Notes under the pieces: model-generated | Databases searched by the model: none | Told to the model about the DNA's origin: nothing | Seen by the model: the letters and a program-made list of their open reading frames with translations, nothing else | Program-made: the position numbers and the translations under genes | Assembly: GCF_020731415.2 (NCBI RefSeq) | Contig: NZ_CP088273.1 | Coordinates: forward strand, 253,001-317,000 | Length of the DNA stretch: 64,000 nucleotides | Reading direction: 5' to 3' | Source of the DNA: Phyllobacterium sp. T1293 | GTDB taxonomy: Bacteria > Pseudomonadota > Alphaproteobacteria > Rhizobiales > Rhizobiaceae | Shown: piece by piece, positions 1-64,000 of the stretch | Layout: every line of letters begins with the position of its first letter | Position numbering within the stretch: the stretch's first letter is position 1

Positions 1-1050
1 CCCACCGGCATAAGCCACGGCACGGTGACTGTTGTCGTCGGCAAGCGGCCTTTCGAGGTGACAACATTACGCACTGATGTGGAAACCGACGGGCGTCATG
101 CGGCTGTTGCCTTCGGACGGGATTGGCAAGTGGATGCGGCGCGGCGCGATTTCACCATCAATGCACTCTATCTTGAGGCTGATGGCACTGTTGTCGATCT
201 GGTTGGCGGCCTTGCGGATATTGAAAGCCGGACATTGCGATTTATCGGCGATGCCGAGCAGCGTATCCGCGAAGATTACCTGCGTATCCTCCGGTTTTTC
301 CGGTTTTTCGCCTGGTATGGTCATGGCCGCCCGGAAAGCGAGGGCTTGAAAGCCTGCGCAAGGTTGAAAGATGGTCTGGCGCAATTGTCGTCGGAGCGTG
401 TCTGGTCGGAGCTTAAGAAAATGCTGGCGGCGCCGGACCCATCGCGCGCCCTTTTATGGATGCGTCAGGCGGGTGTGCTGACGTCCGTTCTGCCCGAGAG
501 CGAGAAATGGGGTATCGACACGATCCATGGTTTGGTCAAAACTGAACAAGAACTGGGCTGGCAGGTTGATCCGTTGCTGCGTCTGGCCAGCATCATTCCG
601 CCAAACGCAGAGCGTATCAATGAGATGGCAGTGCGTTTGAAGCTCTCCAATCAGGAGCGCGAGCGTCTGGAAGCGTGGGCGACGGTTGTCATACCTAATG
701 CCGAAATCTCGGAGACGGGGTTCGCCAAGCGGCTTTATCGCAGTGACCGTCAGGGTATGATTTATTGCTTGCGGCTGGCATTGGTCTCCGCGCGCTTAGG
801 CGCGCTTAATGACAATGGTGCCATGATGCGCGCCGGTCATCTGTCAAAATTGCTGGAATTTGCCGAGCGGTATGAAAAGCCCAAATTCCCTGTAACCGGC
901 GGCGATCTTGTCGCAGCCGGGCTGGAAAAAGGCCCGGAGGTGGGCAAGCTGCAACGCGCACTTGAGGACGCCTGGATTGACTCAGGCTTTACCCTCGACC
1001 GCGATGCGCTGCTTGCCAGAATTCCTGAATTGATCGGAAGGCCTGATTAA
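1..1050 (+). CDS. cca: CCA tRNA nucleotidyltransferase, 5'-truncated by the window edge
   Basis: The frame is open from base 1 and enters inside the nucleotidyltransferase head-domain motif PTGISHGTVTVV, so the true start lies upstream of the window. The enzyme adds or repairs the 3'-CCA end of tRNAs using CTP and ATP. Visible are the head/neck segment with RRDFTINALY, then DLVGGLADI and RIREDYLRILRFFRF (residues about 55-95 of the visible part), typical of class II CCA-adding and poly(A) polymerase-like proteins. An alpha-helical body follows to the C-terminus. About 349 codons are present. The TAA stop overlaps the stop of the convergent DUF1059 gene. CCA-adding function rather than poly(A) polymerase is inferred from family usage in Alphaproteobacteria. 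Confidence 0.93.
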   Translation, partial: PTGISHGTVTVVVGKRPFEVTTLRTDVETDGRHAAVAFGRDWQVDAARRDFTINALYLEADGTVVDLVGGLADIESRTLRFIGDAEQRIREDYLRILRFFRFFAWYGHGRPESEGLKACARLKDGLAQLSSERVWSELKKMLAAPDPSRALLWMRQAGVLTSVLPESEKWGIDTIHGLVKTEQELGWQVDPLLRLASIIPPNAERINEMAVRLKLSNQERERLEAWATVVIPNAEISETGFAKRLYRSDRQGMIYCLRLALVSARLGALNDNGAMMRAGHLSKLLEFAERYEKPKFPVTGGDLVAAGLEKGPEVGKLQRALEDAWIDSGFTLDRDALLARIPELIGRPD

Positions 1051-1229
1051 GCAGCCTTGATCTTTTCAGGCTGGATATTGGCCCTGATGGTTTCAAGCAT
1101 GGATTCGCGAATGGTCGTCTCGCCGTGAGTTTCGCGAAGATGCTCAGTGGTGCGGCGGATGATTTCAGCTTCGGTGTCGTGACGGGTATGCCACTGGCAA
1201 CCGGGAACGATGCAATGAAGTTCTTTCAT
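1047..1229 (-). CDS. DUF1059-like small Cys/His protein
   Basis: A 60-residue protein starting MKELHCIVPGCQWH. It has Cys6, Cys11, His14 and a later H-x(4)-H (EHLRETH), a zinc-finger-like spacing typical of DUF1059 small proteins of unknown function. The ATG at 1229 was chosen because GGAGAA lies just upstream and the reading frame before it is poorly conserved in character. It converges on the CCA-enzyme gene, with the two stop codons overlapping. The function is unknown; metal binding is inferred from the ligand spacing only. Confidence 0.75.
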   Translation of the reverse strand: MKELHCIVPGCQWHTRHDTEAEIIRRTTEHLRETHGETTIRESMLETIRANIQPEKIKAA

Positions 1230-1351
1230 GGCCTTTTCTCCCTGTCGTGAGCACGTATAAGACGAACTCTCTCCATCGAGATACGGCGTGAAAACCGTAC
1301 CAACAGCAGCATAACGCATGAAAAACCAGATTGATCCCTTAAAAAATCAAA

Positions 1352-2266
1352 TCACGGCCATTTGACTGTGGGTGGCATGGAAGACAGGATTGAATCCACG
1401 TTCCCGCCTGTTTTGAGGCCAAAGATCGTGCCACGATCATAGAGCAGGTTGAACTCCACATAGCGGCCGCGCCTGATAAGCTGCTCCTGCCGGTCTTCGG
1501 CACCCCAATCCTGATTGAAGTTCTGCCGCACAAGATGCGGGTAGACGACTGAGAATGCCCGGCCGACGTCACGGGTAAAGGCAAAATCTGCGTCCCAGCC
1601 GCCGTTCTCTTCCGATGAATGCAGCCAGTCATAGAAAATGCCGCCGGTGCCGCGTGGTTCCTTGCGATGTGGCAGGTAGAAATACTCATCGCACCAGTTC
1701 TTGAATTTCTCGTGGTTCGCGACCGCAAAATGTTTGTCGCAGACAAATTTCAGCGCCTTGTGGAAGGCCGCCGTATCCGCATCGTCCTGTGTCCGCTTGC
1801 GGTCGAGAACCGGCGTCAGATCAGCGCCGCCACCAAACCATTGGCGCGTGGTCACGACCATGCGCGTGTTCATATGAACAGCGGGCACATAAGGGTTCTG
1901 CGGATGGGCGATCAGCGAAATGCCGGAAGCCCAGAAGCGCGGATCTTCCTCGGCGCCCGGTATCTGCTTGCGAAATTCGGGGGAAAATTCGCCGTAAACC
2001 GTCGATGTGTGAACGCCGACCTTTTCAAAGACGCGGCCATGCATGATGGACATGATGCCACCACCGCCTTTGCCTTCTTCGCGTTGCCAGGGCGTCTGGA
2101 CGAAACGGCCCGGCGCGCGGTCGGAGAGGGGGCCATCCAGATCATCTTCCAACTTCTCAAGACTGGCGCAAATCTTGTCGCGCAGTTCGGCAAACCACGC
2201 AGTCGCGGCTGTCTTCTTGTCTTCAAGTGCTTCTGGCAGGATGGCGGGAATATCAGGGCGGTCCAT
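1352..2266 (-). CDS. hemF: Oxygen-dependent coproporphyrinogen III oxidase
   Basis: A 304-residue protein of normal HemF length. HemF decarboxylates coproporphyrinogen III to protoporphyrinogen IX with O2 in haem synthesis. Family hallmarks are visible: the [16 protein letters not shown] segment (about 68-83), the [10 protein letters not shown] motif, [16 protein letters not shown], and the C-terminal [21 protein letters not shown] 2266 is preceded by AAGGA. It is transcribed alone on the minus strand. The cytosolic homodimeric enzyme makes haem for, among others, the cytochrome bc1 complex encoded further along this window. Confidence 0.96.
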
Positions 2267-2412
2267 ATCAACGAATCCTTCTTGCTGCTCACGTTATCAC
2301 ATCAGGGCACCGGCAAAGGAAGGAGCTGTTTTACCTATCCCAAAAAAATGACTCGTTTTCAGGGCTGAGTTTGATCTAATCTGTCGATATAGGGTTCAGG
2401 AAGGGATACGAG

Positions 2413-2685
2413 ATGGTCTCCAAAGTACCCAGAGCACACTTCCCCAAGCCGCCGCTCGACGGCTTGCGCAAGCAGCTGAAAGAAAGCCGCGGTGAAAGCG
2501 GACGGCAGCGCGGGGCATTCATCCGCGAGAGTTTTCGCCTGCCCCGCCTTGCAGCGCGCGAGAAGGCGAAGGAATGGTTCGAGCAATACCCGAAAGCCGC
2601 CTATTGGACCGAGATTGAGAGCTGGTACGAACGGCCTGGCGATATCATCGAGTTCACCATGCGCCGTTTGCCAAATGCGGACTAA
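2413..2685 (+). CDS. Conserved hypothetical protein, 90 aa
   Basis: A 90-residue basic protein starting MVSKVPRAHFPKPP, with a good Shine-Dalgarno (GGAAGGGA) before the ATG. It is charged, with no membrane segment or signal peptide; a helical middle part (AAREKAKEWFEQYPKAAYW) is followed by a short C-terminal part. I believe similar proteins are annotated as hypothetical across Hyphomicrobiales, but I cannot confirm this here. It lies divergent to hemF. No function is proposed. Confidence 0.7.
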   Translation: MVSKVPRAHFPKPPLDGLRKQLKESRGESGRQRGAFIRESFRLPRLAAREKAKEWFEQYPKAAYWTEIESWYERPGDIIEFTMRRLPNAD

Positions 2686-2914
2686 AATTCGCTGAAAAGA
2701 CTGTTTTCAGTGCGGAAACTCTGCAATTTCTGACAATCTCGGGTTGAATCTGCTGGTACGGAACACTTTTCTTCATAAATGGCATCAAAATATTTCAACG
2801 AAGGATTCAGGATTGTCATGAATCGTGGCTGACAGCCTGCCATAAAGACAGTAGAACTTTTTTCAGTGCCGGAGAATCTTCCGGCCGCGCAATAAAAAAT
2901 TCAAGGAGGACACT

Positions 2915-4018
2915 ATGCGCTTATCGTTGATCTCTGGCGTGGCGTTGACGGCTGTCATGGCGATGACTTCATTCGCCCGTGCTGACATCATCATCGGAAA
3001 TATCGCGCCTGTTACCGGCCCTGTTGCTGCCTATGGCACGCAGGTGAAGAACGGCGTTGCCGCTGCCGCCGAAGCCATCAATGCCGAGGGGGGCATCAAG
3101 GGCGAAAAGATCGTCATCAAGCTGTTCGATGATGCGGGCGAGCCCAAGCAGGGCGTGTCGGTTGCCAACCAGGTGGTCGGCGAAGGCATCAAGTTCGTTG
3201 TTGGTCCGGTTACATCAGGCGTTTCGATGCCGGTTTCCGATGTGCTGGCTGAAAACGGCATCCTGATGATTACCCCGACATCCACCACACCTGAACTGAC
3301 CACACGCGGTCTGGAAACCGTGTTCCGCACCTGCGGCCGTGATGACCAGCAGGCGGACGTGGCTGCCAAATACATTCTTGAACATTACAAGGACAAGCGC
3401 ATTGCCGTTGTCTACGACAAGAACACCTATGGTACGGGTCTGGCCAATGGTCTGAAGGCTGCGCTCAACAAGGGCGGCGTCAAGGAAGTTGTCGATCAGG
3501 GCATCAATGCCGGTGAAAAGGACTATAGCGCGCTCATCACCCGCCTGAAGTCCGAAAAGGCCGAAGTGATCTATTTCGGTGGTTATCATCCGGAAGGCGG
3601 CCTGATTGCACGCCAGATGGCTGATCAGGGCATCAAAGCCCAGATCATTGGTGCCGAAGGCCTGTCGAACACGGAATATTGGGCCATTGGCGGCGATGCT
3701 GCTGCTGGCACACTTTTCACCAACAGTGCCGATCCGACAAAGAACCCTTCCGCTGCAAAGATCATGGAAGCTTTGAAGGGCAAGAACATTCCACCGGAAG
3801 CCTTCACGCTCAATGCCTATGCTGCGCTGCAGGTCATCAAGGCTGGCATCGAAAAGGCTGGTTCTGCCGATCCGGCAAAGGTGGCTGAAGCACTGCATTC
3901 CGGCGCACCGGTTTCAACCGTTGTTGGCGACCTCACCTATGCAAAGACTGGCGATCTGACGACGCCGACCTTCGTTCTTTACAAGTGGGAAGGCGGCAAG
4001 GCAGCTGAAGTCAAGTAA
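2915..4018 (+). CDS. Branched-chain amino-acid ABC transporter, periplasmic binding protein (LivJ/LivK type)
   Basis: A 367-residue type I periplasmic binding protein. Residues 1-23 form a Sec signal peptide ending SFARA, and the mature chain starts [13 protein letters not shown], the usual start of Leu/Ile/Val-binding proteins. The Ser/Thr cluster [11 protein letters not shown] matches the ligand-binding hinge region. The strong Shine-Dalgarno AAGGAGGA sits 5 nt before ATG. No permease or ATPase genes are adjacent, so it probably works with transport components encoded elsewhere. The actual substrate cannot be read from the sequence. A hairpin terminator follows. The Shine-Dalgarno region is complementary to the sRNA near 62.6 kb (see findings). 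Confidence 0.92.
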
Positions 4019-4038
4019 GCTTGCTTTGAAGTGAATAG

Positions 4039-4068
4039 AACGCCGGTCAGCAATGACCGGCGTTTTTT
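4039..4068 (+). terminator. Intrinsic terminator after the binding-protein gene
   Basis: AACGCCGGTCA and TGACCGGCGTT form an 11-bp GC-rich stem with a 3-4 nt loop, followed directly by six T. The T run overlaps the stop codon of the convergent trmL gene. Confidence 0.9.
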
Positions 4069-4543
4069 ATGATGGCAGGGAGAACTGCCGGAGAGCCTCG
4101 CCGGTGGCAATGGCTGCTGATAGTGCGAGGTTGAGCGACCGGGCACCCGGCACCATCGGGATAATGAGCCGCGCATCAGCCGATTGATGCACCTCATCGG
4201 GTACGCCTGACGATTCGCGCCCGAGCAGCAATATATCGCCGGGTTGAAACGCAAACTGCGTGTAGGGCACGGCGGCTTTGGTTGAGAATAGCAACAAACG
4301 GCGCTTTTCACCCAGCCGCCAGTTCTGAAAATGCTGCCAGTCGGCATGGCGGGTCAGGGCTGCCTGTTCGAGATAGTCCATGCCGGCCCGCTTGAGCGAG
4401 CGATCGGAAATATCGAAGCCTGCGGGCTCGATCAGATCAACGCTGATGCCGAAACAGGCGGCCATGCGCAGGATCGTGCCTGTGTTGCCGGGAATATCTG
4501 GCTGGTAGAGCGCAATGCGCAGGTCAGGTCTGGCGTCAGTCAC
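4067..4543 (-). CDS. trmL: tRNA (cytidine(34)-2'-O)-methyltransferase, TrmL
   Basis: A 158-residue SPOUT-class methyltransferase that 2'-O-methylates the wobble base of tRNA-Leu. Diagnostic elements are the N-terminal LYQPDIPGNTGTILRMAACF, the central LLLGRESSGVP (AdoMet knot) and the C-terminal IPMVPGARSLNLALSAAIA, in TrmL order and length. ATG 4543 gives the normal family start. It is convergent with the binding-protein gene; the upstream side faces the ABC exporter genes. Confidence 0.93.
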   Translation of the reverse strand: MTDARPDLRIALYQPDIPGNTGTILRMAACFGISVDLIEPAGFDISDRSLKRAGMDYLEQAALTRHADWQHFQNWRLGEKRRLLLFSTKAAVPYTQFAFQPGDILLLGRESSGVPDEVHQSADARLIIPMVPGARSLNLALSAAIATGEALRQFSLPS

Positions 4544-4666
4544 AGGCGGCGTGCTCCATTGGCAACAATCTTTTCGTGCAAGTAGCTTTCCTTAGAAAAG
4601 CCTCTCGCTTTTTCTGTTCATAATAGGTATAGGGTTTCGACCGCAACGCTAACTTTGGAGGTGTCG

Positions 4667-4765
4667 ATGACTGAATTTTTCCGACTTCTTCCAAACCGGA
4701 TGGCTTCACCTGCTGAAGCCGTGGCCGGTGTCGTTGGCGGTCTTGTGTCTGCTTTTTCCGCGTAG
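4667..4765 (+). CDS. Candidate 32-aa small membrane-like protein
   Basis: A short frame beginning MTEFFRLLPNRMASPAEAV, with a well-placed TTTGGAGG about 6 nt before ATG and a TAG stop at 4763. Residues 17-31 are small and hydrophobic (AVAGVVGGLVSAF) with glycine packing motifs, so it could be a tiny membrane peptide. It lies in the otherwise empty space between trmL and the first ABC exporter, in the same direction as the exporter. There is no homology evidence, so it may equally be a chance frame or a leader. Confidence 0.3.
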   Translation: MTEFFRLLPNRMASPAEAVAGVVGGLVSAFSA

Positions 4766-4934
4766 TTTTTCTTCCCTGACACAAGTCGCATTCGCCCAGA
4801 GTTGGCGTTTGCATGTTTGTTTCTTCACTTTCGATCATGCTCCGGCAACTCAAGCGCAGTAACTGCCAATCTGCGTCGGATTTATTCCAGTCTCGCATTC
4901 CGTGTTGAGACAGCTGCCCAAAAGAGGTTTGATA

Positions 4935-6785
4935 ATGTTCCGCTGGTTTGAACAAAGGCTTGAGGCGTTTCCATCTGCCGAGCCCAGTGAGCCACCCAAA
5001 ACGCTGGTTGCGTTCTGTCTGCACTATACACGCGGTGTCTGGCCATGGCTTGTTGTCATGGCCATCTGCACCGCATCAATCGCCGTGCTTGAAGTGTCGA
5101 TGTATGCCTTCATGGGCAATGTCGTTGACTGGTTGTCCAACCAGTCACGCGAGACCTTTGTTGCACAGGAAGGCTGGAAGCTCGCCTTGCTTGCCGGTGT
5201 GGTGCTGATTGTCATGCCCGGCATCGTTCTGCTCGATTCGCTTATTATTCATCAGACGTTGCTGAGCAATTATCCCATGCGCATTCGCTGGATGGTGCAT
5301 CGCTACGTGGTTCGCCAGTCGATGACGTTCTTCCAGGATGAATTCGCCGGGCGGATTTCCACCAAGCTGATGCAGACATCGCTTGCTGTGCGCGAGGCGG
5401 TGATGAAACTGCTCGACGTGCTCAACTATGTGATCGTTTATTTCAGCGGCACGCTGATCATCGCCGCCGCTGCGGATTTGCGTCTCATGGTGCCGTTCCT
5501 TGTCTGGCTGGCCGCCTATGTGGGCCTGATGTGGTATTTCATCCCGAAATTGCAGGTTGCATCGAAGGCACAGGCGGATTCCCGCTCGTCCATGACCGGG
5601 CGTATCGTTGACAGCTATACCAACATTGCCACGGTCAAGCTCTTCTCCCATTCCAAACGGGAGGAAAGCTATGCCCGCGAGGGAATGCAGGAGTTCCTGT
5701 CCACTGCCTATACGCAGATGCGTATGGTGACGGGATTCCATGCCACGCTCTATGTAATGAACTGTCTGTTGCTGTTCTCTGTCAGCGGCATTGCGATCTG
5801 GCTGTGGCTGGGCTCTGCCATTTCTGTTGGCGCCGTTGCTGTGGGCATTGGTCTGGTGCTGCGTCTCAACGGCATGTCGCAGTGGATCATGTGGGAAATG
5901 TCGGCACTGTTCGAGAATATCGGTACGGTGGAAGACGGCATTACCTCCATTTCGCTGCCGCGCCTTGTCACCGATGTTCCCAACGCTCCTGAACTCAAGG
6001 TGAGCACTGGTGCCATCAGCTTCGATGCTATCGGCTTCCACTATGGCAAAGGGGCAGGTGTCATCGACCGGCTGTCACTCGACATTCGCCCCGGTGAAAA
6101 GATTGGTCTGGTCGGGCGGTCAGGTGCGGGCAAGTCCACGCTCGTCAACCTGTTGCTGCGGTTCTACGATCTGGAGAGTGGCCGCATCACCATCGATGGC
6201 CAGGACATATCGAAGGTGAAGCAGGATTCGCTGCGTGAGCATATCGGTATGATCACGCAGGATACCTCGCTGCTGCATCGCTCGATCCGCGACAATGTGC
6301 TTTACGGCAAGCCCGAGGCCTCGGAGGAACTGATGCGGCAGGCTGTGCAGAACGCACAGGCGGAAGCGTTTATCGAAGCGGCGTCGGACCCCAAGGGACG
6401 GCGCGGGTTCGATGCCCATGTGGGTGAGCGCGGCGTGAAACTGTCAGGCGGTCAGCGTCAGCGTATCGCCATCGCTCGGGTCATGCTCAAGGATGCGCCC
6501 ATCCTCATCATGGATGAAGCAACCTCTGCGCTTGATTCGGAAGTGGAAGCGGCCATTCAGGACAATCTTTACCGGCTGATGCAGGGAAAGACCGTCATTG
6601 CCATCGCACACCGTCTGTCAACCATTGCGGCGCTTGATCGCCTCGTGGTGATGGACAAAGGCAAGATCGTCGAAAGCGGCAGCCATGAGGAGCTGATTGC
6701 AGCCGATGGCATCTATGCATCGCTCTGGGCCCGCCAATCCGGTGGCTTCCTCGGGCTTGATGATGAACAGGCGGCGGCGGAATAA
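4935..6785 (+). CDS. ABC exporter, fused membrane and ATPase domains (copy 1)
   Basis: A 616-residue half-transporter: an N-terminal six-helix membrane domain (about residues 30-320) followed by an ATPase domain. The ATPase has Walker A GRSGAGKST (about 395), signature LSGGQRQR, Walker B ILIMDEATSALD and the H-loop AHRLST, in the MsbA/multidrug class. ATG 4935 with AGAGG upstream was preferred to an earlier TTG. A second copy lies 550 nt downstream with an almost identical ATPase domain but a diverged membrane domain. The two may form a heterodimer or two separate homodimers. The substrate is unknown; lipid, peptide or drug are all possible. Confidence 0.92.
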   Translation: MFRWFEQRLEAFPSAEPSEPPKTLVAFCLHYTRGVWPWLVVMAICTASIAVLEVSMYAFMGNVVDWLSNQSRETFVAQEGWKLALLAGVVLIVMPGIVLLDSLIIHQTLLSNYPMRIRWMVHRYVVRQSMTFFQDEFAGRISTKLMQTSLAVREAVMKLLDVLNYVIVYFSGTLIIAAAADLRLMVPFLVWLAAYVGLMWYFIPKLQVASKAQADSRSSMTGRIVDSYTNIATVKLFSHSKREESYAREGMQEFLSTAYTQMRMVTGFHATLYVMNCLLLFSVSGIAIWLWLGSAISVGAVAVGIGLVLRLNGMSQWIMWEMSALFENIGTVEDGITSISLPRLVTDVPNAPELKVSTGAISFDAIGFHYGKGAGVIDRLSLDIRPGEKIGLVGRSGAGKSTLVNLLLRFYDLESGRITIDGQDISKVKQDSLREHIGMITQDTSLLHRSIRDNVLYGKPEASEELMRQAVQNAQAEAFIEAASDPKGRRGFDAHVGERGVKLSGGQRQRIAIARVMLKDAPILIMDEATSALDSEVEAAIQDNLYRLMQGKTVIAIAHRLSTIAALDRLVVMDKGKIVESGSHEELIAADGIYASLWARQSGGFLGLDDEQAAAE

Positions 6786-6824
6786 CCGCCGCCTCCTGAT
6801 TTTATGATGCCTTGCATTGGGTTC

Positions 6825-6955
6825 GTGGTTCGACAAGCTCACCATGAGGGAGAGGGGTGATGTAAGGGGGCCACATTCTGCAACCTTTGCAATCTGCAAG
6901 TTGGCGATTAGCAGTTGCATCCTCACTTTCCCTCATGGTGAGCTTGTCGAACCAC
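6825..6955. repeat. Intergenic inverted-repeat element, copy 1
   Basis: Left arm 6825-6852 (GTGGTTCGACAAGCTC...GAGGGAG) and right arm 6930-6955 are inverted complements around an internal segment with the recurring words TTCTGCAACCTTTGC and GCGATTAGCA. Related copies occur at 13.9, 37.5 and 44.0 kb. It is a non-coding palindromic element of the REP/RIME kind. Confidence 0.9.
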
Positions 6956-7110
6956 CCCCCCTCTGTCCTGTCGGACATCTCCCCCACAAGGGGGGAGATC
7001 ACATTGGCATCAACGCTTTTGCACAACCGGAAACTTTTCAGATTGTGCAAAGGCAGTAATACAGCTGATCTCCCCCTTGTGGGGGAGATGTCCGACAGGA
7101 CAGAGGGGGG
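6954..7110. repeat. RIME-like long palindrome inserted beside repeat copy 1
   Basis: A 44-nt arm (CCCCCCTCTGTCCTGTCGG...GAGATC, 6955-7000) is repeated in inverted orientation at 7067-7110, with only one base of length difference, around a 66-nt spacer. Each arm is itself palindromic (ATCTCCCCC/GGGGGAGAT). This word set is typical of rhizobial intergenic mosaic repeats, which is background knowledge rather than a search result. It carries no open frame of its own. Confidence 0.88.
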
Positions 7111-7123
7111 TGAACTCACGGAG

Positions 7124-7196
7124 TCAAATTCTGCAAAGTTGGTGCTTGGCATTGCAGCCATCCCTCTCCCTCATGGTGAGAGCTTGTCGAGCCACG
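7124..7196. repeat. Partial further copy of the inverted-repeat element
   Basis: Holds the internal words (ATTCTGCAAAGTTGG) and the right arm (CCCTCTCCCTCATGGTGAG) with a 2-nt insertion before CTTGTCGAGCCACG, but no left arm. The left part may have been lost or displaced when the RIME-like palindrome arrived. Confidence 0.75.
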
Positions 7197-7333
7197 CACC
7201 AGGAACCACACACCGGCATGATAAACACCCCGCGCTTTGCCTAAACGAACTTTAATTTGACGGATAAGGGGACTCACTCAAGACTACTCCTTCAGTCGCG
7301 CGCTGCACGTCTGACCGGGAGAGGCTGCACCGC

Positions 7334-9184
7334 ATGAGAAATGTTTTCCGTCTGTTTGAAACATGGATTGATCCCTATGCCGTGCCGCCGGCAGATCATG
7401 TACCCTCGCGCCCTTTTCCATTCATCTGGTTTTACGTAAGTCAGGCCAAGGCTGCGTTCTTTGCAGTGCTTGTACTTGGCGGGTTGGTGGCACTGACAGA
7501 AGCGGGGCTGTTCTGGTTTCTCGGCGGGCTCGTCGATATTCTGGCATCGGTCAACCCTGCCAAGGGCTGGCAGGGGCTGATGCAGGATCACGGCACGACG
7601 CTTCTGCTGATGCTGGCTGGTGTGTTAATTGCGCGCACAATTATCCTGACGCTCTCGGCGCTGGTGGAAGAACAGACCGTCGTACCCGGCTTCTTCAATC
7701 TGGTGCGCTGGCAGGCGCATCTGCATACCTATCGCCAGAGCCTTGCCTTTTTCCAGAATGATTTTTCAGGCCGCATCGTAACCAAGGTATGGGCGACGGG
7801 GCAGGCGGTTGGCGATTTCATGATGACGCTGCTGCAGGCGATCTGGATATGCATCGTCTATAGCGTCACCACGATTGCACTGATCGGCGATCTCGACTGG
7901 CGGCTGGCGACAATCGTTATTGTCTGGCTATTGGTGTTCAGTCTGATCGCCCGTTATTTCCTGCCGCGCGTGCGCCGGGCAGCGGCGGAGACTGCTGAAG
8001 CCAGTTCCGTTGTCACGGGACGGCTGGTCGATGGCTACAGCAATATCCAGACCCTGAAACTCTTCGGCAGTGCGGAACGTGATGATGCCTATATGCGGCA
8101 GGGCATGCAGCGCTGGCTCGACGCGATCATTCCGCTGACACGGGGCCTCAGTGGTATCCGCATTGCGCTGGGTGCAACCAGCGGTGTGATGATCTGCGCG
8201 GTCGCCATTGTTTCTATCGATTTGTGGTTGAAATCAGAGATTTCGCCCGGCGCCATTGCCTTCACACTCGGTCTGGTCTTGCGCCTGAGTATGCTTTTGG
8301 GACGAACCATGGCCAACCTCAATGGTCTCCTGCGCAATTACGGTACAATCCAGAACTCGATGGAGTTGTTGGCACGGCCAGTGACCGTCGTTGATAGACC
8401 CAATGCGGCGAAGCTGACAGTCCCGGCGGGCGCTATCAAGTTTGAAGATGTCGAGTTTCACTATGATAGTTCGAAGCCGGTTTTCGACAATCTCACGCTT
8501 GACGTTCTTCCGGGTGAAAAGGTCGGTCTTGTCGGGCGTTCCGGTGCAGGCAAGTCGACATTGGTCAATCTGCTGCTACGCTTTTATGACGTGCAAGGCG
8601 GGCGAATCCTCATTGATGGTCAGGACATTGCGGGAGTGACGCAAGACTCATTGCGCTCACATATCGGCATGGTAACGCAGGATACTTCGCTGCTGCATCG
8701 CTCGGTACGTGATAATATCCTTTACGGGCGGCCCGATGCCTCTGATGATATGATGCGGCAAGCGGTGGAGAACGCGCAGGCTGATACCTTCATCGCTGCC
8801 CTGACCGATCCCAAGGGCAGGCGGGGGTTCGATGCCCATGTGGGCGAACGCGGTGTAAAACTTTCGGGTGGCCAGCGCCAGCGTATCGCCATTGCGCGGG
8901 TCATGCTGAAAGACGCACCGATTCTCATTCTGGATGAGGCCACGTCGGCGCTCGATTCGGAAGTGGAAGCGGCGATCCAAGACAATCTTTACCGGTTGAT
9001 GCGCGGCAAAACAGTCATTGCCATCGCGCATCGCCTCTCCACCATAGCCGCACTGGACCGATTGGTGGTTATGGATGAAGGGCGCATTGTCGAGAGTGGC
9101 ACCCATGAGGAACTCATTGCCGCCAATGGCCTCTATGCGGGACTTTGGGCGCGCCAATCGGGCGGCTTTATCGGCCGGGCGTGA
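7334..9184 (+). CDS. ABC exporter, fused membrane and ATPase domains (copy 2)
   Basis: A 616-residue paralogue of the exporter at 4.9 kb. The membrane domain covers about residues 35-325 and the ATPase has Walker A GRSGAGKST (about 400), LSGGQRQR, Walker B ILILDEATSALD and AHRLST. From PGEK to the C-terminus it is nearly identical to copy 1, while the membrane domain is only distantly similar. This suggests duplication followed by divergence of the substrate-handling part, or gene conversion of the ATPase part. ATG 7334 agrees with the start of copy 1. The substrate is unknown. Confidence 0.92.
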   Translation: MRNVFRLFETWIDPYAVPPADHVPSRPFPFIWFYVSQAKAAFFAVLVLGGLVALTEAGLFWFLGGLVDILASVNPAKGWQGLMQDHGTTLLLMLAGVLIARTIILTLSALVEEQTVVPGFFNLVRWQAHLHTYRQSLAFFQNDFSGRIVTKVWATGQAVGDFMMTLLQAIWICIVYSVTTIALIGDLDWRLATIVIVWLLVFSLIARYFLPRVRRAAAETAEASSVVTGRLVDGYSNIQTLKLFGSAERDDAYMRQGMQRWLDAIIPLTRGLSGIRIALGATSGVMICAVAIVSIDLWLKSEISPGAIAFTLGLVLRLSMLLGRTMANLNGLLRNYGTIQNSMELLARPVTVVDRPNAAKLTVPAGAIKFEDVEFHYDSSKPVFDNLTLDVLPGEKVGLVGRSGAGKSTLVNLLLRFYDVQGGRILIDGQDIAGVTQDSLRSHIGMVTQDTSLLHRSVRDNILYGRPDASDDMMRQAVENAQADTFIAALTDPKGRRGFDAHVGERGVKLSGGQRQRIAIARVMLKDAPILILDEATSALDSEVEAAIQDNLYRLMRGKTVIAIAHRLSTIAALDRLVVMDEGRIVESGTHEELIAANGLYAGLWARQSGGFIGRA

Positions 9185-9419
9185 CATCGTCAGCAAAAGC
9201 CGAACAGATTCATGGCCAAAGAGTGGAAAAGGTGTGGCGACTTATCCCTGCGACATCCTGCCCTTGTGCCTCTGTCAGGCTGGACAAGCTCCTGCGACAT
9301 GCTTAGAAACCACGCAATATGCTGGGGAATCCGCGCGGCTCATTTTGTGGGCCAGTCGTCTATTCTAGTGACAAAGTGGACTCTCCTGCGGCGTTGTTAT
9401 TCGGAAAGGAACAGGCCCC

Positions 9420-9983
9420 GTGAGCGCACACGATACGACCGAGCCGACACGGCGTGACTTCCTCTATATTGCGACAGGTATGGCCGGTGTGGTCGGTGTG
9501 GGAGCCTTTGCCTGGCCCTTTATCGACCAGATGAGACCGGACGCATCCACGCTGGCAGTCTCGTCCATTGAAGTTGATGTTTCAGCGCTGACACCGGGCA
9601 TGTCCCTGACGGTCAAATGGCGTGGCAAGCCCGTTTTCATTCGCAATCGTACGCCGAAGGAAATCGAGGATGCGGCCAACGTTCAGTTGAGCCAGCTCAA
9701 GGACCCGATTGCACGCAACGCCAATCTGCCGAGTGATGCTCAGGCCACCGACGCGGATCGCGGCGCTGGCAAGGGCAAGGAAAACTGGCTGGTCATGATC
9801 GGCGTCTGCACCCATCTTGGCTGCATCCCGCTCGGACAGCAGGGCGATTTTGGCGGCTGGTTCTGCCCATGCCATGGCTCGCAATATGATACCGCTGGAC
9901 GCATCCGTTCCGGTCCCGCACCGGAAAATCTGCCTGTCCCGCCACTTTCATTCATTTCCGACACCGTCATCAAGATCGGCTAA
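9420..9983 (+). CDS. petA: Ubiquinol-cytochrome c reductase, Rieske iron-sulfur subunit
   Basis: A 187-residue Rieske subunit of respiratory complex III. The N-terminus carries [11 protein letters not shown] and one membrane anchor (about 13-38), in line with Tat export of the folded cluster protein. The 2Fe-2S ligands are Cys130, His132, Cys149 and His152 in the boxes CTHLGC and CPCHG, and Cys135/Cys151 form the box disulfide. A GTG start is used, with GGAAAGGA upstream. It is the first gene of petABC, 21 nt before petB. Confidence 0.97.
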
Positions 9984-10004
9984 GGTTCCAGGGGGAGACA
10001 CGAC

Positions 10005-11303
10005 ATGAGCGGTGGACATTCATCCTATACGCCGAACACAGGTATCGAAAAATGGGTCGATGCGCGACTGCCGTTGCCGCGTCTGATCTATGATTCATTC
10101 GTTGCCTATCCAGTTCCGCGCAATCTCAATTACGCCTATGCCTTCGGTGGCATTCTGGCGATCATGCTGGTTTCGCAGATCATCACCGGTGTCGTATTGG
10201 CCATGCATTATGCGGCTGATACGGGTCTGGCTTTCAACTCCGTTGAAAAGATCATGCGCGACGTGAATTCAGGCTGGCTTCTGCGCTACCTGCATTCCAA
10301 CGGCGCATCCATGTTCTTCCTTGCCGTCTGGGTTCACATTTTCCGCGGGCTTTATTACGGTTCCTACAAGGCGCCGCGCGAGCTTCTGTGGATTCTCGGT
10401 GTGATCATCCTTCTCCTGATGATGGCAACAGCCTTCATGGGTTACGTCCTGCCCTGGGGCCAGATGTCCTTCTGGGGTGCGACCGTTATCACCGGCTTCT
10501 TTACGGCGTTCCCGGTTATCGGTGATCCGATCCAGCAGCTGTTGCTGGGTGGTTTTGCCGTGGATAATCCAACGCTCAACCGCTTCTTCTCGCTGCACTA
10601 CCTGCTGCCCTTCATGATTGCAGGCGTCGTTGTCCTGCACGTCTGGGCGCTGCATGTGACCGGCCAGACCAATCCGACCGGTATCGAAGTCAAGTCGAAG
10701 ACGGATACGGTTGCATTCACACCTTATGCGACTATCAAAGACGCGTTTGCGATGTCGATCTTCCTGATCCTCTTTGCCTATTTCGTGTTCTACATGCCTA
10801 ACTACATGGGCCATCCGGATAACTACATCCCGGCTGACTCGCTGAAGACACCGGCTCACATTGTCCCGGAATGGTACTTCCTGCCGTTCTACGCGATGCT
10901 GCGCGCCATCACCTTCAACATCGGGCCGATCAATTCGAAACTCGGCGGCGTTCTGACGATGTTCGGCTCGATTGCGATCCTGTTCATCGTGCCATGGCTC
11001 GATACATCCAAGGTTCGTTCGGCCGTTTACCGTCCGTGGTACAAGCTGTTCTTCTGGATCTTCGTTGCCAATGCCATCATGCTCGGCTGGCTTGGTTCAC
11101 GTCCTGCGGAAGGCCTCTACACGCTGTTCTCGCAGCTCGGTACGGCATTCTACTTCGGCTTCTTCATCATCATTATGCCGTTGCTGGGCCTGATCGAAAC
11201 ACCGCGCCGCATACCGAACTCGATCACGGAAGCAGTGCTTGCAAAGACCAAGAGCGGCGGTCAGCCGGCTGGTGTTGCAGCGGCTCCGGAAACCAAAGGC
11301 TGA
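10005..11303 (+). CDS. petB: Ubiquinol-cytochrome c reductase, cytochrome b subunit
   Basis: A 432-residue polytopic cytochrome b that binds two haems b and forms the quinol-oxidising and quinone-reducing sites. Visible are the haem-region motif [20 protein letters not shown] and the Qo-site [13 protein letters not shown] (about residue 287), with about eight membrane helices. ATG 10005 follows AGGGGGAGA. It lies between petA and petC in one operon; the three products form complex III in the cytoplasmic membrane. Confidence 0.98.
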
Positions 11304-11323
11304 GAAACGTGAAGGACTCTCCG

Positions 11324-12193
11324 ATGAAAAAAATCCTCCTCGGTCTCGCAGCTGCCGGTCTTGGTACCATGCTGGCTTTCGGCGGTGTCGCAACCGCCGA
11401 AGAAGCAGCCCACAATGCCGCTGAGCCAACGCACTTTCCGATCAAAGAACCGGAACAGATGAAATGGACTTTTGCCGGTCCGTTCGGTCATTACGACAAG
11501 CAGCAGCTGCAGCGCGGTCTGAAGATCTACAAGGAAGTCTGCTCCGCTTGCCATTCAATGAAGCTGGTGCCATTCCGCTCGCTCACCGAGCTTGGTTACA
11601 CGGAAGCGCAGGTCAAGGCATTTGCTGCGGAATATGAAGTGCAGGATGGCCCGAATGCGGAAGGTGAGATGTTCACCCGCAAGGCAATCCCAGCGGATTA
11701 TTTCCCATCACCTTTTGCCAATGCGCAGGCTGCTGCTGCCGCCAATAATGGTGCTGCTCCGCCCGACTTCTCGCTGATTGCCAAGGCTCGTTCCGTCGAG
11801 CGCGGCTTTCCGCAGTTCCTGATCGACATCGTTTGGGGCCAGTATCAGGAAGGCGGACCGGATTATATCCACGCGCTGCTAACTGGCTTTAACCAGACGC
11901 CACCAGAAGGCATGAAGATTCCTGAGGGAACGCACTACAACCCTTACTTCATTGCCGCCAAGTCATTGGCCATGGCTGCACCGTTGCAGGATGGTCAGGT
12001 GACCTATGATGATGGTTCGCCGCAGACGCTGGTGCAGTATTCACAGGACGTTTCGGCGTTTCTGATGTGGGCCGCTGAGCCGCATCTGGAAGAACGCAAG
12101 AAGACCGGCTTCCGCGTCATGATCTTCCTCGTTCTGTTTGCTGGTCTGCTCTATGTGGCCAAGCGCCGTATCTGGGCCGATATCGAACATTGA
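11324..12193 (+). CDS. petC: Ubiquinol-cytochrome c reductase, cytochrome c1 subunit
   Basis: A 289-residue cytochrome c1. The cleavable signal peptide starts MKKILLGLAAAGLG and ends near VATAEE. Haem c attaches at C73-S-A-C76-H77. The C-terminal helix FRVMIFLVLFAGLLYVAKRR anchors the protein. An open frame continues upstream inside petB, but ATG 11324 is the start consistent with a signal peptide. It lies 20 nt after petB and is followed by a terminator, which closes the operon. Confidence 0.97.
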   Translation: MKKILLGLAAAGLGTMLAFGGVATAEEAAHNAAEPTHFPIKEPEQMKWTFAGPFGHYDKQQLQRGLKIYKEVCSACHSMKLVPFRSLTELGYTEAQVKAFAAEYEVQDGPNAEGEMFTRKAIPADYFPSPFANAQAAAAANNGAAPPDFSLIAKARSVERGFPQFLIDIVWGQYQEGGPDYIHALLTGFNQTPPEGMKIPEGTHYNPYFIAAKSLAMAAPLQDGQVTYDDGSPQTLVQYSQDVSAFLMWAAEPHLEERKKTGFRVMIFLVLFAGLLYVAKRRIWADIEH

Positions 12194-12216
12194 TCGATCC
12201 GATATATCTGATCCGG

Positions 12217-12243
12217 AAAGGGCGCTATGCGCCCTTTTCTTTT
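12217..12243 (+). terminator. Intrinsic terminator of petABC
   Basis: AAAGGGCGC and GCGCCCTTT form a 9-bp stem with a TAT loop, followed by a T-rich run. It lies 24 nt after petC and ends about 60 nt before apt, separating the two units. Confidence 0.88.
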
Positions 12244-12301
12244 GTGGGCGGGGTCCATTAGACTGGACCTTGATGCCCGGAAGGCACGAAGGAGCAACGA
12301 C

Positions 12302-12847
12302 ATGGATTCTACGCTGAAACAGACGCTGATGGATGCCATTCGTAATATTCCCGATTATCCCAAACCGGGTATCATGTTTCGCGATATCACGACTTTGCTA
12401 GGCAATGCGCGGGCCTTCCGCCGGGCCATCGATGAACTGGTTCATCCCTATGCGGGCGGCAAGGTCGACAAGGTTGCAGGTGTCGAAGCGCGGGGATTCA
12501 TCATCGGTGGTGCCATGGCTCACCAGCTTTCCTCCGGTTTCGTGCCTATCCGCAAGAAGGGCAAGCTGCCGCATGATACGGTGCGCATTGCCTATAGTCT
12601 TGAGTATGGCGTTGACGAAATGGAGATGCACCGGGATGCCATCGTGCCGGGTGAGAAAGTTATTCTGGTCGATGACCTGATCGCGACGGGCGGCACAGCC
12701 GAGGCCGCTGTGAAATTGTTGCAGCAGATGGGCGCCGATATTGTCAGCGCCTGTTTCATCATTGATCTGCCTGACCTTGGCGGCCGCAGGAAGCTCGAGG
12801 CGCTCGGCGTCAACGTTCGCACGCTCGTCGCCTATGAAGGCCACTGA
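12302..12847 (+). CDS. apt: Adenine phosphoribosyltransferase
   Basis: A 181-residue purine-salvage enzyme (adenine + PRPP to AMP). The PRPP-binding loop [14 protein letters not shown] (about 118-131), the N-terminal [18 protein letters not shown] and [14 protein letters not shown] are all diagnostic. ATG 12302 follows AAGGAG at a good distance, so the longer upstream frame is not needed. It stands alone after the petC terminator; the PRPP synthase gene lies about 5 kb away. Confidence 0.97.
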
Positions 12848-12864
12848 CGAGCTTCTACGGCTGC

Positions 12865-13338
12865 TTATTCCGGCAAAAGAATCAGCGCGGCGCTGTTGAA
12901 CTCCAGAACCTTCTGCTCGTTCTGATTATAGGCGGCCGATGACATCTGCATCATGGCCCAACCGGGCCGCGATTGCAGTTCACGGAAACCTGTCAGCGTG
13001 CGGGTAAAACGGATCGTGTCGCCGACATAAACGGGTTTCAGCCATTTCAGGTCTTCAAAACCGGGCGAGGGGCCGAATTGCGGTGGCTTTTCACCGCGCT
13101 GCATGGCCGCCTTGATCTGACCCTTCATGTCTTCCACATTCAGGCGCATCCACATGGCCGTCGTGTGCCAGCCGGAGGCGCAGAGCGCGCCAAAATTGCT
13201 ATTTTTTGCCGCCTCCGGATCAACATGAAAGCGTTGCGGATCGTATTTCCGGGCAAAGGTGACAATCTCTTCGGCGGTGAATGTGTGGGTGCCGAGGTCT
13301 CTTTCGATACCGATCAATGCTTCAAGAGCTGCACTCAT
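12865..13338 (-). CDS. MaoC-family (hot-dog fold) dehydratase-like protein, downstream copy
   Basis: A 157-residue single hot-dog domain. The family signature appears as DPQRFHVDPEAAKNSNFG (about 33-50) followed by ASGWHT, the place of the catalytic Asp/His of (R)-specific enoyl-CoA hydratases. The start overlaps the stop of the neighbouring MaoC gene by 4 nt (ATGA), so the two are translationally coupled and may form a heteromer. The substrate is unknown. Confidence 0.88.
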   Translation of the reverse strand: MSAALEALIGIERDLGTHTFTAEEIVTFARKYDPQRFHVDPEAAKNSNFGALCASGWHTTAMWMRLNVEDMKGQIKAAMQRGEKPPQFGPSPGFEDLKWLKPVYVGDTIRFTRTLTGFRELQSRPGWAMMQMSSAAYNQNEQKVLEFNSAALILLPE

Positions 13339-13805
13339 GATGCGGCAGGCTCCCGCAATGTGAACATGCCGGTATTCTGCAATTCGCAGACCACGTCGCC
13401 ATGTTGATTGAAGATCGCGTGGTGCAGCACAACAAAACCAAGTGACGGTTTGGATTTCGATATACGCCGCTCCAGCACCGTGCTCTTGCCGGTTAACGTA
13501 TCACCCGCAAGGACAGGCTTTTTCCATTTGGCAAAATCTATACCCGGAGCACCCTGCGACGTGGAGTCAAGCAGATAAGCATCGCACATCATACGCATGA
13601 ACATGGAAACCGTGTGCCACCCGGAAGCGGCAAGCCCACCAAGGATACTGGCTTTTCCCGCTGCCTCATCGAGATGGAAGGGCTGCGGATCAAACTGACT
13701 GGCAAAATCGATGATTTCGCTGGCTTCGACGGATTTCGCGGGCAGCGGCCATTCGCTACCAACCGTGAAATCCTCATAGGCATATCGGGGATTGTATTCG
13801 CTCAT
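13335..13805 (-). CDS. MaoC-family (hot-dog fold) dehydratase-like protein, upstream copy
   Basis: A 156-residue partner of the previous gene, starting MSEYNPRYAYEDF at ATG 13805 with AGGTGG upstream; an earlier in-frame start would add an unlikely 32 residues. It carries DPQPFHLDEAAGKASILGG and ASGWHT, the same signature as its neighbour. Paired MaoC genes suggest a two-subunit hydratase with a fatty-acyl-CoA or related substrate, which is inference. An intergenic inverted repeat lies just upstream. Confidence 0.87.
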   Translation of the reverse strand: MSEYNPRYAYEDFTVGSEWPLPAKSVEASEIIDFASQFDPQPFHLDEAAGKASILGGLAASGWHTVSMFMRMMCDAYLLDSTSQGAPGIDFAKWKKPVLAGDTLTGKSTVLERRISKSKPSLGFVVLHHAIFNQHGDVVCELQNTGMFTLREPAAS

Positions 13806-13906
13806 GCCACCTATATTAGGCATGGGGGAGTTTGGTTCAAGAGTGGAAGAATAGTTATGAGCCAAACTTCGAGTGATGTGCGATGGGGTGGGTTGGTTCA
13901 ACGGGC

Positions 13907-14035
13907 TGCATCAAGATAGTGCGTGGTTCGACAGGCTCACCATGAGGGAGATGGATGTGTTGCAGAACTCACTCCCTGCAACTCACCAAAATCCCTCATG
14001 GTGAGCCTGTCGAACCACGCAAAATCTTGATGCAG
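13907..14035. repeat. Intergenic inverted-repeat element, copy 2
   Basis: Arms at 13921-13950 (GCGTGGTTCGACAGGCTC...) and 13993-14020 are inverted complements. The symmetry extends outward through CTGCATCAAGAT and ATCTTGATGCAG (13907-13918 and 14024-14035). The internal segment is shorter than in the other copies. Confidence 0.88.
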
Positions 14036-14078
14036 CTTGTGGAAAATGAACCACGCCTCACCAGATCGGCAAATCCCC

Positions 14079-15182
14079 TTATGTGTTAAACCGGAACAGC
14101 ATGATATCGCCGTCCTGCACCACATATTCCTTGCCTTCATCACGTGCCTTGCCCGCCTCCTTGGCAGGGACTTCACCCCCCAGCGTGACATAGTCATTAT
14201 AGGCGATGGTCTGCGCGCGGATGAAACCGCGCTCGAAGTCCGTGTGGATCACGCCAGCGGCCTGCGGTGCCTTGGAGCCGCGCTCGACAGTCCAGGCACG
14301 TGCTTCTTTTGGTCCCACGGTAAAATAGGTGATGAGGTGCAACAGCTTGTAGCCGGCGCGGATCAGACGGTCGAGGCCCGGTTCATCCAGATTCATCGCA
14401 TCGAGATATTCCTTGGCTTCATCGTCAGGCAGCTGAGCGACTTCTGCCTCGATGGCGGCGGAGATCGTCACTGTCTCTGCACCCTGTGCAGTCGCCATTT
14501 CCTCAACGGCTTCCGTGTGCTCGTTACCGGTTGCCGCATCGCCTTCAGCGACGTTGCAAACATAAAGCACCGGCTTCGAGGTCAGGAGATTGAGGCCCTG
14601 CAGGATGAGAAGATCATCTGGCGCAATACCATAGAGCATGAAGCGCACGGGCTTACCGCTCTGCAAGAGGCTCAGCGCCTGCTCCATGACCGGGAGAACG
14701 GTCAGCGCTTCCTTGTCCTTGACGCCAGCGCGTTTACGGAATTGCACGATGCGGCGCTCAAGGCTATCCAGATCGGAAAGCATCAATTCGGTCTCGACTG
14801 TCTCAGCATCAGACACAGGATCGATCCTGCCTTCAACGTGGGTGATGTCGTCGTCTTCAAAGCAGCGCAGCACATGCACGACAGCATCGACTTCACGGAT
14901 GTTGGCGAGGAACTGGTTGCCAAGGCCTTCGCCCTTCGACGCACCGCGGACCAGACCGGCAATATCAACGAAGCTGATACGGGTCGGGACGATATTGGCC
15001 GATTTGCCTATTTTGGCGATGGCCTGCAAACGCGGATCAGGCACAGCAACTTCGCCGGTGTTCGGCTCGATTGTGCAGAACGGATAATTCGCAGCCTGTG
15101 CGGCGGCTGTCTTGGTCAGGGCGTTGAAGAGCGTCGACTTACCGACATTGGGCAGGCCAACGATGCCGCATTTGAAACCCAT
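14079..15182 (-). CDS. ychF: Redox-regulated ribosome-associated P-loop ATPase/GTPase
   Basis: A 367-residue Obg-related protein. The N-terminal G domain has [14 protein letters not shown] (P-loop, about 8-21), [30 protein letters not shown] and a nucleotide-specificity segment [10 protein letters not shown] coiled-coil insert and a C-terminal TGS domain ([16 protein letters not shown] onward) follow. YchF proteins prefer ATP and bind ribosomes; they act in stress responses. It lies 12 nt downstream of pth in the unit rplY-pth-ychF. Confidence 0.96.
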
Positions 15183-15194
15183 AATCTGCGATCC

Positions 15195-15920
15195 TTATTC
15201 TTTCTTGCCGAAGAGCTTGTTCAGCATGTCGGCCATCGGGCCGGTTTTTGGAATGTTGATATTTGGTTTTGCCTGACGCGCCTGCCGGATATGGCTTTGA
15301 CCGGATGGTTTTGCAACCGGATTTGGTTCTTTGTCCCGCTCCGGCCTGTTTCCGCTGCCGGTGGCCACCGCCACACGGTTCATGAAGCCGGCGTCGTCCT
15401 TCTTGGCAAGGAGAGCCACATTGTCAGCGATAGCGCCAAGCAGCGGCTCGATCCATTCGCCATCAGCCTTGGCGAAATTGCCGAGAACATGATTTGTCAC
15501 CATCTCCTTGACACCGGGATGGCCAATGCCGAGGCGAATGCGCCTATAGTCCTTGCCGCAATGGGCGTCGATGGACTTAATGCCATTATGACCGCCTGAA
15601 CCGCCGCCCGTTTTGACGCGCAGCTTGCCCGGCGGCAGGTCCAGTTCATCATAGATGACGACGAGATCGCCGAGTTCCAGCTTGTAGAAGCGCATGGCTT
15701 CACCAACGGACTGGCCTGATAGATTCATGAAGGTCTGGGGCTTGATCAGGATGATCTTTTCGCCGTCGATAACACCATCGGCGATCAGTGCCTGGAATTT
15801 TTTGGTCCAGGGGGAAAAACGATGGCGACGGTGTATTTCATCCGCCGCCATGAAACCGATATTGTGCCGGTTTGCAGCATATTGGGAGCCAGGATTGCCA
15901 AGACCTGCGATGAGCAGCAT
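15195..15920 (-). CDS. pth: Peptidyl-tRNA hydrolase
   Basis: A 241-residue Pth. It frees tRNA from stalled peptidyl-tRNAs. Key features are [21 protein letters not shown] (catalytic His near residue 20), [10 protein letters not shown] and [14 protein letters not shown] basic, low-complexity tail of about 50 residues (about 190-241) extends beyond the usual 190-residue core, common in alphaproteobacterial Pth. It lies between rplY and ychF, all on the minus strand. Confidence 0.96.
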
Positions 15921-15946
15921 GGTACCAAAGCTCCCAATAGAGACGA

Positions 15947-16585
15947 TTACTCGCCTTCTTTTTCTGCCGTTTCAGTTGTTTCAACCGCAGCTTCAACGGT
16001 CTCGTCTTCAGCAGCGAGAACAGCAGGAGCAGCAATCGTGGCAATGGTGAAGTCACGATCGTGAATAACCGATGTTACGCCCTTTGGCAGGGTAACAGCG
16101 GAAATGTGGATCGAGTCACCAATCTGCAGGCCGGTGAGATCGATATTGATCGCATCGGGAATTGCATTTGCCGGGGCATGCAGTTCAACATCGTGACGAA
16201 CGATGTTGAGAACGCCGCCGCGCTTGATGCCTGGGGACAGTTCTTCGTTGAGGAAGTGAACAGGAACGTTCACGTTCACAACCGACTTTGCCGACACGCG
16301 CAGGAAGTCCACATGCACAGGCTTGTCGCTGATCGGATCAAGCTGGTAGTCCTTTGGAAGGACCTGAATGGTCTTGCCATCCAGCTGGATGTTCGCGATC
16401 GTGGTCTTGAAGCCGCCGCCGTGAATCTTGTAGTACAGTGTCTTATAGTCGAGGGTAATCGAGATTGGTGCCTGCTTGTCACCATAGATGACTGCTGGCA
16501 CTTTACCGTTGCGGCGAATTTCCCGGGAGGACCCCTTACCAACCCGTTCGCGCGCCTCGGCCTTGAGCTCGTATGCTTCGCTCAT
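15947..16585 (-). CDS. rplY: 50S ribosomal protein L25/general stress protein Ctc
   Basis: A 212-residue long-form (TL5/CTC) L25 that binds 5S rRNA. The N-terminal half is the L25 beta-barrel ([21 protein letters not shown], then [10 protein letters not shown]) and the C-terminal half is the TL5 domain, ending in an acidic tail rich in Glu, Thr and Ala. ATG 16585 follows GAAAGGA. It is the first gene of rplY-pth-ychF. Confidence 0.95.
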
Positions 16586-16857
16586 GGCATTTCCTTTCGA
16601 GGTTCAAATCTGGAGTGTTTTCCGGTTTATCCGCAAGGATGGCCCAAAAAACATGAAGCGGTCGCATGGTCATCCGGAACCGGATGAAATGACCGCCCCA
16701 TTCCGCGTTGCCTCCAAGGGTGTCTACGCGGATGGCGGCTCTATAACGGAAAGAGTCGCCATGTGCAAGTTTGTTGCTTGACCAAGGCGCCGTGAAAGTC
16801 TGTCATCCCATTGTCATGGGCGCTGTTTACCGCAGCTTGGCAGAACAAGGGCAGGCG

Positions 16858-18168
16858 ATGGCTGGGACAATAGCGCTGGAACCGCAAAAAATCGAGGCGC
16901 GGGAAGCTTTTTATACATTTGGGAAAATTGGTCTTTTGTCCTTTGGCGGTCCGGCCGGACAGATTGCCATGATGCACCGCGTACTGGTCGATGAAAAGAA
17001 ATGGATTAGCGAGGAACGATTCCTGCATGCGTTGAATTTCTGCATGCTGTTGCCCGGCCCTGAAGCCATGCAGCTTGCCACCTATCTCGGCTGGCTGTTT
17101 CATGGTGTGAAGGGTGGTGTCATCGCCGGGCTCCTGTTTATCCTGCCGGGTGCATGTGTGATGCTGGTGCTGTCGGCGCTTTATGTGAGTTTCGGTCATG
17201 TCCCCTTGGTGGAAGGGCTGCTCTTCGGTCTCAAAGCCGCCGTTCTGGCGATCGTGCTTGAAGCGGTGATCAAGGTTGGAAAACGGGCTCTGACCGACTA
17301 TGCCGCCTATGGCATTGCCATCTGCGCCTTCATCGCCATTGCCCTGATCAAGCTGCCATTTCCTCTGGTTATCCTGATTGCCGGTCTCTTCGGATTTCTG
17401 CGTTATCGTCTGACCCATACATCATCGCCGTCCTTGCCTGACCATTCGGCGATAGAACCCGCTGCCCGTGGCGCGCTCCAATCTGCCGTTGTCTGGACAG
17501 TGCTCTGGCTTGGGCCGCTTGCCATCCTGCTGTTTGCTCTTGGGCAGGCCAATGTCTTTGCCGCGCAGGCGGCGTTTTTCTCCAAAATGGCCGTTGTCAC
17601 CTTTGGCGGTGCCTATGCGGTTCTCGCCTATGTGGCGCAACAGGCGGTTGACTATTATGGCTGGCTGAAACCCGATGAAATGTTGACGGGACTTGGTCTG
17701 GCCGAGACAACGCCGGGACCACTCATTCTGGTGCTGGCTTTTGTCGGCTTTGTCGGTGGGTCGCGGTTATCAGGGTTTGACCCGCTCACCGGCGGACTGC
17801 TGGGCGGACTGACAGCACTGTGGTTCACCTTCGCGCCGTGTTTTCTGTGGATTTTTGGCGGCGCGCCGTTTGTCGAGCGTTTGCGCCACGTCGGCTGGCT
17901 CAAGGCGTCACTCGCCGCGATAACCGCCGCCGTCGTTGGTGTTATCGCCAATCTTGCCGTCTGGTTTGGGCTGCATGTGCTGTTTGGCACGTTTCAGGAG
18001 ACGATGTTCGGCCCGCTGCACCTGCCAGTCCTGAATTTGTCCGCATTCGATTGGGCAGCCTCAGCCATCGCGCTGGGTGCAGCGATCGCTCTGATTGCCT
18101 TGCGGATCAATCTGCTTGTTGTTCTCGGACTTGCGGCGCTCGCCGGAATCCTGATCCGGCTCGCTTAG
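16858..18168 (+). CDS. chrA: Chromate transporter ChrA
   Basis: A 436-residue CHR-family inner-membrane protein with two homologous halves. The N-half has [10 protein letters not shown] and [16 protein letters not shown]; the C-half has [14 protein letters not shown] and [16 protein letters not shown], the paired motifs of long-chain ChrA proteins, with about ten membrane helices. The family exports chromate by a proton-driven process. ATG 16858, with AAGGGCAGG upstream, is chosen; a TTG 29 codons earlier is possible. Its stop overlaps that of prs. No chrB regulator is adjacent. Confidence 0.9.
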
Positions 18169-19097
18169 TCGAACAGGCTGGATACCGACTCTTCCGCCGC
18201 TGTGCGCGAAACCGCTTCGCCGATCAAATCGGAAATCGACAGGACGCGGATATTGTGTGCGGATTCGATGGCAGGCGTTGGCTGGATGGAATCAGTGATC
18301 ACCAGTTCCTTCAGCTTCGAGCCGGTGATACGGGCAACAGCGCCGCCTGACAGTACACCGTGAGTAATATAGGCAGTGACGCTGGTCGCGCCCTTGGCAA
18401 GCAGCGCTTCAGCTGCATTGCAGAGCGTGCCGCCGGAATCAACGATATCGTCGAACAGCAGGCAATCTTTGCCAGCGACATCGCCGATAACATTCATGAC
18501 TTCAGACTCGCCCGGACGATCGCGGCGCTTGTCGACAATGGCGAGCTGCGCATCGATGCGCTTGGCCAGCGAGCGGGCACGGACCACACCGCCAACGTCA
18601 GGCGATACGACCATGACGTTCGACGTGCCGTAATGGGCGCGTACATCACTGGCGATAACGGGAACGGCATAGAGATTATCGGTCGGAATATCGAAGAAGC
18701 CCTGAATCTGACCGGCATGCAGATCAAGCGTCAGCACGCGGTTTGCACCGGCCTCGGTGATCAGATTGGCAACCAGCTTGGCGGAAATCGGAGTGCGTGG
18801 ACCGGCTTTGCGGTCCTGACGGGCATAGCCGAAATAGGGAAGGACTGCGGTGATGCGCTTTGCCGAGGAACGGCGGAAGGCATCGATCATGATGAGCAGT
18901 TCCATCAGGTGATCATTTGCCGGGAAGGACGTCGACTGCATGACGAATACATCTTCGCCACGGACATTTTCCTGAATCTCTACGAATATCTCCTGATCGG
19001 CAAAGCGTCGGACGCTGGCCTTCCCTAGCGGAATGTTGAGATATTTGGCGACAGATTCAGCGAGAACACGATTGGAATTGCCCGCGAATAGTTTCAT
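18165..19097 (-). CDS. prs: Ribose-phosphate pyrophosphokinase (PRPP synthase)
   Basis: A 310-residue class I enzyme making PRPP from ribose 5-phosphate and ATP for purine, pyrimidine, His and Trp synthesis. Visible are [31 protein letters not shown] and the PRPP-binding loop [18 protein letters not shown] (about 214-231). ATG 19097 matches the family start; nine further upstream residues are possible but unlikely. It is convergent with chrA. Confidence 0.96.
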
Positions 19098-19230
19098 GCC
19101 CGTATTTTCCCCGGTGCCAGCCAAGTGAAGGATATGGCGGGCCTTTTACTGTGCCTGACGCACATTGCAAGCGGGCAGGGCAGATTCATGCACAGTTCCT
19201 CGCTAATATCGGGTCAAACGCGTAAATATG

Positions 19231-19887
19231 TCACGTCTTGGTGCCGTTTACCCACTTCAGATAACCATCGATGGCCTTATCGGCGATTGATTCCATAACC
19301 TTTGGTGGCACGGTGCTCCACGGATCGGTCCCATTGCCAGGAACAACTTCCTGTCCCTGTATGCGGTGCAATCGTGTTCCAGCCGGATCGAGCACGTCCC
19401 ACACATAGATGATTGTCGTCTGGTTGCCATCGGGCAGGGCAGAGAAATAGCCCTTCATGATGTGCGTATTATCCGTATCGGCAGCGGTGCCCAGAACAAT
19501 GCCCTTGGCTTTGGCGAGTGCCGACAGGCGCTGCGAGAGCGGGGTTGCCGCGGTGATTGGCGCGCCGACGATGGGGGCGAAACGCAGCTTTGCCGTGCGC
19601 GAAACGCCCGGTTGTGCTGCTCCTGATGCTACGGTGGCACCCGCTGCCGGTACCGTTGTTCCGGGCTGAACTGTTGCCGGTGTTCCTGTTGCCGTGGCTG
19701 TTGGGGTTGTCGTGGTTGTCGTCGCCGGATTGGTGCCCGGTGTAACGGTACCCGGCGTTGCCGTGCTTTGGGCAGCCGGAAGATCGCTCTTTGTGACGGC
19801 GATCGGTGTTTCGGCGCTGTTGCAGGCGCTGAGGCCAAGAGCCGCCAGCGCCAAGCAGATATAGGTCAATGATTTGCGAGACATCAT
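19231..19887 (-). CDS. Putative lipoprotein with Thr/Pro-rich linker
   Basis: A lipoprotein of about 218 residues. The signal peptide MMSRKSLTYICLALAALG runs into the lipobox LSAC. A low-complexity Thr/Pro/Ala-rich linker (about residues 28-90) precedes a compact C-terminal domain (about 95-218). That domain contains YVWDVLDPAGTRLHRIQGQE and resembles small envelope domains of unknown function in Hyphomicrobiales. The exact start is uncertain; the first of two adjacent ATGs is used, and nine more residues could be included. No function is assigned. Confidence 0.8.
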   Translation of the reverse strand: MMSRKSLTYICLALAALGLSACNSAETPIAVTKSDLPAAQSTATPGTVTPGTNPATTTTTTPTATATGTPATVQPGTTVPAAGATVASGAAQPGVSRTAKLRFAPIVGAPITAATPLSQRLSALAKAKGIVLGTAADTDNTHIMKGYFSALPDGNQTTIIYVWDVLDPAGTRLHRIQGQEVVPGNGTDPWSTVPPKVMESIADKAIDGYLKWVNGTKT

Positions 19888-19953
19888 CTTTGGTAGAACC
19901 CCATCATGAGCCATATGCGTGCCATCTCGAAAAAACGAAAGCTGACAAAAGTT

Positions 19954-21105
19954 TTATTTTACGATCAAGTCAAGAGGTTGGCGTGAAAGTGGCTGGGCTG
20001 CGCCGTTGGTTGTAAGGTAGGTCCGGCCCAGTGTCATGGCTGTGCCGCTGTCAGAATCCATGATGATCATATGGGCAAACAGCGTCATATCGGGCTGTAT
20101 CCGCTCCGGATTGCCGGAATAGAACATCGGCATGTCCATCCATGAGGGCGTAAACCGTGCGCCCTGTGAATAACCGCAAGCGTTGAGCCGGTGGCGTGTC
20201 AGGTCGTGAGCCTCCATCACGCGGGAATGAGCATCGAATACATCGCCGAACGTCGAAGCCGGTGTCATGGCCTCTTCGACGGCCTCAAGTGCCTCACGGG
20301 CGGCATCATAAAGCTCAAGATGACGCTTCGAAGCCTTGCCGGTTAAGACGGTGCGCATTGCCGCCGCATGATAGTGGCGATAGACGCCAGCCCATTCCAG
20401 TGTCAGCTGGTCGTTCTTCGTCAGCTTGCGCCGCCCGGCCTTGTAGCGGCAGAGGAGTGCGTCCTCGCCCGAACCGATGATAAATTCGTTGGCTGGATAA
20501 TCGCCGCCACCGGCGAAAATCGCGCCCTGCATGGCGGCCAGAATGGCACCTTCATCAGCGCCTGCCTTGATCAGCTTCAGGGCCGCATTGAGTGCCTCAT
20601 CGCCAAGTTCTGCTGCTTTGCGCGCATAGACAATTTCAGCGGGGCTTTTCAGCACACGCAGCTTGTCGACAAGACCGGATGCGTCAACGATCTGGCCAAA
20701 GGCGGCGAGCTGTTCGTCAAGCTTGCGGCCATTGGCGGCGGTCAGGCCATGGGTCTGGTATTCAACGCCGATCCGTTTGCCGAGCAAATCGAGATCATTG
20801 AGAAGTTCGCGCAAATCCGCCGCCGGATTGGCATTGTCGCGATCCGCCCAGATCACGATATTTTCGATATTCGAGGTCTGACGTGCCTGGCGCAAATCGG
20901 CGGAACGGGTCATCAACACATGGCTGCCATCGGATTTGACGACGAGGCACTGGAAAAAGCAGAAGCCGAACGTGTCATAGCCTGTCAGCCAGTACATGCT
21001 TTCCTGCGCAAACAGCAACATGGCGTCGAGCTTCTGCTCTGCCATTACCATCATCAGGCGGTCGCGGCGTGCGGCAAATTCCTCGGGCTCGAAATGAAGG
21101 GCCAT
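19954..21105 (-). CDS. M24-family (pita-bread fold) protein with replaced metal ligands
   Basis: A 383-residue protein with the creatinase-like N-domain (about 1-140) and C-terminal pita-bread domain of M24 peptidases (Xaa-Pro aminopeptidases). The usual metal ligands are missing: the strand normally reading Asp...Asp reads LEWAGVYRHYHAAAMRT, and the His and two Glu positions read YSQGARF, HMIIMDSDSG and MTLGRTYL. That resembles the metal-independent members (creatinase, ectoine hydrolase DoeA). A C-N hydrolase acting on a small molecule is therefore more likely than a peptidase, though this is inference. It is a single gene on the minus strand. Confidence 0.78.
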   Translation of the reverse strand: MALHFEPEEFAARRDRLMMVMAEQKLDAMLLFAQESMYWLTGYDTFGFCFFQCLVVKSDGSHVLMTRSADLRQARQTSNIENIVIWADRDNANPAADLRELLNDLDLLGKRIGVEYQTHGLTAANGRKLDEQLAAFGQIVDASGLVDKLRVLKSPAEIVYARKAAELGDEALNAALKLIKAGADEGAILAAMQGAIFAGGGDYPANEFIIGSGEDALLCRYKAGRRKLTKNDQLTLEWAGVYRHYHAAAMRTVLTGKASKRHLELYDAAREALEAVEEAMTPASTFGDVFDAHSRVMEAHDLTRHRLNACGYSQGARFTPSWMDMPMFYSGNPERIQPDMTLFAHMIIMDSDSGTAMTLGRTYLTTNGAAQPLSRQPLDLIVK

Positions 21106-21374
21106 GATTTAGGGTCCAGACTCGTTAATTTGGTCGAAATGGTATGGGGCTTTTCGTTCGGATACAAGGAGCAAAGGCGATGGCAATGTGGTTCATTTTC
21201 AAGCCTTTGCGACGCAATAGCCGGGCGAAAAGACCATATCCTCTGGACGCCGAAACGGCTGCAAGCTGCAGTGTCGAGCCGCTCGGCCGGGGGAAAAGCC
21301 CCGCCCTTCACATCTCTCCTCGCATCGTCTTGCCGTTTCAGGCGCCATTTCGATCATATTAACGGGTCCGGACC

Positions 21375-22169
21375 CTATTCCTCCAGAATTGTGATCGCCG
21401 AGATCTGGCGACCATAGTCCGGTTCCTTGCGGTGGGTGGTGCGCCGATAGGAGAAGAACTGGTCCTCTTCGGCATAGGTGCATTTTTGCAGCGCCGCGGC
21501 GTTCACACCCGCGTTCTGCAGTCGGGTCGTGATGAAAGCCCACAGGTCAAACATCTTGTGGTCTTCCTTGATAGAGTCGCGGAAGAAACGGGCATTGGAT
21601 GGATCGGTTCCGGTGAACTGATCGTAAAATTCCGCGCCCACCTCGTAATTGTCAGGGCCGATTGTCGGGCCGAGTACAGCCTGAATGTTGTCACGCTTTG
21701 CGCCAAGGGCAATCATCGCATCGATGGTGTTTTCGAGCACACCGCCGATGGCGCCGCGCCAGCCCGCATGAGCTGCACCGATAACCTTGGCGTTCCTGTC
21801 GGCAAACAGGATCGGGCCGCAATCGGCAGACAGGGCACCGATGACGATGCCGGGAGTGGTCGTCACCATGGCGTCAGCCTTGGGCCGTTCGCCGTTGAAT
21901 GGGCCGGTTATGGTGATGACATCGGGCGAATGTACCTGATGAACAGTGACAAGCCGTGCAAGCTCGCAACCCAGAGATTGGGCCACCCGGCGGCGATTTT
22001 CGGTCACATGGTCCTGATTGTCATTGGAACCGCTGCCGACATTGAGCCCGGCATAGATGCCGGTGGAAACACCGCCTATACGGGTAAAAAACCCGTGAGC
22101 GATTCGATCTTTCTCGGGGGACCCCAGCAGGGAAGACTGCAACGCTACTGGTTTTTCGGACGTGATCAT
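21375..22169 (-). CDS. pgeF: Purine nucleoside phosphorylase/peptidoglycan-editing factor, LACC1-YfiH family
   Basis: A 264-residue YfiH/PgeF protein. The active-site and zinc residues lie in HQVHSPDV, LSADCGPIL and AAHAGWRG. Family members act as purine nucleoside phosphorylases or adenosine deaminases, and PgeF keeps non-canonical residues out of peptidoglycan. ATG 22169 is preferred; a TTG start at 22226 would overlap the methyltransferase stop by 4 nt and adds 19 residues. It is the last gene of lgt - methyltransferase - pgeF. Confidence 0.9.
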   Translation of the reverse strand: MITSEKPVALQSSLLGSPEKDRIAHGFFTRIGGVSTGIYAGLNVGSGSNDNQDHVTENRRRVAQSLGCELARLVTVHQVHSPDVITITGPFNGERPKADAMVTTTPGIVIGALSADCGPILFADRNAKVIGAAHAGWRGAIGGVLENTIDAMIALGAKRDNIQAVLGPTIGPDNYEVGAEFYDQFTGTDPSNARFFRDSIKEDHKMFDLWAFITTRLQNAGVNAAALQKCTYAEEDQFFSYRRTTHRKEPDYGRQISAITILEE

Positions 22170-22222
22170 ACCGGATTGCTCTTTCTCAAGGCTGCGGATG
22201 GTGGTGGAGCAGCGACGCGAAG

Positions 22223-23317
22223 TCAATTGCTTCCGTCTATGGATTCAAATGGAAACAAATATGTGGCCGGGTCTGTAACGCAAAGCACCTTGAACAGCGT
22301 GCCCATCTGAGCGGGGCTTGCCAAACGTTCGACATCGGCGCGAATCTGGTGTTGAAAATCGGCGGATTTCCCGTTGCCGAAGGCGCCAGCACGGTCAAGC
22401 AATCCCATGGCGATCAGGAAATCGCCCTGGGTCATGGCGTTGGTCTTGCAGTCCTCGGAACGGGCGGCTTTATCAAGCATGGCGAAATCGACATGGGTGG
22501 TCAGGTCAGCCTCGCCGGGCTCATCAAACACATTAACGGATTTATGGCGGTGGAGCGCCTGCAGCGTATCACCAAAACCCTGTTGCAGATGGCCGTAATC
22601 TATCAGGAGGGCAGCGCCCCGTTCGCGGTTCACGCGCTCGGCAATCTCCTGCATCAGCGCGCTGCGGGCCGGGGCAATCTCGAAAACAGTTCCGTCGGGA
22701 GCAGTGGCATGATTGGCAGGTAGAAGCGCTGTGTCGATTGATCCCGAGCCAGCTGCGAAAGCAAGATCGCCTGTTGCATCGACTGTGACCGTACGGTCAA
22801 CGAAACGCCCGCCAGCTTTCACATATTGCCTGATGGGAATGGCGTCAAACAGCTCGTTGGCGACAAGCACAAGCGGCCCGGATGGCAGGTCGCAGAACTG
22901 TTCATGCCACTGAATTTCAAACCCGGATGTATCGAGCGTTTCCTTCTGGATTTGGGTCAGGCGCGGGCTGATCTCGACCATATGGATCTGCGCTGCCTTA
23001 ATGAAATCCGGCGCAAGCTTTGAAGCCGCGCGCAATATATCCTTCATCAATGTCCCGCGTCCGGGGCCAATCTCACACAGGATGAATTCGGCTGGCGATT
23101 CCAGCGCCTGCCAGGCACCAACGCACCAGACACCGATAAGCTCGCCGAACATCTGGCTTACTTCTGGGGCGGTGATGAAATCACCTTCGCGGCCAAATGG
23201 CTCGCGCGTGGTGTAATAGCCCGCATCCTTGTCGAACAGACACATCGCCATATAGTCGGCAACGCTGATTGGTCCCCCCAGCTCGATCTGTCTGATAATG
23301 CGCTGTTTCAGCTTCAT
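22223..23317 (-). CDS. NDUFAF7/MidA-like SAM-dependent methyltransferase (DUF185)
   Basis: A 364-residue protein with the N-terminal [20 protein letters not shown] and the AdoMet-binding loop [10 protein letters not shown] (about 81-90), followed by ANELFDAIP, the marks of the DUF185 family. The mitochondrial relative NDUFAF7 dimethylates an arginine of complex I subunit NDUFS2; a similar role here is inference. Its start overlaps the lgt stop by 4 nt (ATGA), so it is translationally coupled to lgt. Confidence 0.92.
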
Positions 23318-24174
23318 CGCCCGGTGGAAACTTCCGGGTTGCGGGCTGTGAGAAGCGCCCAGACACCAATGAGCACCATAGGGATTGAAAGGATCATGCC
23401 CATTGTCAGCCAGCCGCCATAGAGATAGCCAAGCTGTGCGTCAGGCTCGCGGAAGAATTCGACAAAAATGCGCGACAGGCCATAACCGGTGATGAAGGCG
23501 CCGCCGATAAAGCGCGGGCTTTTCAGCTTGCGGCCATAGAAAATCAGCAAAGCGAGCGTGGTGAAGAGAACAATGCCTTCAAGCGCTGCCTCATAAAGCT
23601 GGCTTGGATGGCGAACAAAAGGGCCGCCTGTCGGGAAAATCATACCCCACGGCACATCGGTCATGCGGCCCCAAAGTTCACCGTTGATGAAATTGGCAAC
23701 GCGGACAAGACCAAGCCCGACGGGTACGCCCGCCGCGATGGTGTCGATCATGCTGAAAACGTTGATCCTGCGCGAGCGGGCAAACAGGATCATGGCGAGT
23801 GTGGTGCCAAGGAGCCCGCCATGGAAGGACATGCCGCCTTCCCAGACTTTGAAAATATCAAGCGGGTTATGGAGGTAGCGGGCAAGATCGTAAAACAGGA
23901 TGTAGCCGATGCGCCCACCCAGAACCACGCCAAGTGCGGCCCAGAGAACAAAGTCATCAAGGTCATTGGGCTTCATTGGCGGCGTGTTGTTGGCCCACAG
24001 GCGCGGTTTGCTGATGAGCCTCTTACCGTACCACCATGCGAAGAGAATGCCGACCACATAGCCTAGTCCATACCAGTGTACGGAGAATGGCCCGATGGAA
24101 AAGATCACCGGATCGATGTTGGGAAATGCGATCGCGGCCATCGTCGGGACAAGAATTTCGCTCACAATAGGCAC
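23314..24174 (-). CDS. lgt: Prolipoprotein diacylglyceryl transferase
   Basis: A 286-residue inner-membrane enzyme that moves diacylglycerol from phosphatidylglycerol to the lipobox cysteine. Seven or so helices are visible, with the Lgt signature [16 protein letters not shown] (about 157-172) and the motifs [10 protein letters not shown] and SFHGGLLG. The start is uncertain: GTG 24174 is used here, while GTG 24165 or ATG 24141 would give slightly shorter proteins. It heads the overlapping group lgt - methyltransferase - pgeF and is divergent from ubiK. Confidence 0.93.
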
Positions 24175-24328
24175 TCCGTAATCAGCATGGTTTATCGGCG
24201 CGGACCATGCGCGAGGGCAGGAACAGCGTCAAGACGCCTATCCGGTAACATTTGTGCAATTATGACCTTCGCTTGCAATCGCCCGCCGCGGCGATTATTT
24301 GATTGGGAAAGCAACAGAGGTATCTGCC

Positions 24329-24652
24329 ATGACCAATGGATCAAACCGCGTTCTTGATGAACTGGCCAAGCTCGTGACCGACGCCGCCGGTGCAGCGCAG
24401 GGTGTTCGCCGCGAAGTTGAGACTGCATTCCGTGGGCAGGCCGAGCGGCTGCTCAACACCATGGATGTGGTGCAGCGCGAGGATTTCGAAGCCGTGCGTG
24501 AAATGGCTATCCGCGCCCGTGCCGAAAACACGGCGCTGCTCGCCCGCATTGAAGCGCTTGAAGCGCTGGTTGGCAGCAAAGATAAATCCAGTGGCGATGC
24601 GGCCAAGCCGGCGAAACCTGCAGCATCCGGCACCCGTGCCAAAAAAGACTGA
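24329..24652 (+). CDS. ubiK: Ubiquinone biosynthesis accessory factor UbiK (BMFP family)
   Basis: A 107-residue protein with a helical N-terminal region containing AAGAAQGVRREVETAFRGQ and a central coiled coil (DFEAVREMAIRARAENTALL) of the BMFP/YqiC family. An Ala/Lys-rich tail follows. UbiK assists aerobic ubiquinone synthesis and binds lipid. ATG 24329 with AGAGG upstream is preferred to an earlier in-frame start. A strong terminator follows. Confidence 0.88.
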   Translation: MTNGSNRVLDELAKLVTDAAGAAQGVRREVETAFRGQAERLLNTMDVVQREDFEAVREMAIRARAENTALLARIEALEALVGSKDKSSGDAAKPAKPAASGTRAKKD

Positions 24653-24680
24653 CGCGTAATCGTTTCGTCTAGGATCAAAT

Positions 24681-24710
24681 AAAAAGCCCCGCAATCGCGG
24701 GGCTTTTTAT
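24681..24710. terminator. Bidirectional intrinsic terminator
   Basis: AAAAAGCCCCGC and GCGGGGCTTTTT form a perfect stem with an AATC loop and A/T runs on both sides. It serves ubiK on the plus strand and the convergent small acidic gene on the minus strand. Confidence 0.93.
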
Positions 24711-24722
24711 CATTCGGACGGA

Positions 24723-24896
24723 TCAGGCTTCGGCGCTATCGGCCAGTTCTTCTTCACCGGCTGCAATTGCTTCTTCTTCGGTCTCGAAAGGGCCGACTTT
24801 GTCGCCCGCTTCGTCGTCAATCGTGATGACATAATACCACTGACCATCGTCGTTTTTCTGGGTAGCGGTTACTGTCGCATTCGGTTCTGTGGACAT
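24723..24896 (-). CDS. Small acidic protein, 57 aa
   Basis: A 57-residue acidic protein starting MSTEPNATVTATQK, with a central WYYVITIDDEAGDKVGPF strand-like segment and a Glu/Ala-rich helix at the end. The WYY...GPF-x-TEEEA layout recalls small DUF2188-like domains, but the match is loose. ATG 24896 has an excellent AAGGAGAC upstream, so the longer upstream frame is rejected. It converges on ubiK through a shared terminator. The function is unknown. Confidence 0.8.
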   Translation of the reverse strand: MSTEPNATVTATQKNDDGQWYYVITIDDEAGDKVGPFETEEEAIAAGEEELADSAEA

Positions 24897-25469
24897 TGCC
24901 GTCTCCTTTTGGATGAAACCGACTGATAGTCTAGGTGGCCTGCGTATCGACGATGTGACGAATATCTGACAGAGGCAAAAATTACCTGTCGACGGCTCCG
25001 ATGAATGCCTGTTCGTCTTGATCCGGATGGGCTGTTTTTTGCGCCGATGAATCACCTTTGACAAAACCGGTGGTTGGCAGGACCGTTACCACCGGGCTTT
25101 TTGCTGTATTTCGGCGTTCCAATGCGCTGTCCCCAAAATAAATCTTAACAAATTATCAACAGGTGGAAATCGCCGAAAATCGTTTTCTTAGAGTCAGTTA
25201 AAGGCTGCTCGTGAATCATTTTCGGAACTTCTGTCCACACCCATTCGCGCCATTTGGGCCAAAGGGGGCTGGCGCTCGGACTCAGCATCAATACACTGAA
25301 ATTACAGCATGATTCGTTTCGATGGTCATGCAGCGGGTAACAAGTTCATATCCGTGGTCCGGCTGGTGCGTTCTGCCTGCCGGTGAGTTTTCAAGCGTTG
25401 TGTGTCCTTTGGGTGGGTGCGCTGTGTTCCCGCAGCGTCAGATGAGATTCGATTGAGCAGGTAGTGGCG
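24897..25469. other. 573-bp stretch without a recognised gene
   Basis: No frame on either strand here has coding character. The stretch holds the upstream region of the small acidic gene (minus strand) and of the YbjN gene (plus strand). The region is locally AT-rich around 25130-25200 and contains TTATCAACA at 25153-25161, one mismatch from a DnaA box. No hairpin with a T run was seen. Confidence 0.6.
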
Positions 25470-25970
25470 ATGAGCCTTCTGGAAATAGAGATTGCGCGTG
25501 ATTTGCATCCGGTCGATGTGATTGAACATGTTGCCCATGCCAATGAATGGGCTTTCGAGCGCACCGGGGACGATGAAATCGCGATTACGGTCGAGGGAAA
25601 CTGGACGGACTACCAGATTTCCTTCTCGTGGATGGAAGATTTTGAGGCGCTGCATCTCGCCTGCGCCTTTGACATCGCGGTTAGCGAGCCGCGCGTCAAT
25701 GAAGTGATGCGACTGCTGTCGCTGATCAACGAACAGTTGCTGATGGGCCATTTCGATCTGTGGCGGCAGGAAGGCGCGGTCATGTATCGCCAGTCCCTGC
25801 TTCTATCGGGCGGTGCTGAGCCAACGAGCAAGCAGGTGGAAGTTCTCCTGTCCAGCGCGCTCGATGCCTGCGAGACCTATTTTCAGGCGTTCCAGTTTGT
25901 TGTCTGGTCAGGCTCGACAGCACGGGAATCGCTCGATAGCATCCTGTTCGAGACGGTCGGTTCGGCCTGA
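25470..25970 (+). CDS. YbjN-domain protein
   Basis: A 166-residue cytosolic protein with the YbjN fold pattern: a two-strand N-terminal part (ITVEGNWTDYQISFSWMED), then helices with NEVMRLLSLINEQLLMGHFDLW and MYRQSLLL. YbjN proteins are type III secretion chaperone-like sensory proteins, and in E. coli YbjN affects motility and stress. ATG 25470 is used, since the preceding GTG adds only two residues. csaA follows after 22 nt in the same direction. Confidence 0.85.
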   Translation: MSLLEIEIARDLHPVDVIEHVAHANEWAFERTGDDEIAITVEGNWTDYQISFSWMEDFEALHLACAFDIAVSEPRVNEVMRLLSLINEQLLMGHFDLWRQEGAVMYRQSLLLSGGAEPTSKQVEVLLSSALDACETYFQAFQFVVWSGSTARESLDSILFETVGSA

Positions 25971-25992
25971 TCTATCAATTTGAGTTGGCCTG

Positions 25993-26328
25993 ATGACCAT
26001 CAGTTTTGACGATTTCGAGAAAGTGGATATCCGCGTCGGCACTATTGTGGAGGCGGAAACCTTCCCTGAGGCGCGTAAGCCAGCCTTCAAGCTCAAGATC
26101 GATTTCGGCCCTGAAATCGGCATCAAGAAGTCTTCGGCGCAGATCACCAAGCACCATGCGCTGGACGAGCTGAAAGGCCGTCAGGTGATGGCGGTGGTCA
26201 ATTTCCCGCCGCGCCAGATCGGCCCATTCATGTCGGAAGTGCTGACGCTTGGCTTCCCGGATGAGGAGGGCGGTGTTGTACTTGCCGCCATCAGCAAGCC
26301 GGTTCCGAATGGCGGAAAGCTGTTTTAA
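25993..26328 (+). CDS. csaA: CsaA-type tRNA-binding/chaperone protein
   Basis: A 111-residue single-domain OB-fold protein of the tRNA-binding (Trbp111/CsaA) family: [20 protein letters not shown] at the start, then [11 protein letters not shown] and [19 protein letters not shown]. CsaA has export-related chaperone activity in Bacillus and binds tRNA-like structures. It probably forms one transcript with the YbjN gene. Confidence 0.93.
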
Positions 26329-26376
26329 GCTGCGTGTGCAGCCTTTTCAGCGACTTCAGGCGACTCTCTTCGATAA

Positions 26377-27789
26377 TCAGGCCGGGATGCGCACCACAGC
26401 GCGCAGACCGCCCATGGGACTTTCATCAAGGGTGATATCGCCGCCATGGCTGCGGGCGATGTCGAGTGCAATCGCAAGCCCCAATCCGGTGCCGCTGGCA
26501 TCCTGATTGCGTGCTTCGTCAAGCCGGAAAAATGGTTTGAACACCTCGTCGCGCATGTCCTTCGGGATTCCCGAACCGTCATCATCAATGGTTATGCTCA
26601 ACCAACCGTCGCGGTGATCGGCGTTGACCACGACATTTCTGGCGTACCGGAATGAGTTCGAGACCAGATTGGAGATCAGGCGCGAGAAGGCATTGGGGCG
26701 AACCTGAATTTCCGGCTCGCCGCGAATGCTCGATTTGAAGCCGCGTTCCAAAAGGGCGCCTTCTTCCTTCAACTTGGCAAAAAGGCGCTCGAGATTGAAT
26801 GTCCCTGTCTCTTCCTCCGCCTCGCTGCGGGCAAAGGCGAGATAGCCTTCCAGCATGGACTGCATGTCCTCGATATCCTGCTCCATGGCATCCGTATCGA
26901 CCTTGTGGCCGACAAGCGCGAGTTGCAGCTTGAAGCGCGTGAGGATGGTGCGCAGATCATGGCTGACGCCGCTGAGCATGGTGGTGCGCTGCTCGATCTG
27001 GCGCTCGATGCGCTCGCGCATGACAATGAACGCAGCACCGGCCCGGCGCACTTCTTCGGCTCCGCGTGGCTTGAAGTCGGGCGGCGTGGCGCGTCCTTTA
27101 CCGAAACTGTCGGCGGCGGCAGCAAGTTGCTGGATTGGTTTGATCTGGTTGCGCAGGAAGAGAATGGCGATGGCAAGCAGCACCAGCGCGGAACCGGACA
27201 TCCAGACGAGCAGGATCAGGGTGTTTGAGGCATAGGCCTGACTGCGGCGGGCAAAAACCCGCAGGACCTTGCCTTCCAGTTGAATACGGATTTCAACGAG
27301 GTCGGAATCGCCAATCGTGTCGATCCAGAAAGGCCGGTTGATCTGCTTGGTGATCTCGGCGCTTAGCGGCTCGTCCAGAATGGAGAAAAACGGCTTTGGA
27401 CCGGGTGCGGGCAGGGGATCGGGCGGCAGGATCGAAATGCTGAGCGACAGTTTCTCGCGGGCAATGCGGATGAGATTTTCATACCCCGGGTCCTGCGGGT
27501 AGGTGTCCATCACATCGATAATGCCTGAAATATCGCGCACCACGGCCGTAGAGAGACGCTGCGTCACGGTCTGCCAGTACCGCTCCATGAACACGAAGGC
27601 GATGACTGACTGCAACAACACCATGGGTGCAATGATAATGATCAGCGAGCGCGCATAGAGCCTTTTCGGCATCCATTGCGCCAGCCAGCGGGAAAATTTC
27701 CGCCATGGGCCGAGCAGCGTGCTGCGCCTGCGTCGCCAATGCCGCTGCCTGACTGCCAATGCGCGTTTTGCACTGTCCGTTTGTGCCAT
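26377..27789 (-). CDS. Sensor histidine kinase, EnvZ-like
   Basis: A 470-residue inner-membrane kinase: TM1 about 48-70, a periplasmic domain to about 188, TM2 about 190-212, a HAMP linker, then HisKA with phospho-acceptor His277 in LSGVSHDLRT. The ATPase domain has the N box NLVSNSFRYA, G1 DDDGSGIP and G2 GTGLGLAIA. It sits downstream of an OmpR-type regulator gene in the same direction, 56 nt apart, and is the likely cognate kinase. The signal is unknown. Confidence 0.92.
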   Translation of the reverse strand: MAQTDSAKRALAVRQRHWRRRRSTLLGPWRKFSRWLAQWMPKRLYARSLIIIIAPMVLLQSVIAFVFMERYWQTVTQRLSTAVVRDISGIIDVMDTYPQDPGYENLIRIAREKLSLSISILPPDPLPAPGPKPFFSILDEPLSAEITKQINRPFWIDTIGDSDLVEIRIQLEGKVLRVFARRSQAYASNTLILLVWMSGSALVLLAIAILFLRNQIKPIQQLAAAADSFGKGRATPPDFKPRGAEEVRRAGAAFIVMRERIERQIEQRTTMLSGVSHDLRTILTRFKLQLALVGHKVDTDAMEQDIEDMQSMLEGYLAFARSEAEEETGTFNLERLFAKLKEEGALLERGFKSSIRGEPEIQVRPNAFSRLISNLVSNSFRYARNVVVNADHRDGWLSITIDDDGSGIPKDMRDEVFKPFFRLDEARNQDASGTGLGLAIALDIARSHGGDITLDESPMGGLRAVVRIPA

Positions 27790-27845
27790 ATGATCAGTGC
27801 CCGCTCGCGCATTGGTTATTCCGTCCGGATTTGTTGATCCGGACT

Positions 27846-28547
27846 CTATTCCACGCTCAATTTATAGCCGACGCCGCGTACCGTCTGCAACCAAACTGGA
27901 TTGGCCGGATCATTTTCAATCTTGCGGCGAAGGCGATTGATCTGCACGTCAATTGTTCGCTCGCCAACATCGCCTTCCTGACCTGTTAACTCGTGCCGGG
28001 GCACGGTTTCGCCAGCACGGGCAGCGAAGATCGCCATAATGTCCTGTTCGCGGTCGGTCAGGCGGATCAATTCGCCCGAACGCTTCAGTTCGCGCTTGGC
28101 GATCACGAAGGTATAGGGACCGAAAACGATCTGCTCGATCTTGGCCTGTGATGCTGGCGCACCACGACGCAGAATATTGTTGATGCGCAGGATCAGCTCG
28201 CGCGGGTCAAACGGCTTTGGCAGATAATCATCCGCACCCGCTTCAAGGCCTGTGATCCGGCTGTCCGTTTCGGATAGCGCGGTCAGCATCAAAATGGGAA
28301 CGTTCTTTTCCTCACGCAGCGACTGGGTGAGGGCCACGCCGCTTTCGCCGGGCATCATCACGTCGAGGATCAGGAGATCATAATCAATGCCGGCCAGCTT
28401 GCGCCGGGCTTCGTCCGCATTGGCAGCCACCGTAATACGAAAGCCGCTGCCTGTCAGATATTGTGACAGCAGGTTGCGAATTCGGGTGTCGTCGTCGACA
28501 ATGAGCAGGTGTGGCGCATCGTCTGAAAGCGGAAGTTCTTCACTCAC
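27846..28547 (-). CDS. OmpR-family response regulator (PetR-like)
   Basis: A 233-residue two-domain regulator. The receiver has the acidic pair in LLIVDDDTR, phospho-acceptor Asp62 in LLILDVMMPG, and Lys in the DDYLPKPF motif. The C-terminal winged helix ends VWLQTVRGVGYKLSVE. It lies between a MarR-type gene and the histidine-kinase gene. A MarR-OmpR pair is also the layout of petP-petR in Rhodobacter capsulatus, so a PetR identity is suggested by gene order only. Confidence 0.92.
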   Translation of the reverse strand: MSEELPLSDDAPHLLIVDDDTRIRNLLSQYLTGSGFRITVAANADEARRKLAGIDYDLLILDVMMPGESGVALTQSLREEKNVPILMLTALSETDSRITGLEAGADDYLPKPFDPRELILRINNILRRGAPASQAKIEQIVFGPYTFVIAKRELKRSGELIRLTDREQDIMAIFAARAGETVPRHELTGQEGDVGERTIDVQINRLRRKIENDPANPVWLQTVRGVGYKLSVE

Positions 28548-28618
28548 TAATGTCGTTCCTTCTCTCTCCGGGCATTTACGCCCGTCCCTGGTCCCCGGAC
28601 GTCCCGATCCGGCCTAAA

Positions 28619-29122
28619 CTATCCTGCCTGTGGCAGGCTGTCGATCTGTTGCCATTGGCTGGGATTGACCATCGCCTTGAGGAAATGCTCGATCACCGTC
28701 CGGTCAGCCAGACCGATTTGCTCCAATGCACTGCCAATGCGGCGTGATTGCGGTGCTGCAAGTTCAAGTGCAAGTTCCCGGCCCTTCATGGTGGGATACA
28801 GTTCCCGCTGCCGCCGGTCGCGTGGCCCCGGTATTTGCACGACGTGGTCCGTATCGATCAATTGCTTGAGCACCCTTGCCAGACTTTGCTTGGTAATTTG
28901 CAGTACATCAAGCAATTCCGCCACGGTCATACCCGGCTTGCGGTTGATGAAGTAGAGAACGCGGTGATGGGCACGACCAAAAGCCAGCTTTTCCAGAATC
29001 AGATCCGGGTCGGCAGTGAAGTCGCGATAGGCAAAGAAAAACAGCTCGATGAGGTCAAGTTGGCTCGCGTCCTCCTTGGTCAGGGCTGTCTCAATGTGCC
29101 GATCTGGTGTATAAGGTTTCAT
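28619..29122 (-). CDS. MarR-family transcriptional regulator (PetP-like)
   Basis: A 167-residue winged-helix regulator: dimerisation helices at the ends, with the DNA-binding part GMTVAELLDVLQITKQSLARVLKQL (about 83-107) and wing GPRDRRQRELYPT. It is the first gene of the minus-strand group marR - OmpR regulator - kinase, and is divergent from ilvE across a 339-bp region with several palindromes. The PetP comparison rests on the arrangement described for the OmpR gene. Confidence 0.9.
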   Translation of the reverse strand: MKPYTPDRHIETALTKEDASQLDLIELFFFAYRDFTADPDLILEKLAFGRAHHRVLYFINRKPGMTVAELLDVLQITKQSLARVLKQLIDTDHVVQIPGPRDRRQRELYPTMKGRELALELAAPQSRRIGSALEQIGLADRTVIEHFLKAMVNPSQWQQIDSLPQAG

Positions 29123-29461
29123 ACAGGGCTCCCGCTCTCATTCATGTGTCGCCGAATAATATGTCAGTCTTGTTGACTTAATTTTAGACTGCTGATAATT
29201 TTTGGCAAGCTGTTGGCGACATTTTGAATGAAACGAAAAGCCAATAAGTGTTTCTGGGACATTTTCCTCATCGAAACGCCTATTGCTGTTCGCATAATCC
29301 CGCGAGGGATTAGGCGTCTATTCGAAATGAACAGCGTCCTTTGCATGTTCAACGAACATGCGGCGCTGTGAGGAGCCACGGTTCACCAATTGTGAAACGG
29401 GAACAATTGGCGTCGTCTCAAACCCGTCCAATGATCAGGAATCAAACGCCTGGAGGAAAAC
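29123..29461. promoter_or_regulatory. marR/ilvE divergent control region with three palindromes
   Basis: This 339-bp gap holds no gene. Three inverted repeats are visible: TAATCCC-GCGA-GGGATTA (29295-29312), GCATGTTC-AAC-GAACATGC (29343-29361) and CCAATTGT-N9-ACAATTGG (29386-29410). None is followed by a T run in the ilvE direction, so operators or mRNA-leader structures are more likely than terminators. They lie 50-170 nt before the ilvE start. Confidence 0.55.
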
Positions 29462-30352
29462 ATGGCATCCGTACCATTTGATCAGCTTGAAGGTTACATC
29501 TGGATGAATGGCGAATTCGTTCGCTGGGCAGATGCTAAGGTTCATGTGCTGACTCATGGCCTGCATTATGCAAGCTCGGTCTTTGAAGGTGAGCGCGCCT
29601 ATAGCGGCGAAATCTTCAAGCTTAACGAACACACGGAGCGTCTGCACGAATCGGCGAAGATTCTTGGCTTCACTGTCCCATACTCCGTCGAAGAGCTGAA
29701 TGATGCCTGCCGCAAGCTTCTTGCGATGCAGGGTTTTCAGGATGCCTATGTGCGTCCGATCGCCTGGCGCGGCAGCGAGTCGATGGGTGTTTCGGCGCAG
29801 AACAACAAGATCAATGTGGCGATCGCCATCTGGCAGTGGCCGAGCTATTTCGATCCCGCGCAGAAACTCAAGGGCATTCGCCTTGATATGGCCGAATATC
29901 GCCGCCCGGACCCAAAGACTGCACCATCGAAGTCAAAGGCCGCAGGTCTTTACATGATCTGCACGATCTCCAAGCACGCGGCTGAAGCCAAGGGCTATGC
30001 GGATGCGCTGATGCTCGATTGGCGCGGGCAGGTGGCTGAGGCCACTGGCGCGAACGTATTCTTCGTCAAGGACGGCGTTATTCATACGCCAAAGCCCGAT
30101 TGCTTCCTCGATGGGATTACGCGCCGCACGGTTATCGATCTGGCCAAGCGTCGCGGCTATGAAGTCGTTGAGCGGGTGATCATGCCGGAAGAGCTTGAAG
30201 GTTTTGAACAATGTTTCCTGACCGGCACTGCAGCGGAAGTGACGTCTGTTTCGGAGATTGGGCCTTATCGCTTCATGGTGGGCGAAATCGCCATCAATCT
30301 CATGAATGATTACGCCGCCGAAGTAACACCCAAGAAAGCTGCAGCTGAATAA
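29462..30352 (+). CDS. ilvE: Branched-chain amino-acid aminotransferase
   Basis: A 296-residue fold-type IV PLP enzyme interconverting Val, Leu, Ile and their 2-oxo acids. The catalytic Lys159 lies in SKSKAAGLY, and the family motifs THGLHYASSVFEGERAY and EATGANVFFVKDG are present, as is the C-terminal FLTGTAAEVTSV. TGGAGG precedes ATG 29462. It is divergent from the MarR/OmpR/kinase group and probably monocistronic. Confidence 0.96.
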   Translation: MASVPFDQLEGYIWMNGEFVRWADAKVHVLTHGLHYASSVFEGERAYSGEIFKLNEHTERLHESAKILGFTVPYSVEELNDACRKLLAMQGFQDAYVRPIAWRGSESMGVSAQNNKINVAIAIWQWPSYFDPAQKLKGIRLDMAEYRRPDPKTAPSKSKAAGLYMICTISKHAAEAKGYADALMLDWRGQVAEATGANVFFVKDGVIHTPKPDCFLDGITRRTVIDLAKRRGYEVVERVIMPEELEGFEQCFLTGTAAEVTSVSEIGPYRFMVGEIAINLMNDYAAEVTPKKAAAE

Positions 30353-30422
30353 CTCGTGGCATCGGACGGCAAATAAAGTACGCGCTGTCCGATACTTCCA
30401 AGCTTGCTAACGAAAACAATCG

Positions 30423-30450
30423 GTTGATACCTCTTTATTGAGGTATCAAC
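30423..30450. repeat. Perfect hairpin after ilvE
   Basis: GTTGATACCTC and GAGGTATCAAC form an 11-bp perfect stem with a TTTATT loop. Only TGGTTT follows, so it is a weak terminator at best for ilvE. Alternatively it is an operator, since a TTGACA (30455-30460) lies immediately after it, before the glycine-rich gene. Confidence 0.6.
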
Positions 30451-30532
30451 TGGTTTGACATTGCCTAAAACTTAGTCAACATGCCAGTTGTCAGGCATGA
30501 GTCTGGCGCGAAACGTTGACGGGGTGTCAATT

Positions 30533-30844
30533 ATGGGTGCGCTTCTTCCTCTTATCATCCAACTTATCTCAGGTGCGGTCGGCGGTAATATTGTCGGCGG
30601 CATTCTCAAAAACCTGACACTTGGCCCGACTGGCAATACAATCGCTGGTGGCGTTGGTGGACTGGTGGGTGGCTACTTGACGCAATACCTTGGCGCCGGT
30701 GGTGCCGCGGCTGTAACAGACGCAGTAGCGTCGTCGGGGCTTGATCTCGGCTCGATCATCAGCAATGTTGCCGGTGGCGGTGTTGGCGGTCTTATCCTTA
30801 CGGCAATTGTCGGCGCCATCAAAACATCGCTGGCAAAATCCTGA
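30533..30844 (+). CDS. Glycine-rich hydrophobic protein, 103 aa
   Basis: A 103-residue protein starting MGALLPLIIQLISGAVGGN, largely Gly, Ala, Ile and Leu, with repeated GG and GxxxG pairs and a charged end KTSLAKS. Two or three membrane-inserting segments are possible. It resembles small glycine-zipper-type proteins, but no family is recognised. ATG 30533 is used, since the frame before it is short and dissimilar. A clear terminator follows and a TTGACA lies upstream, so it is likely a single-gene unit. Confidence 0.72.
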   Translation: MGALLPLIIQLISGAVGGNIVGGILKNLTLGPTGNTIAGGVGGLVGGYLTQYLGAGGAAAVTDAVASSGLDLGSIISNVAGGGVGGLILTAIVGAIKTSLAKS

Positions 30845-30869
30845 TCAGGACAGGACGCAACTGATTTTC

Positions 30870-30895
30870 AAGGGCGGTCTATCGGCCGCCCTTTT
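30870..30895 (+). terminator. Intrinsic terminator after the glycine-rich gene
   Basis: AAGGGCGG and CCGCCCTT form an 8-bp stem around an 8-nt loop, followed by TTCATTT. Confidence 0.85.
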
Positions 30896-30962
30896 CATTT
30901 GAGCTGACGCTTTGACGAGTCTTGTGCCTGACGAGACGGTATGAGCATAGGACCTAGGTATA

Positions 30963-31604
30963 ATGGGACAATTGCAGGCCGGTATTATCCCCGTTACGGC
31001 TTTTCAACAGAACTGCACCATCCTTTTTGACAGCGATGACAAACATGGCGTCCTGATTGATCCGGGCGGTGACAATCAACAGGTGCTCGACGCTATCCGT
31101 TCCAACGGCATCACCATTGATGCGATCTGGATTACCCATGGCCATGTGGATCACGCAGCTGGTGCCATGGACATGAAAGAGGCGCTCGGTGTCAATATTA
31201 TTGGCCCGCATAAAGCGGACAAGTTTCTGCTCGACTCGATGGAAGCCAAGGCCCTGCAATATGGTCTTCAGGGCGATGTGCGCAATTGCACGCCGGATCG
31301 CTGGCTTGAGGATGGCGACACGGTTTCGTTTGGCTCGCATATCTTTGAAGTGCTGCACTGTCCGGGACATGCGCCGGGGCATGTGGTTTTTTACAATCGC
31401 GCTGCCAAGTTCGCCCATGTGGGTGATGTGTTGTTCAATGGCTCGGTGGGGCGGACGGATTTGCCCGGCGGCGACCATGAGACACTGATCAGCTCCATCA
31501 AGAACAAGCTTTTTCCGCTTGGTGACGATATTGGCTTTATTTGCGGGCATGGGCCCGGCGGCCGGTTTGGCGAAGAGCGCCGCACCAATCCATTTCTGAC
31601 ATAA
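30963..31604 (+). CDS. Metallo-beta-lactamase-fold hydrolase, glyoxalase II-like
   Basis: A 213-residue protein with the metal-binding motif His59-x-His61-x-Asp63-His64 (THGHVDH) and later ligands in CPGHAPGH and HVGDVLF, ending ICGHGPGGRFGEERRTNPF. This small YcbL-type group is related to glyoxalase II and acts on thioesters such as S-lactoylglutathione. There is no long C-terminal substrate domain, so true GloB activity is uncertain. A strong terminator follows. Confidence 0.9.
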   Translation: MGQLQAGIIPVTAFQQNCTILFDSDDKHGVLIDPGGDNQQVLDAIRSNGITIDAIWITHGHVDHAAGAMDMKEALGVNIIGPHKADKFLLDSMEAKALQYGLQGDVRNCTPDRWLEDGDTVSFGSHIFEVLHCPGHAPGHVVFYNRAAKFAHVGDVLFNGSVGRTDLPGGDHETLISSIKNKLFPLGDDIGFICGHGPGGRFGEERRTNPFLT

Positions 31605-31605
31605 C

Positions 31606-31637
31606 AAAAGGCCGCCGGAACAATCCGGCGGCCTTTT
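31606..31637. terminator. Bidirectional terminator between the MBL and BA14K genes
   Basis: AAAAGGCCGCCGGA and TCCGGCGGCCTTTT form a 14-bp perfect stem with an ACAA loop and A/T runs on both sides, suiting the two convergent genes. Confidence 0.93.
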
Positions 31638-31658
31638 GCATGTCGCACTGACTGGAGA

Positions 31659-32093
31659 TCAGTTGGCGTTGCAGAAATAGTCGCGTCCATCATAGCCGCG
31701 GAATGTGCCGGTTTCCGGGTTGAAGGAACGGTAACGGTCGGCGCAATAACGATACCATGACTGTGACCATGGCTGCGCGCTGCCATAATAGGCGGGGCGG
31801 ACTTCGCGATAAACGCGAACCGGTGCGGCGCGATAGACAGGACGATCATCATAATCGCGATAGACAACATCGGGTTCGCGTGGCTGGGCCAATGCACCGC
31901 CGATCAGCGCACCGGCTGCCAAGCCGATTGCACCGGCAGCAAGGGCGTCGCCGCCACGGTGGCCACGATGATGGCGGTAGTAGCCGCGATCACGCCAGCC
32001 CCAGTCATCAGCCGATGCTGACGAAGCAAGCGGAACAGCAATCGTTGCAAAAGCTGCTGTTGCAAGAATGGCAATTTTCATACTCTTAAACAT
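31659..32093 (-). CDS. BA14K-family exported protein
   Basis: A 144-residue exported protein: signal peptide to about residue 28 (SASADD), a Tyr/Arg/His-rich segment, a glycine-rich hydrophobic stretch (GGDALAAGAIGLAAGALIGG), and the BA14K-type end WYRYCADRYRSFNPETGTF followed by GRDYFCNAN. The namesake Brucella 14-kDa protein is immunoreactive and lectin-like. ATG 32093 is supported by a strong AAAGGAGG. It is transcribed towards the shared terminator. Confidence 0.88.
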   Translation of the reverse strand: MFKSMKIAILATAAFATIAVPLASSASADDWGWRDRGYYRHHRGHRGGDALAAGAIGLAAGALIGGALAQPREPDVVYRDYDDRPVYRAAPVRVYREVRPAYYGSAQPWSQSWYRYCADRYRSFNPETGTFRGYDGRDYFCNAN

Positions 32094-32452
32094 CTGTGCC
32101 TCCTTTGAAGCATCCCTGGCGAAACTTTTCGAACCGCCTGATCATGTTGGGCTGGACTTTCGTGGGGGCGCCAGCCGTGATGTGTGTTTTAAACGCTCCT
32201 GAATGAATGCAAGCTGAACGGAAACCGCGCAGTTTCGTTCCCTTCATTCAGGGCACAACACACGACAATATCAGCAAATCAATGGCAAAACATATTTGGA
32301 GGGGGTGGAAAGCGGGTAATTTCGGGGCAAAGCCACGCAAAATCTATTCCCGTTGCGGAAGCGCAGCCATCGCCGCGACCGGTTGGGTATGCACTCTCAA
32401 GGAAAACCCCCGATTTTAGCCGGGGGCTCCAAAACGGCTTGCGCCGCTCAAA
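32094..32452. other. 359-bp gap: BA14K upstream region and cspA 3' end
   Basis: No gene is supported on either strand. The left part holds the ribosome-binding site and presumed promoter of the BA14K gene; the right end holds the cspA terminator. The middle (about 32200-32340) has no hairpin or frame of note. Confidence 0.6.
32403..32426 (-). terminator. Intrinsic terminator of cspA
   Basis: Read on the minus strand, CCCCCG-GCTAAAAT-CGGGGG is followed by TTTT. It lies 27 nt after the cspA stop. Confidence 0.85.
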
Positions 32453-32668
32453 CTATTCCGAAACCGTGATGTTAACGGCCTTTGGGCCTTTGCCACGACG
32501 GTCAGGCTCGGTATCGAAGGAAACCTTCTGATTATCTGCGAGACCTGTGAGGCCGGATGCCTGTACCGCGGAGATATGGACGAAAATGTCCGCCGCGCCG
32601 TCATCCGGTTTGATAAAGCCAAAGCCTTTTTCACTGTTGAAGAATTTGACCGTACCGGTCTGTGCCAT
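32453..32668 (-). CDS. cspA: Cold-shock domain protein
   Basis: A 71-residue single cold-shock domain with RNP1 KGFGFI (about 14-19) and RNP2 IFVHIS (about 28-33), the single-stranded nucleic-acid binding surface of CspA-type RNA chaperones. The RNP2 position and length fit the alphaproteobacterial CspA group. A 426-bp gap lies upstream, so a long leader of the kind used for temperature control in csp genes is possible. The terminator is at 32403-32426. Confidence 0.94.
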   Translation of the reverse strand: MAQTGTVKFFNSEKGFGFIKPDDGAADIFVHISAVQASGLTGLADNQKVSFDTEPDRRGKGPKAVNITVSE

Positions 32669-33094
32669 GCTCCGTTCCTTTTCCTTACTACCGCGTTCCC
32701 CTCCGGGTCTGCGGGATTGGTAGTGTCGCCTTTTGCAAAATACATTCGGCGTAAGTCATGCAGGCAAGTCTCGAATTCAGGAAAGGAGCCGATCATTGCC
32801 GGGATTTCTCCCGACCCGGTATTCTTGCGGTTCCGGCGCGCCGTTCTTCCAGTCTTCCAGTGTTCGCAGATGCCCGAACGCTTTGAGACTGCTAGAATAA
32901 GTGTTTTTTGGCAAGCAAAAGTTTTTCCAACGTTTAGGCGACTATATCGAACAGCTGTGCAGCTGACATACTTGGTCGTAGAAAATTGTTGCCTGCTACC
33001 GGTGTATTGGTTGTGACAGACATTGCAATTTGAGGTTGTGGAGGCGGGAATAAGAGTAAAACTGTCCAAATGGTCAAATATTTACGGCTCAATC
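32669..33094. other. 426-bp gap upstream of cspA
   Basis: No gene is supported; open frames across it on both strands have non-coding composition. Being upstream of cspA on the minus strand, it should hold the cspA promoter and a leader. AT-rich stretches at about 32895-32930 are the best promoter region, but no clear -35/-10 pair was found. Confidence 0.55.
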
Positions 33095-33982
33095 CTAACG
33101 ATTGCGCAAAACAATACATGCGCCACCAGCTCCGTGCAGCTGGGCGCAAATCGTATTGGCTTCGCCGCGAGTATCGGCGCCAATGCGCACCGCGTAGATG
33201 CCACGCCTGCCCATGGGCGTACGGTAACGGCTGATAACGGGCTCATGCACGTTTAAAATGGCTGGGAAAGCCCGGCGAAGCCGCTCCATCTGGTTCACCG
33301 CAGCGGAGCGGCGGAAGTTACCGGCAATCTGGATGCCCCAGGGTTTTGGTTTGATCTGTGCCATGGAGACTGTGGCAGACCGTACGATCGGTAATTGCCG
33401 GCAGGCAACATCGAAATCCAGTTTCGCATTGAGCGGCGCTGCACCAATCTCAGCGCCAGCGGCAAAGTCGTCGGCCGGACGTCCAGTAATATCAAGGACA
33501 TAGTCTTCAGTTTCCAGCGGGAGGAACCCGCCGCTCGATAGCCATTTCGATACGCGGGTTGGTCCGGCATTATAGGCGGCGGCGGCCAATCCCCAATTGC
33601 CGAAAGTTTTGCGTAAATCCTTCAGGAGCGCCGCGGAGGCGGGGAGTGCCTGAGCAAAATCGAATGGATTGTCCAATTGCCGTTCCTTGGCTGTGCCCGG
33701 CATGAACTGGGCAATGCCCTGCGCACCGACAGGGCTCAAGGCCTGATCGTCAAAGCGGCTTTCCTTCCAGATCAGCCTTGCAAAGAAGTCGCGCGGCACG
33801 CCATGGCCATCGGCCTGCGTTGCGATGGCAGCACAAATCTGGCTGACGGTCGGGGCGGGCGGCTGAACCGGCACAGATACGGAAGGGTTATCGGCCGCCC
33901 GCACGGATGATGCGGTCAGCATGGTGAATGATGCAATCAGAGCGATCTTATAAAACCAGTTCACCCAGCCCTCATTCCCCAT
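33095..33982 (-). CDS. Lytic murein transglycosylase with SLT and SPOR-like domains
   Basis: A 295-residue exported protein: signal peptide to about 29 (SVRAAD), then an SLT domain with catalytic Glu in LIWKESRFDDQALSPVGAQG and the motifs IAQFMPGTA and AAAYNAGP (about 70-165). The C-terminal part (about 215-290, PWGIQIAGNF...YAVRIGADTRGEANTICAQL) looks like a SPOR domain, which binds denuded septal glycan. The enzyme cleaves peptidoglycan with 1,6-anhydro product formation, probably at the division site. Confidence 0.9.
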   Translation of the reverse strand: MGNEGWVNWFYKIALIASFTMLTASSVRAADNPSVSVPVQPPAPTVSQICAAIATQADGHGVPRDFFARLIWKESRFDDQALSPVGAQGIAQFMPGTAKERQLDNPFDFAQALPASAALLKDLRKTFGNWGLAAAAYNAGPTRVSKWLSSGGFLPLETEDYVLDITGRPADDFAAGAEIGAAPLNAKLDFDVACRQLPIVRSATVSMAQIKPKPWGIQIAGNFRRSAAVNQMERLRRAFPAILNVHEPVISRYRTPMGRRGIYAVRIGADTRGEANTICAQLHGAGGACIVLRNR

Positions 33983-34049
33983 TCGTGATGCTCTTCAGCA
34001 TAAAGCACAGAGAAATTGCCGACGAAAGTCTGGCTTGCCTGTTTGTTCG

Positions 34050-34958
34050 CTATGCGGCGTTCTTAGGAGGGGTTTCCGGCGCAAAAACCGTGATTGCCTT
34101 TTCGCGGATGCGGAAATGCGCGGGTGTCCATGTGGTCAGGTCGCCATCGGTGTTCACGGCGCGCGGTTTGCTGGTCTTGATGGTGACTTCCGTTGTCTGG
34201 AAGGCGCGAACATCGTCCCATCGCCCATGGGTGCCCTTGCGCAGGCTGGGTAGCAGGCCGAGCAACCGCCACCAGTGATCGACTTCGAGACTATAGAAGT
34301 CGAGCCGCCCATCATCGGCGGTTGCGGTTTCTTCCACCGTCATGCCGCCGCCATAGTGACGGCCATTGCCGACGGAAACCTGCATCGTCCTGATCGTCTC
34401 GACCGAACCATCATGCTCGACATAGGCTGTGAACAGGCGTGAGCGGGCGAGAAGGCGGGCGGCGACAATGGCATAGCCGAGCTTGCCCCAGCGTTTCTTG
34501 GCCTTTTCAGTCAGTTCTGCTGCAAGTTCCGCGCTGAAGCCGATGCTGGCGACGTTGAAAAACAGGTTGCCATTGACCTCGCCCAGATCGATAGGACGCG
34601 GTTTTGCGGTGAGGATCAGCTCTGCCGCCTTCAAGGGCAGGGGTGGTAGACCGATTGTCCGGGCAAAATCATTGGCAGTACCAAGCGGCAGGACGCCGAG
34701 CGGCAGGCCGGTTTCAACAAGACCTGAAGCAGCAGAATTCAGGGTGCCGTCACCGCCGCCAATGATTACGAGATCGCATTGATCTTTCATGCGGCGGATT
34801 ACATCGGAGATGGATTCGTCCTTTTCCGGCGCGGCATCGACAAGCATCAGCCCGCCCGCTTCCAATGTTTTGCGGATGGGATCAATCGGCTTTCTGCCGC
34901 TGCGTGCATTGGGATTGACGATAAAGAGCGCGCGTTTCGGCGGTTTGGCTTTGGTCAA
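34050..34958 (-). CDS. Diacylglycerol kinase-family lipid kinase (YegS/LCB5 type)
   Basis: A 302-residue protein with the DAGK catalytic domain: FIVNPNARSG, the nucleotide-binding GGGDGTLNSAASGL (about 68-81) and LGVLPLGTANDFAR, then FFNVASIGFSAELA. The start is TTG 34958; no better start exists inside because the conserved strand begins at residue 10. It is likely a soluble lipid kinase that phosphorylates diacylglycerol or a related lipid. It stands alone, divergent from the HAD gene. Confidence 0.9.
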   Translation of the reverse strand: MTKAKPPKRALFIVNPNARSGRKPIDPIRKTLEAGGLMLVDAAPEKDESISDVIRRMKDQCDLVIIGGGDGTLNSAASGLVETGLPLGVLPLGTANDFARTIGLPPLPLKAAELILTAKPRPIDLGEVNGNLFFNVASIGFSAELAAELTEKAKKRWGKLGYAIVAARLLARSRLFTAYVEHDGSVETIRTMQVSVGNGRHYGGGMTVEETATADDGRLDFYSLEVDHWWRLLGLLPSLRKGTHGRWDDVRAFQTTEVTIKTSKPRAVNTDGDLTTWTPAHFRIREKAITVFAPETPPKNAA

Positions 34959-35099
34959 TAGATCGGTGCTCCGGCTTGCTGTCAGCCGCAGGTGGGATTT
35001 GATTTGTGGCGAAACAAGGCACGGGGTGAGGATGGATGGATTTTACCTCAACTGCGCGCTACACAGATCGCCATACGATGTCAGCATGAGAGTTTGAAA

Positions 35100-35798
35100 A
35101 TGTCCTCCCTCACCACCATCGGTTTCGACGCGGATGATACACTCTGGGAAAACGAACAGTTCTTCCGCTTGTCGGAAAAGCATTTTGAAGCGTTGCTGGC
35201 ACCACATACGGATGCGACCGACCTGTCGGACCGGCTTCTGGAAGTCGAGCGGCGCAATCTCGATCTCTATGGTTTTGGCATCAAGGGGTTCACGCTTTCG
35301 CTGCTCGAAACAGCCTTGGAAGTGACCGATGGCAAGATTCCCTCATCGGTCCTCAATGAGATTTTGGCAGCAGGACGCGAAATGTTGCGTCATCCCATTG
35401 AAACCCTGCCGCATGTGCAGGAGACATTGGAACAACTGGCGGATCGCTACCGGCTGGTGCTGATCACCAAGGGCGATCTTTTCGATCAGGAGCGCAAGCT
35501 GGCGCAGTCAGGTCTTGGCGATTTCTTCGATGCGGTCGAAATTGTCAGCAACAAGGACCGGGCTACTTATGAGCGGATCTTCAACCGCCATGGCGACGGC
35601 CCTGAACGCAGCATGATGATCGGCAATTCGCTGAAATCCGATGTGGTTCCGGCCATTCAGGCGGGTGGCTGGGGCGTCTACGTTCCGCATGGACTGACAT
35701 GGGTACTTGAACATGTGGATGTGCCGGTTGCCGAGCCGCGTTTCCGGGAAATCGAGAATCTGGGTGCGCTCGCAGCTCTGCTTGCTGAAATCGCCTAG
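35100..35798 (+). CDS. HAD-superfamily hydrolase
   Basis: A 232-residue phosphatase-like protein with HAD motif I FDADDTLW (nucleophile Asp9), motif II LITKG, motif III Lys in NKDRATY and motif IV in MIGNSLKSDVVPA. A helical cap (about 20-95) suggests subfamily I with a small-molecule phosphate substrate, as in YjjG or phosphoglycolate phosphatases. ATG 35100 is preferred to an upstream frame that lacks HAD character. It converges with the HerA-like ATPase gene, 6 nt apart. Confidence 0.9.
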   Translation: MSSLTTIGFDADDTLWENEQFFRLSEKHFEALLAPHTDATDLSDRLLEVERRNLDLYGFGIKGFTLSLLETALEVTDGKIPSSVLNEILAAGREMLRHPIETLPHVQETLEQLADRYRLVLITKGDLFDQERKLAQSGLGDFFDAVEIVSNKDRATYERIFNRHGDGPERSMMIGNSLKSDVVPAIQAGGWGVYVPHGLTWVLEHVDVPVAEPRFREIENLGALAALLAEIA

Positions 35799-35804
35799 CT
35801 ATTG

Positions 35805-37322
35805 CTATTCGGCGGCGTGCTGTTCCTGCGCGCCGTCATCAGGGCCGTTCGGGTCGCCCGCCAGCGTCTCGCAGCCAAGATCCGGAAAGGCTACAACGCG
35901 ATTACCGGCGAAATCGGTACGGACAACGACCAGTCCCTGTTCTTCGAAATAGGTCAGCAGTCGCCGGGCGCGCCGCGCCGAGTGTGTTCCGTAAGCACGC
36001 GCTAACGTTGCATCGGATGGGCAGGGATTTCCTGTGACCGCTGCCTGCGCCACGATAAAGAAGACGCCCTGTACATCATCTGGCAGACTTTTGGATAGCT
36101 CCAGCGCCTGCTGCCATGGTTCGCTCTGGGCCGTCTCGCCATCGATACCGGCGCGGGCCACGGCAAGCTTGCGGCGGAAAGCAGGCAGGGAAAGCGCTTC
36201 GCCCGGTACCCGGCGAATGCGGCAGCGTACGAGAAAATCTTGATAGAGAACCGCGTCGGTGCGGAACCCCGCATCGGGATCGCCAAGCATTTCCTGCATG
36301 ACGCCATCAATCAATCCGTTGCGCTCGGCCTGATCGATCTCCGGGAAAAGTGTCATAGCCGGTGCTTCCGCTTCGGCCATTGCTTTGGCTTGGCTCAGTT
36401 GCGCCAGAATGTCAGCCGTCGGTGTTGGCTGCGGCGGTGGAGGCGTGCGCCTTACAACCGGGCGGCGTTCTTCGGGTGCCGGGGTGAAAATCAGATCATG
36501 CGCATCATCCGCCTGTTGCGGCAAGGGTGTCAGCTTCGGGCTGGATGAGCGGGCAGATGTCTCGACCGCTCCAATTGTGACCGGCAGCGGGCGGCGCGAC
36601 AGGGCAGGTCCCAACGCCACAAAGTGTCCGCGCGCCAGATCGCGGAATTGTTCGGCCTGCCGCCGTTCCATGCCGAGAAGGTCGGAAGCGCGGGCCATAT
36701 CGATATCGAGGAAGGTACGACCCATCAGGAAGTTGGAGGCTTCTGCAGCCACATTCTTGGCAAGCTTTGCCAGACGCTGCGTGGCGATGACACCGGCAAG
36801 TCCGCGCTTGCGGCCACGGCACATCAAATTGGTCATGGCGCCGAGCGAAAGCTTGCGTGCTTCGTCGGAAACTTCACCAGCAACAGCCGGGGCGAAAAGC
36901 TGGGCTTCATCGACGACGACAAGCATCGGATACCAATAGTCGCGTTCCGCATCGAACAGGCCGCCGAGGAAGGCGGCTGCGCAACGCATCTGCTGTTCGA
37001 CATCAAGGCCTTCAAGATCGAGCACCACGGAAACCCGATGCTGGCGGATACGGGCGGCAATACGGGTGAGTTCGTTCTCGGTGCGCGCACCATCAACAAC
37101 GACGTGACCATATTTATCAGCGAGCGTGACGAAATCGCCTTCCGGATCAATCACGCATTGCTGCACCCATTGGGCGCTCTGTTCGAGCAGGCGGCGCAGA
37201 AGATGGGATTTACCCGAGCCGGAGTTACCCTGCACCAAAAGGCGCGTGGCCAGAAGCTCTTCCAGATCGAGCATGGCTTTTGCGCCTGCGGGCGCCGCTC
37301 CCATGTCGATATCGACCTTCAT
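35805..37322 (-). CDS. HerA/DUF87-like ATP-binding protein
   Basis: A 505-residue FtsK/HerA-type P-loop ATPase: Walker A GNSGSGKSH (about 33-41), Walker B MLVVVDEAQLF (about 132-142), then CRGRKRGLAGVIATQRLAKL with the sensor-like Gln. After about residue 245 come a Pro-rich linker (RRTPPPPQPTPT, about 294-305) and a winged-helix-like C-terminal region. HerA proteins pump DNA with NurA nuclease, but no nuclease gene is adjacent, so this stand-alone member may have a different role. The following repeat separates it from the hydrolase gene. Confidence 0.88.
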   Translation of the reverse strand: MKVDIDMGAAPAGAKAMLDLEELLATRLLVQGNSGSGKSHLLRRLLEQSAQWVQQCVIDPEGDFVTLADKYGHVVVDGARTENELTRIAARIRQHRVSVVLDLEGLDVEQQMRCAAAFLGGLFDAERDYWYPMLVVVDEAQLFAPAVAGEVSDEARKLSLGAMTNLMCRGRKRGLAGVIATQRLAKLAKNVAAEASNFLMGRTFLDIDMARASDLLGMERRQAEQFRDLARGHFVALGPALSRRPLPVTIGAVETSARSSSPKLTPLPQQADDAHDLIFTPAPEERRPVVRRTPPPPQPTPTADILAQLSQAKAMAEAEAPAMTLFPEIDQAERNGLIDGVMQEMLGDPDAGFRTDAVLYQDFLVRCRIRRVPGEALSLPAFRRKLAVARAGIDGETAQSEPWQQALELSKSLPDDVQGVFFIVAQAAVTGNPCPSDATLARAYGTHSARRARRLLTYFEEQGLVVVRTDFAGNRVVAFPDLGCETLAGDPNGPDDGAQEQHAAE

Positions 37323-37482
37323 TGCTTCTCCAGACCGGTGGTGATTCCGCGCGTGATAATCCGCGCGGAACTCCTTAGCATTCCTTTTCGCTCATGCGCG
37401 AGCGATATGTCGCTTCCCGCTGGAAACCCACAGATGGTTTGTGTCGCGTGGTAAGAAATGGGCTTTGCATCGGCGTATAGCC

Positions 37483-37614
37483 CGTGGTTCGACAGGCTCA
37501 CCATGAGGGAGACGGATGGGTTGCAGGGAGTTAAATACTGCAACCTTTGTACCACTACATTCGCGATTAGCCTTGCATCACCCCTCTCCCTCATGGTGAG
37601 CTTGTCGAACCACG
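37483..37614. repeat. Intergenic inverted-repeat element, copy 3
   Basis: Left arm 37483-37511 (CGTGGTTCGACAGGCTCACC...) and right arm 37582-37614 are inverted complements. Between them lie ACTGCAACCTTTGT and TCGCGATTAGCCTTGC, as in copy 1. It fills most of the 315-bp gap 37323-37637 between two minus-strand genes; nothing else is visible in that gap. Confidence 0.9.
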
Positions 37615-37637
37615 AACCACGAACTATAGCTTTGTAA

Positions 37638-38525
37638 TCAGGCTAACGTGCGCTCAAGAAATTCCCGCATCAGCGCGGCGACTTCCTCTGCATGATCTTC
37701 CAGCAAAAAATGCCCGCCATCGAAAATATGCAGTTCAGCCTTGGGCAATTGTTCGGCAAAAGCCTTGGCTCCCGCGACGGCAAAGAATGGATCATGCTTG
37801 CCCCATGTGATCAGCATGGGTGGCTGATGCTCACGGAAATAGGCCTGAAAATGCGGATACTGCTTCAGGTTTGACTGATAGTCATAGAGCAGATCAATCT
37901 GCGCATCTGCAATGCCCGGACGATCAAGGCCATCTTGCGCATGCATCCAGGCATCGGGGTTGATTCTTGCCGGGTCTTTTGCACCGAAGAGATATTGGCC
38001 CTTTGTGTCCCCGATTGTGAGATGGCTGCGCATGGCGGCTTCGGTTTCCGTGTTGCGATTGGCCCAGAGGCGCCGGGCGGTGTTGAAGCCTTCAGACAGA
38101 CCTTCCTCATGCGCCACGGCGTTCTGGACGAAAATCGCGGTTACGCGTTCCGGATGGCGGGTGGCCAAACGGAAGCCGACGGGGCCTCCAAAGTCCTGCG
38201 AGTAGATTGCATAGCGCTTCAGGCCAAGCTTCTGCGTGAACGCGTCGATGATGTCGGCCAGATGATCGAATGTATAGGCGAATTCCTTGTTTGAAGGCGC
38301 ATCGCTGTGGCCGGAACCGGGATAATCAGGCGCAACCACATGATAGCGGTCGGCAAGCAATGGAATGAGATCACGGAACATATGTGACGATGTAGGGAAT
38401 CCATGCAGCAGGAGCAGCGTTGGCGCATCCTTTGGCCCTGCCTCCCGGTAGAAAATATTGAGACCATCGACCTCCTGTGTGCGGTAGCTGATCACCGGGC
38501 GTGCGTATTCGTTCGACTGTGACAT
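37638..38525 (-). CDS. Alpha/beta hydrolase with Asp nucleophile (epoxide hydrolase/dehalogenase type)
   Basis: A 295-residue cytosolic hydrolase: oxyanion segment LLLHGFPTSSHMF (about 37-49), nucleophile Asp in IYSQDFGGPVGF (about 121), acid in WGKHDPFF and catalytic His in FDGGHFLLEDH (about 273). An Asp nucleophile points to epoxide hydrolases or haloalkane dehalogenases rather than esterases. The residue after Asp is Phe, not the halide-binding Trp common in dehalogenases. It is divergent from a CGNR regulator across a promoter region with direct repeats, so it is probably controlled by that regulator. Confidence 0.88.
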   Translation of the reverse strand: MSQSNEYARPVISYRTQEVDGLNIFYREAGPKDAPTLLLLHGFPTSSHMFRDLIPLLADRYHVVAPDYPGSGHSDAPSNKEFAYTFDHLADIIDAFTQKLGLKRYAIYSQDFGGPVGFRLATRHPERVTAIFVQNAVAHEEGLSEGFNTARRLWANRNTETEAAMRSHLTIGDTKGQYLFGAKDPARINPDAWMHAQDGLDRPGIADAQIDLLYDYQSNLKQYPHFQAYFREHQPPMLITWGKHDPFFAVAGAKAFAEQLPKAELHIFDGGHFLLEDHAEEVAALMREFLERTLA

Positions 38526-38570
38526 CGTTCTTGCTCCTGTTGGGTGGTGCGTTGCACCGTCTAAATTATG

Positions 38571-38625
38571 TTTTGATGGTTACTCACATCAAGGTAACTT
38601 GTCAAATTGAATTTTGATGGTTACT
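38571..38625. promoter_or_regulatory. Direct-repeat operator between the hydrolase and CGNR genes
   Basis: TTTTGATGGTTACT occurs identically at 38571-38584 and 38612-38625, 41 bp apart, which is about four helical turns. An inverted GTAAC (within AAGGTAACTT) lies between them. A tandem site spaced on one face of the helix is typical of cooperative repressor or activator binding. Confidence 0.7.
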
Positions 38626-38647
38626 TTGAGAAGCGAAAGGAAATGCG

Positions 38648-39205
38648 ATGTCGTTCATTTTTCTGGGCAATGCCCTCTGGCTGGATTTCGTCAATACACA
38701 GATCATCGACGGTGAGCTTGTTGATCTCATCGGCGGCGGCGATGCCTTTTTGCAATGGGCAAGGGCGGCAGATATTCCGGCTGATGAACGTGCGACGCAT
38801 GGCTTTGACAGGGCATTGACCGAAACACGATTGTTTCGGGAACAGCTGCGCGCGGCGGCAAACGATCTTGCGGCGGGCACCGCGCTTAATCCTGCTTTCA
38901 TCGCCGATATCAACCGGCGTATGGCGGATCATCCTGTTGCGACAGTTCTGGAAAATTCAGGCAGCGGATGGACGACCCGCGCCAAGCCAGTCACCGAAGG
39001 ACCCGAGCGCGTTCTGGCCGATATTGCCAGTGATTTTGCCCGGTTCGTTGCCACCGAAGGCACAAATGTCCGCAAATGCAGCAATGAGCGCTGCTGCATC
39101 ATGTTCTATGACACCAGCAAGAACCACACCCGCCGCTGGTGCAGCATGGAGGCATGCGGCAACCGGGCAAAAGCTGCCGGTCGCCGCGCGCGCGTTGCTC
39201 AATAG
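38648..39205 (+). CDS. CGNR zinc-finger transcriptional regulator (ABATE domain)
   Basis: A 185-residue protein with an N-terminal ABATE-like helical domain (about 1-120, LWLDFVNTQIIDGELVDL) and a C-terminal zinc finger: RKCSNERCCIMFYDTSKN and RRWCSMEACGNRAKA with four or five Cys. CGNR regulators sense a ligand through the ABATE domain. The Shine-Dalgarno AAAGGAAA precedes ATG 38648. It is divergent from the alpha/beta hydrolase and convergent with metE, with stops 4 nt apart. Confidence 0.9.
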   Translation: MSFIFLGNALWLDFVNTQIIDGELVDLIGGGDAFLQWARAADIPADERATHGFDRALTETRLFREQLRAAANDLAAGTALNPAFIADINRRMADHPVATVLENSGSGWTTRAKPVTEGPERVLADIASDFARFVATEGTNVRKCSNERCCIMFYDTSKNHTRRWCSMEACGNRAKAAGRRARVAQ

Positions 39206-39209
39206 CGGC

Positions 39210-41519
39210 TTACTGCTCTAGCCGCAAAAGCTTTGCTGCCTCGACCATGTTGACGAGGGCTGGCTTCACTTCTTCCCATTTGCGGGTTTTGAGGCCGCAA
39301 TCCGGGTTGACCCAGATCTGGTCCGGGGCAAGATTTCTTTTGGCCTTACGCAGAAGACCAGCCATTTCATCGACAGGTGGAATGCGCGGTGAATGGATGT
39401 CGTAAACACCGGGTCCGATCTCGTTCGGGTAATGGTAGGTCACGAAAGCATCGAGCAATTCCATTTTTGATCGCGATGTCTCGATGGAGATCACATCCGC
39501 ATCCATGGCCGCGATGGAGTCGATAATATCGTTAAACTCCGAGTAGCACATATGGGTGTGGATCTGGGTCTCGTCGCGCACGCCCGAAGCGGAGAGGCGG
39601 AAGCACTCGATGGCCCAGTCGAGATAGGCAGCCCAATCAGCCCGGCGGATCGGCAGACCTTCGCGAATGGCTGGCTCGTCAATCTGGATGATCTTGATTC
39701 CAGCTTTTTCCAGATCGCTCACCTCGTCACGCAGTGCCAGCCCGATCTGGCGGCAGACCTGATCACGCGAAAGATCATCGCGCACGAAAGACCATTGCAT
39801 CATGGTCACGGGACCGGTCAGCATGCCCTTCATAGGCTTGTTTGTCAGGGACTGGGCAAAGGATGACCATTCAACGGTCATGGCTTTCGGGCGGCTGACA
39901 TCGCCGAAAATGATCGGTGGGCGAACGTAGCGCGAGCCATAGCTTTGCACCCAGCCATGTTTGGTGAAGGCAAAGCCCGAGAGCTGTTCGCCGAAATACT
40001 GCACCATGTCGTTGCGCTCAAACTCACCATGGACAAGCACATCAATGCCGATTTCCTCCTGCCAGCGAATGGAGGTTTCGGTTTCCTTGCGCAGCAGTGC
40101 GGCATAGGCATTGGCGGTCAGCGCACCCTTGCCATGTTCCGCCCGCGCCTTGCGTACTCCATCCGTCTGGGGAAAGGAGCCGATAGTGGTTGTCGGAAAG
40201 TCGGGCAAGCCAAGCGATTTCTGCTTTTCACGCCGGGCAGGATAGGGGCTCTGACGCTGTGCCTGCTCCGTTGTCACCGCTCGCAGACGCTGTTTTACCG
40301 CTTCGTCATGAATTTTGGTCGAGGTGCGGCGTGTTTCGATAGCGCGGCTGGCGGCCGCCAGTTCGTCTCGCACGCTGTCTTTGCCCGTGTTGATTGCTTT
40401 GCCAAGGATCGACAATTCTTCAAGTTTCTGGGTGGCAAAGGCCAGCCAGCTTTTGAAATCAGGGTCGATATCCGTTTCGAGTTCGAGATCGACAGGGGTG
40501 TGCAGCAGCGAACAGGATGGTGCCAGAATGAGGTGATCTGTTCCGCGCTGGGTGATCACAGGTTCGATGCGCCGGAGGATGGCTTCAAGATCCGCACGCC
40601 AGACATTGCGGCCATCGATAACACCAAGCGACAGGACAAGACCAGCCGGAGCCTGAGCCACAACGCCGTTGAGCTGCTCGGGCGCACGGCAAAGATCAAG
40701 ATGCAGGCCGGCAACAGGCAGCCCCAAAGCCAGATCGAGATTGTCACCGAGGGCGCCAAAATAGGGCGTCAGCAGCAGTTTCAGCCGGGGCAGGGCGCGG
40801 GCAAAGAACGCATAGGCCACGCGGAATGCGGTCTGTGTGCTTTCATCAAGATCAAGCACCAGCGCAGGTTCATCAATCTGCACCCATCGCGCCCCATTGG
40901 CGGAAAGGCGGCGCAGAATTTCCGTGTAGATAGGCAGGAGGCCCGGCAATAGTGACAGTGGATCGAGGCGGTCATCCTTGCTTTTGGCGAGTTTGAGGAA
41001 GGTGACAGGTCCAAGAATAACCGGACGTGTATCAAAGCCCTGCTTGCTGGCTTCGCGGTATTCATCAACCGGCTTGTTGGAACCAAGGGTGAATTCCTGA
41101 CCGCGCGTCAGTTCAGGCACCATGAAATGATAATTGGTATCAAACCACTTGGTCATTTCCTGCGCCGCTACGCCGTGATGGGCGCAACCTTCGTGATCTT
41201 GCGAGCCCTGACTGCCCCGCGCCATGGCGAAGTAGGTTTCAGGGGCTGCAGGACCGCCCTTCCATTCATAGTTTTGCGGGATCGCGCCAACCATGACGCT
41301 GGTATCCAGCACATGGTCATAGAGTGAGAAATCATTGCTCGGTATGTGGTTGAGGCCATGGGCCTTCTGCAAAGCCCAGTTTTCCTGACGCAGGCCCACA
41401 GCGATATCCTGCAGAGTGACGATATGGGATTTGCCGGACCAGAAATTTTCCAGCGCGAATTTCAGCTCGCGCCGTTTGCCGATCCGAGGGAAACCCAGAT
41501 TGCTTATGGTGATAGACAT
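39210..41519 (-). CDS. metE: Cobalamin-independent methionine synthase
   Basis: A 769-residue MetE that moves a methyl group from 5-methyl-tetrahydropteroyl-triglutamate to homocysteine. The N-domain starts NLGFPRIGKRRELKFALE; the catalytic C-domain has FPTTTIGSFPQTDGVRKARA, the His-x-Cys ligand HTHMCYSEF (zinc) and NPDCGLKTRKW. Length and domain order are normal. A cobalamin riboswitch lies 120-320 nt upstream, so expression is expected to fall when B12 is present, with MetH elsewhere taking over. Confidence 0.97.
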   Translation of the reverse strand: MSITISNLGFPRIGKRRELKFALENFWSGKSHIVTLQDIAVGLRQENWALQKAHGLNHIPSNDFSLYDHVLDTSVMVGAIPQNYEWKGGPAAPETYFAMARGSQGSQDHEGCAHHGVAAQEMTKWFDTNYHFMVPELTRGQEFTLGSNKPVDEYREASKQGFDTRPVILGPVTFLKLAKSKDDRLDPLSLLPGLLPIYTEILRRLSANGARWVQIDEPALVLDLDESTQTAFRVAYAFFARALPRLKLLLTPYFGALGDNLDLALGLPVAGLHLDLCRAPEQLNGVVAQAPAGLVLSLGVIDGRNVWRADLEAILRRIEPVITQRGTDHLILAPSCSLLHTPVDLELETDIDPDFKSWLAFATQKLEELSILGKAINTGKDSVRDELAAASRAIETRRTSTKIHDEAVKQRLRAVTTEQAQRQSPYPARREKQKSLGLPDFPTTTIGSFPQTDGVRKARAEHGKGALTANAYAALLRKETETSIRWQEEIGIDVLVHGEFERNDMVQYFGEQLSGFAFTKHGWVQSYGSRYVRPPIIFGDVSRPKAMTVEWSSFAQSLTNKPMKGMLTGPVTMMQWSFVRDDLSRDQVCRQIGLALRDEVSDLEKAGIKIIQIDEPAIREGLPIRRADWAAYLDWAIECFRLSASGVRDETQIHTHMCYSEFNDIIDSIAAMDADVISIETSRSKMELLDAFVTYHYPNEIGPGVYDIHSPRIPPVDEMAGLLRKAKRNLAPDQIWVNPDCGLKTRKWEEVKPALVNMVEAAKLLRLEQ

Positions 41520-41575
41520 AGTTCTTTACCCCGATTGGTTGAGGGCAAAGGCCAGGCGCCCGCATGCAGGGAATA

Positions 41576-41593
41576 CGGGCATCGCAATGCCCG
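41576..41593 (-). promoter_or_regulatory. Hairpin in the metE leader, candidate expression platform
   Basis: CGGGCAT-TGCG-ATGCCCG (minus strand) forms a 7-bp stem between the riboswitch and the metE start. It could switch access to the ribosome-binding site or take part in an alternative fold. There is no T run, so control of translation is more likely than termination. Confidence 0.45.
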
Positions 41594-41639
41594 CTTGCAA
41601 GCGACACACCGGACACCCCGCCCGTGGACGTTATCTATC

Positions 41640-41838
41640 GAGGCAGGTCTCCTGGCTCACGGGTCAGTGCTCTTGTCAGGCCTTCCCGATCCATGTGCGG
41701 ATCAGTGACACGAAATTGACGACAGCTCGCCGCTTACAGTTGCGGGGGCAGCTCCGGATTAAATCTCGGGAAGAGATCGCACCGTATTCCCTCTTAGCTC
41801 TGCGCCCCGGAAGGCGCAGAGAACCACGATGAAGGCAT
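41640..41838 (-). promoter_or_regulatory. Cobalamin (AdoCbl-type) riboswitch upstream of metE
   Basis: Read on the minus strand, the region has the standard order of conserved boxes: a GC hairpin (41799-41820), GGGAATACGGTGCGA (41777-41791), the B12 box CCCCCGCAACTGTAAGCGG (about 41730-41750), and the closing GCCAGGAGACCTGCCT (about 41640-41655). Such RNAs bind cobalamin and shut off the gene downstream. Here that is metE, the B12-independent enzyme, which fits well. Confidence 0.95.
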
Positions 41839-41903
41839 GGTAGGCGTGTGTCCGCAGACTGTCAATAACACATAAAGGTATCTTTATATGGTTACGTCAT
41901 CAT

Positions 41904-43208
41904 TTAATGGGCGACGGCTGGTTCACCGACAACGTCGCTCTTGCTGCTTTTCTTGATGGTCAGGGCGAGCAAGGCTGCGATGAAGCAGAGAATACCGGCG
42001 GTGAAGAATGCAGGCAGGTAGCTTGCATATTCCGTCCGGGCGAAACCGCCACCATAGGCAGCCGATGCGGCTCCAAGCTGATGGCCGGCAAAGACCCAGC
42101 CGAATACCATACCGGCCTTTTCGCGGCCAAAACGATCCGTTGCCAGTTTGACGGTTGGCGGTACGGTGGCGATCCAGTCCAATCCATAGAACATGGCGAA
42201 CAGCGTGAGGCCGTAGATGGAGAAGTTGCTGTAGGGCAAAAAGAGCAGCGAGGCACCGCGCAGGCCGTAGTACCAGAACAGCAACCAGCGATTATCGACC
42301 CGGTCGGACAGCCAGCCGGAACCGATTGTGCCGAAGAAATCGAAGAAGCCCATCATGGCAAGCACGCTGGCCGCTGTCACTGCGGCGAGGCCGTAATCGC
42401 CGCAAAGCGCGACGAAATGTGTCTGGATCAGGCCGTTGGTGCTCGCACCGCAGATATAGAACGTGGCGAACAGGACCCAGAACGTGCTGCTGCGGGAGAT
42501 TTCCTTCAGTGTGACAAGCGGCATGATGATGAGTGAAAGAAGTCCGCCCGTTATCGGAGCAGTCTTCGTGACTTCTTTTTCGCCATAGGCTGGCAAGCCC
42601 ACATCGGCTGGACGATCGCGCATCAGCAGAAATACCGCAACAGCGGCAACGGCGAGCAGGGCGCAGACCATCATGGTGGCGGCACGCCAGCCGTAATTTT
42701 CACTGATGGACGCCATGAGTGGCATGAAGGCCAACTGGCCGGTCGCCGAGCTTGCGGTCAGCATGCCAAGCACCAGTCCGCGCCGTTCCGTAAACCAGCG
42801 CGTGGCGACAGTTGCGCCGAGCACCATGGCCGTCAAGCCAGTGCCGAAGCCGATCACGACGCCCCATAGCAGGATAAGCTGCCAAATCTGCGTCATGCCC
42901 AGCGATAGAAACGAGCCACCGGCAATAAGCGCCAGCGCCACGCAGACAACCTTGCGCACACCGAAATAGTTCATGAAAGCGGCAGCGAACGGACCCATCA
43001 GGCCGAACAGCAGCAGACGAATGGAAAAGGCCGTGGCGATCTGTTCCGTGGTCCAGCCGAACTCTTTTTCCAGCGGTACGATGAGTACGCCGGGCGCGCC
43101 AACAGCTGCCGCGGTAACGAGCATGGTAAGAAAGGTGACGGCGACGACAACCCAACCATAATGGACATTGCGTCGGGCGAGGGTCGCGGCAAGTGGTGAA
43201 GAAATCAT
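41904..43208 (-). CDS. MFS transporter
   Basis: A 434-residue twelve-helix major facilitator (12 TM, N- and C-halves joined by a loop at about 200-220) with the loop 2-3 motif region YFGVRKVVCVALAL and GSGWLSDRVDNRW in the second half. Its pattern is that of oxalate/formate-antiporter-like or MCT-type MFS carriers. It is divergent from a TetR gene with an inverted-repeat operator and overlapping promoters between them, so the substrate is probably the TetR inducer. Confidence 0.9.
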   Translation of the reverse strand: MISSPLAATLARRNVHYGWVVVAVTFLTMLVTAAAVGAPGVLIVPLEKEFGWTTEQIATAFSIRLLLFGLMGPFAAAFMNYFGVRKVVCVALALIAGGSFLSLGMTQIWQLILLWGVVIGFGTGLTAMVLGATVATRWFTERRGLVLGMLTASSATGQLAFMPLMASISENYGWRAATMMVCALLAVAAVAVFLLMRDRPADVGLPAYGEKEVTKTAPITGGLLSLIIMPLVTLKEISRSSTFWVLFATFYICGASTNGLIQTHFVALCGDYGLAAVTAASVLAMMGFFDFFGTIGSGWLSDRVDNRWLLFWYYGLRGASLLFLPYSNFSIYGLTLFAMFYGLDWIATVPPTVKLATDRFGREKAGMVFGWVFAGHQLGAASAAYGGGFARTEYASYLPAFFTAGILCFIAALLALTIKKSSKSDVVGEPAVAH

Positions 43209-43228
43209 GTTCGTTTCCCCGATGGGCG

Positions 43229-43298
43229 ATTATAGACAATTGATTTAAATGACGGTCATCATTATTGACTATTGATGACGACCATCATATAAATTGTC
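43229..43298. promoter_or_regulatory. TetR/MFS divergent promoter and operator
   Basis: For tetR, TTGACT (43265-43270) and TATAAA (43288-43293) are spaced 17 bp. For the MFS gene, TATAAT reads on the minus strand at 43229-43234. The inverted repeat GGTCATCA-N11-TGATGACGACC (43254-43284) overlaps both, and an outer pair GACAATT/AATTGTC sits at 43235-43241 and 43292-43298. This is consistent with one repressor shutting both promoters. Confidence 0.75.
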
Positions 43299-43325
43299 AA
43301 TGCAGTTTTTTTGAAGGAATGTTTC

Positions 43326-43904
43326 ATGCGTGTCAGCAGGGATCAGGCAGCTCAGAATCGCGCCCGTATTGTACAGATCGCCGGGCAGCAGTTTCGGGAG
43401 AAGGGCTTTGATGGAATCGGCGTTGCCGATGTCATGAAAAGCGCCGGGCTTACGCATGGTGGCTTCTATGGCCATTTTGATTCAAAGGATGATCTGATTG
43501 CGGAGGCCTGCGAAGCGGCCATGGCGCTGTCAGTCCGCAAATGGATGAGCCTTTCCGAGGGCGCTCCGGATAATGCGCTTGCCGCAATCGCCAAGTCCTA
43601 TTTGACCGGAGATGCGCATGGCGAGGGCAAAATGAGCAGTTGCATGATGGCGGCTCTCGCGCCGGATATTGCCCGCCGTGGTGGCCCTGTACGTTCGCGC
43701 TTTACCGAGGGAACAAAGGCGCTGCTCGATATTCTGATCAACGCCGTGACCGGGAATACAAAAGCCAAGCAACGGGAGAAAGCCATTGCTGTTATGGCCG
43801 GACTGGTGGGAACAGTCGTTCTGTCCCACGCGGTGGACGATCCGGAATTCGCCAAAGAAATCAACAGGATTGGTGAGGCGGCTTTCGGGCGAGATACTGA
43901 ATAG
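43326..43904 (+). CDS. TetR-family regulator
   Basis: A 192-residue TetR repressor. The helix-turn-helix is at about 20-50 (FDGIGVADVMKSAGLTHGGFYGHFDSKDDLI), and the ligand domain contains the Cys-bearing MSSCMMAALAPDIAR. ATG 43326 with GAAGGA upstream is preferred to an earlier in-frame start. It is divergent from an MFS transporter gene with a shared palindromic operator, the usual layout for self-regulated efflux control. Confidence 0.92.
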   Translation: MRVSRDQAAQNRARIVQIAGQQFREKGFDGIGVADVMKSAGLTHGGFYGHFDSKDDLIAEACEAAMALSVRKWMSLSEGAPDNALAAIAKSYLTGDAHGEGKMSSCMMAALAPDIARRGGPVRSRFTEGTKALLDILINAVTGNTKAKQREKAIAVMAGLVGTVVLSHAVDDPEFAKEINRIGEAAFGRDTE

Positions 43905-43980
43905 GGTGTGGGATATCGCCTGTTGAAGGGGATATCAATGCCATCTGTGTCGATGATTCAAAGGATTGCATAACCCTACC

Positions 43981-44118
43981 GCGTGGTTCGACGGGCTCAC
44001 CATGAGGGAGAGTGAGGGTTGCATGGAACCAAGTTCTGCAACCTTCGCGATGTTCTGTAATGTTGACGATTATCTTGCAACCCTCACTCTCCCTCATGGT
44101 GAGCCTGTCGAACCACGC
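43981..44118. repeat. Intergenic inverted-repeat element, copy 4
   Basis: The longest copy arms: 43981-44023 (GCGTGGTTCGACGGGCTCACC...) and 44076-44118 are 43 nt each and almost perfect inverted complements. The internal segment again has TTCTGCAACCTTCGC. It lies between the convergent ends of the TetR gene and uvrB and could act as a bidirectional transcription stop. Confidence 0.92.
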
Positions 44119-44155
44119 GCGATAAGTGGTGCAACACACCCTCATAAGCCCAAAA

Positions 44156-46978
44156 TTACCGCCCCGGACGCCCTGTTTTGCCCGGTCGGCGTTTTTTGCG
44201 CGCGTCATTGGCATCTTCATAGGAGCCAATCCCACTCCGCTCACGCCTGATAATGGCATCGTCATTCCGGTTGGTGGCGCCGGGAAGTGCGGGCTTTTCC
44301 GGTACGGCACCACGAACCGGCTTTTCAGTCCGGCCAACGGTCATCTCATCCAGCGTGTTCTTGCGGAACTGTCCACCGCCCAGAGGCCGGGTGGAATCGC
44401 CACCCATTTCATCCAGATGCGGTTTGCGGAACAGTGGCGAGTTCGGATCGCTGTTCTCATCCGTAACCACACGGTGCATGGCTCGTCCGGCATTATGCCT
44501 GCCTTTGGTGCGGCCGGAGACCGGACTTTCCAGTTCCACTTCGCGCGCCATCGGATCGTCTGAAATGGCGAGTTCCGTTTCGCGCAGACGCTTGATTTCG
44601 TCGCGCAGTCTTGCCGCCACTTCGAAGTCGAGATCGTCGGCGGCCACACGCATCTGCTTTTCCAGGTGTTCCAGGTGCGATTTGAGGTTGTTCCCCATCA
44701 TCGCGCCGGAATCGGTAAAGCCGGAAATATCCGCACGAACGTGATCGCGCTCGTACACACTGTTGAGAATATCACCGATATTCTTCTTGATGCTGGCGGG
44801 TGTAATCCCGTGTTCGGTGTTATAGGCCTCCTGCTTTTCGCGGCGGCGGCTGGTTTCCGCCATGGCCCGTTCCATCGAACCGGTGATGTGATCGGCATAA
44901 AGGACAACCTTGCCGTCGACGTTACGCGCGGCACGGCCAATGGTCTGGATCAGTGACGTTTCCGACCGCAGGAATCCTTCCTTGTCAGCATCGAGAATGG
45001 CAACGAACCCGCACTCGGGAATATCCAGACCTTCACGCAGCAGGTTGATACCAACGAGAACGTCAAATGCACCCAGTCTGAGATCGCGCAGGATCTCGAT
45101 ACGTTCGAGTGTATCGATATCGGAGTGCATGTAGCGCACGCGAATACCCTGTTCGTGCAGATATTCCGTCAGGTCTTCCGCCATGCGTTTGGTCAGAACG
45201 GTCACCAGCGTGCGATAACCTTTTGCCGAAGTATCGCGGATTTCACCGAGAACATCATCGACCTGCGATTTTGCCGGACGCACTTCAACAGGCGGATCAA
45301 TCAGGCCAGTCGGGCGAATAACCTGTTCGGCAAACACACCGCCAGCCTCTTCCATTTCCCAATTGCTTGGGGTGGCGGAAACGGCAACGGTTTGCGGACG
45401 CATGGCGTCCCATTCCTCGAAGCGCAGCGGACGGTTGTCCAGGCATGAGGGCAAGCGGAAGCCATATTCGGCCAGCGTTGCCTTGCGCCTGAAGTCGCCC
45501 TTGTACATGGCGCCAATCTGCGGAACGGTCACATGGCTTTCATCGATGAAGACAAGCGCATTATCCGGAATATATTCGAACAGCGTGGGCGGTGGCTCGC
45601 CGGGCTTGCGGCCGGTCAGATAACGCGAATAGTTCTCGATGCCAGCACAGGAACCCGTCGCCTCAAGCATTTCGAGATCGAAGGTGCAGCGCTGTTCCAG
45701 CCGCTGCGCTTCCAGCAAACGGCCAGCTTCGTTCAACTCGACGAGACGATGCTTCAGCTCTTCCTTGATTGATTTGATGGCCTGATTGAGCGTCGGGCGC
45801 GGTGTCACATAGTGCGAATTCGCGTAAATCTTCACCTGGCTGAGATCGCCGGTCTTCTGGCCAGTCAGCGGGTCGAATTCGGTGATTGTCTCAATCTCGT
45901 CGCCAAACATGGAAATGCGCCATGCCCTGTCCTCAAGGTGGGCGGGGAACAGTTCAATCGTATCGCCGCGCACCCGGAACGAACCGCGGGTGAAATCCAT
46001 GTCGCGGCGCTTATACTGCTGCGCCACAAGATCGGCGAGCAGGGCGCGCTGGTCAAGCCGGTCGCCGATCTTCATTTCGAAGGTCATGGCCGTATAGGTT
46101 TCGACCGATCCGATACCATAAATGCAGGATACGGAGGCAACGATGATGACATCATCGCGTTCCAGCAACGAACGGGTGGCGGAGTGGCGCATCCGGTCGA
46201 TCTGTTCGTTGATCGACGATTCCTTTTCGATGAATGTATCCGAGCGCGGCACATAGGCTTCCGGCTGGTAATAATCGTAGTAGGAAACGAAATATTCGAC
46301 CGCATTGTTGGGGAAGAAGGATTTGAACTCGCCGTAAAGCTGCGCCGCGAGTGTTTTATTGGGCGCAAGGATCAGCGCCGGGCGCTGGGTTTCCTCGATA
46401 ACCTTGGCCATGGTGAAGGTCTTGCCCGAACCCGTGACGCCAAGCAGCACCTGTGTCTTGTCTTCATCGGCAATGCCGGAGACAAGATCGCGAATAGCCG
46501 TTGGCTGATCACCTGATGGCTGGAAATCCGTTTCCATCTGAATGGCGATGCCGCCTTCGGATTTGGATGGGCGGGCAGGGCGATGCGGTTGCCACGCTGC
46601 CCCGTTCTTGAACAGCGGATTGCCGCTTTCGATCAATGCCGACAGGGCGGCGACCGTTGCTGTTGCTCCCCCAGCCGGCAGACTACCCACATCCTCAAGG
46701 GCAATATCGAGCCCTGCGACCGGGTTCAACCCGGCGGCGGCGCGTGTCTTGGGATCACTCGATCCACCGATGGATGTGCCGCGCGATGTTCTGGAACTGC
46801 TGTTTTCCTTGGCAGCCGTCTTCTTCGGCTTTACCGGCTTGGACTTTGCCTTGGCGGTTTCCTCGGAAATCTGTTTGGCCCAATCGCTGATCGAGCCGGA
46901 AAGCGGTGTGCCTTCCAGTTCAGACTGCGGCGCTTCGCCGAAACCATCTGCGTTATATTTGTCAGGAGATTTAACCAT
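44156..46978 (-). CDS. uvrB: Excinuclease ABC subunit B
   Basis: A 940-residue UvrB, the damage-verifying helicase of nucleotide excision repair. The conserved core begins at Met148 ([15 protein letters not shown]) with Walker [13 protein letters not shown], the beta-hairpin region [12 protein letters not shown], and later motifs [11 protein letters not shown] and GRAARN. The UVR motif [19 protein letters not shown] is followed by a tail of about 120 charged residues. The first 147 residues are a Lys/Ser/Ala-rich extension, not part of the E. coli core, and typical of Hyphomicrobiales. Confidence 0.95.
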
Positions 46979-47124
46979 GGGTTGAATATGGTGGGAGTCC
47001 GGCGAAATGGAAAGAGCCAACTCTGTAAAAGTCACCCGAAGCGACAGGCTACTGACATAAGGTTGTCAGGAGGAATGTCAGGGGCGAGGCTGGAATATTC
47101 CAAGCTGCAGGCTCGAAAACCCGA

Positions 47125-47382
47125 TCAACCGTAGCGCAGTTTCAGTCCAAGAATGGTCAGAATGAGCAGAAGCGTAGCACCGTTCGCGGCGATAACCGGC
47201 CATGAACTGATCATGACACCGTAGAACAGCCAAAGCAGAACACCAAGCGCCAAGGATACATTGGTGACCAGCGAAATACTGCCAGTCTCCCGGTACCGTA
47301 CGATCTTGATGATCTGCGGAACCCAGCACAGGGTGGTGATCAAGGCAGCGAGGCTACCCACAAGCTCGATATGCTGATCCAC
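47125..47382 (-). CDS. SemiSWEET-type sugar transporter
   Basis: An 85-residue three-helix protein with the PQ motif in LCWVPQIIKIVRYRETGSIS and the helix LALGVLLWLFYGVM. SemiSWEETs dimerise to form a sugar uniport pathway. The start is GTG 47382 (MDQHIELVGSLAALITTL) with a weak Shine-Dalgarno. The gene is free-standing between uvrB and the lipoprotein hydrolase. The actual sugar is unknown. Confidence 0.88.
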   Translation of the reverse strand: MDQHIELVGSLAALITTLCWVPQIIKIVRYRETGSISLVTNVSLALGVLLWLFYGVMISSWPVIAANGATLLLILTILGLKLRYG

Positions 47383-47522
47383 GGAATGAACTTTCAGAAA
47401 ATGAGAGAATTGATATATGAGGGGATTCTTCGAAAAAATACAGCGAAATCATGACGTAAACGGCTATCCGCGATAAAAAATTATGTCGCGGATTGTTGAT
47501 TACGTGTCTTTTTGCCTGCCGC

Positions 47523-48692
47523 CTATTGTACGGCACCCAGAAGGCGTGCTGGCAGATAGATCACAAGGGATGCAGCACCGGTTATGACAGAGGTTCCGTC
47601 AGCCAGAACGGACTGTCCGGCAGGCGTTTCGTCACCATCCAGCACTTTCTGGGACAGCTGTCCGCTCCGCACCATGTTCATCAGTGTTGGGGAGCTGGCA
47701 AACACACCGTGCGAACCGCCATCCAGATCCGACGCGTCAAGGACGACAATGCCAAGTTTCTGCAACACGGCAATGCTGCTGCCATCGCCCACGCGCGGGT
47801 GCCCGCCGGTAATGCGGCCGGAGAAATTGAGCGCCGTGTCAGCGCGGGACACGAGAACGGTAAAGGGCTTGGGCAGCGTGCCTATATCGGCGACCTGGCT
47901 CTTGAACACGTCGATATCGATATCTGGTGCGGCCAGCATCACACCCGAAAAGCGTTTGAAAACATCGCGATGACCGGTTTGCGCCAGTTTTGTCAGGGCT
48001 TCCATAACCACGAACGAGCCCATGGAGTGACCGACCAGCAGGATTTTTGTCGCTTTGGTCGATGCGGCAAGTTGCAGAAGTTCAGCCAGACCATCGCGGC
48101 CATAGGTGGCGCTGTCGCGATCGTAGACATAGAGACCGAGCGAGCCTGCCGACGGCCATGAATATTGGACCGCTACAGCGGGAAGGCCATAATCATAGGC
48201 AAACTGTGCCTGACGGAAAACACTGTCGGCAAAATTGTTGTTGTAGCCATGGACGAAGACAAAGAGTTCGCGCTGGCCCGCCGGGCGCTTGGCCAATTCC
48301 GCATTGATCTTGTCAACGAAGACGCGTTTGTCACCATAGGGCTGGAAGGCGGTTGCGGCAAAATCGCGGGCCGGATTGGGCTTGCTGCTGCTCTTTTCCA
48401 CTTCGCCGCTTTTGTGATTGGGCGGAATGCCCACATCAACACGGGCAAAATTGAGCGATACGGAGCGTTTCGATGAATAGGGCAGGGAGAGATTGTCCGA
48501 CCGCTCGCGGCTTGTTGCAACGAAAATCGGGATGACCGCTTTCGGACCCGTTTTATCGTTCAGCACCGGTGAGGGCACGGCAGCATTGGCCTTGACGATA
48601 TTCTGGGAGGTAAGGCCAAGCACGGCGCGACCACCACAGCCTGTCAGCACAAGCATGACGAGCAGAAAGGCCGACAAGCGGGAAACGTTCAT
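47523..48692 (-). CDS. Alpha/beta hydrolase lipoprotein (DUF900)
   Basis: A 389-residue lipoprotein: lipobox LTGC at 16-19, then a DUF900 alpha/beta hydrolase domain. Visible are the oxyanion region FVFVHGYNNNFADSVFR, nucleophile Ser in ILLVGHSMGSFV, and probable acid and His in ASDLDGGSHGVF. DUF900 proteins are esterase-like with unknown substrates. Membrane anchoring suggests envelope or periplasmic work. It stands alone on the minus strand. Confidence 0.88.
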   Translation of the reverse strand: MNVSRLSAFLLVMLVLTGCGGRAVLGLTSQNIVKANAAVPSPVLNDKTGPKAVIPIFVATSRERSDNLSLPYSSKRSVSLNFARVDVGIPPNHKSGEVEKSSSKPNPARDFAATAFQPYGDKRVFVDKINAELAKRPAGQRELFVFVHGYNNNFADSVFRQAQFAYDYGLPAVAVQYSWPSAGSLGLYVYDRDSATYGRDGLAELLQLAASTKATKILLVGHSMGSFVVMEALTKLAQTGHRDVFKRFSGVMLAAPDIDIDVFKSQVADIGTLPKPFTVLVSRADTALNFSGRITGGHPRVGDGSSIAVLQKLGIVVLDASDLDGGSHGVFASSPTLMNMVRSGQLSQKVLDGDETPAGQSVLADGTSVITGAASLVIYLPARLLGAVQ

Positions 48693-48832
48693 GATCGCAC
48701 TCCGAACTGTATTTCAGAGTTAGAACCAGTATTTAGACCGCACCGCAACCTAAAAGCATCCATTGGCGTGGAATTGCTGCGCGGATCACCGGCCAGCGTG
48801 ACAATTTTCCAACAATGGGACGATCCACTTCG

Positions 48833-50029
48833 TCAGACGATCAGCGGGTCGCGGCCCATGTTCAGGTGCAGTTCATGGCCGTCATAGGCGTGGGCTTCGG
48901 CCACAGCTTCATTCAGTTCCACCCCGAGGCCCGGCGATGTTGGCGGAATGATGTAGCCTTCCTCCCATTGAATCGGCTTTTTGAGAATTTCCGCATGAAA
49001 GCCGCCGAAAGCCTGAATACATTCGAGAATGAGGAAATTGGGGCTGCAGGTGGAAAGCTGGATATTGGCAGCGCCGACAATTGGCCCGCAATAGAGATGC
49101 GGCGCGATCTGCGCATGGAACGTCTCGGCCATGCCAGCAATTTTCTTGGCTTCGAGAATGCCGCCAACGCGCCCCAGATTCATTTGCAGTATATTGGCGG
49201 CACGGTTTACCAGCAGGCGCTGAAACTCGTATTTCGTCGTCAGACGTTCGCCCGCCGCAACGGGAATGGAGGTATGTTGCTGCACATAGGCCATGTTTTC
49301 AGGCATATCTGGCGGAACAGGTTCTTCCAGCCAGAGCGGGTCATAGGGCTCGAGCCGCTTTGCCAGTCTTACGGCACTGGTGGGCGTCATCTGGCCGTGC
49401 GTACCGAAGAGGAGGTCAGCTTTTGAGCCAACGGCTTCGCGCACAAGACGAACGAATTTTTCGCCAAGGTCGAGCTGTTCGAGCGAAAGCTGGCGCGGGT
49501 CGAAAGAGGTATAGGGCGCGACCGGATCGAATTTCACCGCCGTATAGCCTTCAGCCACATATTCGGCAGCGCGCTCCGCCGAGGCTTCGGCATTCCAGTA
49601 TATTGCCGATGTCTCGCCCAGTTCGGGCTTCGGGTAAAGGTAGGTGTAGCTGCGCAGCCGCCCATGCACCCGTCCGCCCAGGAGTTCATAGACGGGCTTG
49701 CCCGCTTCCTTGCCGATAATGTCCCAGCAGGCCATTTCGAGTGCCGAAACGGCGCCCATGATGGTCACGTCAGGGCGCTGGGTGAACCCGCCGGAATAGG
49801 CGCGGCGAAAGAATCGCTCAATATGATGCGGGTCTTCGCCAATCAGCCAGCGCTCGGCCACATCCTCGATCACCTTGCGCATGACTTGCGGGCTGACGGT
49901 CGAATTATAGGCTTCGCCATAACCGACAATGCCTGAATCAGTGGTGAGTTTGACAAAGAGGAACCATGTGCCACCGAACGAGGGCGGCGGATTGCCGACG
50001 ACAAAGGTTTTTACATCGGTGATTTTCAT
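48833..50029 (-). CDS. Enolase-superfamily (mandelate racemase/sugar acid dehydratase type) protein
   Basis: A 398-residue barrel enzyme: N-terminal capping domain (MKITDVKTFVVGNPPP...), catalytic Lys in AVKFDPVAPY, Glu ligands in LWLEEPVPPD and AAGERLTTK, and His in IAPHLYCGPIVGAANIQL. Many such enzymes dehydrate sugar acids such as galactonate. The strand that usually gives the first metal ligand (Asp-Ala-Asn or Asp-x-His) reads FGTHGQ, with Gly at the Asp position, so the subgroup is unusual and the substrate cannot be named. It is a single gene. Confidence 0.82.
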   Translation of the reverse strand: MKITDVKTFVVGNPPPSFGGTWFLFVKLTTDSGIVGYGEAYNSTVSPQVMRKVIEDVAERWLIGEDPHHIERFFRRAYSGGFTQRPDVTIMGAVSALEMACWDIIGKEAGKPVYELLGGRVHGRLRSYTYLYPKPELGETSAIYWNAEASAERAAEYVAEGYTAVKFDPVAPYTSFDPRQLSLEQLDLGEKFVRLVREAVGSKADLLFGTHGQMTPTSAVRLAKRLEPYDPLWLEEPVPPDMPENMAYVQQHTSIPVAAGERLTTKYEFQRLLVNRAANILQMNLGRVGGILEAKKIAGMAETFHAQIAPHLYCGPIVGAANIQLSTCSPNFLILECIQAFGGFHAEILKKPIQWEEGYIIPPTSPGLGVELNEAVAEAHAYDGHELHLNMGRDPLIV

Positions 50030-50202
50030 GGCCTGCTCCAGTCGTTCAGTGTCATTGCGACCCTAAGCGAGTGGGCGGTGATGTCAAAAACCGTGCAGCG
50101 ACCCGGCATGTCGGCTTTCTGACAGTTCTTGCACACAAGGTCTTTCCATTGCCTCTATTGCACTGCATCATCAATTAAGATGATTTGTTACGGAGACCGG
50201 AA

Positions 50203-50598
50203 TTGACTGAAGAAACCAAGCCAATCGGCGAATTGACCCTGCGTACGCTCGCCATGCCAGCGGATGCCAATGCAGCTGGCGATATTTTTGGCGGCTGGGT
50301 TATGGCGCAGATGGATTTGTCCTGCGGTATCCGCGCAGCAGAGCGGGCACGCGGGCGTGTGGTAACGGCGGCTGTCAAGGAAATGGCTTTTGCCAAGCCG
50401 GTCAAGATCGGCGACACGCTGTGTGTTTACACCCATATCGAACGCGTCGGGCGCACATCCATCACCCTGAAGGTGGAGGCATGGGCACAGCGTTATCTCT
50501 CCGATCTGATGGAGCGCGTTACCCATGCGGATTTCGTGATGGTGGCACTTGATACATCAGGCAACCCGACACCGGTGCCGCCTGAGACAAAGGCCTAG
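50203..50598 (+). CDS. Acyl-CoA thioesterase (YciA-like hot-dog)
   Basis: A 131-residue hot-dog thioesterase with DANAAGDIFGGWVMAQMDLSCG (catalytic Asp and His-less loop region of YciA/BACH type) and VVTAAVKEMAFAKPV. It hydrolyses acyl-CoAs in the cytosol. TTG 50203 with GGAGACCGG before it is chosen; a TTG six codons earlier is possible. Its stop overlaps that of the convergent VOC gene. Confidence 0.9.
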   Translation: MTEETKPIGELTLRTLAMPADANAAGDIFGGWVMAQMDLSCGIRAAERARGRVVTAAVKEMAFAKPVKIGDTLCVYTHIERVGRTSITLKVEAWAQRYLSDLMERVTHADFVMVALDTSGNPTPVPPETKA

Positions 50599-51011
50599 CC
50601 GCCAATCATATATTTGTCCCAGAAATTGGCTTGCGGATCGATCTGCTCGACAATATCGATCCAAAGTCCCGACGGATCGTGAAAGCCAAAACGGCGCTGG
50701 CCGAAAGGTTCGTCGGTGAGTGGATATTCGACCTGCAATCCGCTTGCCGTGACTTTCTCGAATGCCGCTGCGGCGTCTTCCACCTGCAATTCAAAACACA
50801 TGCCCTTGCCGCCAAAACTTTCCGGGCCGGGCGGTGCTGATGGATGATCCGGCGTCATGAAGGCGATGGAAGCCGTGTGATCTTCGCCTGAAAGCCAGCA
50901 GAACCATGTGCTGTCAAATCCGCTGGTGAAGCCGAGATGCCGTATCCAGAAATCGCGGCAGGCCTCTTTTCTGTCGGTGACAATGATCGGGTAGCGATCG
51001 GTAAAGCGCAT
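50595..51011 (-). CDS. VOC-superfamily (glyoxalase/dioxygenase-fold) protein
   Basis: A 138-residue protein of the glyoxalase fold: MRFTDRYPIIVTDRKEACRD, then FGGKGMCFELQVEDAAAAFEKV and QRRFGFHDPSGLWIDIVEQI. Members bind a metal with His/Glu residues and act on thiols, antibiotics or extradiol rings; no specific function can be given. ATG 51011 with GGAAAGG upstream is preferred to a start 21 codons earlier. It is convergent with the thioesterase. Confidence 0.87.
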   Translation of the reverse strand: MRFTDRYPIIVTDRKEACRDFWIRHLGFTSGFDSTWFCWLSGEDHTASIAFMTPDHPSAPPGPESFGGKGMCFELQVEDAAAAFEKVTASGLQVEYPLTDEPFGQRRFGFHDPSGLWIDIVEQIDPQANFWDKYMIGG

Positions 51012-51222
51012 GGTAAGCCTTTCCTGACGGTTGGGATTTACCAGCATTAAAGGCAGCTGATCAGCCAATGACAAGGGTGTTTTGTCAGGAGTGTTTATGC
51101 AGCTTCATTCGAATGTGGTGGCGGGTCGAGATAAACTGGCTGTGGGTTAACGCCCTAAAAAGCTTGGAATAAAACGCCGTATCAGGCACCATTTGCGCGG
51201 ATGGGATATTTGAGGGCGGCAA

Positions 51223-52407
51223 ATGACATTATCTGGGGCAATCCGGAACTATTCGCGCAAGCGCGGTGAAGGCGATAGTGCAAAGGTCGATTTCGTCGAA
51301 CTGTTCTTCGACCTCGTTTTTGTGTTCGCGATCACCCAGATTTCGCATTTTCTGCTGCATGATCTCAGCCTTAAGGGGCTCGGCGAAAGCACGCTGCTGC
51401 TGGCGGCGGTCTGGTGGGTATGGGTCTATACGGCATGGGTGACGAACTGGCTCGATCCGACAACGCCGCCTGTCCGGGTCATGCTCTTCGTGCTGATGCT
51501 GGCGGGGCTGGTACTATCCACCTCGATACCCACGGCTTTTGCAGGGCGGGGACTGGTTTTTGCCGTGGCGTTTGTCACGATGCAGCTTGGCCGTTCACTT
51601 TTCATGATGTGGGCGATGCGGCACCACAATCGCTCCAATTATCTCAACTTTGTCCGTATCTCGATCTGGCTTTGCATATCAGGCATATTCTGGATCACAG
51701 GTGGTCTGGCCGAGCCGGAAAACCGGGTATATTTCTGGCTTATTGCCCTGCTGATCGAGATTGCGGGACCGGCGATGGGTTTTCGCACGCCGGGTCTTGG
51801 TGCATCATCCACGACAGACTGGGATGTGGACGGCGACCACATGGCCGAGCGGGCGGCGCTGTTCATCATCATTGCGCTGGGCGAATCCATCCTTGTTTCC
51901 GGCGCGACGTTCGCCGAGCAGGAATGGACCTTCATTTCGTTTTCCGCATTTCTGACCACCTTTGTGGCGTCAGTTGCCATGTGGCTGATCTATTTCAATG
52001 TCGGGCAGTTGCGGGCGCACCATAAAATCGCTTCGACGGATGATCCGGGCCGCATCGCCCGCGTTGCCTATACCTATATTCATGTGCTGCTGGTGGCGGG
52101 CATTATCGTTGTCGCTGTTTCGGATGAGCTGATACTGGCACATCCGACCGGCCATTCTGCACCCGCTGTCCTATGGACATCCATCGGCGGAACGGCGCTC
52201 TATCTGATCGGTAATCTGCTGTTCAAGGGCTATGTTGAGGGCAGGCCGCCTCTGTCGCACATTGCTGGACTTGTACTGTGCGCTGTTCTGGCGTTTGCAG
52301 GCGGTGAGCTTTCGCCGCTGGTGCTGGGCGCTGCGACCAGTCTGATCCTCATCGTCGTGACAATCTGGGAATATATCGGCCGGGTTCAAGAACCGGCCCA
52401 TCATTAG
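51223..52407 (+). CDS. Low-temperature-requirement protein A (LtrA)
   Basis: A 394-residue multi-span membrane protein starting MTLSGAIRNYSRKRG, with the LtrA signature VDFVELFFDLVFVFAITQIS (about 22-41) and about ten hydrophobic segments, including HMAERAALFIIIALGESILV. The family is widespread and of unknown biochemical role; the Listeria founder is needed for growth in the cold. It converges on the extensin-like gene with a 6-nt gap. Confidence 0.9.
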   Translation: MTLSGAIRNYSRKRGEGDSAKVDFVELFFDLVFVFAITQISHFLLHDLSLKGLGESTLLLAAVWWVWVYTAWVTNWLDPTTPPVRVMLFVLMLAGLVLSTSIPTAFAGRGLVFAVAFVTMQLGRSLFMMWAMRHHNRSNYLNFVRISIWLCISGIFWITGGLAEPENRVYFWLIALLIEIAGPAMGFRTPGLGASSTTDWDVDGDHMAERAALFIIIALGESILVSGATFAEQEWTFISFSAFLTTFVASVAMWLIYFNVGQLRAHHKIASTDDPGRIARVAYTYIHVLLVAGIIVVAVSDELILAHPTGHSAPAVLWTSIGGTALYLIGNLLFKGYVEGRPPLSHIAGLVLCAVLAFAGGELSPLVLGAATSLILIVVTIWEYIGRVQEPAHH

Positions 52408-52413
52408 GGCGGA

Positions 52414-53394
52414 CTATCGGCAGGCGCGATGGCCATTTCGCCTTTGCATCAGGTCGAAGTGGAAATGGTCCTTGTGGAAAATGTCGTAGCCGGGTCCAAG
52501 CACCGTGGTGAAATAATCGCAGGCGTCGGAGCGAACATTGTTGAGCAATCCACGCTGGCGGAATGCGAAGAATCCCGGCTTCTGCACCTTGACGTCAGTG
52601 CCGTTGTTCAGGGTAATTTTTGCAATATCCAGCGCATTGCCCTTTGAATGTTCAGACATATTGGCACCGCGTCGGTTGCTCATGGTGCGGCAGGAATAGC
52701 TCGACGCCTGATGAATCGTATTGACGCCGGAGAGATAGCGCAGCCGGGTGGAGGGCGACAGATCACCCTTGACCCAGCGGGCGAAGGCCAGCGTCATTTG
52801 GCAATTTAAGGTTGCGCTCGGTTTCAACCGGATTTGCCCGCTGGCAAAGCCGCTGACGTTGAGCGGATTGTCGATGCGGCACACACCACCATCATTGATG
52901 GGCGCGCGCTCCTGAAAAACCACGCCAAGCTGCTTGAGCTGTGTTCGGCAGGCAACTTCGCTTGCGGGCATGCCATAACGGCTTTCATTGCGGGAAATAG
53001 GATCGCGGAGGTTGCCGCCCGCATAGCCATAATTCTGTTCATTGCTTGCCACCGCGTGATTTTCTTCCGTCATAACGGGCTGTTCGGCTGCAAGGTTCTG
53101 CTCGGCAGGAGGGCTTTCCTCGTTTGCCGCGGGCTGATCTACCTCATTGTTTGCAATGCGGCTCTCTTCACCAGCCAGAGAATTATTGCCAATGGACGTA
53201 TCGGTGGTTGTGTTAGCGGGCGGAGCCTCGGCGATATAAGTGTCGCTTTCTGTTGTGCTGGAGCCATGGCCGACATTGGCTTGCGGGCGCCTGACATCGC
53301 CCATGCCGCAGGCGCTGAGCGCGGTTGCTGTACACAGGACAAAGACGGTCGAAAGGCGCCGCAAGGGCACGGCGGACGACAACGCAAAACTCAT
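52414..53394 (-). CDS. Extensin-family lipoprotein, predicted Zn-dependent peptidoglycan-active domain
   Basis: A 326-residue lipoprotein: lipobox LSAC at about 27-30, a Glu/Asn-rich disordered region (about 35-125), then the extensin C-terminal-like domain. That domain has Cys pairs, HSKGNALDIAKI and DIFHKDHFHFDLM, with the zinc ligands His/Asp/His as in LAS-type (M15-like) metallopeptidases. The likely target is envelope peptidoglycan, which is inference from the LAS fold. It is a single gene. Confidence 0.87.
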   Translation of the reverse strand: MSFALSSAVPLRRLSTVFVLCTATALSACGMGDVRRPQANVGHGSSTTESDTYIAEAPPANTTTDTSIGNNSLAGEESRIANNEVDQPAANEESPPAEQNLAAEQPVMTEENHAVASNEQNYGYAGGNLRDPISRNESRYGMPASEVACRTQLKQLGVVFQERAPINDGGVCRIDNPLNVSGFASGQIRLKPSATLNCQMTLAFARWVKGDLSPSTRLRYLSGVNTIHQASSYSCRTMSNRRGANMSEHSKGNALDIAKITLNNGTDVKVQKPGFFAFRQRGLLNNVRSDACDYFTTVLGPGYDIFHKDHFHFDLMQRRNGHRACR

Positions 53395-53507
53395 GTCACC
53401 ACATCCTTTTCGCCTGAAACCAAGCGTCGATGCGATAAAATAAAGCCAAAATGTAAAGGAAAGGTCAGCGCTCGGATTAACCTATGTGGTGATTCCGAGG
53501 CGCTTTT

Positions 53508-54395
53508 TTACGCTGCATCCGTACGGTTACGGAGTGCCGGTACGAGTTCGACCGTTATCATGGCGATGAATATCAGCGCACAACCGATCATGCCATGGAA
53601 TGTCAGGCGCTCGCCAAGCAAAATCGCGCCGAAGAGCGCCGCAAACAGGGCTTCGGAGGAAAGCATGATCGCCGCTTGTGGCGCACTGGTATAGCGCTGT
53701 CCCACTGCCTGCAGGGTAAAGGCAATGCCGCAGGAGAACACGCCGCCAAAAAGAATGGCGGGCCATGACAACATGATGGATGGCAGGTTGAACGGCTCGG
53801 TGAACAGGCCAATCGTGATGCCGAACACAGCGCAGGTAAGAAACTGCACGAGTGAAAGCATGAAGGGCCGGCCGTTTTCATGGGCAAGACGGTTGATAAA
53901 GATGATCTGGAGCGCCCAGAAGGCAGCACACAGGATTGTCAGCCAGTCACCGGTCGTCAGATTGCCAAGCTGCCCGCCCGACAGCAGATAAATGCCGCCA
54001 AGTGCTGTCAGGGCGCATGGCCATACAATAGGGCTCGGCCAATTCCAGAACAGCATGACGCCGAAAATAGGCACCATCACCACGTAAAGGCCGGTCAGAA
54101 AGCCCGAATTGGTGACAGTTGTGGTGGCAAGGCCGATTTGCTGCAGAACGGACCCGACTGATAGAAACAGTCCGATAAAGATGAACCCCCCATAGTCTTT
54201 GAGGGCAAGACGCTGTTTGGCTTGCCGTGCTTCGTGGATTGCCAGCGGCGCGACCGTGAGGCTTGCAAGTCCGAAGCGCAATCCGATGAATAGAAAGGCG
54301 CCGACATTGCCGACGGCGCTGGCCTGCGCAACAAATCCGAGGCCCCAGATGGCGCCTGCGAAAAGCAGCAACAGATTGGCACGGCCTTGCGTCAT
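53508..54395 (-). CDS. EamA-family (DMT) transporter
   Basis: A 295-residue ten-helix drug/metabolite transporter with two EamA repeats (about 6-135 and 150-290), including LFAGAIWGLGFVAQASAV and the second repeat LLGERLTFHGMIGCALIFIAM. It is related to the YdcZ/RhaT-type exporters of small metabolites; the substrate is unknown. It is a single gene on the minus strand; the 93 bp before the neighbouring dehydrogenase gene hold nothing notable. Confidence 0.9.
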   Translation of the reverse strand: MTQGRANLLLLFAGAIWGLGFVAQASAVGNVGAFLFIGLRFGLASLTVAPLAIHEARQAKQRLALKDYGGFIFIGLFLSVGSVLQQIGLATTTVTNSGFLTGLYVVMVPIFGVMLFWNWPSPIVWPCALTALGGIYLLSGGQLGNLTTGDWLTILCAAFWALQIIFINRLAHENGRPFMLSLVQFLTCAVFGITIGLFTEPFNLPSIMLSWPAILFGGVFSCGIAFTLQAVGQRYTSAPQAAIMLSSEALFAALFGAILLGERLTFHGMIGCALIFIAMITVELVPALRNRTDAA

Positions 54396-54488
54396 GATGA
54401 ACCCACAGAATATGTGCGGTCATCCCAAGGATTTGAGCCCGCGCCTTGCTCTACCGGTTGTCGTGGGCGACTTCAAGAGCACTCACCA

Positions 54489-55622
54489 CTAGGTGCGGGT
54501 CAGACGGATGATCTTGCCATTGGCCTCATCTGTCAGCAGGTAGACCGAGCCATCCGGCGCCACCCTGACATCGCGAATGCGCCCGAACGCACCGTCGAAC
54601 ATCCGCTCCTCGCCGGTAAATGCACCTTTATCGTCCCTGTCCAAACGTGATAGCAGCTCGAATTTGAGTGATCCGACCAGAAGGTCGCCTTGCCATTCCG
54701 GGAACATTGACCCCTGATAGATTGCCAATCCTGACGGAGCGATGGACGGGTCCCAGTAGTAAAGCGGCTGTTCATATCCCGCGGCGCTGGTGCCCCTGCC
54801 AATCTTGGCCCCGGAATAATGTTTGCCATAGGAAATGACAGGCCAGCCGTAGTTCCTTCCGGGCTTTGGCTGGTTGACTTCGTCACCGCCCATTGCGCCA
54901 TGTTCGACAGTCAGCAGTGATTTTGTCAGCGGGTCCCACGCGGCACCTTGCGGATTGCGATGTCCTTTGGACCAGATTTCCGGAAGTCCTTTCTTGCCAT
55001 CGGCAAATGGATTGTCGGAGGGAATACTGCCATCTGCATTGATGCGAAGGACCGACCCCGCCTGATCCCTGAAATCCTGCGCACGATCCTGCTCGCCGCG
55101 CTCGCCCATGGTCACGAACAGTTTGCCGTCGGGCGCAATGACAATCCGTGAGCCGAAATGCTGGCCTTTTGTCGTCTTTTTATGCATCGCCACGAGCACT
55201 TTGACGTTTTCAAGCCTGTTGCTGTTTTCGCCGCGTATGAGCTTGGCGCTTGCCAGCGCCGTACCAGCGCCGCCTTTGCCGGGTTCGGAAAAAGTGAAGT
55301 AAATCGTATTGCTCGTGGAAAAGTCCGGCGCCAGCACCACGTCGAGCAGACCGCCTTGACCGGCGACGGCAACCTCCGGAACATTGGCAACAGGTGCCGA
55401 AGCCTTGCCATCCCTGATGATGCGCATATTGCCGGTGCGTTCCGTCACGAGCAGTGCTCCATCCGGGAGAAATGCAAGACTCCAGGGATGCTCCAACCGT
55501 TCGGCAATGGTTTGCGCTGTCACATTCACCTTTTCAGTTTTGAGGTCCGCCGCCTGGAGCGGCAGGGTGGTGCAAAGCAAAACCGTAAAACCGGTTGCCA
55601 ATATGCTCATTCGGTTCAGCAT
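54489..55622 (-). CDS. PQQ-dependent glucose/sorbosone dehydrogenase-like protein (YliI/Asd type)
   Basis: A 377-residue exported protein: signal peptide to about 24 (LQAADL), then the GSDH beta-propeller with PWSLAFLPDGALLVTERTG, GHRNPQGAAWDPLT, VEHGAMGGDEVNQP and KPGRNYGWPVISYG. The family oxidises aldoses with PQQ, in the periplasm. No pqq genes are in the window, so cofactor supply must be tested elsewhere. It is divergent from greA. Confidence 0.9.
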   Translation of the reverse strand: MLNRMSILATGFTVLLCTTLPLQAADLKTEKVNVTAQTIAERLEHPWSLAFLPDGALLVTERTGNMRIIRDGKASAPVANVPEVAVAGQGGLLDVVLAPDFSTSNTIYFTFSEPGKGGAGTALASAKLIRGENSNRLENVKVLVAMHKKTTKGQHFGSRIVIAPDGKLFVTMGERGEQDRAQDFRDQAGSVLRINADGSIPSDNPFADGKKGLPEIWSKGHRNPQGAAWDPLTKSLLTVEHGAMGGDEVNQPKPGRNYGWPVISYGKHYSGAKIGRGTSAAGYEQPLYYWDPSIAPSGLAIYQGSMFPEWQGDLLVGSLKFELLSRLDRDDKGAFTGEERMFDGAFGRIRDVRVAPDGSVYLLTDEANGKIIRLTRT

Positions 55623-55803
55623 CGCGTCCTCCCTCGTTTTGGGCCCGGTTCAGATCAATCGCAGTGTGGAGTATTGCTGCTCTGCGGTCCTTTCACACTG
55701 AATCACACTCGAGTGACCAGTGCAGCAATGCGGTCGTGCGAAACTATCGGCGTCCAATCCGCGACATTTTCTACTTTCTTCGTGAAATCGCCGGAAAGAA
55801 TGC

Positions 55804-55868
55804 TATATTAAACGACTGATGACTGAACGGTTCCGAAGTCTTGAGCTTCGGTGACCGTTTTCTTTTTG
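55804..55868 (+). promoter_or_regulatory. greA promoter and terminator-bearing leader
   Basis: A -10-like TATATT (55804-55809) is followed by a nested hairpin: AACGGT/ACCGTT (55826-55831/55854-55859) around CCGAAG/CTTCGG (55833-55838/55846-55851). A run TTTTCTTTTT comes directly after. This is an intrinsic-terminator shape only about 60 nt before the greA start, giving a predicted short leader RNA of about 50 nt. No convincing -35 was found. Confidence 0.65.
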
Positions 55869-55921
55869 TGTCGCGCGGCCCTGGCGGGGCGCATTTGACA
55901 CTGACTGCGAAAGGAGAGGGC

Positions 55922-56395
55922 ATGGAAAAGGTCCCGATGACTCAAGGCGGATTTGACAAGCTCAAGGAAGAGTTGCGCTGGCGCCAGCAAGAAGAGCGGC
56001 CCCGTATCATTCTGGCAATTTCGGAAGCGCGCGCCCATGGCGACCTTTCGGAAAATGCCGAGTATCATGCCGCCAAGGAAGCCCAGAGCCACAATGAAGG
56101 CCGCGTCAGCGAGCTTGAAGGCTATATCGGGCATGCCGAGATCATCGATATCTCGAAACTGTCAGGCGACAAGATCAAGTTTGGTGCCACCGTGCAGCTG
56201 ATCGACGAAGATACGGAAGACAAGAAGATCTACCAGATCGTCGGCGATCAGGAAGCTGATCCGAAAGCCGGACGCATTTCCATTTCCTCGCCCATTGCCC
56301 GTGCCCTGATCGGCAAGAGCGAAGGCGACACGATCGAGGTCAATGCACCGGGCGGTGCCCGTTCCTATGAAATCGTCGGATTCAAGTTCGCCTGA
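55922..56395 (+). CDS. greA: Transcription elongation factor GreA
   Basis: A 157-residue GreA: N-terminal coiled coil with [22 protein letters not shown], the acidic tip residues in [18 protein letters not shown], and the C-terminal globular domain ending SYEIVGFKF. It enters the RNA polymerase secondary channel and promotes transcript cleavage in backtracked complexes. ATG 55922 with AAAGGAGAGG upstream is the start. A terminator hairpin in the leader suggests control by early termination. Confidence 0.96.
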
Positions 56396-56399
56396 TATC

Positions 56400-57464
56400 G
56401 TGCAGGAACCTCTTGATAAGGTTGAGGTGATCGCCCCGAATTTCAAGCGCAAGCTTTCCGGGGTCACCTCGACTATCGTGCAGCTTATTCCGCTGCAAAG
56501 GGCAAACGGTCTTGATATCGTTGCCATGGGACCGGGTCTTCCCGACAACCTGCCAAAGATCGGGTGGCGTTCGCTGCCCGGACTCTGGTTCAAACCAAAG
56601 ACCCGACCTTTCCGAATCTGGCATGCGCGTCGCAACAATGAAATGATTGCGGGCATCTTCCTGCGCCATGTGCTGCGCATGAAGCTGCGTCTGCTGTTTA
56701 CCTCCGCCGCGCAGCGCGATCACAAGCCCTTCACCAAATGGCTGATCCGGCGGATGAATGCTGTCATCGCCACCAGCGCCAAATCGGGCAGTTTTCTCAA
56801 AGTATCGCATACGGTGATCATGCACGGCGTGGACACCGAGATGTTCCATCCGCCGGTGACGAATGAAGACACGTTCACGGCTTCTGGCCTGCCGGGGAAA
56901 TATCTCGTTGGTTGTTCCGGGCGCATCCGGCATTCCAAGGGGACTGATCTCTTCGTTGATGCGATGATCAATCTTTTGCCGCGCTACCCTGAGTGGACAG
57001 CCGTCATGACCGGGCGCACAACCGCCGAGCATAAGGGCTTCGAACAGGCCCTGCGCGAGAAGATCGCCAAAGCCGGATTGCAGGATCGCCTGATTTTTCT
57101 CGGCGAAGTGCCTGATGTAAAGCTCTGGTACCGCCGCATGACGCTCTATGTTGCGCCTTCCCGCAATGAAGGCTTTGGCCTGACGCCGCTTGAAGCCATG
57201 GCCTCGCAAACGGCAGTTGTCACCAGTGATGCTGGTGCCTACGCGGAAATGGTGGATCGCGCTTCGGGCATGGTGGTTCCGGCAGGGGATGGTCCGGCGC
57301 TGGAACAGGCAATTGAGCGCTATCTGGCTGATCCGCATAAATGCGAAGAGGCGGGCAAATCAGGTCTTGAGCATGTCAGGGAGAATTTTCCCTTGCAGAA
57401 CGAGGCAGCGAAAATCCTCACCGTGTATGAGCGGCTGTTTGGCAGCAATAGCAGGGCCGGGTGA
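56400..57464 (+). CDS. Glycosyltransferase family 4, LPS-core mannosyltransferase-like (LpcC/WadC type)
   Basis: A GT-B glycosyltransferase of about 354 residues with VEVIAPNFKRKLSGVTSTI at the start and the donor-binding motif PSRNEGFGLTPLEAMA (about 250-265). Its position beside greA and upstream of lrp-trkH-trxB matches Brucella wadC (LPS core mannosyltransferase), remembered rather than searched. The start is uncertain: GTG 56400, just after the greA stop, is used, while ATG 56367 would overlap greA by 29 nt. Its stop overlaps the start of the next gene (TGATG), so the two are coupled. Confidence 0.85.
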   Translation: MQEPLDKVEVIAPNFKRKLSGVTSTIVQLIPLQRANGLDIVAMGPGLPDNLPKIGWRSLPGLWFKPKTRPFRIWHARRNNEMIAGIFLRHVLRMKLRLLFTSAAQRDHKPFTKWLIRRMNAVIATSAKSGSFLKVSHTVIMHGVDTEMFHPPVTNEDTFTASGLPGKYLVGCSGRIRHSKGTDLFVDAMINLLPRYPEWTAVMTGRTTAEHKGFEQALREKIAKAGLQDRLIFLGEVPDVKLWYRRMTLYVAPSRNEGFGLTPLEAMASQTAVVTSDAGAYAEMVDRASGMVVPAGDGPALEQAIERYLADPHKCEEAGKSGLEHVRENFPLQNEAAKILTVYERLFGSNSRAG

Positions 57465-58192
57465 TGAAAGTTTCGGCTTTCATCATCCATCTGAAGCGCG
57501 CCGAAAAGCGCGGTGAGCATGTCCAAGCGCTGATGCAGCGCCTGCCGATCGCATCAGAGATTATCGATGCTGTTGACGCGCAACAGCTTGGAAAAAGTGA
57601 TATTGCGGCGGTTTACTGCAGGAAATCGCTGCATTTTCCTGCTTATCCCTTCGATTTGCGTATCACCGAGATTGCCTGTTTCCTCTCGCACCGAAAGGCG
57701 TGGCAGGCGATTGTCGACGATAATCTTGATGCCGGTCTGGTCATTGAGGATGATGTCGATATCGACGCGGGTTTCGCAGAGCAGTTGAAACTGGCTGTCG
57801 AGACAATCAAGCCTGCGGACTACATCCGCTTTCCGCGCTGGCCGCGGGGGGAGGTGGGCGGTGAGATTGCCCGAAGCGGTGATATGTCCATCATGCAGCC
57901 TAAACTGCCGGGTTTGGGCATGCAGATGCAGCTGATTGGCCGCGATGCGGCGATTGCCCTGCTTGCGGCGACGGAAGTGTTCGACCGGCCGGTGGATACC
58001 ACGCTGCAAATGCGCTGGCTGCATCCGGTCAGGATGCTTTCGGCCCGGCCCATCACCATTCGCGAGATTGATTTCAATCTTGGCGGCACGGTTGTTCAGG
58101 GCAAGAAGACGCTCTCGGACAAGTTGAAGCGGGAGGTGCTCCGGCCCTATTACCGGGTTCTCCTGTTTCTCTATTCGAAAATTCGCGGTTAG
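57464..58192 (+). CDS. Glycosyltransferase family 25, LPS biosynthesis
   Basis: A 242-residue family 25 enzyme: VSAFIIHLKRAEKR at the start, FLSHRKAWQAIVDDN and the metal-binding IEDDVDIDAGF (about 105-115, with the Asp-x-Asp type motif). Such enzymes add hexoses to LPS or lipooligosaccharide. It starts at ATG 57464 overlapping the GT4 stop, and is therefore translated together with it. Together the pair likely builds part of the LPS core. Acceptor and donor sugars are unknown. Confidence 0.87.
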   Translation: MKVSAFIIHLKRAEKRGEHVQALMQRLPIASEIIDAVDAQQLGKSDIAAVYCRKSLHFPAYPFDLRITEIACFLSHRKAWQAIVDDNLDAGLVIEDDVDIDAGFAEQLKLAVETIKPADYIRFPRWPRGEVGGEIARSGDMSIMQPKLPGLGMQMQLIGRDAAIALLAATEVFDRPVDTTLQMRWLHPVRMLSARPITIREIDFNLGGTVVQGKKTLSDKLKREVLRPYYRVLLFLYSKIRG

Positions 58193-58201
58193 AGGATCGT
58201 T

Positions 58202-58672
58202 CTAGAGCACCATTAGCGGTTCGTTCTTGACCGAACGGATTGTCAGCGATGTACGCACCGAATCCACATTGGGCGTTGCCGTCAGGTCTTCGATAACGAA
58301 ATTCTGGAAGATGCTGATATCGCTGGCCACGCAATGCAGCAGGAAGTCGGATTCCCCTGATACCATCCATGCGCGGCGCACAATCGTCCAGCCTTTGGTC
58401 TTTTCAGCAAAACTTTTCAGGTCGGCATCGGACTGCCGGTGCAGGCGGATCATGCAGAATGCCACAATATCCTGACCGAGGATGGAACCATTCAGGATGG
58501 CTCTATAGCCCTGAATAATCCCGCTTTCCTCCAGCTTGCGCACGCGGCGCAGACAGGGCGGCGCCGATATGCCAACACGTTCGGCAAGCTCCACATTGGT
58601 GATGCGGCCATTATCCTGAAGCTGTTTCAGAATTTTCCAGTCGATCTCGTCCAAGTCCGCCTTCAAAGGCAT
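58202..58672 (-). CDS. lrp: Lrp/AsnC-family regulator
   Basis: A 156-residue regulator: an N-terminal helix-turn-helix (DEIDWKILKQLQDNGRITNVELAERVGISAPP, about 8-39) and a C-terminal RAM domain with effector-binding region GESDFLLHCVA. It is convergent with the GT25 gene and tandem with trkH on the minus strand. An Lrp gene next to trxB and an LsrB/VtlR-type gene is a conserved alphaproteobacterial arrangement. Its amino-acid effector is unknown. Confidence 0.9.
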   Translation of the reverse strand: MPLKADLDEIDWKILKQLQDNGRITNVELAERVGISAPPCLRRVRKLEESGIIQGYRAILNGSILGQDIVAFCMIRLHRQSDADLKSFAEKTKGWTIVRRAWMVSGESDFLLHCVASDISIFQNFVIEDLTATPNVDSVRTSLTIRSVKNEPLMVL

Positions 58673-58782
58673 GGTCTGATTGTATCCCTGTCAAAAAGGC
58701 GCTTAATAGCGAGCACCATAGGCGATTCCTGTCGCTGTGTAATGCATCCGCATCCAGTTACAAACAGGTTCATAGCATGGAC

Positions 58783-60189
58783 CTATCTGCTCCAGAAGCG
58801 GCGTGTAAACAGAATAACGATGGTGATAATCTCAAGGCGTCCAGCCAGCATCAGATAGCTGAGAACCATAAGAGAAGGATCGCCAAGCGTCGAGAAATTG
58901 CCAACGGGACCGATTGTATCGCCAAAACCGGGGCCTACATTGGAAAGCGCCGTGAGGGCGCCGGTGATTGATGTGCCCAGATCATTGCCGAGCATGGCAA
59001 GGGCCGTGGCGCCGATAACCAGTGATGCCATATAGAGAAAAATGAACAGCAGCGCCGATTGGGCGACTTCCTGACTGATTTCCGAGCGGCCATAACGCAT
59101 TTTGACAATAGCATTGGGCATGATCAGCCGCGTCAGGCTGGCGGAGGCGAGCTGCCAGAGAATGATCAGGCGATTGAGCTTGATGCCGCCCGAGGTTGAC
59201 CCGGCGCAGCCGCCGATAAAGGTGACGATGAAGAAGATGCCGAGCGCTTCCGATCCCCAGCGCGTGTAATCCTCGGTGGCAAAACCCGTGGTGGAAATGA
59301 CGGATACAAGGTTGAAGGACGCGGCAATTAGCGCGTCACCAAAGCCGATACCGGTTTCCAGCGTCAGGCCCACGGCCAGAAAGAAGCTCAGGCCGATCAC
59401 GATGATGAAGAACAGTGTCACCTGCGGATCGGCCAGTGAGGTCAGGCGCTGCGGCATCACGGCTTTGATGTAGAGCACAAAGGGCAGGGCGCCGAGCACC
59501 ATGAACACGGTGGCAATAACGAGGATTGCCCGGTTGTGGGCATAAAAACCGAGCGATGAGTCATGGGTAGAAAAGCCGGCAGTCGCAACCGTCGTCATGC
59601 CGTGATTAACCGCATCGAACATGCCCATGCCGGCGGCGAAATAGAGAATGGTACACAGCACCGTCATGCTGACATAGGCGATGATAATACCCGTGGCGAT
59701 CTGATGGATACGCGGCAGGATTTTTTCCGATTTGTCCGAGGATTCCATGTGCAGCAGCTGAATGCCGCCGACGCGCAGCGATGGCAGGAGCAAGAGTCCC
59801 AAGCCGACGAAACCGAAACCACCGAACCAGCACAGCAGCGAGCGCCACAGCAGGATGCCGCGCGGCATTGCATCTAATCCTGTCAGCACCGTTGCGCCGG
59901 TCGAGGTAATGCCCGACATGGATTCGAAAAATGCCTTGGCAAAACTGATCGGCAATGTGGAAAAATACAGCGGCAACGATCCGAGCAAAGCTGCAGTCAG
60001 CCAGACAGCAACGATCAAAAGAAAGCCAAGACGCGGGGTGAAGCGTATTTCGGGGTTGTTTGTGGCAAGTGCAATCAGACCGCAGAGTACACCGGTGAAA
60101 ATGGCCGATTGAACAAAAGCAATCCAGTCCCGGTTGCCGATATGCAGATCAACAGCTGCCGGAATCAGCATGGCAGCGGCCATGACCAA
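58783..60189 (-). CDS. trkH: TrkH-family potassium uptake protein
   Basis: A TrkH/KtrB-type potassium translocator with four pore-like repeats; visible selectivity-filter segments include SGITSTGATVLTGL, TVATAGFSTHDS, VSVISTTGFATEDY and ALSNVGPGFGD. TTG 60189 is the first conventional start in this frame (468 residues). However, the coding-like frame continues upstream for about 13 residues (FRTIINICARFG) after an in-frame TGA at 60238, and a GAGG 7 nt before an ATT at 60226-60228 suggests a rare AUU start (about 481 residues). A TrkA partner must lie elsewhere. Confidence 0.9.
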   Translation of the reverse strand: MVMAAAMLIPAAVDLHIGNRDWIAFVQSAIFTGVLCGLIALATNNPEIRFTPRLGFLLIVAVWLTAALLGSLPLYFSTLPISFAKAFFESMSGITSTGATVLTGLDAMPRGILLWRSLLCWFGGFGFVGLGLLLLPSLRVGGIQLLHMESSDKSEKILPRIHQIATGIIIAYVSMTVLCTILYFAAGMGMFDAVNHGMTTVATAGFSTHDSSLGFYAHNRAILVIATVFMVLGALPFVLYIKAVMPQRLTSLADPQVTLFFIIVIGLSFFLAVGLTLETGIGFGDALIAASFNLVSVISTTGFATEDYTRWGSEALGIFFIVTFIGGCAGSTSGGIKLNRLIILWQLASASLTRLIMPNAIVKMRYGRSEISQEVAQSALLFIFLYMASLVIGATALAMLGNDLGTSITGALTALSNVGPGFGDTIGPVGNFSTLGDPSLMVLSYLMLAGRLEIITIVILFTRRFWSR

Positions 60190-60438
60190 GCCAAATCGCG
60201 CGCAAATATTGATGATGGTGCGAAAAATGAGCGGACCTCAAGCTGGCGACATGGACATGAGAATGTTTCATAACCGGTTCTGACAGGTGTCACAATGCGC
60301 CAGAAATAGCAAAACACCACGTACAAGCTGTGGCTAACCCGGCTATATCAAGCTCAGACCTTGCAACGGAGGGGGCTGACCCACTACCTTATGGCATTGG
60401 AAATGATGAAAACTCTGCTCCGAACCCTTTCTGGCTGA

Positions 60439-61437
<999 letters not shown>

Positions 61438-61497
61438 GGGCTGAAATAATGGAGCCGGTTTCCATGTGCGAAACCGGAACGGGGGAGAGACTGCGCC

Positions 61498-62394
61498 ATG
61501 TCGCTTGACTGGGACAAGTTGCGAATATTTCATGCTGCGGCGGAAGCGGGGTCATTCACCCACGCTGCCGAGACGCTGCATCTGTCGCAATCAGCCATTT
61601 CCCGTCAGGTGAGCGCTCTGGAGCAGGATGTCGGTGTTCCCCTGTTTCACCGGCATGCCCGCGGCCTTATCCTGACCGAGCAGGGCGAAGTGCTTTACCG
61701 CACGGCACATGAAGTGCTGATGAAGCTGGAAAACGTCCGCTCGCGCCTCACCGAAAGCAAGGACCGGCCATCGGGCAAGCTGCGCGTGACAACGACAGTT
61801 GGTCTCGGCTCCGGCTGGCTGATCGAGCGCGTGCAGGAATTCATCGAACTCTACCCGGAAGTGCAATTGCAGTTGCTGCTCGACAATGAAGAGCTTGACC
61901 TGACCATGCGCCATGCGGATTGTGCGATCCGCCTGCGCCAGCCGCAACAGCCTGACCTGATCCAGCGTCGGCTGTTCACGGTGCATATGCACGTCTATGC
62001 CTCGCCGGGCTATATTGCCAAATATGGCAAGATCGAAAACATCGACGAGATCGACTCCCATCGCATTGTCAGCTTTGGCGAACCCGCACCGTCATATCTG
62101 ACCAATCTCAACTGGCTTGAGGTGATCGGCCGCTCCGACGGCAATCTGCGGCCCGCTGTGCTGCAGATCAACAACCTGCTATCGATCAAGCGCGCCATCC
62201 AGAAAGGCGTTGGTCTTGGGGTGCTGCCTGATTATATGGTCGAGAAGGATTCGACCCTCGTGCGCCTGTTGCCGGAGATGGAAATGCCATCCTTCGACAC
62301 GTTCTTCTGCTACCCCGAGGGAATCAAGAACGCTGCCAAATTGCACGTATTCAGAGATTTCCTTTTCTCGAAGGCGCGCACCTGGTCGTACTGA
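61498..62394 (+). CDS. lsrB: LysR-family regulator, LsrB/VtlR type
   Basis: A 298-residue LysR regulator: helix-turn-helix at about 5-64 (FHAAAEAGSFTHAAETLHLS) and a ligand domain to the end. The sequence is very close to the LsrB (Sinorhizobium)/VtlR (Brucella, Agrobacterium) group as I recall it, and the gene follows trxB as in those genomes. The Brucella protein VtlR activates the sRNA AbcR2, and the Sinorhizobium protein responds to oxidation. Here an AbcR-like sRNA follows within 200 nt, with LysR-box-like sequences in front of it. Confidence 0.93.
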   Translation: MSLDWDKLRIFHAAAEAGSFTHAAETLHLSQSAISRQVSALEQDVGVPLFHRHARGLILTEQGEVLYRTAHEVLMKLENVRSRLTESKDRPSGKLRVTTTVGLGSGWLIERVQEFIELYPEVQLQLLLDNEELDLTMRHADCAIRLRQPQQPDLIQRRLFTVHMHVYASPGYIAKYGKIENIDEIDSHRIVSFGEPAPSYLTNLNWLEVIGRSDGNLRPAVLQINNLLSIKRAIQKGVGLGVLPDYMVEKDSTLVRLLPEMEMPSFDTFFCYPEGIKNAAKLHVFRDFLFSKARTWSY

Positions 62395-62512
62395 TCGGGT
62401 TTTTCAGCGTTTTGGTGGAAAAATATTCTTTCTAAAACACGATCAATTGGAGCATAATGTTGCCCGTTTGATCAGGTAAAGCCGACCATCATTTCAAAAA
62501 TGCCGATAAATT

Positions 62513-62551
62513 GTCGATATGCATTTCGTGCATGGGTGCAATGCACAATTA
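62513..62551 (+). promoter_or_regulatory. Candidate LysR-protein binding region upstream of the sRNA
   Basis: The stretch holds overlapping dyads: TGCATTTCGTGCA and TGCAATGCACAAT within TATGCATTTCGTGCATGG onward. It covers about -80 to -40 from the predicted sRNA start, the normal position for LysR activator contact. T-N11-A spacings occur inside it. Confidence 0.55.
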
Positions 62552-62556
62552 GGGGA

Positions 62557-62585
62557 TTGAAAGAAACGGTTAATGGGCCCATATC
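62557..62585 (+). promoter_or_regulatory. sRNA promoter (-35/-10)
   Basis: TTGAAA (62557-62562), a 17-bp spacer, and CATATC (62580-62585). The -10 is weak, consistent with activator dependence. The predicted transcript start is near 62592. Confidence 0.6.
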
Positions 62586-62591
62586 CACATC

Positions 62592-62710
62592 ACTTGCCGA
62601 TGCGTCTCCTCCTCCCATTGCGCATCCGCAAGTGTTCCCCTCTGGAGGTTTTGCCAGAAATGGCATCCTTCAAAACTTAAGGCCGGGCAATTGTCCGGCC
62701 TCTTTTCTTT
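62592..62710 (+). ncRNA. abcR: AbcR-type Hfq-dependent regulatory sRNA
   Basis: A transcript of about 115 nt is predicted. It contains two anti-Shine-Dalgarno patches, TCTCCTCCTCCC (62605-62616) and TTCCCCTCTGGAGG (62634-62647), which I recall as the hallmark single-stranded target-pairing regions of the AbcR sRNAs of Brucella, Agrobacterium and Sinorhizobium. It ends in the terminator stem AGGCCGG/CCGGCCT (62680-62701) and a T-rich tail. No start codon with a coding frame fits. AbcR RNAs repress many ABC-transporter binding-protein mRNAs by blocking ribosome binding. Only one copy is present here. Confidence 0.85.
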
Positions 62711-62730
62711 CCGGGGTCTGTTTTCAAAAA

Positions 62731-63711
62731 TCAGCGATAGAGCGTTTCGGCTTCCAGTCCCGTGTAGAGCGATGCGACCTGATCGCCATAGCCATTGAAC
62801 AGCAGCGTCGGCACGCTTTCGCCCGTGTGCAGCACGCGCTCATGCGCCTGACTCCAGCGTGGATGCGCAACCGCCGGATTGACGTTGGCCCAGAAGCCAT
62901 ATTCGTTCGATGCCAGCTCTTCCCAGAAACTCACCGGTTGCTTGTCCGTGAAAGTGATCTTGCGGATCGATTTGATCGACTTGAAGCCATATTTCCACGG
63001 CAAAGCAAGCCGGATCGGGGCGCCGAACTGATTGAGCAGCGGTTTGCCATAGGCACCTGTGACCATGAAAGCGAGGTCATTGGCGGCTTCCGCCATGGTA
63101 ACGCCCTCCACATAGGGCCATGTGTAGAGAAAGCCGTTCTGGCCGCTGGCCATGGATGGATCATTGAAGGTCTCGAACCTGAGATATTTGGCTGAAGCGA
63201 GTGGTTTTGCCAGTTCAACCAGTTTGGACAGGGAAAAGCCGGTCCATGGAATGGTCATCGACCATGCTTCGACACAACGATGCCGGTAAAGGCGCTCTTC
63301 CAGCGGGATTTTTGCTTCAAGGTCAGCGAAGTCAATCGTAAAAGGCTTTTCCACCATGCCGTCGATTTCAATCGCCCACGGATTGGTAATCAGGCTTTGC
63401 GCTTCCGCATAAACGCCCTTGTCGGAACCGAATTCATAAAAATTATTGTATTTCGCGTTGATCTCTTCCGGTGTCAGACTGCGATCAAGCTTGTAGGCGT
63501 CGTTGCGTTTGGCAGGATAAAGCGCCGGGTTGCCAGCGGGTTTGCGGTCGCCTTCCGCGCGCGCCATCTTCGGCGAAGCTGCGAGAGCCACGGTTGCCAG
63601 CGCACCAAGCCCCCACGCCTGAAGAATTGCCCGCCGGTTCATGAATGCAGCTTCCAGGGTTGCCAGAGTTTCGGCTATTGCCCAGACGGGCTTGCGGTGG
63701 ATTGCGACCAT
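62731..63711 (-). CDS. msrP: Protein-methionine-sulfoxide reductase catalytic subunit MsrP
   Basis: A 326-residue periplasmic molybdopterin enzyme repairing oxidised methionines. A Tat-type signal (NRRAILQAWGLGALA) is at about 25-39; Cys146 in HRCVEAWSM is the molybdenum-coordinating residue. Later motifs are LPWKYGFKSIKSI and EYGFWANVNP. ATG 63711 is used, with GAAAGAG upstream. No msrQ haem-membrane partner gene is adjacent. It is convergent with the sRNA gene. Confidence 0.93.
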   Translation of the reverse strand: MVAIHRKPVWAIAETLATLEAAFMNRRAILQAWGLGALATVALAASPKMARAEGDRKPAGNPALYPAKRNDAYKLDRSLTPEEINAKYNNFYEFGSDKGVYAEAQSLITNPWAIEIDGMVEKPFTIDFADLEAKIPLEERLYRHRCVEAWSMTIPWTGFSLSKLVELAKPLASAKYLRFETFNDPSMASGQNGFLYTWPYVEGVTMAEAANDLAFMVTGAYGKPLLNQFGAPIRLALPWKYGFKSIKSIRKITFTDKQPVSFWEELASNEYGFWANVNPAVAHPRWSQAHERVLHTGESVPTLLFNGYGDQVASLYTGLEAETLYR

Positions 63712-63805
63712 GACTGCTCTTTCATTCCTGCGGGGATTGCCCGTCAAAATATGCCATTTCCCGATAATGATGCTTCACACAAAGCTGTGAAGCCAACATG
63801 CCAAA

Positions 63806-63830
63806 GAAAAAGGGGCCATGGAGGCCCCTC
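63806..63830 (-). terminator. Intrinsic terminator of the aspartate aminotransferase gene
   Basis: Read on the minus strand, GGGGCC-TCCAT-GGCCCC is followed by TTTTT. It lies about 25 nt after the stop of the partial aminotransferase gene and before the start region of msrP. Confidence 0.85.
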
Positions 63831-63855
63831 ATCATGTCGAACAGGATTGCCAGAT

Positions 63856-64000
<145 letters not shown>

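Follow-up and report, generated by a model that had tools for sequence, protein, structure and literature searches.

The trxB-lsrB/vtlR-abcR locus

Within the window (the whole stretch of 64,000 nucleotides of Phyllobacterium sp. T1293 DNA that we analysed) the gene of a LysR-type regulator lies directly downstream of trxB. It is followed on the same strand by a small RNA gene of the AbcR family and then by msrP on the other strand. The features are:

60463-61437, plus strand: trxB, thioredoxin-disulfide reductase (TIGR01292, 397.7 bits, cut-off 343.45)
61498-62394, plus strand: lsrB/vtlR, LysR-type regulator of 298 aa with Cys142 and Cys271 (open reading frame; match to PDB 9hh1_A)
62592-62706, plus strand: AbcR-family (alpha-r15) sRNA of 115 nt (Rfam RF02345 match and predicted fold)
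62592-62633, plus strand: stem-loop 1 (predicted fold)
62609-62616, plus strand: aSD1, CUCCUCCC, in the loop of stem-loop 1 (unpaired in the predicted fold)
62635-62642, plus strand: aSD2, UUCCCCUC, between stem-loops 1 and 2 (unpaired in the predicted fold)
62643-62672, plus strand: stem-loop 2 (predicted fold)
62680-62706, plus strand: intrinsic terminator, a 9-bp stem (62680-62701) followed by a T run (fold and terminator scan)
62731-63747, minus strand: msrP (NF003767, 405.7 bits, cut-off 207)

The order trxB, lsrB/vtlR, abcR has been described for Agrobacterium tumefaciens (PMC7486931). Because the trxB stop lies only 60 nt before the vtlR start at 61498, the two genes probably form one operon. 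Over its whole length (residues 1-298) the LysR protein aligns with PDB chain 9hh1_A at 7.5e-144; the entry is labelled only as a LysR family regulator. We infer that this chain is A. tumefaciens LsrB, since its cysteines at 144, 236, 244 and 273 (counted along the alignment) match the four cysteines reported for that protein (PMC11975290). Cys142 and Cys271 of our protein align with 144 and 273, and hence the redox pair is conserved. Two named Phyllobacterium records (L003 and L004) contain the identical protein (100%), and the best 120 listed matches, out of a capped 8000 candidates scored, include close relatives, among them one labelled Brucella melitensis by NCBI (82% identity). NCBIfam supplied no curated name: the 25 models listed, of 56 matched, are all below their cut-offs.

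The Rfam covariance model ar15 (RF02345) matches 62592-62706 on the plus strand at full length (model positions 1-112 of 112), with 61.2 bits against a gathering score of 40 and an E value of 5.2e-10. It is one of two AbcR copies in this genome. An earlier sequence-only reading had proposed such a search after delimiting a 115-nt non-coding segment about 200 nt after the LysR gene. Start and length of that segment are exactly those of the ar15 match, and the gap to the LysR gene is 197 nt. The predicted folding energy is −49.6 kcal/mol (z −7.4; none of 200 shuffles reached so low a value). The fold has three stem-loops, including the Rho-independent terminator, a kind of site of which our scan expects 0.4 by chance in the stretch. 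Elsewhere in the window, at 41625-41843 on the minus strand, Rfam also places a cobalamin riboswitch (RF00174, 123.5 bits, cut-off 31.5).

A single strand of 9 nt separates stem-loops 1 and 2 in the predicted fold. AbcR1 and AbcR2 of Sinorhizobium meliloti are described as carrying two 8-nt anti-Shine-Dalgarno motifs, one in loop 1 and one between the first two stem-loops (PMC8844928), and CUCCUCCC and UUCCCCUC are identical to them. The M1 and M2 motifs reported for Brucella AbcR (PMC5461406) are likewise identical here: aSD1 overlaps M1 (CUCCCA, 62612-62617) and aSD2 overlaps M2 (GUUCCC, 62634-62639). The two CU-rich patches and the terminator of the sequence-only reading are therefore in place. 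Its central claim, an LsrB/VtlR regulator beside an AbcR-like sRNA, is supported by the Rfam match, the synteny and the 9hh1_A alignment.

Promoter and regulator box

Upstream of the sRNA we find the following elements:

62509-62514 with 62545-62550: dyad AATTGT/ACAATT (dyad search)
62520-62525 with 62540-62545: dyad TGCATT/AATGCA (dyad search)
62528-62533 with 62541-62546: dyad GTGCAT/ATGCAC (dyad search)
62520-62533, plus strand: upstream half of the predicted regulator site, TGCA-N6-GCAT, about −72 to −59 (sequence; overlaps the box)
62530-62544, plus strand: LsrB/VtlR box GCAT-N8-TGC, −62 to −48, containing GCAT-N3-TG-N3-T at 62530-62542 (motif and conservation)
62557-62562, plus strand: −35-like hexamer TTGAAA (sequence; TTG is the commonest triplet there in linked promoters)
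62580-62585, plus strand: −10-like hexamer CATATC (sequence; similar CATAT-type hexamers stand there in the listed linked promoters)

The published LsrB/VtlR box, GCAT-N3-TG-N3-T, lies at −61 to −49 of the S. meliloti abcR1 promoter (PMC8844928). Here it reads GCATGGGTGCAAT and lies at −62 to −50. The form TGCA-N6-GCAT is that of the LsrB site in the S. meliloti nfeR1 promoter (PMC10746234). TTGAAA and CATATC are 17 nt apart; a generic promoter scan did not report them, its sole match in 62390-62740 being on the other strand. The promoter and the overlapping dyads had been pointed out before from the letters alone, together with LysR-box-like elements, which turn out to include the published box at its published place.

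The motif and the dyads by themselves do not exceed chance. In the single sequence, 414 of 2000 dinucleotide shuffles yield a 6-bp dyad as close as this within 41 nt. The box motif occurs 16 times in the window against 14.8 expected, and 45 of 100 shuffles reach 16. Genome-wide there are 1201 matches (591 + 610), compared with 118 + 118 for the reversed short pattern. We accept the box because its position is conserved in relatives, although the motif alone is at chance level; judged by sequence comparison, this conservation at a fixed position is the signal that goes beyond chance. Autoregulation of trxB-lsrB has been published (PMC11975290). No match to the box occurs here in 60150-60470 (before trxB) or in 61400-61500 (before vtlR), a point against autoregulation through this box and against the reading that we propose below.

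Conservation in the genus, the family and the order

All 20 genomes of the genus that were searched carry ar15 (63 copies, 62 of them over the cut-off, 2 to 6 per genome) and exactly one LsrB orthologue at 1e-100. In each, one AbcR follows lsrB in the same orientation after 159-1477 nt. Every one of these linked copies has [TC]GCAT-N8-TGC at about −62, and 19 of the 20 have the strict box.

A similar picture emerges from the best 80 of 268 relatives found in a contig scan. An ar15 match at or above the gathering score lies downstream of vtlR on the same strand in 74 of these 80 loci (20, 20, 17 and 17). Five of the remaining six (L045, L059, L061, L076, L078) show a sub-threshold AbcR sequence together with the box; in the sixth, L072, neither was present within the 3 kb examined. 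The strict box lies at −60 to −63 in 63 of the 74 loci. It is missing from eleven (L012, L040, L041, L053, L056, L063, L065, L066, L067, L071, L082), all of which except L053 deviate at the T of TG.

At the level of the family, ar15 is found at an E value of 0.001 or better in 76 of 101 genomes (65 over the cut-off; 129 matches) and an LsrB homologue at 1e-90 in 99. Of the 76 genomes, 71 have an AbcR copy on the lsrB strand no more than 3 kb downstream of that gene; the five without a linked copy are G146, G191, G179, G136 and G150. The nearest linked copies are 83-2498 nt from lsrB, and 17 genomes have at least two linked copies. Upstream of the nearest copies, GCAT-N8-TGC starts between −68 and −59 exactly in 63 of 71 cases and with at most one mismatch in 69. 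In a control stretch (starts between −140 and −131) the corresponding counts are 0 and 1. The two failures are G130 (four mismatches, 29.6 bits) and G211 (two mismatches, 30.7 bits), of which G211 carries the published box form despite failing GCAT-N8-TGC. Two of the one-mismatch boxes, at the low-bit matches G124 (29.6 bits, −66) and G172 (39.1 bits, −67), may be chance matches.

Of the 71 linked promoters, 48 have the strict form as published. Across the 69 boxes GCAT and TGC are nearly invariant. Because 67 boxes retain the G of TG whereas 14 have A in place of its T, the operator, as far as sequence comparison goes, is better written GCAT-N3-[TA]G-N3-TGC. The box (at most one mismatch) also occurs at 8 of 21 later tandem copies and at 14 of the 36 unlinked copies counted, out of 37 (G153:C95 was dropped as it has no upstream sequence).

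In the order, matches were obtained in 16 of 121 genomes, four of them belonging to the family. Since the other 105 gave no match under stricter filters, absence or divergence of AbcR is common across the order. Outside the family there are 12 loci (L086-L097), and only L086 among them exceeds the cut-off. In eight of the 12 the 1.5-kb flank contains a gene for an LsrB homologue (54-67% identity), which by its coordinates lies upstream of the RNA in the same orientation; each of these eight has the box at −61 to −65. These LsrB-linked AbcR-like RNAs of other families (L086, L087, L089, L090, L092, L094, L095, L096) score 29-40 bits, seven of them below the cut-off. L091 has the box and no LsrB gene in its flank; L088, L093 and L097 have no box at the −61 to −65 place. 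The unit at our locus is an ordinary, widely conserved one.

Second and accessory AbcR copies

The second AbcR of this genome (L002 1501-1597, C1:2784647-2784743, plus strand) is on the same contig, 2.47 Mb from the linked copy. It is unlinked to lsrB and has no LsrB box, and we therefore predict that the regulator drives only one of the two copies.

The other 43 copies in the genus fall into 20 second-class copies, one orthologue per genome, and 23 accessory copies. The second-class RNA begins with GCGTAACG. None of the 20 has the box, and 19 have CTTGAA upstream. For S. meliloti the RpoH1 consensus has been given as CTTGAA-N16-CCTATAT (PMC8844928). The −10 region of the second-class copies agrees poorly with that consensus, and for this reason RpoH control is only a suggestion. 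Six of the 23 accessory copies (L180, L184, L185, L196, L198, L206) carry the box at the same distance, three in strict form, with [TC]GCAT starting at −61 to −63. A literature search for the term "AbcR3" listed two papers, both on SARS-CoV-2.

DUF1127 genes and a possible wider regulon

In Brucella, VtlR is reported to activate abcR2 and three DUF1127 genes (PMC12595884). Of the 11 DUF1127 matches in our genome, two (L167 and L169) are preceded by the published box no more than 140 nt upstream of the match. For the other nine, neither exact box form occurs within 500 nt. With a one-mismatch case included, the candidates are:

L167, own C1:1027559-1027666, minus strand: DUF1127 small-protein gene with the full LsrB box
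L169, own C1:3354026-3354136, plus strand: DUF1127 small-protein gene with the published box form, TGA for TGC
L168, own C1:3571908-3572015, minus strand: DUF1127 small-protein gene with a one-mismatch box, GCAA for GCAT

The L167 box is kept in all 21 relative loci that we fetched, covering all 20 genus genomes, and the L169 box in all six long matches among 13 places listed. L168 is the weaker case, its box having come from a best-match search that required a downstream CTAT; its relatives have GCAA (in one locus GCAG) for GCAT in all nine fetched loci, of 20 places listed. From box start to the −10 there are 48 nt at L167, 48 nt at L169 and 50 nt at abcR, with hexamers chosen by hand. Separate promoters of the kinds known as VtlR targets share the predicted operator and its spacing.

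Searching the whole genome for GCAT-N3-TG-N3-T with −35/−10-like spacing gave six places, the abcR promoter among them, and none with a reversed-pattern control, a weak control since GCAT and TG words are over-represented in the genome. The looser pattern YGCAT-N8-TGCR with TTG gave 38 places against three. We did not retain box plus promoter as a means of finding the regulon across the genome. Of five YGCAT-N8-TGCR places inspected, one looked promising. This place, L252 (own C1:1562186-1562215, minus strand), has an abcR-like box, TGCATTGCTGCGTTGCACAA, and some 90 nt further on a frame resembling a transporter, which we read as an MFS transporter.

Discussion

Our results point to an LsrB/VtlR-AbcR unit in Phyllobacterium. 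The AbcR family, the fold, the motifs and the box with its position and conservation are read directly from the DNA. The regulator, made from a trxB-lsrB operon, would occupy the dyad (about −72 to −48), a place immediately upstream of RNA polymerase, and from there activate the sigma-70-type promoter at 62557-62585. The 115-nt AbcR would then pair through its two single-stranded anti-Shine-Dalgarno motifs with ribosome-binding sites and so silence ABC-transporter and metabolic mRNAs. The second, unlinked copy would be transcribed independently of LsrB. We put the probability of this reading at roughly 0.93. For Phyllobacterium, we infer binding, activation, use of Hfq, the set of targets and LsrB-independent transcription of the second copy by analogy with relatives. 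There, gel shifts with the abcR1 promoter have been reported for A. tumefaciens (PMC7486931) and S. meliloti (PMC8844928), activation is further backed by Northern blots and promoter fusions (PMC7486931, PMC8844928), and pairing through the anti-Shine-Dalgarno motifs by reporter assays in S. meliloti (PMC8844928).

One could argue that the AbcR is real and is not controlled by the neighbouring LysR protein, adjacency and box having been inherited without function in the genus. The 1201 genomic matches to the published box fit this argument, as does the statement in PMC7486931 that AbcR does not depend on LsrB in S. meliloti. According to PMC8844928, LsrB is indispensable for AbcR1 in that species, and because the two reports disagree the link can depend on strain or conditions. 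A box without function is hard to reconcile with its fixed distance in 20 of 20 genus and 69 of 71 family promoters (at most one mismatch) next to a control stretch that is not kept, with its absence from all 20 second-class copies, and with related boxes at DUF1127 genes, which are known VtlR targets in Brucella. Hence, we consider a lack of control very unlikely. Somewhat less likely again is that the conserved dyad is bound by a different LysR-type regulator. The generic T-N11-A form is indeed common to LysR proteins (PMC8844928), but the Brucella VtlR motif CAATGCAGCCATGCA (PMC12595884) by visual comparison shares 13 of 15 positions with the other strand of 62529-62543, and it is LsrB/VtlR itself that shifts the abcR promoter in two relatives (PMC7486931, PMC8844928).

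The segment could also belong to a long mRNA leader, a trailer or a coding sequence, given that a mechanical open reading frame of 231 aa (62500-63195) spans it. This frame runs antisense through msrP (405.7 bits, cut-off 207), and a full-length match to a family-specific covariance model, together with a promoter-like sequence and a terminator, makes anything other than an sRNA exceedingly improbable.

The LsrB/VtlR-AbcR unit closely resembles published systems. A. tumefaciens C58 has the gene order trxB-vtlR-abcR1-abcR2, with AbcR downstream and the box GCAT-N3-TG-N3-T (PMC7486931). Direct VtlR binding and activation are reported there for abcR1, the first copy, whereas here they are predicted from sequence; C58 has two tandem copies, whereas here one is linked and the other is 2.47 Mb away. 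The vtlR-abcR2 system of Brucella has one linked, VtlR-activated copy and an unlinked sibling that is described as not being under VtlR (PMC5461406, PMC12595884), a likeness that we draw by sequence. The activation of DUF1127 genes by Brucella VtlR (PMC12595884) has its counterpart here in the boxes upstream of such genes. The sibling of B. abortus belongs to the other chromosome, that of our genome to the same contig as the linked copy, and the host here is from a plant-associated genus. S. meliloti shares both anti-Shine-Dalgarno motifs and almost the same box position (−61 to −49, here −62 to −50), and its sibling copy is also under a different promoter class (PMC8844928). Its arrangement is tandem, unlike ours, and the RpoH1 promoter of its sibling is only resembled here (CTTGAA, with a poor −10).

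That alpha-r15 occurs in several copies and has conserved promoter motifs was noted before (PMC3712013). One search of the open literature for AbcR with Phyllobacterium listed a single paper, which judged by its title deals with a different subject. What may be new is in the detail: the sharper operator, the box at some unlinked AbcR copies, the sub-threshold members in other families and a missing cysteine in Mesorhizobium. At the position of Cys271, 46 of the best 80 named loci have an Ala (motif DTYFAYPDA); 43 of the 46 bear the label Mesorhizobium, and L034 and L035 are among the 46. All but one of the 46 keep the AbcR sequence, the exception being L072. In A. tumefaciens, replacing C273 is reported to cause a peroxide sensitivity like that of an lsrB deletion (PMC11975290).

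A wider reading, to which we give even odds, is that LsrB/VtlR would be a dedicated activator throughout the order, serving a small dispersed set of genes that comprises its linked AbcR, a part of the unlinked accessory copies and at most three DUF1127 genes. It would act through the near-symmetric GCAT-N8-TGC, set at a constant distance from the start, with the T of TG dispensable, and the sub-threshold AbcR sequences in other families of the order would be the same unit. If this holds, activation of AbcR in most sampled Mesorhizobium would not depend on the redox switch, because the cysteine is lost there yet the AbcR box is kept.

Our study confirms, by sequence, a published regulatory unit for Phyllobacterium. 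The operator GCAT-N8-TGC, derived from 71 promoters and sharper than the published one, has a fixed place and allows prediction of which AbcR copies respond to LsrB and which do not. The need to investigate the role of LsrB redox sensing in AbcR control has been stated (PMC8844928). Mesorhizobium strains with Ala in place of Cys271 would offer a natural test of whether AbcR control needs LsrB redox sensing.
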